From: Nannochloropsis salina CCMP1776
Lineage: Eukaryota; Sar; Eustigmatophyceae; Eustigmatales; Monodopsidaceae
Direction of reading: 5' to 3'
NCBI GenBank assembly: GCA_004565275.1
Contig: SDOX01000036.1
Location: 17,657 to 81,656, forward strand
DNA: 64,000 nt
Position 1 is the first letter of the stretch. Every line of letters begins with the position of its first letter. Positions 1 to 64,000 of the stretch are shown here, in pieces. The notes under the pieces are model-generated. The model made no database searches, had not been told where the DNA came from, and was given only the letters and a program-made list of their open reading frames with translations. The position numbers and the translations under genes were made by a program.

Positions 1-1955
1 AGACGTGGAGGGAAGGTAGACGCAGCCCTCCCAGGGCGTGGGGGAGGAGGGTGGGGAGCTGCTTTCGGTTGGGAAGGGAGGAGGGGGGGAGGAGGGAAGG
101 GGGGGAGAAACGCTGCCCAAGAGGCGTGAAAAGCGAAGGCAAGAGGGAGTTGCGCTGCCGCCTCGGCAAGTGTCCCTTGGTAATGCTCCGTGCCCAAAGG
201 CCGGACCGGGTCTGAGGAAGGGAGGAGGGAAGGAGGGAGGGAGGGAAGAAGGGACGGAGGGAGGGAAAGAGAGAAGGGAACACGGGGTCGATTCCCAGCC
301 AGCGGAGGATGCGAATCAAGGCAAAATAAGATCTTAAAATAGGGAAAGGAGGAAGGGAAGGAGGGAGGGAAGGAAAGCAGTACCTGGGACCACGCTCCCA
401 GTGGGCGGGATGGGGATGGGGCAGGAGAGGTAGGGAAGGTTCGGGCCGCCCCGGTACAAAAGTCCGAGGAGTTCCTCCGAGAGCACGTCGGCATAAAGGG
501 CCAGGCCCGAGCAGCGCCCGCCGGCCAGCCCGTCGAGGAGGAGGCCTTGGCGCCAGGTGTCGGTCTCGGAGGGGGGGAGGGAGGAAGGAGGGCAGGGGTA
601 GGGGAGGTCGTGGGTGCAGGCGCTTCGGCCGTTCAGGGCTATGTCGACCTGGGGAGGGGCGAGGGAGGGGTGGAGAGGAGGGAAAGGATGATGAGGAGGG
701 AAGATTGCGGCGGCAGCGAGGAGGAGAAGGGGAAGAAGGAGGGGGGAGACGGGCGGGCCAGGGTGGAGGGGAGGAGGGGTGTAAGGAAACGAGGGAGGGA
801 GGGAGGGAGGGAGGGAGGGAGTGAGAGAGCAGACCTGGGAGCGCTTGAGTAGGCTCAGGTAGGGGAGAGAGTGGGAGAGGGAGAGCAGGTGCCATTGATT
901 TGGCGGGAGGTTCAGGACGGCCCGGACCGTGTGGACCGACTGGGATTGGCCGGGCGTGAAGCACCTGGAGGGAGGGAGGGAGGGAGGGAGGGAGGGAGGG
1001 AGGGAAGGTTGGTGCCGCCTGTCTCCAGCCTTCCCACATCCCACGTCCCACACCGAATTTCCTCCATTTCCCCCCACTTCTTCCCCCATACCTGTAGACC
1101 AGCTGCCAGGAATCCTCCCCCCAAGACATCAGGCTGGCCTCCACGGACGTGTCTCGCTTGGACTGGTGATGGCTGAGGAAGCGGAAAAGGGTGAATTCTC
1201 CATTCCCCCCTTCCCACTCCCCCCCCCTCCCTCCCGCCCTCCCCCCCGCCGTCCCTCTCGCCTTCCAACCATAGCCATATAGCCACCGTGAATCCCCGCT
1301 GAGGTCGTGGGACGCGGTGCAAGCGGATCGAGTTCCGCAAGGCAGCTTGGGCGCCACTGCTGCTTCCTCCCACCCTTTCCCCACCTCCTTCTCCTCCTCC
1401 ACCCCTTCCAATTCCATCGGATCCTGGGCCTGCCTGCCCCGTGGGCGAAGGAGGGAAGTAGAAATAGTCGTCGGCCATGCCCTGCGCGTGCAATGCCCGT
1501 GCGACGGCACGAATGAGCCTGATCCGGTATTTTTCGTCCGCCCTTCGACTCCATTTTCGCTCTTGGTGCCTCAAGTGCGAGAAGGAGGGAGGTGCGGTGG
1601 AGGGGATGGTCTCTGACGACGATGGAGGGATGAATCCAGAGGGTGGATCCGCGGACCCCAACGACAAAAGGAAGGTGCGGAGGTGCCGAGGAGAGGGAAG
1701 ACGAGCGTCGGCATGTATGGATGCAGCGGCCTTCAGCAGTTCCGTGTGCTCGGCAGAGACATGGGGAGGAATCAACATGCCGGCGAGCTTAAAAAGCAAG
1801 GCATGCGGGAGCCGACGACGGTGGAGGACCACGTAGGCAAGGAAGAGGGAGAGGTCCCCCTGCTCCTCTTCCAAGATATCGAGGGCCTCGGGAGGAAGAT
1901 CTGCATGATGCTCGATCAGTAGACCCTGGAGCTGATCGGCCAGGCGTCCCCCCAT
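1..1955 (-). CDS. BEACH-family (neurobeachin/LvsA-type) protein, N-terminal part; 3' end beyond window
   Basis: Large BEACH proteins are scaffolds in membrane trafficking. Phase-consistent exons on the minus strand are 1955-1262, 1197-1092, 964-835, 648-384 and 211 to the left edge, about 468 residues. The first exon is helical, then RGFTVAIWLWLE opens a concanavalin A-like domain. It continues through FRFLSHHQS, a conserved-looking NQWHLLSLSHS strand and ALYADVLSEELLGLLYRGGPN, the pattern seen before the armadillo/DUF4704 region of NBEA and LvsA. The defining PH and BEACH domains would lie outside the window, so the family call rests on the ConA-like part only. The ATG at 1955 was chosen because the longer reading begins with GTG. 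The first intron (1261-1198) is read as a 64-bp GC-AG intron, because no GT donor keeps the frame. The last exon may contain a further intron near 110. Confidence 0.6.
967..1007. repeat. (GGGA)n microsatellite inside a BEACH-gene intron
   Basis: A run of about ten GGGA units sits just inside the intron between the exons at 1092-1197 and 835-964. On the gene's own (minus) strand it reads as CCCT and forms the polypyrimidine tract directly before the acceptor at 965. Confidence 0.95.
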
Positions 1956-2516
1956 TTTCACTCGTCCTGGCGCTCTACCTTCCTAGGCCACTGGGTTATA
2001 GCTCCTCCGGCGCGCGTTCCCTCCCTGGGCTCGTCACTGTGGTCCAAATGGACGAGGAAACAACACATCGATGTTGAGACGTGGGAAATCGAGATAAGCA
2101 AACTTATACAAATGTTTCTTTTTGGCCCCAAAGGCGCTCTGTACACGAACGGCACCTTCAGTAGGAAGTGCACCGGAGGAGAGGGGGGGAAATGCGAGGA
2201 GGATACAGGCCGTCGAGTGGCAGCCGAAAAGACATCGCGCTCCTTTGCAGACCCACGGCTCATTGTAACGCGGTGCACAAACGACATTCGGGCGTTATCA
2301 TGGCCCAGACCGGCCCCTTTGCCGTTTTGTCCTCCCTCTTCCTGCTTGCAGTAGAATATGCTCCGTGCGCCTCGCTCAATCGCTGAGACCTGGCAGACCT
2401 CCTTGCCTGTTTGACCAAACCAACTGAAAATTTACACTCGACACCCACACCCAGGTCGCGGACGGAGGTGTAACCGGTGCTGTGAGGGTGAGTTGCCGTC
2501 GTTGGTGTACAAAAGT
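1956..2516. promoter_or_regulatory. Intergenic, divergent promoter region
   Basis: The gap of 561 bp separates the starts of the minus-strand BEACH gene and the plus-strand DUF1279 gene, so it should hold both promoters and 5' leaders. I see no conserved element, RNA gene or convincing reading frame in it. Upstream exons of either gene cannot be excluded. Confidence 0.4.
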
Positions 2517-3749
2517 ATGCGAACCACCATGCACTTGCGCCGGTGTGCGTCCCTCCTGGTGACTCCCCCCACCATGGGACCTCGGTGCGCCGGACATCAA
2601 CATCGACTGTCCCAACGCCCTCTGTCATACTCCATGTCCTCGTCCCGTGCATGGTTCTGCGTACACACCACCTCCGAGGATGAAAAAAGCGGCGCGCCTT
2701 TGCTATCGGGGCCCCTCCAATTCTACTTTAAACCACCCGTGTCCTCCGCTTCCTCCCCATCGGCGAGGCTTGCAACGTCTCCTTTTCTTCGTCAGACCCA
2801 TTCCACCTTCAACAAGAGCATGAAATTGATTAACCCCTGCCGTGTCACGCGACGTCCCTTTTTTTCTAGTCGTCCTACCTCCCTCTCCTCCACGGGCCCG
2901 CCCTCGTCTTCCCCTCCCTCCGGTCCCGCCCCCCCCAAACCCACGTGGAAGGAGCTTTTCAAGAAGTACGGCCCCGCCTTTCTCGTCTATTGGAACGGGG
3001 TATGGATCTTATCAGGGATCACCATCTATGCAGCGCTGGAACTGGGGGGCGTGGACCCTCTTCCCCTGGCGCGTGCTGTACATTTGGACGCCTTGATTGA
3101 TTTGGAGAAAATCGATCCTTCGCACGGGAATGTGGCCGTGGCCATACTTTTGAACGAGGTGGTGGAGATCGTACGCTTTCCTTTTGTCCTGGCGACGGTG
3201 CCAAAGGTGGGTCGGGCCGCGGGAGGGGGAAAGGAGGGAAGGAGGGAAGGAGGGAAAGCGCCTCTCCACGACACCGTACCTTTTGCGCAGGTTCCCTCTG
3301 ATCCCTCCCTCCCTCCCTCCCTCCCTATCTCCCCTCCTCCCTCTTTCCAGGTGACGGCTTGGTGGGACCAGCACAAGCCAGCCTACTTCAAGCCCAAGCC
3401 ACGGGCGGACGGCTCCCTCCCTCCCAGTTGGGGGGAGTTGGTCCGGATCCACGGCCCCCCCTTCTTGGTCTGGTGGGGGACCCTGTGGGTCCTGGGTGCA
3501 GGAGGCTTGTTTCTAGGCTTCGAACACCACTTGTTCGGGGCGGACGTCGACGCGTTGACCCTGGCACGGGCTTGGGGGGTGGACAAGGTGGTGGACTTGA
3601 GCGGGGTTCCCCCGAGTCTGGGGAACATGGGCGTGGCCATCGCCTGCAATGAGGTCTTGGAGGTCGTCCGCTTTCCCTTGGCCCTCCTGACCGTGAAGCC
3701 CTGGACGCGGTGGTGGTATCGGATCCGGGGAAAGAGGATGCCGGAGTAG
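2517..3749 (+). CDS. Tandem DUF1279 (FAM210-like) organelle membrane protein
   Basis: Two exons, 2517-3206 and 3351-3749, joined in phase 0, give 363 residues. DUF1279 proteins (FAM210 family) are mitochondrial inner-membrane or plastid proteins. Two copies occur here. The first runs from about residue 135 (WKELFKKYGPAFLVYW to NEVVEIVRFPFVLATV) and the second from about 258 (SWGELVRIHGPPFLVWW to NEVLEVVRFPLALLTV). Each has a hydrophobic helix after the GP motif and ends with the typical NEV-E-xRFP signature. The first 130 residues are rich in Arg, Ser and Thr and poor in acidic residues, as in a mitochondrial or plastid presequence. The ATG at 2517 is used; the longer frame starts with TTG. 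The 144-bp intron between the copies has no stop and keeps the frame, so retention would only add a Gly/Lys/Pro-rich linker. Confidence 0.8.
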   Translation: MRTTMHLRRCASLLVTPPTMGPRCAGHQHRLSQRPLSYSMSSSRAWFCVHTTSEDEKSGAPLLSGPLQFYFKPPVSSASSPSARLATSPFLRQTHSTFNKSMKLINPCRVTRRPFFSSRPTSLSSTGPPSSSPPSGPAPPKPTWKELFKKYGPAFLVYWNGVWILSGITIYAALELGGVDPLPLARAVHLDALIDLEKIDPSHGNVAVAILLNEVVEIVRFPFVLATVPKVGRAAGGGKEGRREGGKAPLHDTVPFAQVPSDPSLPPSLPISPPPSFQVTAWWDQHKPAYFKPKPRADGSLPPSWGELVRIHGPPFLVWWGTLWVLGAGGLFLGFEHHLFGADVDALTLARAWGVDKVVDLSGVPPSLGNMGVAIACNEVLEVVRFPLALLTVKPWTRWWYRIRGKRMPE

Positions 3750-4436
3750 GAGGGGAAGGAGGGCGGGGGGGGGAGGGGCACGTGGGGTGGGGAGGGTGGT
3801 GCGGGTAGGGTCCATGTAAGTGTGTGGGGGGGAGAAGGGAAATAGAGGAGGCAAGGACATGCTGGGTAAGCGGGGAAGGGGTGATGGGATGAGCAGAGCG
3901 CGATGCCGGTTGGGCCATGGAATGGAGTGCGAAGGGCGGGGGGGAGGAGGCTCCGCGCGTCTGGAGGGCGAGGGGGAGTTTGAAACTCACGCAAAAAGAA
4001 ACGGAAAACGACGGAATAGTGACGGGACGCTTCTCTTCGAACGGACGAGACTGACGATAGCTTGGTTTGCTTTCTCGCCGGTCAGGTCATTGCTGGGCCC
4101 CAGGTCCTTCCTCTCATTCCACAAGCTTCCTACAGGACATCGCCCTCCCTCTGCACGCGCACGCGGCATTCGCACCTTGTCTGCTTCCGCGCACAAAAAG
4201 GTCGTTCGTACCCAAGCGTGCCAGCGTTGCCCTCGGACCCTAACCCCCCCCTTCGACCACTTTCGATGTGGGACAGTCCCACAAGCACGTGTTGTTCCTC
4301 GTGACGCCCCTCCGCTTTCTTCCCCGCCCTGCTTGCTCCCTACTTCCACACCGCGGACGACGTCGTTTCCTCGTCAACGGCATGGCCCGACCCTGGAAGA
4401 GCCTCCGACGTGGGTCCTGAGTCCCGGGCCGCCACC
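3750..4436. other. Intergenic between convergent genes
   Basis: This stretch lies between the 3' ends of the DUF1279 gene and the lumenal-protein gene. It contains a G-rich, pyrimidine-poor segment near 3750-3990. An open frame spans 3820-4440 on the plus strand, but its translation is compositionally random, has no recognisable motif and runs into the antisense of the neighbouring last exon. I do not call it a gene. Confidence 0.5.
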
Positions 4437-5770
4437 TTAAAAGTACGTCAACAATTCAGCGAAGGCCGCATCGAGCTTCTTCAGCTTTTTGGTGATCAGT
4501 TTCAGCTTGGTGTCCGATCGTTGGGTCCCGGGTCGCTGCCGCGTCGCCGCCTCTAGCTCGTTCACGTCTAATTTATGGCGCGAAAGGGAGTGTGGTCAAA
4601 GGAAGGGAAGAGGGTGGGGGAGGAGAAGGGTGAGAGCCCCGACCAATACCATGCACGGGAATCGAACGGCGCGATCTATGCTTGAGTGAGGCTGTTCAGA
4701 GCCTTTGACGGTAGCATGGTCACACCGCGGTGCGCTTTCCCTCTTCGCTACGAGTGCTTGGATCCCGTCCTCTCCCTGAGGTCCTTGGGTGGGGGGATGG
4801 CCTACCTTGCAAGATGATGCGGACGATTCGGTCCGTGCCTCGCTGCGTGTCTTCGGAGAACACCGTGTTCACTTTGTTGAGCGAGTCGCGGAGAGAGGAG
4901 ACGTCCAAGTCCTGAGCAACACAACGAGAGGGGACCCGGCGCCGGGAGGGAGGAAAGGGAGGGAGGATATCAAATGGAAAGATCCAGAGGAACAGTGATG
5001 CGCGTGCCATAACTCCAATGCCACCTACCTTGCGTACGCGAGAGTACAAATCCACTTGTGCGTTCCCGGCTAATTCAGAGCTCAAACTTGATACCCCTTC
5101 CTTATAGTTTCGGATGGCCTTCAACTCATTTTGGACCTCGGAGGACTTCAAAATGTCCTGGTCCACCTCGGCGTCCGAGGGCTTGATCACTTCCGGAAGT
5201 TTATCGCTGTTCAAATACCCGGCTTGCGCGGGAAAGGAGGGCGAAAGGGATGCCAAGACACCCAGCGCGCTCGCGAAGCCTGCGCACGGAGCAAGGGGTA
5301 GGTGAAGGCAGGGAAACGACCAGGATCGAGGGTTGAGAGTCGCAGACATTTGAGAGATCCGATGTCGAAAGAGATTGTATGCAGAGAAACGGACTACATG
5401 CACCAAGCACCAAACGATCGGTTACACGGGGGGCCACGTGGAATAAGCGTGTGGAAGACGGACGCAGAGGGCGAGGGTGTGTGCGAGGATGTGTCATGCA
5501 GTAACTCACCAAAGGTACTCTTGACAACATCTCGGCGGTCCTGTCCCATCTCTGCGCGCATAGTAATGCCTATCCGTGCGTGTATGATTGCCATTGGTGA
5601 AAACATCAAACGATAAGTTGGGTTGCCATAGACCAGCGGGTTTGGACAGGGTGAGAAAGCTGCTGCTCGCATGATCTTGACGTACCTCGCGGGTGAGAGA
5701 CGGTGGGGGGCATAAAAGCGAAAGCGGGCGCCGCACATACTAACGTGAAGGCACACGGGAGGACTCGCAT
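4437..5770 (-). CDS. Thylakoid-lumen helical-bundle protein with tripartite targeting leader
   Basis: Five exons on the minus strand (5770-5686, 5551-5510, 5279-5029, 4911-4806, 4567-4437) join in phase to give 204 residues. The leader is informative. It has an ER signal peptide with a complex-plastid cleavage motif (AAPAFAFMPP, about residues 14-23). A twin-arginine stretch (MGQDRRDVVKSTF) and a hydrophobic run ending SFPAQA before GYLN follow, which is the lumenal signal of a Tat substrate. The mature part of about 135 residues is almost all alpha-helical and charged (LRDSLNKVN, EDTQRGTDRIVRIILQ, ITKKLKKLDAAF). It resembles PsbQ/Psb31-like four-helix photosystem II extrinsic proteins in size and style, but I cannot match it to one. 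Localisation is well supported; function is not. Splitting of the leader over three exons explains why a single-frame view misses it. Confidence 0.7.
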
Positions 5771-6485
5771 GTTGACTGGGCGGTATGGAGTCTCTATCTA
5801 GTGTGCACGGGGAAAAGATGAGAATATCAGCAACCTCAAAGAGGCAAGGAGAGCCAGCCGGAGGCTTCGTCGCTGACAGCGGAGGAAAGCCTCTCACATG
5901 CCCGGGAAAAACCTCAAAACATAACCCACGCTCGCCGTCTCTTTCCTCCCAGGAACGCCCGATCTGTTCCCACGGCATTTTGTTCGTACCCAGATCAGCG
6001 AGCGCGATGTAAAGCGGGACGGAAAGACTAAACGTCACGCATATGGCAGGGGGCTGTGGCACTGAAAAAAAGTCTTTGCAACAGAATTTGTGTAAGCACC
6101 CTTTTATTTCACCTGAGCTGGTGGAACGCGCATGTTTCAGGAATGTCAGTCGTGTTTTGTTCGTTCTAAGATTCTCATGATTCTCACGAACAGGTACCGG
6201 TTTGGCAAGGCTTGTATTATGCGTCTGTGAGGCATTTTGTTCCTCATTCCGGGCTACCTCCGCGTCAATATTAATTGTGTGCGTATCTGTTTCCAAAAAA
6301 TTAAGATAACATCCTCAGTTCGTGCACACTTATATCAAACATTGGAAATGTGCGACACAACGGGGTTTTGCCTCACGCCTGGCCTCACTGTTGAGCACTG
6401 CGTTTCTGAACGCATAGCTTGCTCCACTTCCTCCTCATTCCCCTCCTTCCTTATTTACCTCCTTGGAATCCTTCCAGATGCTGCG
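5771..6485. promoter_or_regulatory. Intergenic, divergent promoter region
   Basis: The 715-bp gap lies between the starts of the lumenal-protein gene (-) and the ABHD8-like gene (+). It is less GC-rich than the genes, especially 6050-6350, and holds no frame or repeat I can support. The hydrolase frame stays open upstream to about 6237, so part of the right side could be 5' coding or leader sequence. Confidence 0.4.
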
Positions 6486-8487
6486 ATGGAAGACGAGACG
6501 TGCCCGCAGCGACTCTGGGGTCGACCCAATGAGGAAGAAACCCTCCCTCCAGTGCAGTTGGTGACGCTGAGACCCCGGTCCGGACGTTCAGGGGCAGTGT
6601 CTCCACGCACGGTGAGCCTGCTGGAAATACCGTGTCGTCCCCACCATCGACGTCACCGGAATGCCCAGCGCCCGCACCAGCAGCCGTTGTCGCCCCCACG
6701 TGGAAACGAGGACATGGCCGGCAATGAAACGCAGGGGGATAGAGCTGGGGAAGGGACCGAGGACGCGGTCACGATCTTCCTTATCCACGGCGGTCGGTAT
6801 CGAACCCTGCGTTCTGCGCTCTGGCAATCCCTTGTACTCCATGTTTGTCCCTGCCACCTCTCCAAGAGTCTTCCCTTTCTCGAGAAGGAACAACATGGGG
6901 TGCACCCTGTCGTGTGACTCTTCCCTCCTCACCTTACCCCTTTCACCCCTCCTTCTTGCCCTCCCCTCCCTCCCTCGCGTTTTCCATCATGGGGTTGCCC
7001 AGCCATGGCCACGTGGCGTCAATTTTCGCGCATCCTGCCCTCCCTCCGACGGCATTGTCGCGTTGTCTGCTACGACGCCTACGGTTGCGGGGACAGCCCC
7101 AAGCCCGAGAATGTACCTCCCAGTGCGTACAGCACAGAGGCGCATTTTGAGGACTTGCTGGAGGTGTACCAGCGCTTTAAAGGAAGGAGGAACGTCCTGG
7201 TGGGGCACTCGTTTGGCTCTTCGCAGGCGATGCGGTTGGCGGCTGTCGTGGAAAGAGAGTTGCAAGGGCAGAAACGCGAGGCCCAGGACGGGGACACCCC
7301 AACTCCGCCTTCTCAAGAAGCTCAAAAGCCAGAAATCGCCTCCCTTTCACCCCATGCGAATCGTATCTACCCCTTCCCGCGAGAGGACAGAGGACGCTGC
7401 CTGCCCGCGCCCCTCCCCCTTGAACCGCTTCCCCTCCTCGACGGGCACCGCCCGCCTTCTTCCTCCTCCTTGGCCGCAAGCCTCGCCACCAGCAGCAGCA
7501 GCACCTCCCCCGCCTCGCCTTCTTCCTCCTCCTCCTCCTCTTCCTCCCTCCTGGGCCTCGTCCTCCTTGCCTCCGCCTACCACGTGCCCGACGGAGGGAG
7601 TCCCGTCTTCAACCTCCCCCTCCCCCTCCTCCGCCTCATCCAACCCCTCCTCTCTCAGGTCTTCCGGAGCAAGGCCATCGACCGACACGCCGACCCCGCC
7701 GTCTGGAAGGAGCAGGCACGGGGCAGTCAGGGTGAGGGAGGGCAAGGAGGGAGGGAGGGAGGGAGGGAGGGAGGGCAAGGAGGGGTCAATGTCCGTTCGG
7801 ACAACCTCAGTCGGAGTGAGAAAGGGAAGCGAAGGGGAGGACAAGCGGAAGGAGAGGGGCGATTCTTAGAAATTCTACCAGGTTGGGGCCCAAGTCAATC
7901 CACGTCCTTCCCTCCCTCCCTCCTTCCCTCCCTCCCTCCCTCTCTCCCTCTATCCCTTTCTCCCTCCCTCCCCAGGCAACCCCATGTACGTGGTCAAGTC
8001 CTTCTATCAGCAGCTCCGGTGGGTGCCGCGCGAGATGATCGATACTCTCGACACTCCCTGTGTAGTCGCACACGGGGTCACGGACGGCATCATCCCTCTC
8101 GCCCAAGCGCAGGTGTTGGCAGCCCGCTTGCCCCGGGCGGAGTTCTACGTCCTCCGGTAGGGAGGGAGGGAGGGAGGGAGGGAGGGAGGGAGGATGGGTG
8201 GGTGAAACAGAGTCGCAGCGGGGGTTACGGGTTTGCTCCTAGGAGCCGCCGAGATGGCAGTAGAGGAGACATGATACTGCTGGGTCGACTTCCCAATCAC
8301 CCCTGCCCTCCCTCCCTCCCTCCCTCCCTTCCTACCCCTCTCCCTCCCTTTCTTCGCGTGTCCCTCCCACTTTAGTGAGACAGGTCATCAGATCATGCAG
8401 GAGCGGCCCGCGGAGACGGCGGCTTTGATCACGGCCTGGGTGAAGCGATGGGAGGAGGGAGGGAGGGTTGAAGGGAGGGATGGTTGA
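6486..8487 (+). CDS. Alpha/beta hydrolase, ABHD8-like
   Basis: Four exons (6486-6792, 7003-7731, 7976-8156, 8376-8487) join in phase to give 442 residues. The oxyanion-loop motif LIHGAMATW is split by intron 1 (about residues 98-106). The nucleophile elbow is GHSFGS (Ser172), the acid is in GVTDGIIP (Asp382) and the histidine is in ETGHQ (His410), so the catalytic triad looks complete. The order and spacing match the alpha/beta hydrolase fold, and the FSRILPSLRRHCRVVCYDAYGCGDS segment resembles ABHD8/ABHD-type proteins. Substrate cannot be read from the sequence. An insertion of about 90 residues rich in Pro, Ser and Leu (roughly 195-285) sits between the nucleophile and the lid. Introns 2 and 3 are dominated by GGGA/CCCT tracts. 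The start ATG is the first one close to the conserved part; an upstream start near 6237 is possible. Confidence 0.8.
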
Positions 8488-8970
8488 GTTGGATGGGCAA
8501 GAGGAAGAGGCTTCAGTGGGTGAACAGCCGGCCATTTCAGTGTAGGCATGGAGACGGGAAAGGAATGAGGAGGGAAAGGGAAGGGGAGGAGAGGAAGAAA
8601 CGCAGAAGCATTGAAGAGTTATCAAACCCTCCGCGGTAATCAAAAAGACGACGGCAGGAGGGAAATCCGTGTGGGAGCCAAAGGGAGAAGAGGGTGGCAA
8701 TTCAGGAAAAGGAGGGAGGGAAGGTTGACGCAGCAGAGAGGAGGATAGCTGCGTTAGTCGTCCAGTACGACTTAGAAAGTACACAGGATGTTTTTTAAAA
8801 AAAAATAAATGATGGTATCTCTGCCCGCTTGAATGGCTGAACAGCCTTTTCTTGGTACACGCAAACGCTTAATTACATGACGTATGTATTGTGCTCATAA
8901 ATCGATTCTTCCTCCACACAGGCATGTCGGCTGAAATTAGAAGCCGCCTCTTTTTCCCCTTCAACGCCCT
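8488..8970. other. Intergenic between convergent 3' ends
   Basis: The gap is shared by the 3' ends of the hydrolase (+) and methyltransferase (-) genes. An A-rich run with an AATAAA-like core lies at about 8795-8810 and may serve polyadenylation. No other gene is visible. Confidence 0.4.
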
Positions 8971-9939
8971 TCAACCGCCTGATCTCTTTGTCAACGAGTA
9001 GAGAAACTGCTTGGACACCTTCCCTTCACGGTGCAGGCATACCATGTTCTTCTCCAACAACTTCTGGACTTCGAACCACACGGGCTGTTCATTGCCGTAC
9101 TGCCTGGCTTGGGCCGCCAACATAAAAAATTTCATGTCCTTGTCCTCGCATCCTGGCACGTGGTGCGCGAAGGAGATCAGCGCGGTGCCACCGGGGCAAA
9201 GCGTGGAATGCAGGGACTGCAGAAGGTTTTCATGCTCCTGGTGCAGCCAAAGACATTCGCCTACCAGTGCCAGGTCGTACAGCCCACTGCTCCTCCCCTC
9301 CCTGCGCACCTTGCCCAAGTCGTCGCCCATGTCTCCCAAGCATGCACGCACTTGTCCGTTCCTGGTGCTCTCCTCTCCCAACAACCCTGCCGTGTCCCTC
9401 CCCCACACATGTCCCATTATGCCCACCCGCCCCGCGGTTTTCCCTGCTCCCAGCCACGCGGCATTGCGACGATCCTGCAACGTCCTCTCGATGGCTTGCA
9501 GTAATCGAGCGTCCGGATAGTCAGTAATCATCATGTAGGCGCCGCCGTGCCTCAAAGCCACCATAGAGGGTAATGCCCCCGCAGCTCCAAATTCGATGAC
9601 GCGCTTGTCCCGGACAAACGCAGGATGGTTGTCGAGGTAACAAGCCAACAACAGGCTACCATTCCATATGGAAAACGCGAAAAGGCTCCCATTCGCACCA
9701 TCATCCTCGGCAAGTGAAATGTGCAGGTGGAAGGATGGGGAAATTTCCACGCGATGGCTGCCATGCTTGTCCTGATCGGGTGAGGACAGTGGGCCTAATT
9801 GCTCTGCAAACCATGGTGGCAAACTAATTTCCTCCAGGCCATCCGCCGCTTCAGGCACCTGATCACTCAAAGACCGCAAGCCAGCTTCTCGGACGTCCTC
9901 CGCCATGCCTGTGCCTGTGAAAGATAGGACGTGTGGCAT
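8971..9939 (-). CDS. EFM7/NNT1-like protein lysine methyltransferase (eEF1A-type)
   Basis: One uninterrupted frame encodes 322 residues. After a variable N-terminus, IWNGSLLLACYLDNHP (about 91-106) is the signature that precedes the Rossmann fold in the METTL/EFM7 family. VIEFGAAGALPSM (114-126) is SAM motif I, TDYPDARLL (139-147) carries the acidic SAM-ribose region, and LVGECLWLHQEHENLL plus LCPGGTALISFAHHVPG give the post-motif strands. In yeast, Efm7 methylates the N-terminal Gly and Lys of eEF1A; the same role here is inferred from family resemblance. A second Met at 9906 (residue 12) is an equally possible start. Its promoter region of 211 bp is shared with the divergent CxxC gene. It is intronless, unlike most neighbours. 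Confidence 0.8.
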   Translation of the reverse strand: MPHVLSFTGTGMAEDVREAGLRSLSDQVPEAADGLEEISLPPWFAEQLGPLSSPDQDKHGSHRVEISPSFHLHISLAEDDGANGSLFAFSIWNGSLLLACYLDNHPAFVRDKRVIEFGAAGALPSMVALRHGGAYMMITDYPDARLLQAIERTLQDRRNAAWLGAGKTAGRVGIMGHVWGRDTAGLLGEESTRNGQVRACLGDMGDDLGKVRREGRSSGLYDLALVGECLWLHQEHENLLQSLHSTLCPGGTALISFAHHVPGCEDKDMKFFMLAAQARQYGNEQPVWFEVQKLLEKNMVCLHREGKVSKQFLYSLTKRSGG

Positions 9940-10150
9940 TCGTGTGCTGACCTCCCCACTCCTATAGGTAAGGCGTCATCTCATGCTGGGAATGTGGTTC
10001 ATATCCGTCAGCAGTCGGCGGCAGCGACCCCCTATATTCACCTGTCGTGTCGGCCGCATGAAAAGAGGCCGTGTCCGCCGGGAAACGTCTCACACACTTG
10101 CAATAACACCTCAATTTCCCCGCAGGACTGTCGTTCTGGCTCGTCTGATC
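9940..10150. promoter_or_regulatory. Short bidirectional promoter region
   Basis: Only 211 bp separate the starts of the EFM7-like (-) and CxxC (+) genes, so both probably share regulatory DNA. No TATA box or other motif stands out. Confidence 0.45.
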
Positions 10151-11075
10151 ATGCGTAAGGCGCGGCCGGGCTGTTTTTTCCCTGCTGGCTTGCCCCTTCC
10201 CTGCCCTACGATCCTGGCGCTGGGTCTTTTTTGGGTGGCCATAGTGGAGGGCTGGCGCATTCCTTTTGTTGCACAAAGCTATAAATACTCAATATCAAGG
10301 TCACAGTATCAGCATTCTCCTCGTTTGACCGCATTTAATGGCCTAACGAGCAGGTAAGCAATTCCTTGAAGTGACGTACGCCCCTCCCGTCCTTGGACCG
10401 TATGCTTTCATTCACGCTCAAACACATCCTGTGCCTACATAATTGTATTAATTGTAGTCATGACATGCCTTCTTACTTTTCCTGTCCAACAGTTCTCGCG
10501 TCGCTACCCGGCTTTTCTCCACCCTTTTGCCGACCGTTGACCCTCCGACTGGCCCTCCGCCTCCATGGTTCATCGATGGCGTCAAATTCGAATGTACCGC
10601 CTGTGGAAAATGCTGTAAAGTCCAAGGTGATGTATGGCTATCTCCCAATGAGGTGGAGTGCGCCGCACGTTACCTAAGCCTGTCCCCAGAAAGCTTTCTC
10701 GCCACGTGGGGGGAGGAAGAGAGGCGCGGGTGGATCCTATTGAAGAGTCGGACTTTTCCCCCCGCGCAAGGGGGAGGGGAGGGTTGTGTCTTTTTGGGTG
10801 ACGACTTAAAATGCTCCATATATGATGCCCGACCTTTGCAATGCCGGACGTACCCGTACTGGCCGCGCATCATGCATTCCCGGGAGACGTGGGAGGCCGA
10901 GAAAGTTGTAAGGGAGGGAGAAGAGGGTGAGGGGAGGCGTTGGGACCCGGTGGAGGGAGGTTGTGAAGGAATTGAGCATGCGGAAGCCGGGGTGGTGGAT
11001 TTCAACAAGGTACGGCAGCAGTTATTGCTGCAAATTGGATACAACCGGGCTCTTCCCGGGGATTTCCTGCCATGA
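10151..11075 (+). CDS. CxxCxxCC (YkgJ/PF03692-type) metal-cluster protein, probably plastid
   Basis: Two exons (10151-10353 and 10493-11075) join in phase to give 261 residues. The core is ECTACGKCCK (Cys102, 105, 108, 109), followed by CVFL, DLKCSIYDARPLQCRTYPYWP and a GGCEGI near the end. This is the YkgJ-type family pattern, in which conserved cysteines are thought to bind a zinc ion or an iron-sulfur cluster; the biochemical role of the family is poorly known. Exon 1 supplies a hydrophobic signal sequence (LALGLFWVAIVEG) followed by WRIPF and a Ser/Arg-rich stretch, which fits the ER-plus-transit leader of a complex plastid. The aromatic residue after the cleavage site is Trp or Phe. Plant and algal relatives are often plastid proteins, which agrees. 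The intron between leader and core is a common place for a targeting exon. Confidence 0.8.
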
Positions 11076-11878
11076 AACGTGTAGACTGACCTGAGCGAGA
11101 CAGAATGCAGACGAAGACTGGGCGTGACTGAACGCAGGAAATCCAAAGGAGTGCATAGTTATGCAAATGATGATTATGAGAGGATGCTCTAACCAAGCTA
11201 TAACGGTCTTATGTCGGGAGGAAAACAAGAAGGGACGTGTGAAGGAGGAAGGGGAGAAAAATAAAAGAAGATGTAAAAGCCACACAACCCGACCTGCCCT
11301 TTGGTTCTCTTCCTGTGATCACCCCTTCGTGCTGACATTTGACTGTATCCGCCACTTACAAATTTGCCGTCTGAACAACTTTCTTTCCACAGCATTTCCC
11401 AAGCCCTCGGCACTTGTGCTGGGACCTTTCTGCTCAGCCGGACCCCGGGACTCTGTATCATCACCTTTCTATCCACATCCCCACGTCTTGTTCACGACGA
11501 TCGTACGGTTTTTGCATGAGATATTTTTTTTCTTCCTTGAAGGTTTGCATTCGGAGGTAAAATCGACACAGGCTTCTTAGAAATGTAATTACGATCCTCG
11601 GACTTCCATATTCCTTCCATGGACTTCTCTCCTTCTTCAAATATTGCCAAGAGGACGAGATATTACCTTCGTCCTCATGGTACTATCCTCATGTATACAC
11701 GCACACAAACACAGACTCGTGTGACGGAGCCAGAACCGATAGGCGGCCCCTCCCGTCCGAGACAACGATCCCCGTACACGATCACTTCTCGTCACCCAAA
11801 CGCCTCCCCCCTCGCGCTCCAAACGCTTTCCTCCTTGTCTTCCCTGCTACTCTCCAAGCCCTTCCGTCTTTTCCTCCC
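11076..11878. other. Intergenic between convergent genes
   Basis: This gap of 803 bp lies between the 3' ends of the CxxC gene and the small membrane-protein gene. Short frames occur on both strands (for example 11619-11930) but they have no motif and overlap the antisense of the next gene's last exon. Nothing further is supported. Confidence 0.45.
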
Positions 11879-12576
11879 TCACGCCCTTTTCCCCGATACT
11901 TTCTCGTCTCCCACCGTGCTCAAAGGGTAAAGGACTAAGGTATAGACAAGAATGATAACAGCTCCTCCAAACTCGCGCGCAAGCTCCATCTGGTCGTCTT
12001 TCATCCTGATGTCCCCATCCTGGTTAATGACCATCCGCAGGATCTGGCGGGAGAAAGAAAGAAAAGAAGGGAGGTGAAAAGCGCAGACGCCAAGGGATCA
12101 CGAGGGGCCTCGGCCTGGCCCGCAGGACGATGCAATCAACACCTGACGAGCGCCAGAGGGGAGACGGATGCCCACAGACAAGCCACGTACGTTTCCATTT
12201 TTGGCCTGGTAGTCCTTTTTGATGCCGGGGAGGTAGGTCGTTATCCAGTACAAGGAGACCAGGATGGCTGCTGCACGTGCAAGCTTGTCCACCAAAGAGA
12301 AAAGGCCGTGGCGTGTGTTGACTCCGGTCAAAGCCATCAGAGGCAAGAGCGCGGCGGTTGCCCAGTAGGTCACCCAAATTATGGGGTCAGGGTCGTTGAA
12401 CTGAGCAGGGGAGGTACACGAGAAGAAAGCATTTGTAATTATCGAGAAAAGAATACATTGATTGCTTGATTTAAAGAAATCCTCGAATAATAATCAACCC
12501 TCTCTACCTGTACGAGCGTGCCAAGTATGAACATAGCGAGGAAAAGAAGAGAAATAGTGCGCTTTAGGACCTCCAT
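11879..12576 (-). CDS. Small four-helix membrane protein, unknown family
   Basis: Three exons on the minus strand (12576-12508, 12400-12191, 12043-11879), all joined in phase 0, give 147 residues. Four hydrophobic segments are visible: ISLLFLAMFILGTLV (about 8-22), IIWVTYWATAALLPLMAL (30-47), AAAILVSLYWITTYL (67-81) and GAVIILVYTLVLYPL (118-132). Between helices 3 and 4 is a hydrophilic loop with NQDGDIRMKDDQMELAREF. The short tail is basic. No targeting presequence is evident beyond the first helix, which could act as a signal anchor. I do not recognise the family. The gene was found only by joining exons; no single frame shows more than about half of it. Donor and acceptor sites are canonical and every junction keeps phase, which is the main evidence that it is real. 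Confidence 0.65.
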
Positions 12577-13295
12577 TGCGAAAGAGTTACGCCAGAAATC
12601 GATTTCCACGTCTGTGTCACAACGTGTGAGTGATACGTCAAGAGAGTGTTAGGGACTAAAAATATGCGAAGAGGTCAGAGAGCGCCTCCTCATTCAGGTA
12701 GCAAGATTCTCGAGATGACAGAACGGTGATGCAGACCCTGTCCAACATGGTCCAACACGTCAGTGGCTACATCCCGGCCAACACACAGTGCACCAGAGGG
12801 ATTCGCATGTGCCTGCGCTTGCACGGGAGATGTGACTCAGTAGGGCACAGAGTCATATGGAAACAAATGCCTCGTATCATATCTTTGATGGGTTATCAAG
12901 ACATACACCCCCCTTCAAGTTTGCCCTTGTGAACCTGGCTCATTGGCAGGATCACAGCAAGCTTGCACCAGGATACCCGGAAGTCTCCATCGACAGCTTC
13001 GAAAGCCTTCCCTGTGTCACACAGCTTTAGATACCGCCATGCCCCCCGCACCCTCACCTCCTGCAATCTCGATTTACACGTCGTGAATTTCGTTGGGGAT
13101 ACTCCGTGCCTATGGGCATCACTCAGGCTCGCCCATCGCCTAACAGAGAAGGGAAGTACTCGCCCGAAGAGGGAGCAACATGCAGCCAGATTGGTTCTTT
13201 AGAAGCTTTCTATGTTGATAAAAACCAGCACGCTTTAAACCACCAGCCCCATCATTTCCTCCCTCGTCTTGTCGTATCAAATATCCACAGCTCTT
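12577..13295. promoter_or_regulatory. Intergenic, divergent promoter region
   Basis: The 719-bp gap lies between the small membrane-protein gene (-) and the Rab GDI gene (+). I see no repeat, RNA gene or supported frame. It should include the promoters of both genes. Confidence 0.4.
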
Positions 13296-16200
13296 ATGGC
13301 CGATATCACCACCACTGCAGCCCTTCCTCCCGAAGGTGCATCGAAGAGCGCGACCGAAACGGTTCCCTCCCCTCCACAGGAGACTGAAAAGCCGGCTCCT
13401 ACAGAGGAGAGCGGTCCTGATTTAAGCTGGCTGCCTCCCGGAAAAAAGCCTCTGGCTGATGGTTTGTACGACGCTATTGTCATGGGCACGGGTTTGAAAG
13501 TGAGTGTGGGGGCCGAAGTTGCAGCATGGAAGGAGGGAATGGGATAAATGATGTGTCTGTGTTCGAAGAAGAGGGTGGTTGGCCGGAGCAAGTGAGAGAA
13601 AAGCATGGCGAGAGTAGCTTTGAGACAACCAGTCCAAAGGCGCTGGACACAAATTCGGCACTAACTTCCCTGCCGTTTGGACAGGAATGCATCATCTCCG
13701 GCCTCCTCTCCGTCATGGGGTTGAAGGTTTTGCACATTGACCGCAACGCGTACTATGGGTGCGTGACTGCCGCGCTTCTTTCCTCCATCTGCTTTCTTGT
13801 CAGGATACTCGCCTTTCTAGAATCTTTGGCCCCTCGTGTGTGTGTTACCCAGTGGCCCTTTCCCTCTTTCCGGGGCCGTGTCCTCCATCGCGCCCTTACC
13901 TCTACCTCCTTCCCTCCCTTCCTCGCTCTCTCCCAGTGGGGAATGTGCTTCTCTGAACTTGACAAATTTATACGCAAAATTCCGCCCAGAAGGGGCCCGA
14001 GACCCGCCCACGGCCTTGGGTAGGAAGAGAGGAAAAGGGGACGCGGGGGAGGGAGGGAGGGAGGGAGGGAGGGAGGGAGGGAGGGAGGGAGGGCCTGCTC
14101 CTATTGCGACGCTCTGCATGTGTGAGAGGACGAGAAATACCGGCCAGTGCACGTGCTACCTCTCGAAGACGGCGCTCAGTCGCTCCCTCTTCCCCGCCCT
14201 CCCCCCCGCCCTTCCCGTTCAGGGAGCAACCGGGACTACAACGTGGACCTGGTGCCCAAGTTCATCATGGCCTGCGGCAATTTGGTGAAGATCCTCCTCC
14301 ACACCAAGGTATGAATATGGTATGAAGGCAGAGAGGTGTGTCCTTCGGGTTGCTCCTTGCCTACGGGCAGCGAGGGCGAGGGAGGGAGCAACGTATGGGG
14401 GGAGAGGGGATTGACCTTGCCTACGGGCAGCGAGGGCGAGGGAGGGAGCAACGTATGGGGGGAGAGGGGATTGTCCTTGGGGTGGCTCCTAGCCTATGGG
14501 TAGCGAGGGCGAAGGGGGGGGAGGGGGAAGGAACGTGATGGTTCCCACGCTTTCTTCCCACAGGTGACGCGCTACTTGGAGTTCAAGAATGTGGATGGCA
14601 GCTACGTCTTCCGACAGGGCAAGATCTACAAGGTATATCTTTCCTCCCTCCTTCCCTCCCTCCCTCCCTCCCTTTCTCTCTTTCTTGCCCTCTGCCTTTC
14701 CTCTCTTCTTCCTGATGTCTCCGCCCTCCTCCCGAACATGAGAGTTAAGGTTTCCATTATGCATGGCGTGTCCTGACCTCCTCCCTCCCTCCCTCCCTCC
14801 CTTCCTCCCATCCCTCCTCCCTGCCTCCCTTTCTCCCTGCCTCTGCAGGTACCTGCCACCTTGGACGAAGCTCTCATGACGTCCCTGATCGGCCTCTTCG
14901 AGAAACGACGCTTTAGGAACTTTCTCTCGTACCTCGCCAAATATGATGAAAAGGACCCGAGCACTTTTGGAGGTAGGGAGGAGGAGAAGGAAGATCGGAA
15001 GAGAGGGCTGCGAACGGCGTGGGCCGTGTCTCGCCTTGATTCCGGCGGGCTCGGCAGAGTTCTCAGAGAGAGAGCCAGAAGGAGAGAGAAAGAAAGAGAG
15101 AGAGAGAGCCAGAAGGAGAGAGAAAGAGAGAGAGAGAGAGCCACACATGGTTCTACGCACACATAACCCAAGCACCCCTCCTCCCCTCCATGATGTGTCG
15201 TCGGCGCGATTGTCTCAGGCTACGACCTGTCCCGTATGACCATGCGCGGCCTCTACGACAAATATGGCCTGGACGAGGGGACACGGACCTTCACGGGTAT
15301 GCCCGGGCGGAGGGAGGGAGGGAGGGAGGGAGGGAGGGAGGAAGGAAGGAGGGGAGGCAGGGAGGGAGGGAGGGAGGGAGGGAGGATTTGGGAAGGACGG
15401 CGGTCGTATTGATCGCCCGGCGGCAAGAAGTTGTCGATTGCAGCTAATTTATCCTTTCTTTCTCCTCCCCTCCCTCGGCCCCTCCTTCCTTCCTCAGGGC
15501 ACGCCATGGCCTTGCACTTGGATGACAGTTACTTGGACAGACCCGCCCTCGAGACGGTGAAAGCGATCCAGCTTTATGTCTACTCGTTGGAGCGGTACGG
15601 GAAGAGCCCTTATATATACCCGATTTATGGCCTGGGAGGTAGGTAGGTAGGTATGTAGGTAGGGAGGGAGGGAGGTAGGGAGGGAGGGAGGGAGGGAGGG
15701 AGGGAGGGAGGGCGGAAAAGCGCATGTGGGGGGGCCATCCTCATGCCTTACCTTTTCCACTTCAGGCCTGCCAGAGGGCTTCTCCCGCCTATGCGCCATC
15801 AATGGAGGCACATTCATGCTAGACCACAGCGTGGACGAGATCCTGTACACGCCCGAGGTACGAGAGGGAGGGAGGCAGGGAGGGAGGGAGGGAGGGAGAG
15901 GGGAAAGCGGCCTGATGCCCTTTCATCAGAGGGGTTTGTCTTCGTGTCTGTTGTGGGTGTCATGGCATAGCATCGGCTCAGTGTCACGCACTGCGCTTGT
16001 TTAAGCCCATTCCAAATTCCCTCTCACCTCTACGCGTACCCCCTCCTTTGGATGGCCTGGGACCCCAGGGCGTGGCGGAGGGCATTCGGCACGGTGACGA
16101 GGTCGCCAAGGCCAAGTTCTTGATCGGCGACCCGTCCTATTTCCCTAAGGACAAGATCCAGGCGACAGGACGGTTCGAGGAGGGGGATGGAAGAGGGGAG

Positions 16201-17191
16201 GGCGGAAGTGATGACAGGAAGGGAGAAGGGAGCAGGAGGCAAGAGGACTGAGAAAATGAAGGGCGAATAAGGGACGGTGGTTTTGAACGATGAATGTTGG
16301 GCTTATGCGTCTCACCTACATGCCCACAGCGTGGTCCGCTCCATTGTCCTTATGGATCATCCTGTTGCGAGTACCAGGTGCGATGGGGGCATGAAGAAGG
16401 GAGAGATGGAGGGAGGGAGGGAGGGAGGGAGGAGGGAGGGAGGGAGGGAGGGAGGAGGGAGAGGGAAGGAAGAGAAAGCAGCCGACAAACCTGACTTGCT
16501 TTTGTTAACCTTTCCTCCCTCTGGTCTTCTTTACCCAATTTTTGTCGTCTTCAGTAACTCCGAATCGGCCCAAATCATCATTCCTGCGTCCGAGCTGAAG
16601 CGCCACCATGATGTTTACATCGCCGTCATCTCCTACGCTCACATGGTGGCCGCCCAAGGTAGGCCCAGAGGGGAGTCCGAATGAACGGAGGGAATGAGCA
16701 AGGGTTATCATATTTCATTGTATTTGCTATTTACAGGGAGGTTTATTGCGATCGCATCCACCACGGTGGAAACGGGGAACCCGTTGCAAGAGTTGGAACC
16801 GGCAATCAAGCTTTTGGGTAATTACATTGAACGCTTCGACTCGGTAAGGCGGGCGGGAAAGTCAGAAAAATGGTGGCGGAGGAATAAAGGACATGGAGAT
16901 GGGGGAGTGGGATGGAATAGATATGGCAGCAGATGGAATAGAGTCTCGTCGGAGCCCTTGCACACGTATGTCATGGTCACTTTTAAAGATCTCTCTGGTC
17001 CCTGTCAGGTTGAAGACACGTATTCCCCCCTTGAGGATGGTTCCAAGGACCACTGTTTCATCTCCTCTTCGTACGATGCCACGTCGCATTTCGAGACGAC
17101 GGCCGAGGATGTGCTGTCGCTCTACCGACGAATTACGGGGAAGGAGCTTGATTTGACGATTTCTGCTGACTCCACGGACGCAGACTACTGA
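13296..17191 (+). CDS. Rab GDP-dissociation inhibitor (GDI)
   Basis: Rab GDI extracts prenylated GDP-bound Rab GTPases from membranes and recycles them through the cytosol. Fourteen exons join in phase: 13296-13499, 13685-13758, 13937-14019, 14223-14308, 14564-14632, 14849-14972, 15219-15296, 15498-15638, 15766-15857, 16069-16172, 16330-16377, 16555-16658, 16737-16843 and 17009-17191. They encode 498 residues. Diagnostic segments are [10 protein letters not shown] (58-67), [89 protein letters not shown] and [15 protein letters not shown], followed by a C-terminal [12 protein letters not shown] region. The fold is complete. An extension of about 55 residues rich in Pro, Glu and Ser precedes the usual GDI start. 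Introns are 60-250 bp and most carry GGGA or CCCT tracts; intron 4 carries a 60-bp minisatellite. Confidence 0.95.
14046..14093. repeat. (GGGA)n tract in Rab GDI intron 3
   Basis: About twelve GGGA units follow the donor at 14020, on the sense strand. The same intron ends in a C/T-rich tract before the acceptor at 14222, so its two ends are partly complementary. Confidence 0.95.
14355..14473. repeat. 60-bp minisatellite, two near-perfect copies plus a diverged third
   Basis: Copies at 14355-14414 and 14415-14473 are identical over essentially the whole 60-bp unit, which begins CCTTGCCTACGGGCAGCGAG. A diverged third copy of the first part is at about 14474-14517 and matches 14341-14384 with several substitutions. 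The array lies wholly inside Rab GDI intron 4 (14309-14563). Confidence 0.9.
15309..15385. repeat. (GGGA)n tract in Rab GDI intron 7
   Basis: A purine-rich run of GGGA units with a few GGAA and GGCA interruptions lies near the 5' end of the intron 15297-15497. The 3' end of that intron is C/T-rich. Confidence 0.95.
15636..15712. repeat. GGTA-to-GGGA repeat in Rab GDI intron 8
   Basis: The intron opens directly with GGTA/GTAG repeats that grade into a GGGA run. The donor itself sits in the repeat: any of several GTAGGTAG registers could be used, but only 15639 keeps the reading phase. Confidence 0.85.
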
Positions 17192-18079
17192 AAGAAGCGA
17201 CTAAAAAGGGTTAGGTGAAAGGAGAGGCGAAGATTTCGTGTTTGGTTGAAACGAAAAATGATGCAATCATTGGTAAAAGAAACGGGGTGAGGAGAGTGGG
17301 GCAAGACGGATGGTGGTGGTATACAAACAAAATGGCTTTGTAAGAAATGGCCAGCAAGCGCTCTTTTTGGGAATTTCGGGAGTTCTTTGGAAATTTTATA
17401 TAAAGAATAAGAATCTGAAAGAAGGAGCGAGAAATTTGTTTGCGCCTGAATCCGAGTGGGGCTGCCAGTATGACTTTTTTTCGCACTGTTTTGGGAGAGG
17501 AGGTAGGTCTAACTGGCTCCCCACTTGCGAGAAGACATCGTACGCAAATCAATGCTTAGAAATAATGGGACATTCAATTATAAGTGATCAGACTTTTTAT
17601 ACTTTCTGTGCAAGACATAAACAACATAATTGACCGGACTTCGCACAATTCAGGGACAGGAACTAGCATCGGCCCAGATGTCGGGAAAAGCCTTTTAAAA
17701 TTTCAAATCCGTTCGATTAAACGGTCGGCGTCTGCACTGGTCATTGAGGCCGTCATTGCGACCTTGCCAAAGTCTTTCATTTATACAAGATAGTTTATTG
17801 ATATTGACCTCAATTATCAAATTAATCTTGTCCTTCTCACTCATTGTCACGCTTTGCTTCTTATGATACGGTGGCATCAAGCCTTAACGGTTCTGTAGGT
17901 CCTACATCCTCATCTTATTCCAAGCTTTCTTGTGCATGCTCACTTGCATACCCATACAGTCAAAAGACCGTAATGTATACCATTGTTCAAAATTTTAGTA
18001 ATCTATACATAAATTTGGCAGGTGTTCCGCGCCTGGAGCCGTACCATTGCGTCGCCAATTTGGCTGGCGTCTTACCGCA
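17192..18079. promoter_or_regulatory. Intergenic, AT-rich
   Basis: An 888-bp gap separates two plus-strand genes. It is markedly more AT-rich than its flanks and lacks the GGGA/CCCT tracts of the introns. It should hold the GDI 3' end and the promoter of the large membrane-protein gene. No frame is supported. Confidence 0.4.
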
Positions 18080-21000
18080 ATGGGCGGCCGGAAGCCTACT
18101 CGAGAGGATAGCACGTTTCAGAGCGGCGTTGCGTCCGACTCGACTCCATCCCACTACGACGTCCCTCCTTCGGCTTCGGCGGTGCAACCCTTATCCATTC
18201 AGAGCCCGGGGGGTACTTCCAGCACTTTTGAAGTTCACATAACTTCAGGACCTTTTACGACGCGTGCAGGGGAGGATGAAAGCGGCTCGTTCGCCTTTCA
18301 CGATCATACATCAGGGGTCAAGGGGGGTAAAAGTAATGGTAACATAGCCAAGAGTCATACGGACGGGAAGCCGTCGAAGATTTATGGAAATCAGAATCAT
18401 GGTGTGAAGCGAACAGGCGCCGTCGCGGCCACACAGGGCAGGGAAACAACACCCTTTTCACACAGAGGTGGAAGCGACCGCGCTCGCACGATTCACACTC
18501 CAGAAAGCAACTCTGATGACGAGAGCCTCACATCCAGTGGCCAACGCCGGCAAGAGCAACTAGGTTTGCTCGGGAAGAGCTCCCGGGCTGTCACTCGCTT
18601 GTGGAGGCCCTTTGGGCGTGTCCACCACATTGTGGGAGACGAGGAGGAAATGAGCCGACACCCGTCCCTCATGCACCGAGCACCGACGGCTCGTGTGACC
18701 CGCTTCTTCCTCTGGCGGAAATGGACGATCATCGTGATTATTTTGCAGATGTACGTCCAAGTAGGTGTCGACATTCGAAATTTCAGCATCTTCATGCAAG
18801 ACCCTTACGAGTCTCTTTGCCCCTGCCGGGACGCTGTCAAGGCACGAGAAGCCGCAGAAGCTGAAGCCACACGGGCAAGCAGAGCAAACCTTGCCACTCG
18901 TTCTGCCTTGGGGGTGGCCACTCTGATGGCTGCCGTCCGAGGATCTCCCTTGTCCGCGGCCCGCTATGCGGCCCAGGCGCAGCAATACCATCCGGACGCA
19001 GACAGGAGGGTGGAGGTTCCATCCTGGGATGATATGCAGTCTACTCTGCAGCAACAAGGAGTAGGGGTGAATGAGAACGTAGGGCCTTCCCTGGAGGTGT
19101 GGCGGGACGTCTTGCTCCAGCCTGACGGCAGCCTCCTGTCTCCAGAGGAGGCCTACAACCAGGCTATCGCCCATGGCATGTTGCCGTCTGAAGACACCGC
19201 CCAGCGGCTCCAGGAACTGTATGCTTCCCTCCAAAAAAGCGAGAAAGAGGAAGAAAAGCAAGGAGGTCGGCGCTTGCAGGCACAAGCGCCACGGCCTGGG
19301 ACCCCACCGGGGCGAGAAGACGCATCCTACCAGGTGCAAGAGGCCCCCTCCCTACCTTCTTCAAATGACTCAGGGGACACAACGGCCGGGACCGATGAAT
19401 TCGGGCCCATTGGCTCTGACCAAGACCTGAACCCCAAGTGCGATATTTGCGACAGCGTGGCCACCGTGGCGCGGACGGGGATGCTCCCCGCTTGCTACAA
19501 ATACCACGCCTCGCCCGGTTTCAACCAGGTCGTGGACGCGGGTGAAAACGACGCCAAAATCGGGCTGTTGGCTTTCCGGACAGTCAACTCCACCAGGCCA
19601 ATTTCCCTCATTTACCAATGCAACGGGACCGACGAGGGGAAAAAAAGCACCACCTGCTTTCAAGACTCAAAGTTGTTGCTCAAACGCGACTGCACGATAG
19701 GGTTCGACGCTTCCGAGTACGTCACGGTCGAGATGAGTGCCGTCCTGGCGCGGCTCACCTATGCCCCCAGCCTGACCATGCGGTGGGCCGACTGTGATCC
19801 GGACACCCACGTCCAGACCCGGGAGAAAGTCTGCCTGTCCAATGGAAAGATGGTGGCGCTCGGCTACTGCGAAGCCGCCGGCCTGGAACCTCCAGTGATT
19901 GAGCGCGAATGCTGCTTGGGGTCGGAGGACATTTTTGACACCGTGTACAACCAAGATTACAACAATTTACTCATTTTTTTCGATGTGGTGGCCCTGGTCG
20001 TCTCCTTCTCCCGCCTGATCGCCACGCACCTCGCCCTGTATTTCATCGACTCCCACAAAATGTCCGCAATCTTCGTCGTGTGGGCATGGGCTGTACCTTT
20101 CCTGGGCGCGTTCATCAAGTACTCTTACCCCTTGAATGGCTTCGTCTCCGAATCGGGCCGGGATGGGGCGATAGAATTCATGGCCTCCCTGACCGGCTCC
20201 GAGTACGTGAACAACAAAGGCTTGACGCAGGCGATGGCTGAGGCCATGTCCCGGTCTGGAGGGTACGACCCCATCTTGCTCTACCTCATGAACCTGGTCG
20301 ACGCGCTCCGGAGCTACGCTGTGTATGGACAGGCATTTGTGGTGGTAACCATTGAGTTTTATTACCGCTTCTTGTACGCCTTGATGGTGCTGGGAGAATT
20401 GGGTCCCCTGGCCATCAGTGTCCTGCCCGGCTTCCGCTCCGCAGCAGTTGTGCTCAAGACACTGCTGCCGGAATCTGCCACGTTGGGGTGGTTGGTAAGC
20501 GTCGGACCGATGGTTTATATGCCGTTCCTCGCCTGCGCGCTGATCATGTTCATCCAAGTCTTCTCGGACTACTGGTTCACGCTCTCCTCCCTCTCCTATT
20601 CCCTGAGCAATCTGGTCATGATCGTCTTTTTTTGGCGAAACTCTGGGATTTACATCGATCCGGTCTCCTTCCGGAAGCAATTGATCCGACAAGATATGAT
20701 CCGAAACGTGCTACTCGCGGCTTCATTCGCCTTTGCCATGGTATTCATGGTGGAAAGTTCCCGGCGGGAAAGTCAGGGGGCCGGGAGCACGATGCGGACG
20801 ATCGGTCCGGCTGGCTTTTTGAGCTTTGTCGTGCGCTGCGTCTTGAACTTTCAACTGGCGAGCGTCTTCAGTGCAGACGTGGTATTGTATCTGCTTCGCC
20901 GCCTCCAACGTCAGGCTCGGCAAGACCGCTCTAGCAACATGGAGTACGAACGTGCCTTGAAAGAATTTTGGGTCCTGGACGAGCTCAAAGATTTGGAGTT

Positions 21001-21403
21001 GGAAATGCGGGGCGACAGCATTGATATCAGCGCAAGCGCCAGTGCCGCCGTGGCCGAATTGGACCGACAGGGAAGACAAGACAAGCCCGGGCAGGAAAAA
21101 AAGCGACGGCCAGGACGGGAGGGTGAGAAGGTATCGTCTGGAGAGGAGGAAGAAACAGAGCCCACAACGCCTTTGAATGGGTGGGTGGCTGCTGTGGTGG
21201 AAATGGATGGAGGCGGAGAAAGAGGAGCCAAAGAGAGGGAGAAAGGGAAGGCGGAGAAGCGAAAGCCAAGCATACGACCTTCCTCGGTCCACTTTTCGTC
21301 GTCCTCGCCAAACGGACTTGGGACCTATAGCGACTGCAGCAGTCCTGAGAGCCCAGAAAAATTAGAGACAGGCACTACACCGCTGCGAGGAAAACGCGCG
21401 TAG
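18080..21403 (+). CDS. Large polytopic membrane protein with Cys-rich ectodomain, unknown family
   Basis: A single uninterrupted frame encodes 1107 residues. The ATG at 18080 is used; the frame is open upstream only to a TTG. The first 205 residues are polar and Ser-rich. One membrane helix follows (WTIIVIILQMYVQVGVDI, about 214-231). Residues 250-620 form a long hydrophilic region whose second half has many paired cysteines (KCDICD, LPACYKY, ERECCLGSED) and NST/NGT glycosylation sites. It is therefore probably lumenal or extracellular. From about 625 to 945 there are six or seven more hydrophobic segments, for example LLIFFDVVALVVSFSRLIA and FVVVTIEFYYRFLYALMVL. The C-terminal 160 residues are highly charged and presumably cytosolic. 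No transporter, channel or receptor signature is recognisable. It lacks introns although flanked by genes with 14 and 16 exons. Confidence 0.75.
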   Translation: MGGRKPTREDSTFQSGVASDSTPSHYDVPPSASAVQPLSIQSPGGTSSTFEVHITSGPFTTRAGEDESGSFAFHDHTSGVKGGKSNGNIAKSHTDGKPSKIYGNQNHGVKRTGAVAATQGRETTPFSHRGGSDRARTIHTPESNSDDESLTSSGQRRQEQLGLLGKSSRAVTRLWRPFGRVHHIVGDEEEMSRHPSLMHRAPTARVTRFFLWRKWTIIVIILQMYVQVGVDIRNFSIFMQDPYESLCPCRDAVKAREAAEAEATRASRANLATRSALGVATLMAAVRGSPLSAARYAAQAQQYHPDADRRVEVPSWDDMQSTLQQQGVGVNENVGPSLEVWRDVLLQPDGSLLSPEEAYNQAIAHGMLPSEDTAQRLQELYASLQKSEKEEEKQGGRRLQAQAPRPGTPPGREDASYQVQEAPSLPSSNDSGDTTAGTDEFGPIGSDQDLNPKCDICDSVATVARTGMLPACYKYHASPGFNQVVDAGENDAKIGLLAFRTVNSTRPISLIYQCNGTDEGKKSTTCFQDSKLLLKRDCTIGFDASEYVTVEMSAVLARLTYAPSLTMRWADCDPDTHVQTREKVCLSNGKMVALGYCEAAGLEPPVIERECCLGSEDIFDTVYNQDYNNLLIFFDVVALVVSFSRLIATHLALYFIDSHKMSAIFVVWAWAVPFLGAFIKYSYPLNGFVSESGRDGAIEFMASLTGSEYVNNKGLTQAMAEAMSRSGGYDPILLYLMNLVDALRSYAVYGQAFVVVTIEFYYRFLYALMVLGELGPLAISVLPGFRSAAVVLKTLLPESATLGWLVSVGPMVYMPFLACALIMFIQVFSDYWFTLSSLSYSLSNLVMIVFFWRNSGIYIDPVSFRKQLIRQDMIRNVLLAASFAFAMVFMVESSRRESQGAGSTMRTIGPAGFLSFVVRCVLNFQLASVFSADVVLYLLRRLQRQARQDRSSNMEYERALKEFWVLDELKDLELEMRGDSIDISASASAAVAELDRQGRQDKPGQEKKRRPGREGEKVSSGEEEETEPTTPLNGWVAAVVEMDGGGERGAKEREKGKAEKRKPSIRPSSVHFSSSSPNGLGTYSDCSSPESPEKLETGTTPLRGKRA

Positions 21404-21720
21404 TCAAGGGGGTCGAAAGCCATCAAAGAGTAGAGGTCCCAAAAAAATATAGGTCTTTATGCTGTTCGAGTCACCCTAAAATTTAATTTCTTTTGTGCAG
21501 CGTTTTATGGGCTTGGACAGCCACGCCAAACGCCCTTTTAAAATTTTATCGTCGCTTACGACAAATGATTGCGGCATTGTATTAAACACAGCTGCCGGAT
21601 TTCGTAGGATGTCCGTGACCCATTTACGGACCAAGTCCAAAGGCCGTGATGGTCCCCGATCAGTCTTTTCCCCTCCACAACCGCCCAGCGTCGTTTACGC
21701 TCAATCCTTTTCCCCCCTGG
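21404..21720. other. Intergenic between convergent 3' ends
   Basis: The 317-bp gap separates the stop codons of the large membrane-protein gene (+) and the PMS2-type gene (-). I see nothing in it beyond probable 3' untranslated sequence. Confidence 0.4.
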
Positions 21721-24700
21721 TTACCCTCGCAAAGTGCTCAGATCCACCAAGTGCCGCATCGTTGGACGTCCATGGGGACAGTTCCAGGGCTGCTCGATCT
21801 CCGCGAGGTTCGCAACCACTTTTTGCATCTGGTCATGATCGTCAAGGGAAATGGATCAAGAGAAAGGAAAGGAAGGAAGTGGTGTCGTGGAGGAAACAAC
21901 ATGAGGCCATGCGTGTTTTTCAGGCCCAAAAAGACGGCGGGTATGGTCCCTCATGGGGGAGGGAGAAAGAGCAGTGAGATAACGGAACACAGAACAACGC
22001 GAACGAAGGGCCGAGGCTCGAATTATTCGCAGTGGTAGACAGGCAACGTCTCACCTCCCCTCTCCGAGAAGATACAGACCACGCTAACCCTTTCTCTCCT
22101 CCACCGGGACGTCAACTACGACCACCAAGTCCTTCCCCCCCCCCCCCCCTCCCTTTTCTGCGCCTTCACAACAGGTGTCCTGCCCACGCTCCCCTCCTTA
22201 CCTGTGACCGCGTCAAGGCCTTTCCGATCATGATCGACATCCGGCAAGCCCGGGAGGCGAACATGGCGCGAATCTTGGGCAGCCGAACCGAGGGGGCGGG
22301 CCCTTCCGCCCCCTCCTCCACCCCGCCACAGAAGGACGAGTCGCCCAAAAGGGACGCGAGCTCGTGGATATCCTGCAACCCAAACTGAATGCCTTTCGAG
22401 TAGGGGAGGGAAAGGAGTTTGATCCGTTCCATGGGGCCCGCCTCCGGGTCCACACGGAAAGAGAAACCGTTGGCTTTGAAGGTCGGGAGGTGCTCGAGGA
22501 TGACCACTTCCTCCAACGCGCTCAGTTCCAGGGGCTTGGGAGCGATCAGGCGCTGTTCGTGCAGGGTGGTGGTGCTCTAAGAGCATGGGAAGGAGAGAAA
22601 AGGAAAGGGGGAGGTCGGTGAGCCTCCTGCCACGCGTCATGTCCCTCCCTCCCGGTTCCCCTCCCGCCGTACCTGGAGCGTCTCGAAGTTGTACTTCTCG
22701 TCGCAGGCGTGCTGGTCGAGGATGAAGACGTCGGCACCGATGCGCGCGATAATAAAGCCTAAATTGAACTGCTCGCAATGCCGTGAAAAGGAAAAAAAGT
22801 AGAAACATCCCATCACTTCTCCTGAATTTCGGATTGCTACAGGTCAAGGAGAAACTCATGGTGCCAGGACCAGCCATCCCTCCTTCCCTCCCTCCCTCCT
22901 CCTCCCTCCCTCCCTCCCTACCTGTCCCAGAACCACCAGCCGTTTCAAATGCGATTTGGTCAGCACCCGGGAGAAGACTCGGGCAGCAGCCTCCGTGTCC
23001 CTCCCCGCAATGGAAACACTCTCCTTCTCCCCGCTAGCCCTCCCTCCCTCCCTTCCCTCCTGCCCTCCTTCCTTGCCCATCCCCCTCGTCACCCCAGACA
23101 AGACCGAGGTCACCCTCCCCTCCTTCCCCCCTTGCTTTCCTCCCTGTTGGGCACGTGCTAAAGCTTTCTCCACATCGAAGACGAAGGATCGCTCCCTCTC
23201 CTCTCGGCCGTCGACCACCCTCCCGCCCTCCTTCCCGCCCTCCCTCCCGCCCTCCTTCCCGCACCCCTTCCTCCACCCCAACCCTCTCGGCGACGAGCAC
23301 TCAGTCTCCCCTGTCTCTTCCCCCCCTCCCGTCCCTTTGGCTGCCGCTGGTGCCTCTTCCCCCTCCCACCCCCCCTCCTCGACCACCCCCATCACCCTCT
23401 GGCGCTCCCTCCACCCCGAACGCGCCGCGTCCGCGCCCGCACCCTCCTCTCTCCTCCCCTCTCCTTCCCTCCTGTCTTCCGCCCCTTCCTCCCCTCGTCG
23501 AGGACGTTTCGGCGACGGGCCCTGAGACGACACCGCGCTCTGCTCGGAGGGGAGGATGCTTTCCCCCCCTGAACCTCCACATTCCTCCGCTTCCATCGCC
23601 GCCTCGAATCCCCCCTCCTCCTCCCCTTCCTCCTCCTCGCCATGCCTCCTCTGCGCGAACGACCCGGGAGAAGCCCCGACTGGGAGGGAGGGTGGGGAGG
23701 AGGGCGGGGAGGAGGATGGAGGGGAGGAAGGGGGGGAGGAGAGAACGAAGGAGGAGGGAGGCGGGGGGAGGGGACCAGGCCCTTTATGTCCACATGGTTG
23801 CTTGCGAGGAAGCGGGCAATCAGGCCGCTGGAGCCTCCTCCTCCCTCCCTGACCGGCCGCTTCCTTCCCACCCCTTCCTCTCCTCCTCCCCTTCCTCCTC
23901 CCCCTCCTCCCCCTCCTCCTCCCCCTCCTCCCCTTCTCGACGACGTCCGGCCGTTGATTGAGTGACGACTGTTACGGTGGCTGAAGGCGTCTATCCCACT
24001 GCTCCTTCCACGCGAGACACGTGCCTACGACGGGGGACGTCACCTCCTCCTCCCTCCCCTCCCCCTCCCTCCTCCTCCTCCTCCTCCCCCTCCTCCTCCT
24101 CCTCCTCCCCCTCCTTTTCCTCCCCCTCCTCCCCCTCCTCCGCCCTCCGGCTCTTCTCATCCCTCTGACCACCACCTGGCGTTTCCCCTTCCGCCTTCTC
24201 AACCCCTCTTTCCATTCTCCCTCCCTCCTCCTCTCTCTCCTTCCTCGTATCCCCCTGTCCGCTTACCAATGCGGCCGAGCCAGACACCGAGACATCATCA
24301 TCTGCTTCCTCCCTTCTCCCTCCCCCCTTTCTCCCTCCCTCCCTCCCTCCCTCCCCTCCGCCCCTTGATCGTTGGCCCTCTGCCTCCTGCCTTCCACTTC
24401 CCTGCTCCTCCTCCTCAGCACTGCTCTCGGGGCGCACAACGGGCGGTGTGAGGAGGCGGGAAGACGCCAGGGCATTGGCTACCTTCGAGCCCTGCCCTCC
24501 CGCCACCTGGTAGCACGACCAAAAGGGAGAAAGAAAGAAGCCGTGAAGGCGGAGGAGGATGAAGAGGAGGGTCGAGGCTCCAAGGCCGTTCGGTCCACAC
24601 AGCCACCGGCGAGAGACCACAGCCTCCTCCTTACACACCCTATAACCCGACTCGGGCCGCCCTCCCCTCGCATTCCCTCCCAAGACTTCGGGGGCCCCTC

Positions 24701-27567
24701 CAGGTTCATCACTCTTCTGCTTTGCTCTCCAGCTCCCCTTCATGTCGCTTGAGCTCTGGAAGGCAGCATTTCCCCTCCCTCCCTCCCTCCCTTCTTCCCT
24801 CCCTCCTTACCTGAAAGGCCCTCTCTTGGTCGTGCACCCCCCACAAGGCCTGCAGGGTCGCCTTCAGCCCCTTCAATAATCCGGCTTCCTCCGTGAGGAA
24901 AGACTCCCGCTTGTCCGGCGTCACGTTCACGTCGAACGTGCCTGGGGGAGGGAGGGAGGGAGGGGGGGAGGGAGCGTGCCTACCAGGTGGTGCTCGAATG
25001 TCGAGAATGACCGCAGGCTTGTGTTTCATCTCATACTGACGCCAGACCTACAGCATGAGAATGATAAGCGACCCGTCTCTCTGGCCTTTTTTCNCCCTCC
25101 CTCCCTCCCTCCCTCCCTCCCTCCCTCCCTCTTTCCCCACCTCATTGACCACCCGGGTCACGCGCGGGAGGTCCACTGGGCGGGAGTTAAGGTAAAAGAA
25201 CTGGCGATCGTTGTCGTGCCGACCCACGCCCTCTCCTGCCTGATTGATGGGGAGGGAGGGAGGAAGAAAGAGAGGGAGGGCGGGAGGGAGGGAGGGAGGG
25301 AGGGAGGGAGGGAGGAAGGGAGGGAGGATGAGCGAGTCGACGGGTCAAACTAGGCCACAGGCAGCGGTTGGGGCAGGCAGGGTCTCCGTGGGCGAGAAAA
25401 GAAGAACAAGGAATGGAAAGATGGGAAGCTCTTTCCTCCTTGTCAGAGCACTCCCTGCCTTCACCTCCAGAGTTCACATCCGAGTCAGCCGAATGGAGCC
25501 AGGCAGCGAAGGCAAAGAGAAGGAAGACATACCTTGGAGAGAAGCCCCTCCACCGTCGTCTGCGCGCGCAGCGGTCCTGCCCCTCCTTCCTCCTTCCCTC
25601 CCTCGCCCCTTCCCTCTCCTTGAAGCTCCAGGTGGAAAGGCAGGAGGGTGGCGGCAAATTTGGCGCCAAAGACAGCGACGACGTTGTCACGGAGGGAAGG
25701 CGTGCCTTGCGTGGAGAAGAGCGCTTGTCTGGGAAGGCGGGAAGGAGGGAGGGAGGGAAGGAGGGGAGAAGGGAAGAAGGGAAGGAGGGAAGGAGGAAGG
25801 GAGGGAAGGAGAGAGGGAGGGGCACGGGCCTGGAATTGTTAGCAAATCGTGCGAAAAGGGCCTGACGCGAACACGTAGGAGCACCAAGCCGCGCAAAAAT
25901 AGGAGGGAGGGGGGGAGGAAGGGAGGGAGGCAGGGAGGGAAGGAGGGAAGGAAAAGGAGGGTGAAAGGAGCGGCTGTCACCTGATGCCTTTCGCGCCCTT
26001 GGTGTTGGAGCACGTGATCCGCACGTTCGTCGCGACCAGAGCGTAGGCTTGAAGATTCCTTAAGAGTTTGGCGGACTGCTTGGGGACCGTCCTAAGGGAG
26101 GGAGGGGAGGGAGACAGAGGGGGTAGAGGGAGAGGAAGAAGACGGTGAGGAGGCAACTCGCGTATCCCGCGTCGCCCGCCCTCTCTCCCTTCTGTCGTCT
26201 CCCTCCCACACCGTTTGAACTCCGCCCTCCGCACGGGCAGGGGTTCGAAGAGTCTGGCCACGCAGACAGTGGTCCCTCGCTGGCGGGCGGCTGGGGTCTG
26301 GGAAAGGATTTTGCCGCTCCTGGACCAACAAAAGAGAATGGAAGGGCTAGGTCAGGGTGAGGCGCCTTTGCCCGTTGAAAGGAAGCTGGGGCACCTGCCT
26401 CTCTCTACCCCTCCCTTCCATCCCTCCCTGCGCGCGCAGTCTCCCTTCCGCGTCGGCTTTGTGGCCCTCTCCCCTCTTCCCACCCATCCCTCTCTCTCTT
26501 CACCACCCTTTTCTCCTTCCCTCTCCATCCTTCTCTCTCCACCACCCTCCCTAGCCCACGCACCGGTCATAGACGATCTTGGCGCCAATGGCCTCATTCT
26601 CCCCTCGTGTGCTCACTTCGAAGGCCCCCGCAATCTCGCACAGAGAGGACAGGGCCTCCCCCCGAAACCCGAACGAAGCGACTGATTCTAGGTCGGCAAA
26701 AGTGGAGAGTTTGCTCGTGTGATACTTGAGGGTCAGGGCCTTAAAAGAGGGAGGAAGGGAGGAAGCGAGGAGGAGGTGAGGGTGGAAGGGAGGGAGTAGC
26801 GGAGACTCAGAACAGACATATGACTCATATATTCAGATAGCACGAGGGTCACAAGCAAGACACGATGTATTTCACAAGCAGGCTCGTGTACCCTGAAACA
26901 TGTGCATTATCACAAAGCTGGCAATAGGGAAAGGCAAAGAGGGTGTATCCCCCTTTCACGCCCTGTCCTCTCCTCTGCTCAGTTTCTTGTCACGCACCTG
27001 AAAATTCTGCGGCGCAACACCACTTCCATTGTCTGAGACCTCAATTGATTCCACGCCCCAATTTTTCAATTTAACCTCGACCTGCCGCCCAAGGTAAAAC
27101 GGGGTGGTCAGTGACAGAAAGGGACCTGATCCACGCAACAGTACTCAACACGTTCTTACCTGCGTGGCCCCGGCATCCAAAGAGTTCTCCACTAGCTCCT
27201 TTACAGCAGTGGCTAGGTCAATGACCACCTTTGGTAGGAAAACAATTCGGAAATGAAGAATGGAATGCGTCGAAGTGCCTCAGTCTCAGTTTGCGTCTTT
27301 TACCTGTCCTGAACAAATTCGCGCAACCGAAGATCGATCGATCGCCTTGATTTCAGGCGCTGCACGCTGTTGCACGTGCTGATTTGTGGGAGGCTCTTGC
27401 TTTTCATCCTCCTCCATCCTGTCTGGTCTGTCCCCTTCCTCTTTTTCCACACAGGCCCTTGGGGTATTTCGCGCGAATAGCGACGGGACGACGATGTCTT
27501 CGTCCACATCGGCGGCAAAGGAATCCATTTCTCCCTGGTACCTGACACTTCGAATGTAAGGCAACAT
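21721..27567 (-). CDS. PMS2: DNA mismatch repair protein, PMS2-type MutL homologue
   Basis: PMS2 pairs with MLH1 as MutLalpha, which nicks DNA during mismatch repair. Sixteen minus-strand exons join in phase: 27567-27304, 27228-27160, 27081-26998, 26739-26564, 26319-26212, 26091-25981, 25728-25533, 25239-25141, 25047-24984, 24941-24811, 24755-24639, 24506-24267, 23650-22922, 22768-22673, 22576-22202 and 21828-21721. They give 988 residues. The GHKL ATPase shows [12 protein letters not shown] (98-109), SDNGSG and [10 protein letters not shown], then [13 protein letters not shown] and [13 protein letters not shown] charged linker follows. The C-terminal domain has the endonuclease motif [12 protein letters not shown], then [14 protein letters not shown] and a terminal [13 protein letters not shown] zinc-site motif, so nuclease activity is expected. 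The protein has about 60 extra N-terminal residues and a Gly/Glu-rich insertion inside the transducer domain. Exon limits in the linker are the least certain. Confidence 0.9.
25095..25134. repeat. (CCCT)n tract next to an undetermined base
   Basis: About ten CCCT units follow an N at 25094. They lie in the PMS2 intron between the exons at 25141-25239 and 24984-25047, near its donor side. On the gene strand the tract is purine-rich. Confidence 0.95.
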
Positions 27568-28773
27568 TAGTGGGGAGTCTTCCTGAGTACTTTGTGACTC
27601 GTGGAGGTGTTCCTAGACGTGGTTCCGAAACTCCGACGGCGAAAGCGAGGACAATGTTCGCCGTTCGGGGGTAACCCTGGAAACTAAATAAGCTCGCAGC
27701 AAGAAAGTAAAAAGTAAAATCATACTCCGCACCCTGGACTAAATTCTTTCCCAATGGCGGGCGTGTAGTGAGAGCTTTTAAAAAAAATAATTGTGATGAG
27801 ATCTCGTGGATGAAAGGGGTGCAGTGTTTAAGCGGCTTCGATTTCTCGCTTAGATGGAGGATTTATGCCGGAATTGCACCAGCTGAGTATCGCATCGTTG
27901 AAAAATGCAATCAAGTCAGAAACTGTGTTCAAAATAGATGAGGACTTTGACTTTTATTGGTGCCGTGACTTTCTAATGCTAGATCTATGTCAAGTATATT
28001 CCGGATACCTGCAGGTACTTCTGGATTACCTCATTCTCTCATATTTTAAGTGACGGCGCTCACAAGCTGTCAGCGAGGGAAGCAACGCGCATTTTTAATT
28101 TTAAAGAGACGTAAGGAAAAATTATTATCATTTTGATTATGACCAGACAAATAAACCAACGACAATTAATTGTGTGTCAATTTCACGTATTTAAATCGTA
28201 TCCATACGCTCTCGCTCCCCTTAACACACGCGCATATCCCTTTTGATCCACCTTATTCTTCCATTTCAAGTGTTATTAGCGCGTCCTACACATACATACT
28301 CATATGTACGCTTTATTTATACTTTAGACTTCGTCAGTGTCATCCATGTCGCCCATCGACAGATTTTATCGTTTTACGGGAAACTAATAACACTCTTTTC
28401 ATCTAGTTTAAAATAAAAAATGCATTCGATGCCCCGACTTAATCCATGGGCACAAAAGGCACGTGACATAGGAAAGATGAGCACCCTCGCCAGCTCAACA
28501 AGCTCCTGTGGAGACCTTTACTCGGTCCCCTCCAACATGCATCATTCTTAGACTCACTGTTTCCTACGCAGTAAACTTCAGCATTACCTCCTCTCCGCTC
28601 CTTCAACTAAGCACAAGCAACATGATCTTGTTTTTCAATAAATGCATATTCCAAGGATCTTTCAATGAGCCGCTCCTCCTTTCCCTCGCTTTCGCTGTCC
28701 TCTTCTCTCGAGATCAAATACCTACCAAAATGCTCCTAGTACGCTTCTCCTCCTTACTCTCTTGTCTAGCATG
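27568..28773. other. Intergenic, AT-rich
   Basis: This 1.2-kb gap lies upstream of PMS2 and downstream of the beta-solenoid gene, both on the minus strand. It is AT-rich, with A/T runs at 27778-27790 and 28100-28150. Short open frames such as 27865-28053 have no motif. I see no further gene. Confidence 0.45.
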
Positions 28774-31700
28774 TCATCTGATTACAAATTTATTGGTTGC
28801 ATCAAAAGCCATTCCATCCGATGAGGTCACCTCTAAGTAGTACTCTCTCCCCTTTACGAGCTGTTTTGCCCCTAGACTATCTCGTGGTCTCCACGACCAC
28901 ACCTGCTGCCGCGTGAGCATGTGTGGCTGGGACGGCAGTATCGCAAGCAAGACATCTTCCCCCTTCTCTGGCACCGCCCGCACCGTCAGCGTCGCCATTT
29001 GGAATGTTCCCGGAAAATTTGAGAGGACCAGGGAATAAGTTTCATCAATTTCCACTGCGTCCACGCGGGGAGGGAGCTCACGTAAGAAGGCGTAGGGGTC
29101 CGTGCTGTCAGGTATTAACAAAGTGAGCGCTGCAGAGGCCTCCCGTGAAAGCAGTGCTTTCACCTGCTCATCGTCTTCTTCCACTTCTGCTTCTTCCATT
29201 TCGAAACGCAAACCGTCGGCAGAAAGGACACGGTGGAAGGCACTGGTGCTTGCCGTCGTGCGACGCGTCACAGGCGCCGACGCCAGCCTCGTGACTGCCG
29301 TCGCCCCCGAACCTGCCAAGGTCGTGGATGGGACATAGAGGCTAGTGGTGCGATATACGACGAGTTCGCACACACTGGGAGAGGCAGGCATTCCCCCGTC
29401 GTTTCCCCCGTCAGTCGCATTCGCCGCCACAGCCGCCGTGTGCTCCACCTCCTTTTGCAATGCCAGAGTCAGAGCTTTGGTGCCCGTGGATGTCTTCAAC
29501 TTCCGAGAAATCTCATCCGTAACATTCTTCCAGTCGCTGACTAAGTAGGCCTTGAAGCTTTCCTTCCTTCCACATGCCTCTTGATTCGCCACCTCGGCGG
29601 GATCGATGCTTCCGTAATCAAAGGTCGCGTCGCTCTCTTCCATTTCCGCGTCGCCCTCCAAACGGAGGTAGGGGTCCACATTCTTGCTGCTTTCCCAGGA
29701 CGGCTCCACCCGCAGGTGCCACCGCTCCGATAAGCCCAAATTGACAATCGCTTCACGCAAGGCTGCGGCCACCTCTATTTTGTTTACGCCAGCGACAGCA
29801 GTTGAAGCGCCCGAGGAAGACAGAGGTGGTGCTGCACATGGAGTAAACGTCGTCCGGATCTCGAGCAATTGCACAGTGGAGTTCGCGGACTTTTCCTCCC
29901 GACTCGTCACCCACATGCCCGACCCCGGCTGTTCTTCGCCTGCCTGTCCTGCACCCTTTTCGCCTCCTTGGCCTCCGGGCGGCAAGGCCAGCGCGGAGGC
30001 GTCGGAAGTCTCGCATTTATTCTGCATGCCACAGGCGGAGAGGGCCCCGGGGCCGTCCACATTGTCGAAGGTGTTCCCAGGCGTCACGTCGCAGACCCCG
30101 CACATGTCCATAGGGGAAGCCACGTAGATCTTGTCCGTTTTGGTCTCCTCTACTTTCAGCCCGGGCATCTCTGCGAACGCGTAAAAAGCGTTGTGAGTGA
30201 TGTTGCCGAGGTCCACGTCCCCGCTGTAATTTGTCTTGGGTCCGGTCACGGAGGCCACCGCATTTTCCTCGACACGTCCCTGAGAGGCGTTCGGACTCGT
30301 GTCAGGTACACCCTTTGCAACAGTCGCCTCCGGTCCGTCGATTTGGTTCCCATGCCCCTCCACCCTGCCATGGCCGTCTTCCCCAGTCGTGTCCTCTGCA
30401 ATGCTTTCCTCGTCCTCGACCGGCAAATACTTGTTCAGGATGTCCGTTACTGTCGGCTTGACGTCAAAGCTGGTCTCACTGCCCAAGCGTCCCGTGCTGA
30501 GAAATCGCGGCATCGTGGGGTGCATCGGTCGCACTTCGACGTCCTCCCCCCGTGTCGCCAGTGGCGCGGGCTTTCCATGTCCCGATGTCTTTGCCTGGTC
30601 GAAGCCTGCCTTGTTTTCTCCTGACGCCTCCAAACGTCGGCCGACGAAATCGTCGGGGTTGGGGCCCACGTCCGTGAACCTCCAGGAGATTTTCCGGGCC
30701 ACGAAGATGTTCCGGGACCAGTCCGTTTGCCCATGCTTGTTGACGGTCAAGACGTTGAAAAGGACGGTGGAATTCCCCAATTGAGTGGAGAGGAAAACGT
30801 TGTTTCCCGCCACATAAATTGCCACGAGACCCCGGGAACGGAACGCCACTGGAGTAGCAGGTGTAATATACAGATTCAAGACTAGGCTGGCCCCGCCCAG
30901 CCCGATGAAAAGGTCGGCGCCTTGACCCGCCGCAAACGATATTGCACTTGTCGATGTATATACCTGGTTGATACGGGACATATAGCCGCCAAAGACTGCC
31001 ATGTCCCCCCCCGCGAAGCTATTCGCTCCGATACCCGTGTTGAAGAATCCCACGGCATTCACGATCGTCGCGGAGCCTGCCCCTAGATACAAATAACTTC
31101 CCGTGCCAAAAAAGGTAAGAAGGGCGGTTGACCGCGCAAGAATGACATCCGAGAAGACAGTAACGCCCGCCCCGATGTAGTTTGTAATTCCACAGCCAGT
31201 CACGTAACCCAGCGCCGACATGGTGGACTGAATGACCCCCGTGCGGATGCTGACCCCTGCGCCTACAGCCATCTGAAAGCCCAAGCCCGTGCCAATGCCC
31301 ATGATCCCATTCGCGGCGTAGATGAATCCCGTCATGAGTGCCACACCACTCCCCGTAAAGATACCGATCCCTCCTCCAAAGTACGCAGCGAAGCCGATCG
31401 TGGTGGTGACGATGCAGCCCGTCAAAATGGTCGCGCCCCCCCCCAAGAAGAAGAGGTACCCTAGACCCATGGTACAGACAAAAGTTCCCGCGTAGTTGAA
31501 AAGACATCCGGTGATGACTACGGTGCCTCCCAAATTAGCCACATACCCACCCGCGCCGAGAGAATTAGAAAAGATCGCCATATTCACAAAGATGCTGCCC
31601 GTGAGGTACATGTTTCCTCCCAGGACCAGAAATTCGCCCCCTATAAATTGAATCTCCCGAAAGGCGATCCCAATCCGGGGCCTGAATACGTGGCAATCCG

Positions 31701-33142
31701 TGACCCGCAGCGTGCCCGACTCGGCCACAATGCCACCCCCAAAGACTTGCACGTTTGTCTGGGGGGGCGTGATCCCCAAAAAAAGCGCGGCGTTCCTCCA
31801 GTTGGCACTAAACCGACAGCCTGTGAAGAGGGCGACTCCCCCCCGTCGAATATAGCATGTGGGGCCGCGGAGGCGGTAGAGGACCAGGGGGACGACCTCC
31901 ACGAATTTTCCCTTCACGATTTCCACAAAACGCACGTCCAAGAACCCGCCTGCCTCAACCAGGAAGGCCCGGGTCGTGTTGTGGGCGTCGATGATCGGCA
32001 ACCCCAACGGCCGACCCACGAGGGTGACCCGGCGGCGGATGACAAGCTGCTCCGTGATCGAGTAGTTCGTAGCGGGCACCAAGGTCAAGCGTGGACAGGT
32101 CGTGTGGTCGATCATGTACCGGAGCTCTTCCGCGTTTTTGGGAGTGCACCCTTCCACGGCCACGTACCCCATACTAGCCTGGGCCGCGGCCTGAATCTTG
32201 CCCACGGCCTGTCCCAGAGCACTGGTGGCCAGGGAATTGGAGAGAGCCTGCGCTTGCTCTTGCGCTTGGTCTTGGCCGGCCGTCAAGGCGGAGACTACGT
32301 TGTTGACCAAGGTTGAGTTTCTCAATAGGTTTCCCAGCGCGGTCGTCCCCGTCGTGGCGCCAGGCGAAGTGGCTTGTTTTGACTCGGCCGGAGGAAAGAG
32401 TGAAGCTGGAGTGACCGCTGGGTTTCCTTTAATGTTATCGCTACTGCTGCCATTGTTTAGGATCTTGTTCAGGAGGGGCAGTTCGTCCGGGGATACTACA
32501 GTGGGAGTTGTCGCTGTCTGTGTAGGGTCCTGGCACCGGAAAAAAGTGGAAGATGACGTCAAGCCTTTAACCCAGAAATGGCCTTTCAAAGGAAATTTGA
32601 GAGAGGTAAGTTTGTGGCGCGCGAGTGCCCAGGAATCATTGCGAGCACTCCATTGAGAGCTTGAATTTGTGAGAAAATTGCCAGGCGTGAGTAAGGGGGA
32701 TAGGAGAGTTCCAGGTTATCCGCGAGTAAGTACGGTACGAGTACAAATTTGAGCGCGGATAAGGCGAGTACATTGAGTGTGTGAGTTTTCGAGTGTTAAT
32801 GAAGGTCTTTATCGAGATGACAGTAGACAACCACATGCCTGGGAGCAGTGAATACTTAGGTATTCGAAGTAAACAACACGATTTAAATAGGCATGCTCAA
32901 TCCCACACTACCTTCCCCATACTTATGACACACACGTGCCATAATTTTATTTTGTGGGGATGGTTGTCGAATCGGAGACCTTTTCATTCACGACATCGGC
33001 TGATATGATCCGTTTGAACGACCCTCCATGCCCACAAGTTGCTGCTTACCTTCCTGTCGCCTCGTCCCACCAGGAGTCCTATTATAAGGACTATAACACC
33101 CAAAAAGAGTGCGCTTGCCCCGATGATGTGCGCTCGTTTCAT
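28774..33142 (-). CDS. Secreted or membrane-anchored beta-solenoid protein with exact 30-residue repeats
   Basis: Two minus-strand exons (33142-33050 and 32529-28774) join in phase 0 to give 1282 residues. Exon 1 is a signal peptide or signal anchor (IIGASALFLGVIVLIIGLLVG, residues 6-26). Residues about 185-335 look like a right-handed beta-helix entry (VTLVGRPLGLPIIDA, FTGCRFSANWRNAALFLG). Residues 336-545 are seven tandem repeats of exactly 30 residues with the pattern G-x-hydrophobic-x-hydrophobic-(T)-G near the start, a GxG near position 21-23 and a closing small residue. They are rich in Gly, Thr and aliphatic residues. The next 600 residues are acidic and linker-like, with a DMCGVCD cysteine motif. 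The C-terminal 95 residues look like an Ig-like or KNH-type strand domain (ETYSLVLSNFPGTF, GREYYLEVTSSDG). A cell-wall, adhesion or ice/glycan-binding role is possible but not shown. I do not recognise the family. Confidence 0.75.
30988..31617 (-). repeat. Seven tandem 90-bp coding repeats in the beta-solenoid gene
   Basis: Reading down the minus strand, repeat starts fall at 31617, 31527, 31437, 31347, 31257, 31167 and 31077, each exactly 90 bp apart. Each encodes 30 residues, for example GTVVITGCLF at the start of repeat 2 and GVSIRTGVIQ at the start of repeat 5. Nucleotide identity between units is low, so period is kept by protein structure rather than by recent duplication. Confidence 0.85.
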
Positions 33143-34740
33143 CTTGAGTTCCTTCCGCGACCCAATATGGAGTAGGGTTTTCCGATTGAACCGGCCTCGC
33201 TGCTTCTGCTTCAGTCTCCCGCTGGCGAAAGCTCGTCCCTATCCTCCTAGAACAAATCAAAGCAGTTCATTCGTGTGATATCTCTCTTTATCAGTAATAA
33301 TGCAGTGTGTTGAGGTGTTCAACTTTGCGCAAGGGGTGGAATTGGGTAGAAGAGCAACGACCGGAAAACCAATCATGAAAGCAGGCGGTCCCGTCTTACT
33401 AGTTTTGCCCCCACCACTTTCTTAGTACGATGGAAATGCTTCACCCTCCCAGCGTGCCTCTTGTCCTAATCCAGGACATTGGTTCCCAAAAAGACACTTG
33501 TGGAAGCGCTTGGAATCTCCTTGCAGGCCAGGTTGCTTCTATTATATTTTTAGTATGGGTAAGCTCTTTGCGCCGATGCTCGGAGAGGAATGGGCGGAGG
33601 CGAAAGAACGCGTCCGCTGCCGATCGGCGCACTTAAAAATCGAGCGGGAAACAAAACAAGCAGGGTAAACCCAGTAAAACACGGCGTGAAAAGTGCTCAA
33701 ATACACATTATGTTATTCTTGGTTATTTGTCCAGTGTTACATGTGACCATGGAAGAGTAGTAATTGTCGTTGATTTCACCCACAAGGACACCTGTCTGAT
33801 GTTGGTCTAGACAACTTTCCGAGCACGGTGCTTTCTTAGCCGTGCGGAAAAAGTCACTCACATTGCTGGGCAGAGCGTCGAAAGTATGCCAAAGATTTGG
33901 ACATAATAAAAACATTCGAAGCATGGGGTCAGGGTTAATTAGAGTGCATCGCATCACTTCGGGCTTTAAGTCTGGTTCAGGAAGATGAGCAAGACTCCTG
34001 AAGCGAGAACGTTCATGTCGCGTGCCTCCGGCACTCTAACAGCGGATTTGCCAAGTCCACCGACGCGCTTGATTGCAAATGTCTCTAGCATCACATCGCG
34101 CACCGGAACTGGTGTGTGCTGTCACCAATTTGGAGCTCCACAGAGAAATGGCACAGGATAACTTGTTGCCATGCCCGGGCATTTTTGAGGAGTAAATTTA
34201 AACGTCCCGAGGATTTGATTCCCCCTTATGTACCAGTAGCGCTGGGTCAATGGGCCAATTTCTACATACCTTCCGCCAGAATTTGTTACCTCACGTGAAA
34301 ATTATGTAATTAAGCGTCCCTTGGACACTTGTTATGAGTTTTTGGCTGGCTTTCAAGAACCGTTGAGACCGGTATGCATCGAAATTTCTCAAAATGCACG
34401 AGCGCATCTTGAGAAAAATTAGCATCATCGAGAGACAAGTAGGGATATCCAAAAAATGCACTTGCACTTGAAAATTAAGTCGCGTGTAACATACATACGA
34501 GCGCCTCGTGGTAGAAAGAGACATGATGTCCTGTATTTTATTTCAATGGGCGCGGCTTCGCACCTTTTTCATGTCATACTCGGCTCGGCGAGTCAGAGTC
34601 CAACCTCAGAATTTTCAAGCATGACCCGTCAATCAAGCCCGTCGGTGGAGCTACCTCGCATACATTCCCTGCAATTTTCCCACAATGGCCATCCACGAAA
34701 ACCGCTCGTACGATGCTCCCAGCGGACTTCAACCCGTCTC
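33143..34740. other. Intergenic, no gene seen
   Basis: A 1.6-kb gap lies upstream of the beta-solenoid gene and downstream of the propeller gene, both on the minus strand. Composition is near 45% GC with no GGGA/CCCT tracts. No frame carries a recognisable motif. It should include the solenoid gene's promoter. Confidence 0.4.
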
Positions 34741-37700
34741 CTAAATCCGGTCATCCTCTGCGAGGGGAAGGTATCCGCCACCAAGACCGTCTTCCCCCTC
34801 CACTGCCCTCCTTCTCGCCCTCCCTCCGTTCTGTTTTGCCCTGTGCCACGCGTGCACGAGGAGTCCCAGGCTCAAGACAAGGCCCATCACAATACCCACA
34901 AGACCGAGGGCCTCGATACTGTTTCCGTCCACACCCCTTGCCTTACTCTCACGCACGCGGGCAGCGGACGCGGGCCGGGCGGAGGCCGACGAGGCTACAG
35001 CGGAAGGAGGAGAATGCAGACGGGAAGTGGGGGCTGCGGGTGTCAGGTAGATGAGACCACCGATTGACCCCATGGCCAAGACACCGGGGGCCACGGCCTC
35101 CACGCCCGCGTAATACTGGGAGAGGGATGAAGGGGGGAAAGAAAAGGAAGGGAGGGATCGACAGACTGCTGAGTGCTTCAACGAGATAATGCTGGCTGTG
35201 TGGGCCCTTCTGGCTCGCCGTTCCTCCAGCCCTCACCGGGTTCCCAAAGAAATTCGCCACTCGGTCCTTCCCTTCGGAGTAGTAAGGGAAGTGAAAGCGC
35301 TCCTCTCCGGTCTCGGTGTCCAAGGCAAGCAACGTCCAGCGACTGCTGTTCCTGAGCATGCCCACACAGTAGGTGCTGGAGGGGCTAAGAAGGGAACACG
35401 GGGGAGACGGTTAGACGGCGGCTGCGAGCTGCCAAGGAGCACGGTCCAAAGGGCGGAGGTCGACGAGAAGGCAAGAGGAAGATCAAAAGAGGTGAAAGAC
35501 AATGAATCTACCTGCCGTCGGAGGGTCCGCTGATGAGGGGGATGGAAGTGCCGCAGCTCACGTCGTCCCGCGCCCAAAGCTGCTTCAGCGCTTGTTGCTG
35601 GCAGAGGAGGGGAGGGAGGGACGGAGGACGGAATTAGGCACCTCCTTCGACCATGCGAGGGTCCACAAAGGGTAAGGAAAGGAGTTCACCGGACCCCTAC
35701 CCGAAGTGAAAGGCGCAACATTTGCCCCGCAGGTCGCGGACAGTGCCCTGAGAGCCTCTTCCTCCCTCTCTCCCTCCCTTACCTCCTCATCCAGTGTGTA
35801 CATGGCTGCCCCATAGGCCAAACAACCAAAGACCGCTGGACAGACCTTGCTGATAAAGGTAGGTTGCAGCATCTGCCGAGGCACAAGAAAGGGAAGGGTG
35901 AGGAGGGAAGCAGGAAAGTACGGTGGAGGGTAAAGATAGGAAGTTAAAAGGGAAAAGAAGAAGAGAAAGGGAGAAGGGGACGTAAAATACCATCGGGGGA
36001 GGAAATTTCCTTCCTCCCTCCCTCCCTCCCTCCCTCCCTCCCTCCCTCCCTCCCTCCCATCGTACGTTACAGAACGCGGCCAGCTCCTCCTTCCCCTTGA
36101 CGCCTGGGGCGTCCGTGCAGTGGGTGTCGGCGTCCAAGCCGTCCGTGCCCACATAATTGTTCACCACGAAGGCCTTACACCTGCGACGGGAAGAAGGGGG
36201 GAGGGAGGGAGGGAGGGGTGAGGCAAGGGTGCCTGGCCTCGTTATCTTCGCCGTCTCTCTGGCGGTCCTAGTCATGGGCAGGAGATCTCTTGACACCCGC
36301 TTGACCCTAACCTTCGCCCCCCTCCCTCCCTTCCTACCCGCGCACGGCCACCGACTGCTCGGAAGTGAGCCGGGAGGCGTCGACTTTCGCGCCAAAATCG
36401 ACGGGCGTGCGTGCTATCTCCTCACCTTCAGAGACGGAGGGAGGGGAAGGAGAAAACTGTCTCAGAATAATTGCAGTCGGGGAACCCCTACAGGAAGATA
36501 GGGAGATAAAATCTCAACCTTCCTTCTTTCCCCTCTCTCCCTCCCGCCCGCCCTCCCACCCTCCCTCCCCACCTGTCTTCGCATCCAGGTAGATCAGGTT
36601 CATTCTCAACTCTCCGTCGGTGATCACCACCATATCTCGGCCTTGGCAGGAGGTCAAGGAGGGCGTTGAGCCCGAGCCCGGGCCCAGACGGGACGTGTAC
36701 CACTGAGGGAGGGAAGGAGGGAGGGAGGGAGGGGAAGGCGAAAGGGGGGAAGGAAGGAGGGAGGGAAGGAGGAAGAAGACCGCAATGAGGAAGAGGAAGA
36801 CGCAGCGGTCTCATTCTGGCTCCTGAGTCATGCCCGCGTCGTGCTTCCTCGCCCTCCTTCCTTGTCCCTCCCCCCCCTTACATGGAGTCCGCCTCGCCCG
36901 TAGGTAGTGGCCCACCGAAACTTCAAGGACGCGGAGGACGTGTCCATATCCAGGCGTACTATCTCCTCCTGTGTGACGATGTAGACTCCCTGGGAACAAG
37001 GGAGGGAGGGAGGGAGGGAGGGAAGGAGGGAGAGAGGGAGGAAGGGAGGGAGGGAGGGCCATCGGAACGGGAAGAAGCTGTGCTGGCGAGTCTTTAAAAT
37101 GTGGGCCAATGTCCAAACCCCATCATACTCTTCCTTCTAACCAAGCATTGCAAGTCGATCAGAAGAATTATATATGCGTGCCTGCAATGAGGCTCCTTCT
37201 TGGCGTCAGTCACAGAACAATCAACGCGTAGGTACCCAGATCAGCTCAGAGCAAGCCGCTGGGTGCGAACTTCCCAATCCACGCTTACTGGCGCGAAAAA
37301 AAGAGGCAAAAGAAAAAAAAGGAGTCCTCACCTGCCCATGCACGGCCAAGGAGTTGGAAATGTGGATGGGGGCGGAGGAGGCGACCACGCGGGAGAGAGG
37401 GAAGTAGGCCACCGGGCGCAGAGCGCTCTCCCCGGCTTGGGCCGTGGGCGTAGAGGCGACAAGGGAGGGGTTATGACGCAGGGCGGTAACGTTCCCTCCC
37501 TACCAGTCACGAGACATCAAGCAGGGGAAGGTTGAAGAAGGGGAGACAGTGAGAGAGCAAAGAAGGAGCAAAGCAGACCCCCTCCCCTACCTCTTGCCTT
37601 TCCTCCCTCCCTCCCTCCCTCCCTCCTTCGAGAGGCGTGTCCTCCTACCTTGGCGGCAACCACCACAGTCCCATCCTCCGTCAGGGTCACGCCCACGATG

Positions 37701-38885
37701 CTGTTGGACTCGTCGTCTTCCTCAGCCCCGTCCTCCGCCCCGTCCTCCCTCAGGTTCTCCCCCTCCTGAAGGCTAGGGGAGGGAGGAGAGGGGGATGCGA
37801 ACGGGCGAAGAGGAGCCCCTGGTGCAAGATGGTACCGGTTTCCCTCCCCTCCTTCCCCTTCCATCAATGTATAGGTGTAGATGTCTTGCTTCACCGCAAC
37901 CACATATGTGGACAGGCTTTCTCCGGCTGCCCTCCCCCCCTCCCTCCCTCCCTCGCTCGACTCCGGTTTGGATTTGGCTACAAACGAGTACGACCCGTGG
38001 TAATGGAAATCGAAGCCCCCGTGCTCGTATTCGGCCAGCAACTAGGAGGGAAGAAAGGGAGGAATAGGTCATGCATGAGGAGGCGTTATGGGGAGGGCGA
38101 GGGCTTGATGCCCTCCAATAAAGCCGCCGGTCCGGGAAGTAATGGGATGGGGCACAGAAGGGATGAGAAAAAGGAAGAAAGTTGGGCAGTCAATAGTGAC
38201 CTGCCTTCTCCCTCCTCACCTCAAGGGTCGGAGCTCCGAGAACTTGTCGAAAGACTAAGACATGCTTGAATCCACTCGTCCACAGGCGCTGCTCCTGCTC
38301 ATTCACTCGCTCAGTGATGATGGAAACGGGATTCGCATTTGCCATGGAAAATCGCTTTCCTCCCTTTCTCATGTACGCGTGTATCGCATCCTCGACTGCT
38401 CTGGCACCGTCCTCCTGGCCTTTTGCCAAGAGGAGCTCCCGCATGGCATCGATGACTCGTCGGTACACTTTCCCCTCCTCTTCTTCACTTTTTTGGTCAT
38501 CGACGCCCTCCGTGTCTTCTCGCAACATGGTGAAGGAGGAAGCGGCGCGAGCCGAAGGAGACAGACCTTGAGAATTGTAAAAGTGCAAGGCCGCTGTAAG
38601 GGGTGTGGGGAGAGAGGTGTAGTCTAAAGACTCCCTCGACCCGTGTACGATAGGCCAAGAGGACCTGTCCAACTCCCATTCCGCATTAGGCTTCTCGTTG
38701 CCTTGGTGCAACGATCTCATGACCGTGAAGTATGTGGGGCGTCTTCGTGAGCTTTTGAATGCTGTATATGTGTGCAACGGGGACCCAGGAGGTGAGGCAG
38801 CTGAGTATTCTCTTTGTTGCTTTCCCGATAATATGGACACAAAAACATGAAAATTCATGGAGCGGATTACTATCGTGTTGGCCAT
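34741..38885 (-). CDS. PQQ-like beta-propeller protein with one C-terminal membrane helix
   Basis: Twelve minus-strand exons join in phase: 38885-38220, 38041-37836, 37772-37649, 37499-37332, 36989-36882, 36702-36573, 36425-36338, 36180-36066, 35872-35783, 35597-35512, 35375-35237 and 35115-34741. They give 764 residues. Repeated blade-like strands are visible: DRSSWPIVHGSRESLDYT, DGTVVVAAKGGNVTALRHN, GVYIVTQEEIVRLDMDT, IYLDAKTGEEIART, FGCLAYGAAMYTLDEE and TLLALDTETGEERFHFPY. The A-D-x-x-TG-E signature is typical of quinoprotein (PQQ-type) propellers. A single helix (LGLVGIVMGLVLSLGLLVHAW) lies about 50 residues from the C-terminus, before a short basic tail, giving a type I membrane layout. 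No signal peptide is visible, so a first exon upstream of 38885 is probably missing from the model. Family and ligand are unknown; quinone binding is not implied. Confidence 0.7.
36009..36058. repeat. (CCCT)n tract in a propeller-gene intron
   Basis: About twelve CCCT units lie directly beside the donor of the exon ending at 36066. On the minus (gene) strand the intron therefore begins with a GGGA run. Confidence 0.95.
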
Positions 38886-39843
38886 CTCCTATCTATCGAA
38901 CGTATTCGTACATCAGCACGGTCCAAAACAAAGCAGACACAATTCTTACGCTTCTTTCCTCGGGACCCTCTGAATATCCGGGTATAATGATGCTGCTCCA
39001 CCCCCTCACGCGTCCAAGAGTCGTCGCCCTCCCCTCAAAAAGGGCTACCGAACCCTTTTGCGCCCAATTTCTTCTATTCATGTGAAATTCGCGTTAATCA
39101 CGATGCAAAAATCATGAAGAATCGTGAAGCGCGTAACTCTGACAGAAAAGCAAGTTATCATTGCATTGAATGCTAATGAAACCCCAGTGAACAGCGAAAG
39201 ATTGATAAGTAACAACGATGTTGTCGAGCAATAAATCCAGCATTTCGCGTCACGCACGTGAAAACTATTCAGTAGAAATTGCGCAAACCGCGCAAATTAC
39301 ACACATTCTCCCACGTAAAAGTACACGGAGTCTCAACAAAGACCCTCATCAGTCATGTCATGATCTCCTCCATCCTGAGGCCATTCATTCTCATATAAAC
39401 ATTTACCCCCCACCCTCCATTAGCTTGTACCCAAGACCAGAATCCTGACAGGACTTCATCATTTCCTGCTTGATATCTTCCGATGCCCAATCATTCAATT
39501 CTTACCTCATGTCACTGAACCTTTCAATTAGATTCGCCAAACAAATAATTCTGTCAAAATATAAAAATGAAGATCACTTTTTTCATCGAGAGAAGCATGT
39601 TTGCAGCCTCGACTTCGGACCTCGTAAGCGCAGGGGTCCACACGTGCTTATTCACAGGACAGGAAATCTTTGTTTTTGGCCGCACACCACGGTCTCCGCT
39701 AAACTTCGTCACTTCAAGAATGTCTGCTTGCGACGCCATCCATCCATACCCATCACGGCTGTCGTTTTTTTTGGTCTCAGTTGTTTTACCGAAGCCCGCA
39801 CCCGCACCACTTTACTTTTTTACGTGTCCAAGCCTCCCCTGGC
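38886..39843. other. Intergenic
   Basis: The 958-bp gap lies between the propeller gene start and the Ser-rich gene end, both on the minus strand. It is AT-rich around 39090-39300. A missing first exon for the propeller gene, encoding its signal peptide, may lie here but I could not identify it. Confidence 0.35.
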
Positions 39844-41379
39844 CTAGAACCACCAAGCACCGCTGCCGTCCTCCCCCTCTCTCACGTCCCCTCTTTCGGG
39901 GCCTTCCAAGGCGGTGAAAATTTCATTGAGCTCGTCCATTTCTGAGCCTTCCCTCATCGCATCCTTCCCCTCCTCGTCCTCTCCTTTTCTCTTTTCCTCG
40001 TACAAAAAAGAATCCCAAAAGACGTCCATGCCGTCGCACAGAGCTAAGATATCTTCCGCCTCTCCTAGGATTTCCATGCTTTGTTTCCCACCCATAATGA
40101 CACAGCGCGCTTCCTCCCACGCTGCATCGCAGAGACTGCCTTGTGCCGACGGGTGCGTGGGACAGACGAGTGAGATCGGCGCTGGGGAAGGATGGGTGAT
40201 GGAGACCCCATTCCACAGGGGTGACGAGCAGGGAGACGAGGAGGAAGGAGAAAGGAGCGGTCCCATATTCGTGCGAGAGAGAGAGGGTACCGAGGAGCGG
40301 GGAGAACGGAAAGGGGTAAAGGCGGATGAGGTCGAACGGCCGGCCGACGCGCACCTCTGGGCTTCCTTGCTGCTCCCTGCCAAAGCATGGGGAGGCACCG
40401 AAGGCGTGGTCTTTCCCCTGCACCGCGTGGATTCCGTGGCGACCGGGGAGCGGAAGGCTGCAGCGGCGCAGGCTTTGCTCGTAAAAGAAGGACAGGGGGA
40501 AGGCAAGGAGGAGGCCGCAGACTGGGTAGGGGCCCGGTCGGTCTTGGCCATGGGCCGCCCACGTCCCGAGAGGGGGGGGGAGGAGCCAGTGCCAGCGCTT
40601 CCATATCCACCCAAGGTATCGTCGCAGAGGATGGACACATCGCTGCACGTGGTGGCCGTGCTGTCGGCGGGGGAGATCACACGTTGGAATTCAAATCGCT
40701 TGTGTACACCCTCCTTTCCCCCTGGAGCCCTCCCGCTTGAAAGAATTCCTTCCAGCGGTCTCTTGGTCCTCTCAGTAGTGTACCCCGCGCGCCATTCATG
40801 CTGGAAGCAGTGTCTGTCCACAGGCTTGCAGCTCGTCCTAGTTATGTCCTTCCTGTTGCCGCCCCTGTACTCTTCTTGACAGCGCAGGTCAGCAGCCTGT
40901 ACGAGGGAAAAACCTTGTTTCGTGAAGAATGGCAGCATGCATACTTCCAAATGGAAAGATTCTTGGATGGGCCGAAAGTTTACGTGCAAGGCAAGAGGAG
41001 AGGTGGTGTCCTGCTGCAGTGGGGGTAGGGAGAGGGCTCGGGCATTCTTTGTTTGCCTTTCTGGCCCAGCTGTGACAGAGGAGAGGAGACCTGGCCTTAA
41101 GCACGAGGACGGTGCGGAACGTTTCCGTGATGAGGGCAGCGTGTCTCGCATGGACTGAAGGAAATTTTGAACGGCCAAGGAGTCGGGGACCAGGGCGGGA
41201 ACACAGCTCGGGCGTGGTCGGTGCCTTTTCGGGTTGCATCTCCTCTGGCCAATGCTGGGAACGGAGATTACAGGGCACGTATTGGCTGCTGTCTCTGGTG
41301 ACATTTCTTCATGTAGGGGGGAAGATGATGATGGCATAGGGTGGCTTTCCGAATTCCTTGTGGGCAGCGGTCGCTCCAT
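39844..41379 (-). CDS. Ser/Pro-rich protein of unknown function
   Basis: One uninterrupted frame encodes 511 residues from the ATG at 41379. Most of the protein is rich in Ser, Pro, Thr and Arg and looks disordered, with a basic segment (NPKRHRPRPSC, about 49-59) and a further basic patch (PSSRKRSAP). The C-terminal 75 residues differ: GKQSMEILGEAEDILALCDGM, DVFWDSFL and ELNEIFTALEG are acidic, with hydrophobic residues spaced as in amphipathic helices, and could be the functional part. That layout (basic, disordered, acidic hydrophobic tail) occurs in nuclear regulators, but there is no DNA-binding domain to see. Long frames also run antisense, so coding status rests on length, a clean ATG and the ordered C-terminus. 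I do not recognise a family. Confidence 0.5.
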   Translation of the reverse strand: MERPLPTRNSESHPMPSSSSPLHEEMSPETAANTCPVISVPSIGQRRCNPKRHRPRPSCVPALVPDSLAVQNFLQSMRDTLPSSRKRSAPSSCLRPGLLSSVTAGPERQTKNARALSLPPLQQDTTSPLALHVNFRPIQESFHLEVCMLPFFTKQGFSLVQAADLRCQEEYRGGNRKDITRTSCKPVDRHCFQHEWRAGYTTERTKRPLEGILSSGRAPGGKEGVHKRFEFQRVISPADSTATTCSDVSILCDDTLGGYGSAGTGSSPPLSGRGRPMAKTDRAPTQSAASSLPSPCPSFTSKACAAAAFRSPVATESTRCRGKTTPSVPPHALAGSSKEAQRCASAGRSTSSAFTPFRSPRSSVPSLSRTNMGPLLSPSSSSPCSSPLWNGVSITHPSPAPISLVCPTHPSAQGSLCDAAWEEARCVIMGGKQSMEILGEAEDILALCDGMDVFWDSFLYEEKRKGEDEEGKDAMREGSEMDELNEIFTALEGPERGDVREGEDGSGAWWF

Positions 41380-44300
41380 GTCTTGGCCGGATCTATCGAT
41401 TATTCAGAGGTAAATGTGAAAGAGTAGCTTCCCCGTCTTGGAAAGAGCGGTGTGACTTGCACGCAATGGTTGAAGGAGAATCACACAATTGCAATGCAAA
41501 GGTGGTTGCTTCCCGGAATATGAAGGGTATGCGCCGACTAGGCGGAGGGATACGGATTTCTGCAGTGAAGGCGGAATATATAGGCTCAGAATAAGTCAAT
41601 AGAATTAGAGGATAACGAGAAGTTACACGTTGGCTACCATTAAACACATTAGTCTCATGAAAGGCTGTAAAGAAACCAGGCTGACTATACACAGGAGATC
41701 AGCAAATGAAATGGAGAAGGGCGTGATGGGGGTGTTACACATGGGCCTACGTCGCAGGGTGTATGGGCCGCCAATGCCGTCCGTCAAGCCCATGCACAGC
41801 ACAAGAAACATGACACAAAATGATTTGTCAGGCTTGTGTGTTTATACACATCGTCATTCAGGTTGTGGGTCATGTGCCTCGATCCCTGTACTCAGGAGTC
41901 CGACCTTAGCCCTTCGGCTTGATCGTGAGGATGGGTAACGGATGCACGGAGGAATCTCAAGATGGGCCACGGCGCGGCCTTCGCATGCCCCCAACACATC
42001 AGAGCGCCTCGTTTCGGAAACAAAATTGACATGATAATGATCTCATGATCGTTAAGTACGTTTGAGTGTCTGTTGGACTTTTTATTCGGCTTGGGAGCCG
42101 AAGCTTTACCGCGGGAGATGGAGAGACGGTAAATTGAATTTTTGCACGTACCCAGAAACTCTGCCGCCGGGGAGGCCGTCGGGTAGATTGATTCATCCTT
42201 GTAAGGGAATTTATCCTTTTGTATCATTAGCGAAGAGCTTGGCGACTCGGATAAATTACACTTTACAGGCTACCAACAAATGAAATGTTCAATGTAGGGG
42301 AAGGCATGTTAAGCTATTGCCCGGGGAAATATGATCAGGGATAAACCTAGAATCAAACGACCCTACGGAGACTTTCAGAGGTCGTCCAAGATAGAGCAAT
42401 CCGGTGTGTGATCGCCATTTAAGGTCCTCAAAGATGGGTTTGAGAAAATCGATTTCATATTCCAAAGATGGAACCCATTTCAGGTGCCATCTTAATTGGG
42501 ATAAGCACTTCTCATGCTAAAAAAAAGAAGAGAGTGGTTTGTGTCTACTCCGAGGATTTAGATCCCCATCCCCGTTGCTAGGAAAAGTAGCCGCATTGTG
42601 CGTGACGCATGTGACGCACAAAATTGTCGTAAGGCCATCAAGTCAAGTGAGGCAGCTGGAAGCATGTCGTGTGATTTCTCTCGACAGATTATTATTAAAG
42701 GTTCGCCTCTTCCTGCTGCTGGTAAAGCAGTGATTGGGCTGACTTAGTAACTGTAAAGGAGTAATCTTTTCTTGTTGTGAAGTGATCGTCCATGATCTTT
42801 GTTGTCAGAGTGCATGTGAAGGCTGGCGACCAATTTGGGTGAATTGGGAAACGGATTGGAAAGAGAGGTAGAAGATTAGGGTGGTGAGACACTTGATGAA
42901 GATTACCATTGGGGGTGTATAAGAGTATGCGGCGCATTGAGCGCAGCATTTGTAAAATATAAAGCGAACCAAAAGGAGCGGAGGATGATGAGCGAGCGAG
43001 CCCCGGAACGTTTTATTATAACATATTTTACCATGATATACATGCGTAGAATGCCTGAGCTGATTAGATCTGTTGATAAGTACTCCGCGCGTTGACAATT
43101 TTCTTCATTTTCTCATGCCTTAGAGCCATGTTATTCATTAATAGGTTTCAAAATGATACCTTACGGGAGTTGAAAGGATGGACCATGTGGATATCAGAGA
43201 GTGAGACAAACACGGTCGTTCGGGGGAAGAGTGTGAGCACTTAAGGGCCGGAGTGAACAAGTCGCAAAAGCAGCCGACGCTTATGAAAATGAAGAGAGGC
43301 ATGAGATGATGGACAAAGGGCGTAACCTGCGTGAGGGGAAGAGGCAAGAATGAGAGAGCGAAGAAGTGAAGAGGAATAAGAGTGATGCGGGAACAAAGAG
43401 CGAGACGTTGAAGGGACCGACAGGGGCCGGACATGGGAGAAGTCAACATGTGGGAAAGATGCGGTTGATGCTTGAATATGAACGGGAAAAGGCGATATAC
43501 TGTAACTTTGCTCGATTAGCCATTATGTATGCTTCAAGGTTTGCATAAAAGGAGCTAATTCAAGTAAATACTTAACAGGACCAACATGTCGATATCCCGG
43601 GTATCTTGATGAAATTTGAAAGCTTGGAAGGGGGACTGATTAATATCTTGTGGTTTGAGTAGAACATAAAAATAATAATAAAAATAATACAAGAATATTA
43701 TTATTGATAATAATATTTATAACAACAAGCTTAAATTAAAGTATCTTTGTCGGGAGAGGCAGAGAAAACCTCAAGTTCTGAAGGCGAAGAGTGAAACGAA
43801 AGAAATGTCACTTCGATCTGCACTTGCAAACATGTCGCAAAATTTCTTCGCGCCTTGTCAACATGTACGTAAGTATATAGAATGACTTACATGATGGCAT
43901 GATCATCATGATGGTGCGGCCAACATGTGGAGTTGGTGGCTTTGAATAATAATCACGGTCTCGACAACGGAAGCAACAATTTGAAAAATAACGGCTCGTT
44001 GTGCCGACCGGAACATACCTCCTGACCCTAGTTAGGCTGCTTTCAAGTCGTAAATCGATACATTTTCCCCACCAATCGTGCAAATATGTGTCAAATCAAG
44101 ATATAATCAACATGTTTTTGCAAGAGACCTGTTTTTGAGCTAAAATACTTACAGTGTACGCCCTTGGCAGGACCTCATTGAGAAACGTCTAATCAATGTA
44201 CTCTTATTCCACGGGGCGGGGCGGGGCATCCCATCCCTTCTTGCGACTGCGGAGGGTAGCCGTTGTACGAAAGGTCATGCTGTCGTTATACGTGCCTTCT

Positions 44301-44589
44301 TCGAAATCACCAGTCTTGACTTCCTTTCTTGATTTGAGCCCTTGATGCTTGTGTCGTACAGTTCTTCCCCAGTACTGCCAACATGATCAGAAAATGTGCC
44401 GGTGCTATTGAACATCAAGTCTGACTAATTCTACTATCAAGCCGTCCCCTGAGGGAAGCAACATACGCCCATATGAAAGCTTTCTGGATGGCTTTGCGCC
44501 ACATGCGTCGGTTACACCCATTCGCACCACATTGATTACCTCTTCCATACAGACTGTCACAGATCAGAAACTTCGATCCAAATACAGCC
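41380..44589. promoter_or_regulatory. 3.2-kb divergent intergenic region, AT-rich
   Basis: The largest gap in the window lies between the starts of the Ser-rich gene (-) and the CX2CX6HXC gene (+). An extreme AT block of ATA/ATT trinucleotides is at about 43665-43740. A GC-box-like GGGGCGGGGCGGGGC is at 44214-44228, about 370 bp upstream of the plus-strand start. Short frames on both strands have no motif and I support none. Confidence 0.4.
43665..43740. repeat. ATA/ATT-rich low-complexity block
   Basis: About 75 bp consist almost only of A and T in AATAATAATA and TATTATTATT-like runs. The two halves are partly complementary and could fold or melt easily. It lies in the middle of the largest intergenic gap. 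Confidence 0.8.
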
Positions 44590-45963
44590 ATGAGCGCCTG
44601 GAACACTGAGTTTACGTGTGCCGCTTCTCAAGCATCCCCCTATTCTGCGGCATCTACGGCATCGCTTGCCTCCGCCTGGACGACGTCTTCGACAGGTTCG
44701 CCTTCTTCCTCCGACACTACCTCTGCTTCAAAGGCGTCGAGGGACGAGCAAGAAATTTGTGCCTTCCTCGGCACTACTTCGGATAATACTACACCCTCAG
44801 ATGCTCAGGTCTGCGTTGAGAATGCCGTGGCCCATGCTTCCATTCCCGCCGGTGCCCCGCATGCAGCGGCTGGGCACGTCAGCCTGACGGGCACAACGGC
44901 TGCGCAAGAAAATGCTTTGGATGGCAATGAACGGGCATACATCCCATCCGAGAAGACTTACGCGCAACCACTGCATGCCTTGCAGCCCGATCCTCAACCG
45001 GCGTTGCAGGCTCAGGACACAGGGGCTGGAGACGGAGGGTCGACGGCGTCCAGGGAGGTACATGATAGCAACCTGAATCCAACTTACTACCAGCCGTTGG
45101 GCCAAGGCCATCCGCTTCCTCCTCTCAGCCCACAGGACTATGTCTTTGACTTGTGGCATGATTTTGACGGAGTCTCCCTCCTCTCGCCCATGTCCCTCTC
45201 AGCGATCGACAGCTTCGATCCGTTTACCACTTCCTGTGCCTCTCCCACAGGAGCGGTGACAGCCGCAGCCGCCGCAGCCGCCGCAGCAGCTGCCGTCAAC
45301 GGTTGCCCTCCCATTCTTTACAATGGAGTTGGCGAAGCTTCCGGAGGTGGACTTCCCAGAAAAAGCGTTTTCAGCGGAAGCGGAAGCAGCGGCAGCAGTA
45401 TGGATGAGGAAGAGGAGGAGGAGGAGGAGGAAATTGACGAGGAAGAGCTGAACGAGGATCAAGAAGAGATGGAATATGGCCAGGTCCTGAACTCTCGACC
45501 TCGGCAATATTTGGTCAAGAAAGAAGACAACTACCTTGGTCAGACTCGCTTAACATTAGTGATGGACCGAGGGGACAGCCAGAGTCGGGGGAAACGCCGA
45601 AGGATGACCTCAGGACGCATGCGCGACGCGCAGCACCAAGAAAGTTTCCTGCCTACCGCGAGGGGGGAAGGAGGAGAAAGGGAGGGTATGATGGAAAGCG
45701 GCCTTAATCCGGCGAAGGGGATGAAGCGAGGAAAATATCGATGCAAGGAATGCGGTCTCTTTAAGCGGGGCCACGAATGCCTCTATCCCAAGGCGCGTCG
45801 CAGCAAAAGCAAGAAAGCGATGGCGGCGGCCGCCGCCCGCGAGCGCCAACACCAACAGCAACTCTTACGGCTGCAGCAGCAGCATGAACAGGAGCAAGAG
45901 GAGCAACGATTGAGGTTGTCGTCAGGTGCCAAGCTGGGTGCGTCAGGAGTCATGGCAGCCTAG
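44590..45963 (+). CDS. Putative nuclear regulator with CX2CX6HXC motif
   Basis: One uninterrupted frame encodes 457 residues from the ATG at 44590. The only ordered-looking part is GKYRCKECGLFKRGHECLY (about 381-399), a CX2CX6HXC arrangement of possible zinc ligands within basic residues. Similar short motifs (CGxPKxGHxC) occur in stramenopile and plant nuclear proteins; this is recalled, not checked. Around it are a basic patch (RGKRRRMTSGRMR), a poly-Ala tract (about 224-236), a poly-Glu block (about 274-300) and a C-terminal Gln-rich helix (RERQHQQQLLRLQQQHEQEQ). The N-terminal third is Ser/Thr/Ala-rich. The ensemble fits a transcriptional regulator, inferred from composition only. No signal or membrane segment is present. 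Its long upstream region of 3.2 kb would suit a regulated gene. Confidence 0.65.
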   Translation: MSAWNTEFTCAASQASPYSAASTASLASAWTTSSTGSPSSSDTTSASKASRDEQEICAFLGTTSDNTTPSDAQVCVENAVAHASIPAGAPHAAAGHVSLTGTTAAQENALDGNERAYIPSEKTYAQPLHALQPDPQPALQAQDTGAGDGGSTASREVHDSNLNPTYYQPLGQGHPLPPLSPQDYVFDLWHDFDGVSLLSPMSLSAIDSFDPFTTSCASPTGAVTAAAAAAAAAAAVNGCPPILYNGVGEASGGGLPRKSVFSGSGSSGSSMDEEEEEEEEEIDEEELNEDQEEMEYGQVLNSRPRQYLVKKEDNYLGQTRLTLVMDRGDSQSRGKRRRMTSGRMRDAQHQESFLPTARGEGGEREGMMESGLNPAKGMKRGKYRCKECGLFKRGHECLYPKARRSKSKKAMAAAAARERQHQQQLLRLQQQHEQEQEEQRLRLSSGAKLGASGVMAA

Positions 45964-47153
45964 GCGGGCGGGGCAGGGGGACCAGAGGTGTAGGAAGGCA
46001 AGTGGTTGGAATCTTGGCGTGGGACAACTCACAAGCGTACATGTCTGCCAGCCTTGGCAAGAACACTGACGTGTCAAGGCCAAGGGATGCGTAGATGGGT
46101 GTAAAAAAGGGGGGGGAGACATGCGTGAAAAACAGGCGTTCACTCATGGTTCTCGGAGGCGGAAAGAGCTTGGGACATGGACCCAAAATAAAGAAGTCTG
46201 GACGTACTAATACTCCTACAGGTGTCAAACTTCGCGTTTCCACGATGCATTTCACCACTTGGCATAGCGAGGCATCGCCAGGTGGTGCAATATGTGGGGA
46301 ATGAGGTTAAGGTGTAAAGTGCATTGAGTATTTTCATCCAGTCTGTATAACACTCCAAATTCAAAGACCGGTAGAAGAGAGAAGGGTTATCCGAAACATG
46401 AGATACGGAAAGGGAAAAGTGAATCCAACATCAAGCAGGAAGACAAAGAAACGAGAAGAAATGTAGAGAGTTTTGAAAGGAAAGAAGAGTGGATTCAAAC
46501 GTGACGTGACGAGACGAAAGTGCGCTTGGTCAGAGAAAAGATCCTTAGAACAACAAGGCGGTCGGGGAGCCATGCCCGCAAAAGCTCCGCACAAGCACAC
46601 ATGGACCGTGTCATTCACTAAGAGAAGCATTGTTACGGGAAAATTCCCTACGTAAGAGAGCGAGTTAGTTGCGTGTACCGTCCGGGGGTAATGCGGCGCG
46701 AGCATCAGTAAAATCCACCAATTTCATAGACAGAAAGCGCTTCTTTCTGCACGACGACCGGCAGAAGAGCATAACAAAAGAGGGCAACACCTTAACGTGA
46801 GATTGCGTCATTACCCATGTCATTTTTTCTTTACGTCTTTTCGTCCCAAGCTATTTCAAATGGGATATCTCTGTGAAGGTTATTTCAAATGAGATATGTC
46901 ATGCAGATCTGCCTATCATACACGTTGCCCCCCGTATTGAGCGACTTCATAAACATCATCTTTTGCCTCCGTACCAAATATCGGCCTCTTCATCTCATTC
47001 GCTTTCCTCACTTTTCGGCCTTGGCATTTATTTGCCATGCAGGCAGATGATGACGCATTTTTGGATCAGGAATATACATGTCACGCGTGATGTAAATGTG
47101 TGCATCCTCCTATCCGCTCCTCTGAGCCCCCGTCAGCTTCCCCCATAAAAATC
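45964..47153. other. Intergenic between convergent genes
   Basis: A 1.19-kb gap lies between two converging genes. It has moderate GC and no GGGA/CCCT tracts. No frame on either strand has a recognisable motif. Confidence 0.4.
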
Positions 47154-48909
47154 TCATTCCAAACACACCGCTAAAGGTCTGTAAAGTTTCTCTCTCCATC
47201 GCGGAAGAAACGCTTGGGCGATGCCCGGGATCTGGTTTTTAAATTTCGTTTCCTCCGTCGCGTCGCCTCTCACGGCCTCGGCCATGCTCACCAGGTGGAC
47301 GCGGCTTTTGAAGATGCCAAGGGAAGAAATCACTGAAGGCGTCAAGGGGGGGAATGGAGGAGAAGAGGGGGCGAGGCGTGGTCTAAGTTTCAAAACGTGG
47401 GGAAAAGGGCCAGCCAGCTCCCCAAGGAAAGCTCGTCGCCACAGTCCGCCGATAGGCAGGAAGAGATAAGCCGTTGGAAGTTCTGGAAAGCGACCAGCCG
47501 TCATCGCATGACGTGCATATCTCCTTTCCTCCATGAAGCCACACTCATACTCCGAGGACTCCCACTCTTACCTTTGTTGTTGAATTTTTTCTGCTCTTTT
47601 TGAGACAAATACGCGGCAACCACGGGCACGAGCATGCTGTCCTGCGTGTCGATCATTCCCTTCACCTTGACCTCCATCTTCCCCGCGAGGCTCAGGGCCT
47701 CGTCCAGGCGGGCCAGACGTGAGGAGGAAGGGAGGGAGGAGGAGGAAGGGGGTGAAGGGGGGGCAGAGGGAGGGGAAGACGGGTCACGGAATCTGCCCAC
47801 AACCTGGCCAAGGCGTAAGCCCAACGTGGTAACCTGGAGGGTTGTGAAGGGGGGGAAAGGAAATATAGAGAGACAGGAAGGACAAAAGGGCAGTCGAGTG
47901 AGCGAGGGGGGGCGGCGAACCAAACTTGAAGGAGGATCACAGGATATGCCAGTGCCCTTCCACCCAGCCATGCGCCAGGCCCAGGGCGGAGACCACGGCA
48001 CGCAAAGGGTTCCATAGTAACAAGGAAAAGAAGGCTAAGACGCCAATGATGCGAAGAAAGAAAGGCGAGGAACGAAAGGCAGGACAGGACCCTCCCTCCT
48101 ACCTCCTCTCCTTGGCGCTCCAGATCTTGCAAGAGGGGCCGGAGGTCCGAGGGGAGGGTTTTGCGGAGGAAGGGGTAAAAAATCTGGTTCTCGATTTTCA
48201 GGAGGGCCACCCAGGAGAAGCTCCAAAAGAAGTCGTAGCAGGCGGGCAGGCGGCTGAGGGGGAGAGGAAGGGGTGAGAGAGGGGTCAAGAGGGCAAGGAA
48301 GGAAGGTGAGTCAATAAAAGCAGCCTTCAGCCTTGCGTCTATCCTGCACTGCTGCTTTTTCTGCTGCTGCAAACCTTTCCCTTACGCCTTACCTGGATCC
48401 CTCCACGCCCCTGAGTACCTCCTGCCTCTCCCGCGTCGCTACCTCCTGGAAACGACGTACGTCCCTCAAGACACTTCGTGAGTGCCACCGCCAGCCATTT
48501 ATGAGAAAATCACGGTTCGAAGGAGGCACAGGACCTACGTCTGCATGGAGGGGGGCGAATACGGAGTGAGAGTCGGCGGAGGGGAGCAGGAATTGGGAGG
48601 AATGAAAGGAGGAGTCTCGACAACGTTCTGCCACGATATCGTATCGATAGGTCCCGGTCATAGAATTAGCAAGAAGGCAAGGAGCAGACACCAAGACGGA
48701 AATGTTTTTACCCATACAGAAATATGTGATCGGGTCACGTCACCGCCCCTCCAAACCTGCCGCGAAGGTATCATTTCAAAGCTTGCCAACTCTGACCTGC
48801 ATTTTCATAACCTTTACTCACCCAACAAAGACTGAACAAGCGCTTGCTTTTGGAGGGCTTTTTGAGGAGAGACTAGGGAGTCGCGCACACTGGACATCAT
48901 GGGACGCAT
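47154..48909 (-). CDS. Hemerythrin-like helical protein with degenerate metal site
   Basis: Five minus-strand exons (48909-48822, 48540-48393, 48253-48103, 47833-47572, 47332-47154) join in phase to give 275 residues. Four amphipathic helices resemble a hemerythrin/HHE bundle: GWRWHSRSVLRDVRRF (helix A with one His), FFWSFSWVALLKIENQIFYPFL (helix B, with the family's E-x-x-IFYPFL pattern), LDEALSLAGKMEVKVKGM and MIDTQDSMLVPVVAAYL (helix D position). Most ligand positions of true hemerythrins (the HxxxE of helix B, the His of helices C and D) hold other residues, so iron or oxygen binding is doubtful. A Ser/Pro-rich loop (about 158-178) interrupts the bundle. The tail (GIAQAFLPRWREKLYRP) is conserved-looking but unassigned. 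Exon 2 could start six bases later with the same frame. The family call is an inference from pattern and could be wrong. Confidence 0.5.
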
Positions 48910-49578
48910 CGAAAAAGTGCTAAGGGCGAAGGAGGCGGAGCGCAAGAGGAGAGATGCCGCAGTGAAGAAAAAAAGCGCAAAGGAGGATAAGGATGGACGA
49001 CCATGGCCGCTTCTGAGCGTCCATTTCGTAGATACAGCCATGGTCGACCCTTGCGGCCGACGATGGCGGTGCTGGTCTGTGGATGCGGCAAGAAATTGTG
49101 TCAAAGTCTCAGGTGGGAATAAGCTCCAGTCGGCGTGCGTGGCAGGAGGTGAAAAAGCTTTGCGAACAGGGAATATCGAGATTCCCCCGCCTGCCTGACG
49201 TTTATAGCCGAGACAGCATGTATCAACACGTCGCGTCATGCCCCAAGGCTATGTCAAGCTTGTACGCCAGGTCGTCTCTGCATCCACTTCAGTTTTTCGT
49301 GTTTTTTTTTCGTATCAGAGCCATCTACAACAGGGCAGCGAAGCTGCTCTCTAAAACTGCCCCGCCTCGCCTTAAAGCAGAAACGGCAACTGCGTACACT
49401 TCCTGTGCAAGATGAGGTGACCTTTCGCTAAGTCGCACCCGATTCAAACACATAACCACGAACAGGAGGCAAAACTTGCGCGACGCATTAATTTCGTGCT
49501 TTGTACTTTCCCGGCCTCCGCGCGACGTAGCCGCCTCCCCCTCCTCCCTTTTGGTTCAGCCAGTCTCACGCTGCTGCG
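48910..49578. promoter_or_regulatory. Intergenic, divergent promoter region
   Basis: The 669-bp gap separates the hemerythrin-like gene (-) from the ISE2-like helicase gene (+). A plus-strand frame at 48899-49198 begins with a Lys/Arg-rich stretch but is antisense to the first exon of the hemerythrin-like gene and has no motif. No other feature is seen. Confidence 0.4.
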
Positions 49579-52500
49579 ATGAGCAAAGCATCCCGGCGAA
49601 AGTGCCGGTTCCTCCTCCTTCTTCTTTGGTCCCTCTATGCAGTGGGTTTCAGGCATTTTTCTACCTCCCGTCGCCACCTCTCCCCGTTGGATTTGTCAAT
49701 CCCTTTAAGGGCAACGGCAGCTACTTCGTCGACGACCTCGAAGAGTCCCCCCTCCCTTGCCTCCTCTCCTCTTTCGACCTCTGCCGCGCGATCAAGACCC
49801 AGCTCGGACATTTTGGACCGTATAAAAGCTCAGGCTGGTACTCCTGAGGTCTTAGCTCTCTTGAAAGAGGCGGTAGCCGCAACAGGCACAGGAGAGGTGA
49901 AGCGGGAATTCTTCAAGGTAATTATTGCCCCACCTGACCTTGTCTCTCTTTCGTACTCTGAATCAGCAAGCGTACCCTTCATGGGGAGTGACGAGGTTAC
50001 TGGCATGGGGAAGAGGGAGTGGGGATGGACGATAATATATGGGAAAGGGGGCCTGTCCACCAAGGCCGGGAACGAATGTCAACGCCCATCAACCTCCATG
50101 ACTCAACGCGTAGACCGAGGCCCACGCCGCGAATTGCTGAGACTTCTGACTAGGTGTCATGTCTCCCTTTCCCCATCCCTGGCGCTTCCATTTTCCCTCC
50201 TTGCCCGCCTGGGTCCACAGGCGATTTTCCCCTTCCCCCTGGACGACTTCCAGCTCGCGGCATTGGATGCCTTGGGGGGGCGAGAGAACGTGGTGGTATC
50301 GGCGCCCACGGGGTCGGGTAAGCAAAAGAGGGTAAAGGGGGATACACGTCGTATCGCTGAGGGTCTCGGTCCGGTCATGCCTTTGCTCCTCCCCCCCCGT
50401 TCCTCAATGACCCCTGTTCGACCTCCCTCCCTCCTTCCCTTCCTCCCTCCCTCCCTCCCTCCCTCCCTCCCTCCTCTTCCCCCCAGGCAAAACCGTGGCG
50501 GGCGAGCTCGCCATCTACTACGCCCTGGCCCTGGACCTCCGGGTGTACTACACGACGCCCTTGAAGGCTTTGTCCAACCAGAAATTCGCGGACTTTTGCC
50601 GGCAATTTGGGCCCGAGCGCGTGGGTCTTCTGACGGGCGACACCAACATCAACCGTGGCGCGCAGGTAGGAAAGAGGGAAGGAGATAAGGAGAGGCGCGA
50701 GATGCGGCCTCGGGATCGGAAGCTCAGTCCTGCCAACGGAGAGGTTCTCTACGATCATTATGTGCCCACCCTGCCCTCCCTCCCTCCCTTCCTCCCTCCC
50801 TCCCTTCATCTGTTCTTTGCGTCCCACAGGTTACCATCATGACAACCGAAGTCTACCGAAACATGCTTTATACGGGAGATGCCGGAGAGCTGGACCAGGT
50901 GGAGAGGGAGGGAGGGAGGGAGGGAGGGAGGGAGGGAGGGGAGGGGATGTCGGGGAGAGTGGCGGGTACACGGTGTCCTATCTTTTCGCCTATGCTGAGA
51001 AAGAAAGGAGGGTGGTGAGGACGCGGTCAGAGTCCCATGTCTTGAGCGACGCGCATGACGTGGTTTTCTCCCTCCCTCCCGCCCGCCCGCCCTCCCTCCC
51101 TCCCTCAGGTCTTCGCGGTCGTCTTCGACGAGTTCCACTACATGAACGACCCTGAGAGAGGGACCGTCTGGGAAGAGAGCGTCATTCTTTCGCCCCCGCA
51201 CATCCTCTTCGTTGCCCTCTCCGCCACAATCGCCAACGTGGGCCAGGTGCCGAGGGAGGGAAGGCGGAAGGGAGACGGCAGGAGAGGGAGGGAAAGAGGA
51301 AGGGAGGAAGGGGGGTGAGGCGGGGGAGGGCTTGTAACGAGGAAACGATGGTGTAGGGAGAGCAGTTGAGCCAACGTACATGAAATTCGTGTTCCGCGGT
51401 CAGTAGATGCCCTCTCCCTCCATTCACCCTCTCCCCCGCCCTCCCTCCCGCCCTCCCTCCCACCCTCGTCCTCCCTGGCAGGTGGCGGGCTGGATCAGCA
51501 CGGTGCATGGTCCGACCCGAACCGTGCTCTCTCACTTTAGACCCGTGCCTCTCAAATATTATTTCATCGACAACGAAGGTACGAGCCGCGTTCCACCCTC
51601 CTTATCCCTCTGTTTTTCTTTACCTCCTTTCCTCCCTCCCTCCCTCCCTCCCTCCCTCTCTCCCTCCGCAACCCCACCCGGGTCACGTCCTCCCGGTCCA
51701 TTTTCCTTCTTCCACAGGCATCTATCGGCTCTTCGACGACGATGACGCAGGGCCCGGGGCGCCCAAGGGACTCACCACCTTGGTCCGGCAGTCGGCGGTG
51801 GGGATGGGGGCCGGCGGAGGTCGGGGGGGAGGGACCGGCGGAGGGGCGGGCAAGAGAAGGTAGGCGATGGGCGAGGGGTCAGGGTGGGAAGTGGGGTTCG
51901 AGGCGGGCATTCCAGGGTCTTGGTCGTGGCCATCGTTGTGTATGTGAGAAGGCATCCACCATGGCGAGCACGGCGGACACGACACCCTTTGAGTGAGAAG
52001 GGTATTCTCCCCCTCTCCCTCTTCCCTGCCCTCCTTCCCTCCCGTTAACAGATCGGGTGAGGAGGAGAAGGTGGTCATGGTGGCCTCAAGCCCCGGGGGT
52101 AAGAAGAAGATTGCCATGGTGGAAGCGCCTCAGCCGGTGAACGATTTCTTGAGGTGGGGGGGGAGGGCGAGAGGAGGCGGGGAAGGATGGGAGGGTAGGA
52201 AAGAGGAACGAGAGGGAAGGAGACAAAGTGAGGGGATAAAAAGACATAGGTTGTGTGGAGAAAGGTAGGAGCAATTGGGTTCTCAGCCTGGCATCCTCAC
52301 TCTCCCGCCCGTCCTGCTTCCCTGCCTCCCTCGCTTCCTCTCTTGTCCCCTTCCTCCCTCCCCCTTACCCTCCCACCAGGCGGCGCGCGTTGCGGGAGCG
52401 TCGTCTATTGGCAGAGAGTGCTGGGATCGGAGGTAGGGAAGGAAAAGGCAGCCGGAGTATGAAAGGAGGAGCTGGCTTTGGGAAGGGGAAGCGCCCGCCG

Positions 52501-55500
52501 GACGGGATTCGCTTCACGGCCTGGTAAGGGGTGGGGGGAGGGAGCGGCCCAGGAAGAGGGGGGGGAAGCCGAGTCTGGGTAAAAGACAAGGCGACAGAGA
52601 TGCAGGGATAGAAATGACAAAATGTGACGCTTGGTGAATCGCCGGCTTGACGGTCCCGTCCGCGCGCGCCTCATCGCTCCTGTCTCCCTCTCCTCCTTCC
52701 CTCCCCCTCCTCCTCCCGTCCTGTCGGCCCTCCGGTCGTTGCCCTTTCCTTAGGTACCGAGATCTGGTCGACGCGCTGAACCGCCGCGACCTCCTGCCGG
52801 CCATCGTCTTCATTTTTTCCCGCGCAGGTTGTGACAGGGCAGCAGCGGAGGTAAGGAAAGGGCAGGGATGGCGCTGGTACTGGAGTAGGAAGGTGTGCTC
52901 TCTCCCAGCGGAGGGGGTCTTAGGGGTTGTCAATATCGTCACCTTCTTGCCGTTTGCCGAGGGGGCGTTGATCCTCATGGTCTTCTCATGTCCTCCGGTG
53001 TGGGGGAGCTTCTTCCCGTAGCCTACTTGTTGACTGATTTTCCTGCCTCCCTCCTTCCGTGCCTTCCTCCTGGCCTCCCTCCCTTCCTCCTCCCCGCGCG
53101 CTCTCCCCGTCTTGGTCCTCTCCTTCCCTCCCTGCCATTAGGTTGGTGGCATTGCTTCCAAATTGGGGCTTCTGTCCCACGCCGAAAAGAAGCAAATCAA
53201 AGACAGGTTGAGTGCCTTTCGGTTGGCGAATCCGCAGGTATGGGAGGGAGGGAGGGTGAGAGGGAGGAGGGGAACAAGCGGAGGAGGAATGCATGGATGA
53301 ATGTCATGTGTGGTGCGACGGATGTTCGCAGAGCAGATACAGAGGGAGAGCAAGAGGGCCAAGGGTGGAGAAAGGAAGAGGGCAAGGGGGAGAAGGAAAG
53401 TGGGCAACTACCTCAAGAATAGGCCGGGAAGAGCTTCTGATGGCGCAGGGGGCGCGTGGATTGGATTGTCCTAGGAGTGGAAGCATTGCACGGCACGTAT
53501 TGCCAAGCCCTTACCCTCCTTGTATCTTTCCTCTTCTTCCCTCCCGCATTGTCTTGGTCCCTCCCTCGCCCCTTCCTAGGTGCCCTTGGAGAAGGAAAAG
53601 GTTCGGCTCCTCCTCTGCGGCCTGGCCACCCACCACGCCGGCCTCCTGCCTGTGTATAAGGCTCTGGTGGAGGAGCTCTTCAATGAAAATCTGATTCGGG
53701 TGAGAGAGGGAGGGGTAGAGGGAGGGAAGGAGAGAGGGGCGGAGAAGGCGGTTGCCTCCAGGGTTCGTATTTTTGCAGACGAAAACCTAGCTTGCTCTTT
53801 CCTTCTGTCCCTTCGTCACCCATCCCTTTCCTCCTTCTTTTTCTCTGTGCGATGCTTTCCCTCTTTTTCCTTTTCCCTCCGTCCCACAGGTGGTGTTCGC
53901 GACCGAGACGTTGGCAGCCGGCGTGAACATGCCAGCGCGGGCCACGGTTATCTCCACGCTCAGCAAGAAGATCGGTGCGCAGGGAGGGAGGGAGCGGAAA
54001 CGAGAGGAACAAGAAAGGGGGAGGGAGGGAGGAAGAGAGGATGATCGTTGATGTTTGAGTAATGTAACTAGTCAAGGAAGAAAAGGAAGAGGGAGAGCCC
54101 CATAATGATGAGAGAGGAGGAATCGTTGGAGGGGTGGAGATGGACGTGTGCGCGCCGAGGTGCCAGACGTCTCTCACCCTGCGTCTCCTTCTCGCAAACC
54201 CTATGCCTGTCCAGGCAAAGTGACCATAAATTTACAGCCTTCCCAGCTCCTGCAAATGGCCGGTCGGGCGGGAAGACGAGGCAAAGACACCATGGGCCAC
54301 GTGGTAGGGAGGGGAGGGGGAAGGGGAGGGGGAAGGGGAGGGGAAAGCGAGGAAAAGAAGGGGGCAACAGCTGGGTATGGACGCTGCTCTTGGTCCGTAA
54401 AGCTAGAGGGTCTGTCTTGAGTTCGATGATTTTCCACTTTTGTCTTACCCTCCCGAGATGCACACTGAATTATCTTATTGTTTCCTTTCCCTCCCCTCCC
54501 CCTCGCCCGGCGCCCCTACCCCAGGTTCTGATGCGCTCTCGCTCCGAAGACGCCTTGGACGCCTTCAACCTCCTTTGTGCTCCTGTGGATTCCATCCGCT
54601 CCCATTTCCGATCCTCCTACGCGATGGTGGTCAACATCCTTCGCACCCGCGATTTGGAAAGCTGCAAGGTCTGATGTCTTTCCCTCCCTCCTTGCCTCCT
54701 TCCCTATCTCCCTCCTTCCCTCCCTCCTTCCCTCGGCCCTATTTCATCCCACTTCTCGCTTTCTTTGTCCTGTCCATTACAGCTCCTCGTAGAACGTTCC
54801 TTTGGGAATTATTTGAAGGCGTACTCTTTGGGGGAAGAGCAGGAAGTAGATATAGCGAATAGAGGTCAGTCCCTAGGGAGAACAGGGGGGGAAAGAGGAG
54901 TGAGACTTGTACGATGTGTCTGAAGACGTCAACACCACGGCGAAAGAAATCCACGGCCCATTGAAGGGAAGATGATTTAAGGGATGCAAGCACGTTGATA
55001 GAGCTACACGCGTCGGGAACGGGGTGTGGAAGGCCCATTTGGTTGGCCCCGTTAAAGAACAAGAGGGAAAGAGGGATGGGGGCAAGGACCTGGAGGGCAG
55101 CATCTGTATGTCTTACCTACTTCGTATTGCCCCCCAGATGAATTGAAAGGCCGCTTGGGAGGGGTGGACGCAGGGGAGCTTCGCATGTACGAAGATTTGC
55201 AGGAGAAGCTGATGAAGGTAGGGGACGAGAAGGGAGGGCTGGATGGAGGAAGGACATTTTGGGAAGAGAGGGATGTGAGGTGGCAAGAAGGAAGCAAGAA
55301 AATCCTGATGGACTCACGTAATTCCCCCGTCACAGGCGACGCGCGCGGAACGGAACTTGAAAAGGGAAGCCGCGAAGCTGGAAGAGAAGTATGTCAAAGC
55401 TGTTTTAGGAGCGGTAGGTCCCTTCTTCCCGTCCTGCTCCCTGTACGGGTATTCCCTTTCCCTGATCTTCCTGAAAAGCTTCTGATGAAAAACTATCCAG

Positions 55501-58500
55501 TTGCCTCGCTGTAGATCGAATATTCTTTTTCATACCACCTCTGATTTCACCCCTTTCCCCCGCCCTCCGTTCGCGTGCTTGTGTTTCGGGCCCCGCCCTC
55601 ATTCTTTTCAAATCCTCCTTCCCTCCCTCACCTCTCCTCGTGCACCTTCACGCTCGTAGGTCCGTCTTGGCGCCGGGCTTCTCCTCCGGGACGGGCGTAC
55701 CCTGGCTCTTATCGGAGAGGCCACTCTACCCCACCCTCTCACCAGCACACAGCTCAATCTCTACGTGGGGTTGAGTCAGAACGGGAAGCTGGTAAGGCGG
55801 GGGGGAAGGAGGGAGGCAGGAAAGAGGCTGAGGGGCCCAGAGAGCCATGGAGAATGGACGGGAGGGACCTGCGGGCCGGAGTGGTGTCAGGAGCCCTCTT
55901 TGCCTCCATTCCTCCCACCGCCGTTTCTTCCCCTCCCCCTAGGTGGCCGTCGCGATAGGGGACATACGTAGCGTGGAGGCGGAGAAAGACGGGCTGGACG
56001 TGGAAACCGCCTTTCAGATCTCGCTTTTGCTGGAAGGCACGGGCCAGGGAGGCCTGCTCTGGCGTCCGGCAGGAGGAAGCGGGGGAGGAAGCGGGGGAGG
56101 AAGCGGGACCTTGACCTTCGTCGCTGAGCCGGTAGATCAGCAGTCCCAGGAGGCCCAGGACTTGGCCGCTTACCTGCTGGAACACGGACAGCGGGTCCCA
56201 TCCCTTCCCCTCCCCATGCCATCGCCGGATCTGGTGCGGCAACAGGCCTTGGTGGCCTCCCTCCAGGAGCAGATCGCTCTTTCCCCCTTGTCCGGTCTGG
56301 GGGAGGCCGCGTCCGCCTCTCTATTGGCGGTCCGCAATGAACTGGAGCGAGTAGAACGCCGGATCAAGAAGAGAGAGAAGATGTTGCGGGGGGTGCGGCA
56401 GAAGGAGTGGGAGGATTTCCTGGCGGCCGTGGATCTATTGGAAGGTAGGGAGGGAGGGAGGGAGGGAGGGAGGGGTCGAGGGAGGGATCGAGGGAGGGTG
56501 TATGGAAAGGCTTCATTGATTCTTGTCTCCTTCAGTCTATAACTCATACGGTCAACTTGAGGTTGCTTAGTTTGGGTGTCACGCGTGTGCATTTCTGATG
56601 CACACGCGTGACTCCCCCCGCGGCGCCCTGGCTTTTCCCCTCTGCAGATGTTCTTTCAAAATGCTCTAAATTTTTCTTTTCCATCAACCTCACCACCCTG
56701 TGTCCCTTCCCTCCCATCCCTTCCTTTCCCCTGCTCCTGTGTCAAATTTCCACCCAGAATACGGCGCACTCGTCGATACGCATCAACAACGTGTCTCCAC
56801 CGCCACCTCTCCTCCCTCCGCCCCCACCTCCCCCCCTTCTTCCCTCTCTCCCTCGCGTGCGCTGGTTCCCTCTGGTTTGGGGCAGCTCCTGGGGACTGTG
56901 AGGGCGGAGAACGAGCTGTGGGCCTCATTAGTGTTGCTCTCCGACGGCCTTGCCGACATGGTAGGGAGAGAGGCAGGGAGGGAGATGGAAAGGAGAAAGG
57001 GATAGAGGGAGGGAGTCGTTGGCTCACGCGTATTGCTGCCCCCCCCCTCCTCCAGGACGCGGTGGACCTGGTGGGCGTCATGTCCTCCCTCGTCAATGAC
57101 ATCAGCAAGAGCGAGGTAGGTCAGCGTCGGTCTCAACCGACCTTCCCGCCGTCTCTTTACCCCAACGTCCTTCTAGAACAAGCATATTCGGGGCTCTCTC
57201 TCCTTCATGACGTTCCCACCCAAGGCACCGCGATGCCCACGCGCCTGTGCCCTCCTTCCCTCCCTCCCTCCGTCCCTTCTTCACACCCTCTCCCATCCAT
57301 TCTCCCTCCCTCAGGTCAAGGTCAAATACACGGCCTCAGAGGCCGCTTTCCTACACTTGGAACGCCTGGAGCCCATCCGGGAAGAGCTTCTGATGGCGCA
57401 GAAGGCGCGGGGTTTGGATTTCCCTTGTCCCCTTGACCCCTTGCTCGCGGGGGTGGCGCAGTGCTGGCTGGCGGGGTTTAGCTGGCGGGAGCTGGTGGAA
57501 ACCACGAGCCTGGATCAGGTGGGTGGGAGGGTGGGAGGGAGGGAGGAAGGGATGGAGGGAGGGAGGGCAGGAAGGAGGGAGGGAGGGAGGGAGGGAGACG
57601 GGAGCAAGGGACACCGCAGATACCTTGGAGGGGCCCGTGCAGGTCGATATATGGCCTCAGAAGTTTTGGAGCAAAGCACGGGCGGACCTGTCGTGTGTTG
57701 CGTTGAACCAAAATTGCGCTCACTCTGTTTAAGTCACACGCAACCCTCGGCGTATTCCGTGAGTCCTCCACGAGAATACCGGCATGATCCGTCCCTCTCT
57801 CCAACCCTCCTCCCCCTCCTTCCCCTGGGTCCATGCAGGGGGATGTCTGTCGGCACGTGCGGAAGGTCATTGACGCCCTGCGGCAAATTCCTGTGCTGCC
57901 CAAAGGCCTGGTGCCTGAACGTCTCAAGAACACTGCCCGGGAGGCGGCGGACGCCATGGACCGGTTTCCCGTCTCGGATGACGTGGGCGGGGGAGGAGGA
58001 GGGGTGCGCCGAAAAGGCGGGAGGGAGGAGGGAGGGGGGGAGGAGACGGAGGTGGTGGAGGTGGAGCGTTGGGAGATGGTGGAGGGGGAGGAGGGGGAGG
58101 AGCCGGTGGAGGGAGGGGAGGAGGAGGAGGTGGAGGGAGTGGACGACCTGGGGTGGATGGGGGAGGAGAAGGGGGGGAAAGAAAGCTTGAGGAAGCAGTT
58201 GATGGAAACCATGTACGGGAAGGATCGGTGGGGGACGGGAGGGGCGGGGGGAGGGGCGGACGGAGGACGGGGCGGAGGGGTGCCGGCGTCCGTGAGTATT
58301 TTGAACCGGGGGGGAGGGATCAGGCCCAGGTTTAGGCGCAAAGTCGAATCGATGACACGCGCGGAGTTGAAGAGGCGGCGACAGGAGGAAGTGAAGGAGG
58401 TGTTTGGTGAAGGTGCAGAGGAGGAAGAGGAGGGGGAGCAGGAGGAGGAGGTGCGGGAGAAGGAAGCTGGAGTAGAGGCAGCGTTCGCGGAATTTTTGGC

Positions 58501-59071
58501 GGAAACCAAGGCAAAGAGGAGCAAGTTGGAGGCAGCGGAGCCTCTGGAGAATTTTTTGGCGCGAACGGCAGTCTTGGGGGAGGAGGTGACGGAAAGGGAG
58601 GAGGGGGAGGAAGAGGAGGAGGAAGGGGAGGAGGAAGAAGAGGAGGAAGAGGAGCTAGAGGGTTACTCTTTCGTGGATATTGAGGCTGCATTTAAGGACG
58701 GTGGTGACGGGAAGTGGGAAGGGGAGATCGATTTCGAGAAAGAGGCGGCGTTGTACGAGGAAGGCTTGTATGTCATGGACGGAGACGAGTACAATGAAAT
58801 GGACTCGAGTGAGGAGGATAACCCCGTGTTGCGGGCGGCCAGGGTGGAGAGGCCAATTGGAGAAAGGGAGGGAGAGAGGGTAATAGAGATAGAGGAGGAG
58901 GGAGCAGAGGGAGGGGCGTCGGCGATTGAGGCGCTGGAAAGGGGAGGGGAGGAGAAACATGGGGAAATAGAGGAGGAGGAGGACGTGTTTGCGGCTCTAC
59001 TGTCCGCGTTGGATTCGGCGCCGGCGGTGCTGCCTCCCGCGGGTAAAGGGGAGGAAAGCCAACGAGGATGA
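49579..59071 (+). CDS. ISE2: Plastid-targeted Ski2-family RNA helicase, ISE2-like
   Basis: Ski2-type DExH helicases unwind RNA; plant ISE2 is the chloroplast member. Twenty-four exons join in phase and encode 1503 residues. They start at 49579, 50221, 50487, 50830, 51109, 51482, 51718, 52052, 52380, 52754, 53142, 53580, 53890, 54215, 54525, 54783, 55138, 55336, 55660, 55943, 56758, 57056, 57315 and 57839 (last ends 59071). The leader is an ER signal ([13 protein letters not shown] before Phe) and a Ser/Thr/Arg-rich transit region, as in complex plastids. Helicase motifs are APTGSGKT (141-148), [15 protein letters not shown] (235-238), SATIAN (266-271), HHAGLLP and [10 protein letters not shown] (582-591). 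Ski2-type C-terminal segments follow, including [19 protein letters not shown]. The last 300 residues are an acidic Glu/Gly-rich tail. Two in-frame low-complexity insertions (GGGS repeats at 56070-56111; Pro/Ser in exon 21) are present. Confidence 0.9.
53424..53472 (+). repeat. Copy of part of exon 23 inside intron 11 of the same gene
   Basis: The segment matches 57377-57425 in exon 23: the first 25 bases (CCGGGAAGAGCTTCTGATGG and on) are identical and the next 24 differ at about five positions. It lies in intron 11 (53238-53579) of the ISE2-like gene, same orientation, with no flanking repeat that would suggest a transposon. Confidence 0.85.
56578..56612. repeat. Perfect 15-bp inverted repeat (hairpin) in ISE2 intron 20
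   Basis: GTCACGCGTGTGCAT at 56578-56592 is followed by the five-base loop TTCTG and then its exact reverse complement at 56598-56612. The G/T-C-rich flanks extend the pairing imperfectly. It sits inside the intron 56445-56757, about 130 bp after the donor. Confidence 0.95.
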
Positions 59072-60786
59072 GGGGGGTACTGACGAAGATTGAAGTGCGC
59101 TGTGGAGCTCCTTGGCGCCGAGGCCGACGGTGTAGGAAGTGCATGGTAGAGGGAGGGAGCGGATGCTTTACCGCTGCTACACTTTAGAGTTCCCGCTCAA
59201 AGGGCGAGGGAAATACCTGTGTACTATAAAGTTAGAATCCCTGCCCTTAAACCTGATGCTATGATAGAAAGTGAGGTGGGGGGGGGGAATCGAAAGGTGC
59301 TGGGCGGAGTCGTGTTTAGAAAGAAGAGCGAGGAGGGCGGTCGTGTATTGATGACAGGATGCAAATACCGTTTTGGCCCGTAAGCCTATCGAATTTGTTG
59401 AGGGATATAGGGGCACAAATATCTCGATGGCTCATAAAACAATTTAAGTGACACACTATATAATTGCCTGCTGCTTGCTCAGCTGTATTTTGGCGCACCG
59501 ATCTAGTAAAATCAAGGATTGGAATTTTCACCCATTTTGTATTGAATCTGATCATATCAGCCACATAAAGTATTTTTTAATAGGAATTTTTCAGAAAAAA
59601 GTTTTTCGTGTATAGATATTTTCGATAATTATCCTAAACACGCCTTACGGCTACGACGATGTTACTCAGCACGTTGTAGCAATGATTCGGAAGCATTGAC
59701 GCGTCTTGTTACTGGAAGGCTCTTCTTGGACGATGCAGGCATCGCTTGTGGCGCCATTCTGACAAAACGTGGTAAACTCACTTCGAGGAACGAATCCCTG
59801 TGCCCGGCTCGAGGCTGTAGCTTGAACAACACCAACGATATAAAGCAGTTTCGAAGCAATGGTGCGTTCTAGCAATTGAAATCTAGAAAGGTATTCCCTA
59901 TTGTAAAAACCCAATGCTATTCTGATAGCTCTATTGAATGGTCCTACGCCACTATATCCTCAAAATCTTTTGCTGCGATATAAAAGGCACGAGACTTTTC
60001 CTTTTGATACCCCTCCTTCTCCCAACGCCTTGTTGCCGTGCAACTTTTCTTTCCCTAATTCCTCTCTTGGCGTATGCAGTCCTTCCCCCCCTCCCCCCCA
60101 TAAGCTTGCTTGGCTTTCATAAAGCCAGCAGGCATGCGATTCGTTCCAGTTTCCTTATCATGGTCAAAATACAACCGGCCTAGAAATGCATACAACCAGC
60201 ACTTACTCCTTTAATATGAAGAGAAAGTGTTTATTCGTACTGTATAGTCATCTCGCGGTCAGGTCTGAGCCCCAATAAGCCATCTGGGCGAGGCTTTTCC
60301 ATCGTACAACATCCTTCTCAGACTTAAGAACCAGAGCGAATTTCCTCTTCTGTCTTCTCCTCCTTTCTCTTTCTCTCTCCTTTTCTACTTCTCATCACAT
60401 CTCTGTTCATATCCCTTTGACATGTCCTGTTTTGTGTCCTCAGTCTGTTATTCTCGCTCTCTTTCTATAAGGTGTTCTTTTTCCCGTCGCCACTGCCATT
60501 TTCTCAGCAACCAAGCCCATGCTCCACCATATAAGTATCCCACTGAAGCCCCGCCTTTCCCTTCCACAAATGTTCTCCCTTTATCCTCTTCTCGGTAATT
60601 TGTCAGCTTCCGTCGAATCTTTACCGCGCTCTCTCGCTCCTTCCGTCCTCCCCTGCATCCAACTTTGCCCACTCCATCGTCCAGTCCTTCTTCCGTTCAG
60701 CCTACGCATACCTTTCTCCTGTTCTGTTGTAGGGAATGGAGTCGACAAAGCCCCTCGTTCCCACTTTTCTCTTCCTAAACCCCTTT
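59072..60786. other. Intergenic between convergent genes
   Basis: A 1.7-kb gap lies between the 3' ends of the helicase (+) and kinase (-) genes. The part from about 59400 to 59950 is AT-rich; 60340-60700 is C/T-rich on the plus strand. Short frames such as 59938-60183 and 60519-60821 have no motif. I support no gene here. Confidence 0.4.
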
Positions 60787-63505
<2,719 letters not shown>

Positions 63506-64000
63506 CCCTTCAGTCAATCAAATCCTTTGAAGCTCTTGGGGAGCAGCACTACGATAAAAATGGATGTTATTCGATTGAAGACGTGGCTTCTGTGACTTAT
63601 AAGAGTGTAAAAAGGGATTTAACATGGGTAAAATTATCGAGCCCACGTCATTTATCTACACCACCTGCTTTAGCGGGAGGACTCACTCGCACCCCTGTAA
63701 AAGTAAATCTCTGCAAGCTCTTGAAGTAAGAGCCCAGGCCGGAGTTAATCATCACGTTTAATATATCATCCATGAAACATGAACAAGAAAGTCTTAAGGC
63801 GAAAAAGGGCACCTCGACTTTACAGGGCATCGACGAGATTTTGTCATCCCCCAATCTCGGTTCCCTCCATGCCTCTCGCTTTTCGCGTGCGCCATCTCAT
63901 ACGACGGACCAGGACCTTTCCCCTTATTCTCTGTTTAACTCCGCCTTTCCAGCGGAAGTGAGGGGATAAAGTAATGATACAGCAATGAATATATATAATA
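63506..64000. promoter_or_regulatory. Upstream region of the AGC kinase gene to window edge
   Basis: The last 495 bp are upstream of the kinase start. Frames on the plus strand (63448-63729, 63772-63969) overlap the kinase 5' end or lack motifs, and I do not call them. An AT-rich run closes the window. Confidence 0.35.

Follow-up and report, generated by a model that had tools for sequence, protein, structure and literature searches.

What kind of protein keeps a repeat unit at a fixed 30 residues while little of the unit's sequence is kept? The question is raised by a gene on the minus strand of a 64,000-nucleotide stretch of the Nannochloropsis salina CCMP1776 genome (contig SDOX01000036.1; the whole stretch that was analysed is referred to as the window). 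An initial annotation had described seven units with starts exactly 90 bp apart, preceded by a signal sequence and followed by a strand-rich C-terminal domain. The gene was read from the sequence as two exons (Table 1). In a hydropathy scan, the hydrophobic stretch of the first exon has a mean hydropathy of 2.86 over 19 residues and is followed by charged residues. A scan for bacterial-type promoters and terminators upstream of the gene gave no match, an outcome that is uninformative for this gene. Four of the 20 neighbouring frames in the window match Pfam families (2493-3749, FAM210A/B-like; 7005-8375, alpha/beta hydrolase; 8971-9939, Methyltransf_16; 57833-59071, DSHCT), and no link between these four and the solenoid gene was seen.

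Table 1 Layout of the solenoid gene and its protein, in window positions.
Feature	Position	Strand	Basis
Gene, 1282 residues, two exons	28774-33142	minus	Sequence reading
Exon 1: ATG, 31 codons, GT donor at end, phase 0	33050..33142	minus	Sequence reading
Likely signal anchor (hydrophobic stretch) after short basic N-terminus, in exon 1	~33065-33127	minus	Hydropathy scan
Intron, GT...AG, phase 0, 520 bases	32530..33049	minus	Predicted by reading
Exon 2: 1251 codons plus stop, no internal stop	28774..32529	minus	Translation
Ser/Thr/Ala/Gln/Asn-rich linker joining anchor to helix	32170..32529	minus	Translation; AlphaFold2 covers low-confidence edge only
N-terminal cap and first coils of predicted beta-helix, irregular, charged	31642..32166	minus	AlphaFold2; charge 19.8% over 172 residues
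Nine 30-residue coils, 3.3% charged	30832..31641	minus	Lag analysis, alignment, AlphaFold2, charge count
Four-Cys module, CxxC ... GPGA ... C ... C	30013..30102	minus	Alignment of C-terminal region
Predicted alpha/beta region, two beta-alpha-beta-like segments	29332..29880	minus	AlphaFold2, local pLDDT 75-91 in places, 34-58 elsewhere
C-terminal strand-rich domain, possibly Ig-like	28777..29049	minus	AlphaFold2 (weak); Pfam Kre9_KNH below cut-off, in paralogues only

The period proved real. The mean BLOSUM62 score at a lag of 30 residues is 0.84 (25.8% identity), as compared with -0.68 ± 0.15 in 2000 shuffles (maximum -0.19), and thus lies about ten standard deviations above them; the next-ranked lags are 90 and then 60. 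When lags of 5-59 were scanned over 300 shuffles, the highest value reached was -0.07. The strict 90-bp spacing of the initial annotation therefore stands, but the number of units is nine instead of seven, with irregular coils before them. On the minus strand the units start at 31641, 31551, 31461 and so on to 30921, the ninth ending at 30832 (exon 2 residues 297-566); the start at 31617 given previously belongs to the same register, offset by eight residues. Pairwise identity among the nine units averages 21% (10-33%). At the DNA level a lag of 90 is also best, with 39% identity, the average for lags 20-199 being 26%. Tandem Repeats Finder detected no tandem array within the coil DNA, its sole listing being a short 12/6-bp repeat at 32249-32274. 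Strict unit length combined with little sequence identity, as had been claimed, is borne out by these values. A recent tandem duplication of DNA was ruled out as the source of the period, given the lack of a coil array and the mere 39% DNA identity at lag 90.

The window gene is one of at least 23 related loci in the genome (26.5 Mb in 103 contigs searched). The window solenoid as query found 16 of these, itself included, and three paralogue queries brought the total to 23; the counts are lower bounds and may include allelic copies in the assembly. With the C-terminal region of the window protein as the sole query, 6 of the 23 were found. Pairs of loci lie on contigs C14 and C42, and three on C93. 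The loci on C26 and C61 consist of short open pieces only, one C61 match containing an in-frame stop, and may be intron-rich or decayed. An alignment of the solenoid comprised 15 of the 23 loci, and one of the C-terminal region 14 (L020 and L024-L030 are outside both, L013 is outside the latter). In a tree of the 15 solenoid rows, the window gene groups with L009 and L010 with support of 100/99.

The coils themselves are kept to a fixed size across this family. Among the 13 members with long coil regions, window gene included, a lag of 30 scores best in 12 and second to 60 in L010, at 6.7-13.4 standard deviations above shuffles. The nine coils align almost gap-free in all 13. In ten of them the coil columns contain 269 or 270 letters; L021 has 268, L019 265 and L015 254, the last being shorter because its exon starts inside the coil region. 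Coil number and length are thus kept in 13 of 13 members, though the other 12 share only 23-74% identity with the window protein. The linkers, unlike the coils, differ among members in length and make-up. The Gly that had been placed at position 1 of the repeat (position 9 of our units) is present in 9 of 9 units and in all 120 pooled cells of the 15 aligned members, and Gly also occupies unit position 1 in 96% of the 120. A GxG described near positions 21-23 is equally recognisable (first Gly in 7 of 9 units, second in 9 of 9). The T-G pair near positions 6-7 holds as a preference but not throughout, with T and G each present in 5 of 9 units and in 51% and 67% of pooled cells respectively.

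For recent duplicates, dN is below dS: 0.008 versus 0.048 for L019/L020 and 0.001 versus 0.017 for L024/L025, and, in the C-terminal exons, 0.007 versus 0.024 for L027/L028 and 0.006 versus 0.029 for L028/L029. The proteins are therefore under constraint and maintained. L027, L028 and L029 are neighbours (C93:121500-139500); their C-terminal exons share 98.5% (L027/L028) and 98.8% (L028/L029) protein identity, and their N-terminal solenoid exons only 70% and 52%, a contrast that suggests gene conversion at one end or fast change at the other. Some paralogue linkers are of odd make-up, with Met/Asp and Met/His/Asp repeats in L014, His/Asp runs in L019 and L020, and long Asp/Glu/Val repeats in L013; these linkers are perhaps metal-binding. 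In addition, L014, L016, L017, L019 and L023 have in common, close to the C-terminus, a basic tail in which an Arg/Lys-rich run is often followed by an aromatic or hydrophobic residue and Gly; no such tail was observed for the window gene, L009, L010, L011 or L012.

AlphaFold2, run with the 15-member alignment, yields a solenoid (mean pLDDT 80.6, pTM 0.78), in agreement with the fixed-size structural coil that had been proposed. In ten-residue blocks, pLDDT is 74-97 over model residues 21-440, then 54 and mostly lower within coil nine; coils 1-8 and the start of coil nine have block values of 74-96, and the remainder of coil nine values of at most 54. Strands are predicted at about positions 4-6, 9-14 and 17-30 of each unit (lengths 3, 5-6 and 14). 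This strand pattern suggests that one coil is formed per 30 residues in the model, and does not favour the alternative of two turns per unit. Successive coils of strands, as expected of a parallel beta-helix, are likewise present in the prediction. The C-terminal region was modelled with a mean pLDDT of 59.4 and a pTM of 0.41, and should be read as a rough outline only. Strands are predicted at its C-terminal end, as previously annotated, but the region as a whole appears as a low-confidence mixture of alpha/beta segments and strands. Within it, all 14 aligned members, out of 23 loci, keep the four Cys of the Cys module and one Gly unchanged (L013 has no match to the region; L020 and L024-L030 lie outside the alignment).

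The earlier remark that no described family with this 30-residue signature is known in algae is in line with the library searches. At E ≤0.001 the solenoid matched nothing in Pfam, NCBIfam, PHROGs (searched with the window protein alone) or the PDB, and the window protein has no Pfam or PHROGs family even at E 1. When the aligned members were searched singly, the solenoid reached at best an E of 0.0073 in Pfam and 0.0088 in NCBIfam; the C-terminal region reached 0.0045 in Pfam (Kre9_KNH) and 0.026 in NCBIfam. A weak MerP-like match, the only one that the window protein has in NCBIfam (E 0.014 and 0.026; 15-16 bits versus a cut-off of 92.55), was taken as chance or shared topology. The window solenoid as a single sequence of 377 residues matched nothing in the PDB at E 5. 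With an E limit of 1, the solenoid profile matched only 3mqg (E 0.015, 38 positions) and 4mzu (E 0.026, 49 positions); the best PDB match of the C-terminal profile had an E of 0.11. The Pfam Beta_helix model scores above its cut-off at two other places in the genome (L031 and L032) and at none of the family loci. Three of 14 members, the window member not among them, match Kre9/KNH (PF10342) in their C-terminal region, with 18.2, 13.9 and 13.1 bits. Membership of that family was rejected, the best score lying below the cut-off of 24.6, and a whole-genome search with PF10342 gave no match at E 0.001. Chlamydial Pmp proteins are absent from the four Pfam families that appear at E 1 among the 15 members.

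A viral or bacterial origin was rejected, as no relative was confirmed in the phage, plasmid, viral and prokaryote collections that the searches covered. Phages and plasmids yielded none by tblastn (E 0.01); two scans of viral contigs gave 8 and 4 pattern matches and prokaryote contigs 193, of which 0 were confirmed, on the basis of short peptide patterns by which distant kin can be missed. The titles and abstract openings of the open-access matches listed in a literature search contain no description of the family, which does not prove that none exists.

In a hydropathy scan, 19 of 22 loci (L030 was outside the scan) show a hydrophobic stretch close to a start codon, in most cases preceded by basic residues; L012 has one more by eye, and L013 and L021 have none in the scan. 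In the window gene it occupies its own small first exon (33065-33142), and several paralogues likewise encode a likely anchor upstream of the solenoid exon; several of the candidates sit in upstream exons whose joining is assumed. Such a stretch, together with the basic residues, suggests a type II membrane topology. The annotated signal sequence is present, in a separate first exon, but looks more like an uncleaved signal anchor than a cleaved signal peptide. Routing to the membrane or surface, as had been expected, is supported by hydropathy, and the family proteins are probably membrane-anchored.

Golgi enzymes typically have type II anchors, and pectate lyases and epimerases are typically built as beta-helices. 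The gene could accordingly encode a Golgi-resident type II carbohydrate-active enzyme (a beta-helix lyase, epimerase or hydrolase) that modifies wall polysaccharide during secretion. One of 15 members does match Pfam Pect-lyase_RHGA_epim weakly (E 0.069), and Glu, Arg, Asp, Tyr and Cys are conserved in the N-terminal part. However, neither the window protein nor the aligned solenoid members match a Pfam or NCBIfam family at E 0.001, pectate lyases, epimerases and GH28 included. All Asp, Glu, Arg and Cys columns conserved at 80% lie before the regular coils. Within the nine coils of the aligned members, the columns conserved to this level are mostly Gly, with Thr, Val, Leu, Phe, Ala and one Tyr, and none is Asp, Glu, His, Lys or Arg; no conserved cluster of acidic, His, Lys or Arg residues is found there. 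This distribution speaks against a groove-type enzyme, and we regard a Golgi enzyme as unlikely.

The near absence of charge from the coils is, together with the multigene family, a feature that goes beyond the initial annotation. Asp, Glu, Lys and Arg make up 2.2-5.7% of the nine coils across 13 members, as compared with 15.8-22.7% of the preceding helix part (12 members) and 19.9-25.9% of the C-terminal region (14 members). Mean hydropathy follows the same order, at +0.50 to +1.22, +0.08 to +0.48 and -0.46 to -0.17 respectively, in the same numbers of members. Among 20 window frames, compared stop to stop at ≥300 residues and many of them probably not genes, this gene has the lowest charge fraction over any 270 residues (2.6%, the next being 11.5%). 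In three charged coils of the N-terminal part, positions 5, 11, 13 and 16 are never charged, and positions 6, 7, 10, 12, 14, 17 and 20 are charged in 24-51%; this pattern marks the inward and outward sides of the coil. Outward positions are charged in 100 of 263 cases (38%) in the charged coils and in 33 of 839 (3.9%) in the regular ones, a contrast inflated by the choice of positions for their charge in the first set, a fault from which the overall charge contrast is free; as the rows are related, no p value is given. The picture is not wholly clean: the charges that remain in the regular coils are mainly at positions 3 (31%) and 20 (18%), and position 13, although read as inward, is charged in 10%. 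Inward positions are hydrophobic in 75% of cases in the regular coils versus 94% in the charged coils. Of the outward positions, 12, 14 and 10 are Val, Ile or Thr in 80%, 86% and 48% of pooled coils.

Such a face bears on three further readings. The initial annotation had found the composition compatible with an ice- or glycan-binding face, and the make-up of the outward positions would allow this, Thr alone occupying position 14 in 52%; an ice-binding protein would use Thr/Val ladders. Val and Ile nevertheless outnumber Thr at positions 10 and 12, and ice-binding proteins do not usually form families of 23 loci whose products have long C-terminal regions and apparent anchors. We regard an ice-binding role as highly improbable. 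The coils might instead be embedded in lipid-derived material, such as a hydrophobic outer-wall polymer or its precursors, in line with a hydropathy above that of the preceding helix and the C-terminal region. Part of that hydropathy is due to Gly/Ala packing within the coil, however, and the polymer is assumed for this organism; furthermore, the section on red-body proteomics of N. oceanica in PMC11211512 names only a lipocalin. We judge a lipid binder to be quite improbable. Finally, rods of different members could stack via their uncharged faces, which are suited to rod-rod packing, to form a self-assembling surface layer or adhesin for cell-cell contact, aggregation or self-recognition. 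The many diverged paralogues and their tandem clusters are consistent with this, as is the one cluster whose N- and C-terminal exons have diverged to different extents. Against it, a comparison of the window gene with L009, the paralogue closest to it, gives a saturated dS and a dN of 0.18 for the solenoid (0.36 for the C-terminal region), unlike the result of diversifying selection, and an adhesin, too, seems unlikely to us.

The reading we prefer, with a probability of roughly 0.4, is that the gene belongs to an expanded family of type II single-pass surface proteins, in which the rod serves as a structural spacer or tether and not as an enzyme. The N-terminus is predicted to be cytosolic and the beta-helix rod to lie outside the cell. 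At the beta-helix rise of 0.48 nm per coil, a predicted rod of roughly 14 coils (the nine regular and about five irregular ones) would measure some 6-7 nm. The uncharged Val/Ile/Thr face of the regular coils could pack on a flat non-polar partner, the candidates being another such rod, cellulose (by its hydrophobic face) and a lipid-derived wall polymer. The Cys module and C-terminal domain may bind further components of the wall or surface. As a spacer or tether, the rod would bridge membrane and wall at a fixed length. An anchored, uncharged rod of fixed length with a conserved outer Cys module fits a membrane-wall tether.

The genome contains 34 matches to light-harvesting loci, as befits a photosynthetic organism, and two loci that match the cellulose-synthase family, a family which also matches three bacterial controls. 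For Nannochloropsis, a review (PMC10305002) and the introduction of PMC8955213 mention in passing that struts connect the plasma membrane with the cellulose layer. That the proteins are themselves such molecular struts, charge-free rods of fixed length running from the plasma membrane to the wall and held at the far end by wall glucan or a hydrophobic polymer, is improbable in this specific form; they would then make up an architectural class of proteins for which the searches turned up no description in algae. More generally, nine equal coils with charge lost on the outside point to a rod lying against a non-polar surface or its own copies. Should the family reside at the membrane-wall interface, it would offer a genetic handle on wall tethering and breakage resistance in microalgae, the latter a practical question for oil-producing algae. 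The family also illustrates how a large gene family can go unrecognised by profile libraries if coil length and the positions of Gly are almost all that persists.

Several known protein classes invite comparison with the window family. The pectate-lyase-like class comprises the right-handed members of the parallel beta-helix superfamily, and resembles the window family in its repeating strands, its N-terminal cap, its turns at Gly and the alternation of hydrophobic residues that point inward. It differs in that the window family has a strict, insertion-free coil of 30 residues that is nearly free of charge and has no acidic or basic cluster; the likeness is one of class, taken from predicted strands, and carries no sequence match. 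The PDB entries 3mqg and 4mzu, which we take to be hexapeptide-type acyltransferases with a left-handed beta-helix, are weak and partial profile matches only, and the period of hexapeptide acyltransferases is 18, not 30. Chlamydial Pmp repeats resemble the coils of the window family in rhythm (GG, alternating Thr, a Phe). Pmp proteins carry an autotransporter barrel, in place of which the window family has a likely signal anchor, and a Pmp Pfam match is lacking. The resemblance of the C-terminal region to Ig domain proteins of the Kre9/KNH type is weak and confined to paralogues (best E 0.0045). Beta-solenoid antifreeze proteins display ladders of beta-branched residues on one face, as does the window family, whose coils are, in contrast, 30 residues long and rich in Val/Ile, within large multidomain proteins with a likely anchor. 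Judged from the predicted model, the solenoid appears to be a variant of a known fold class with new features.
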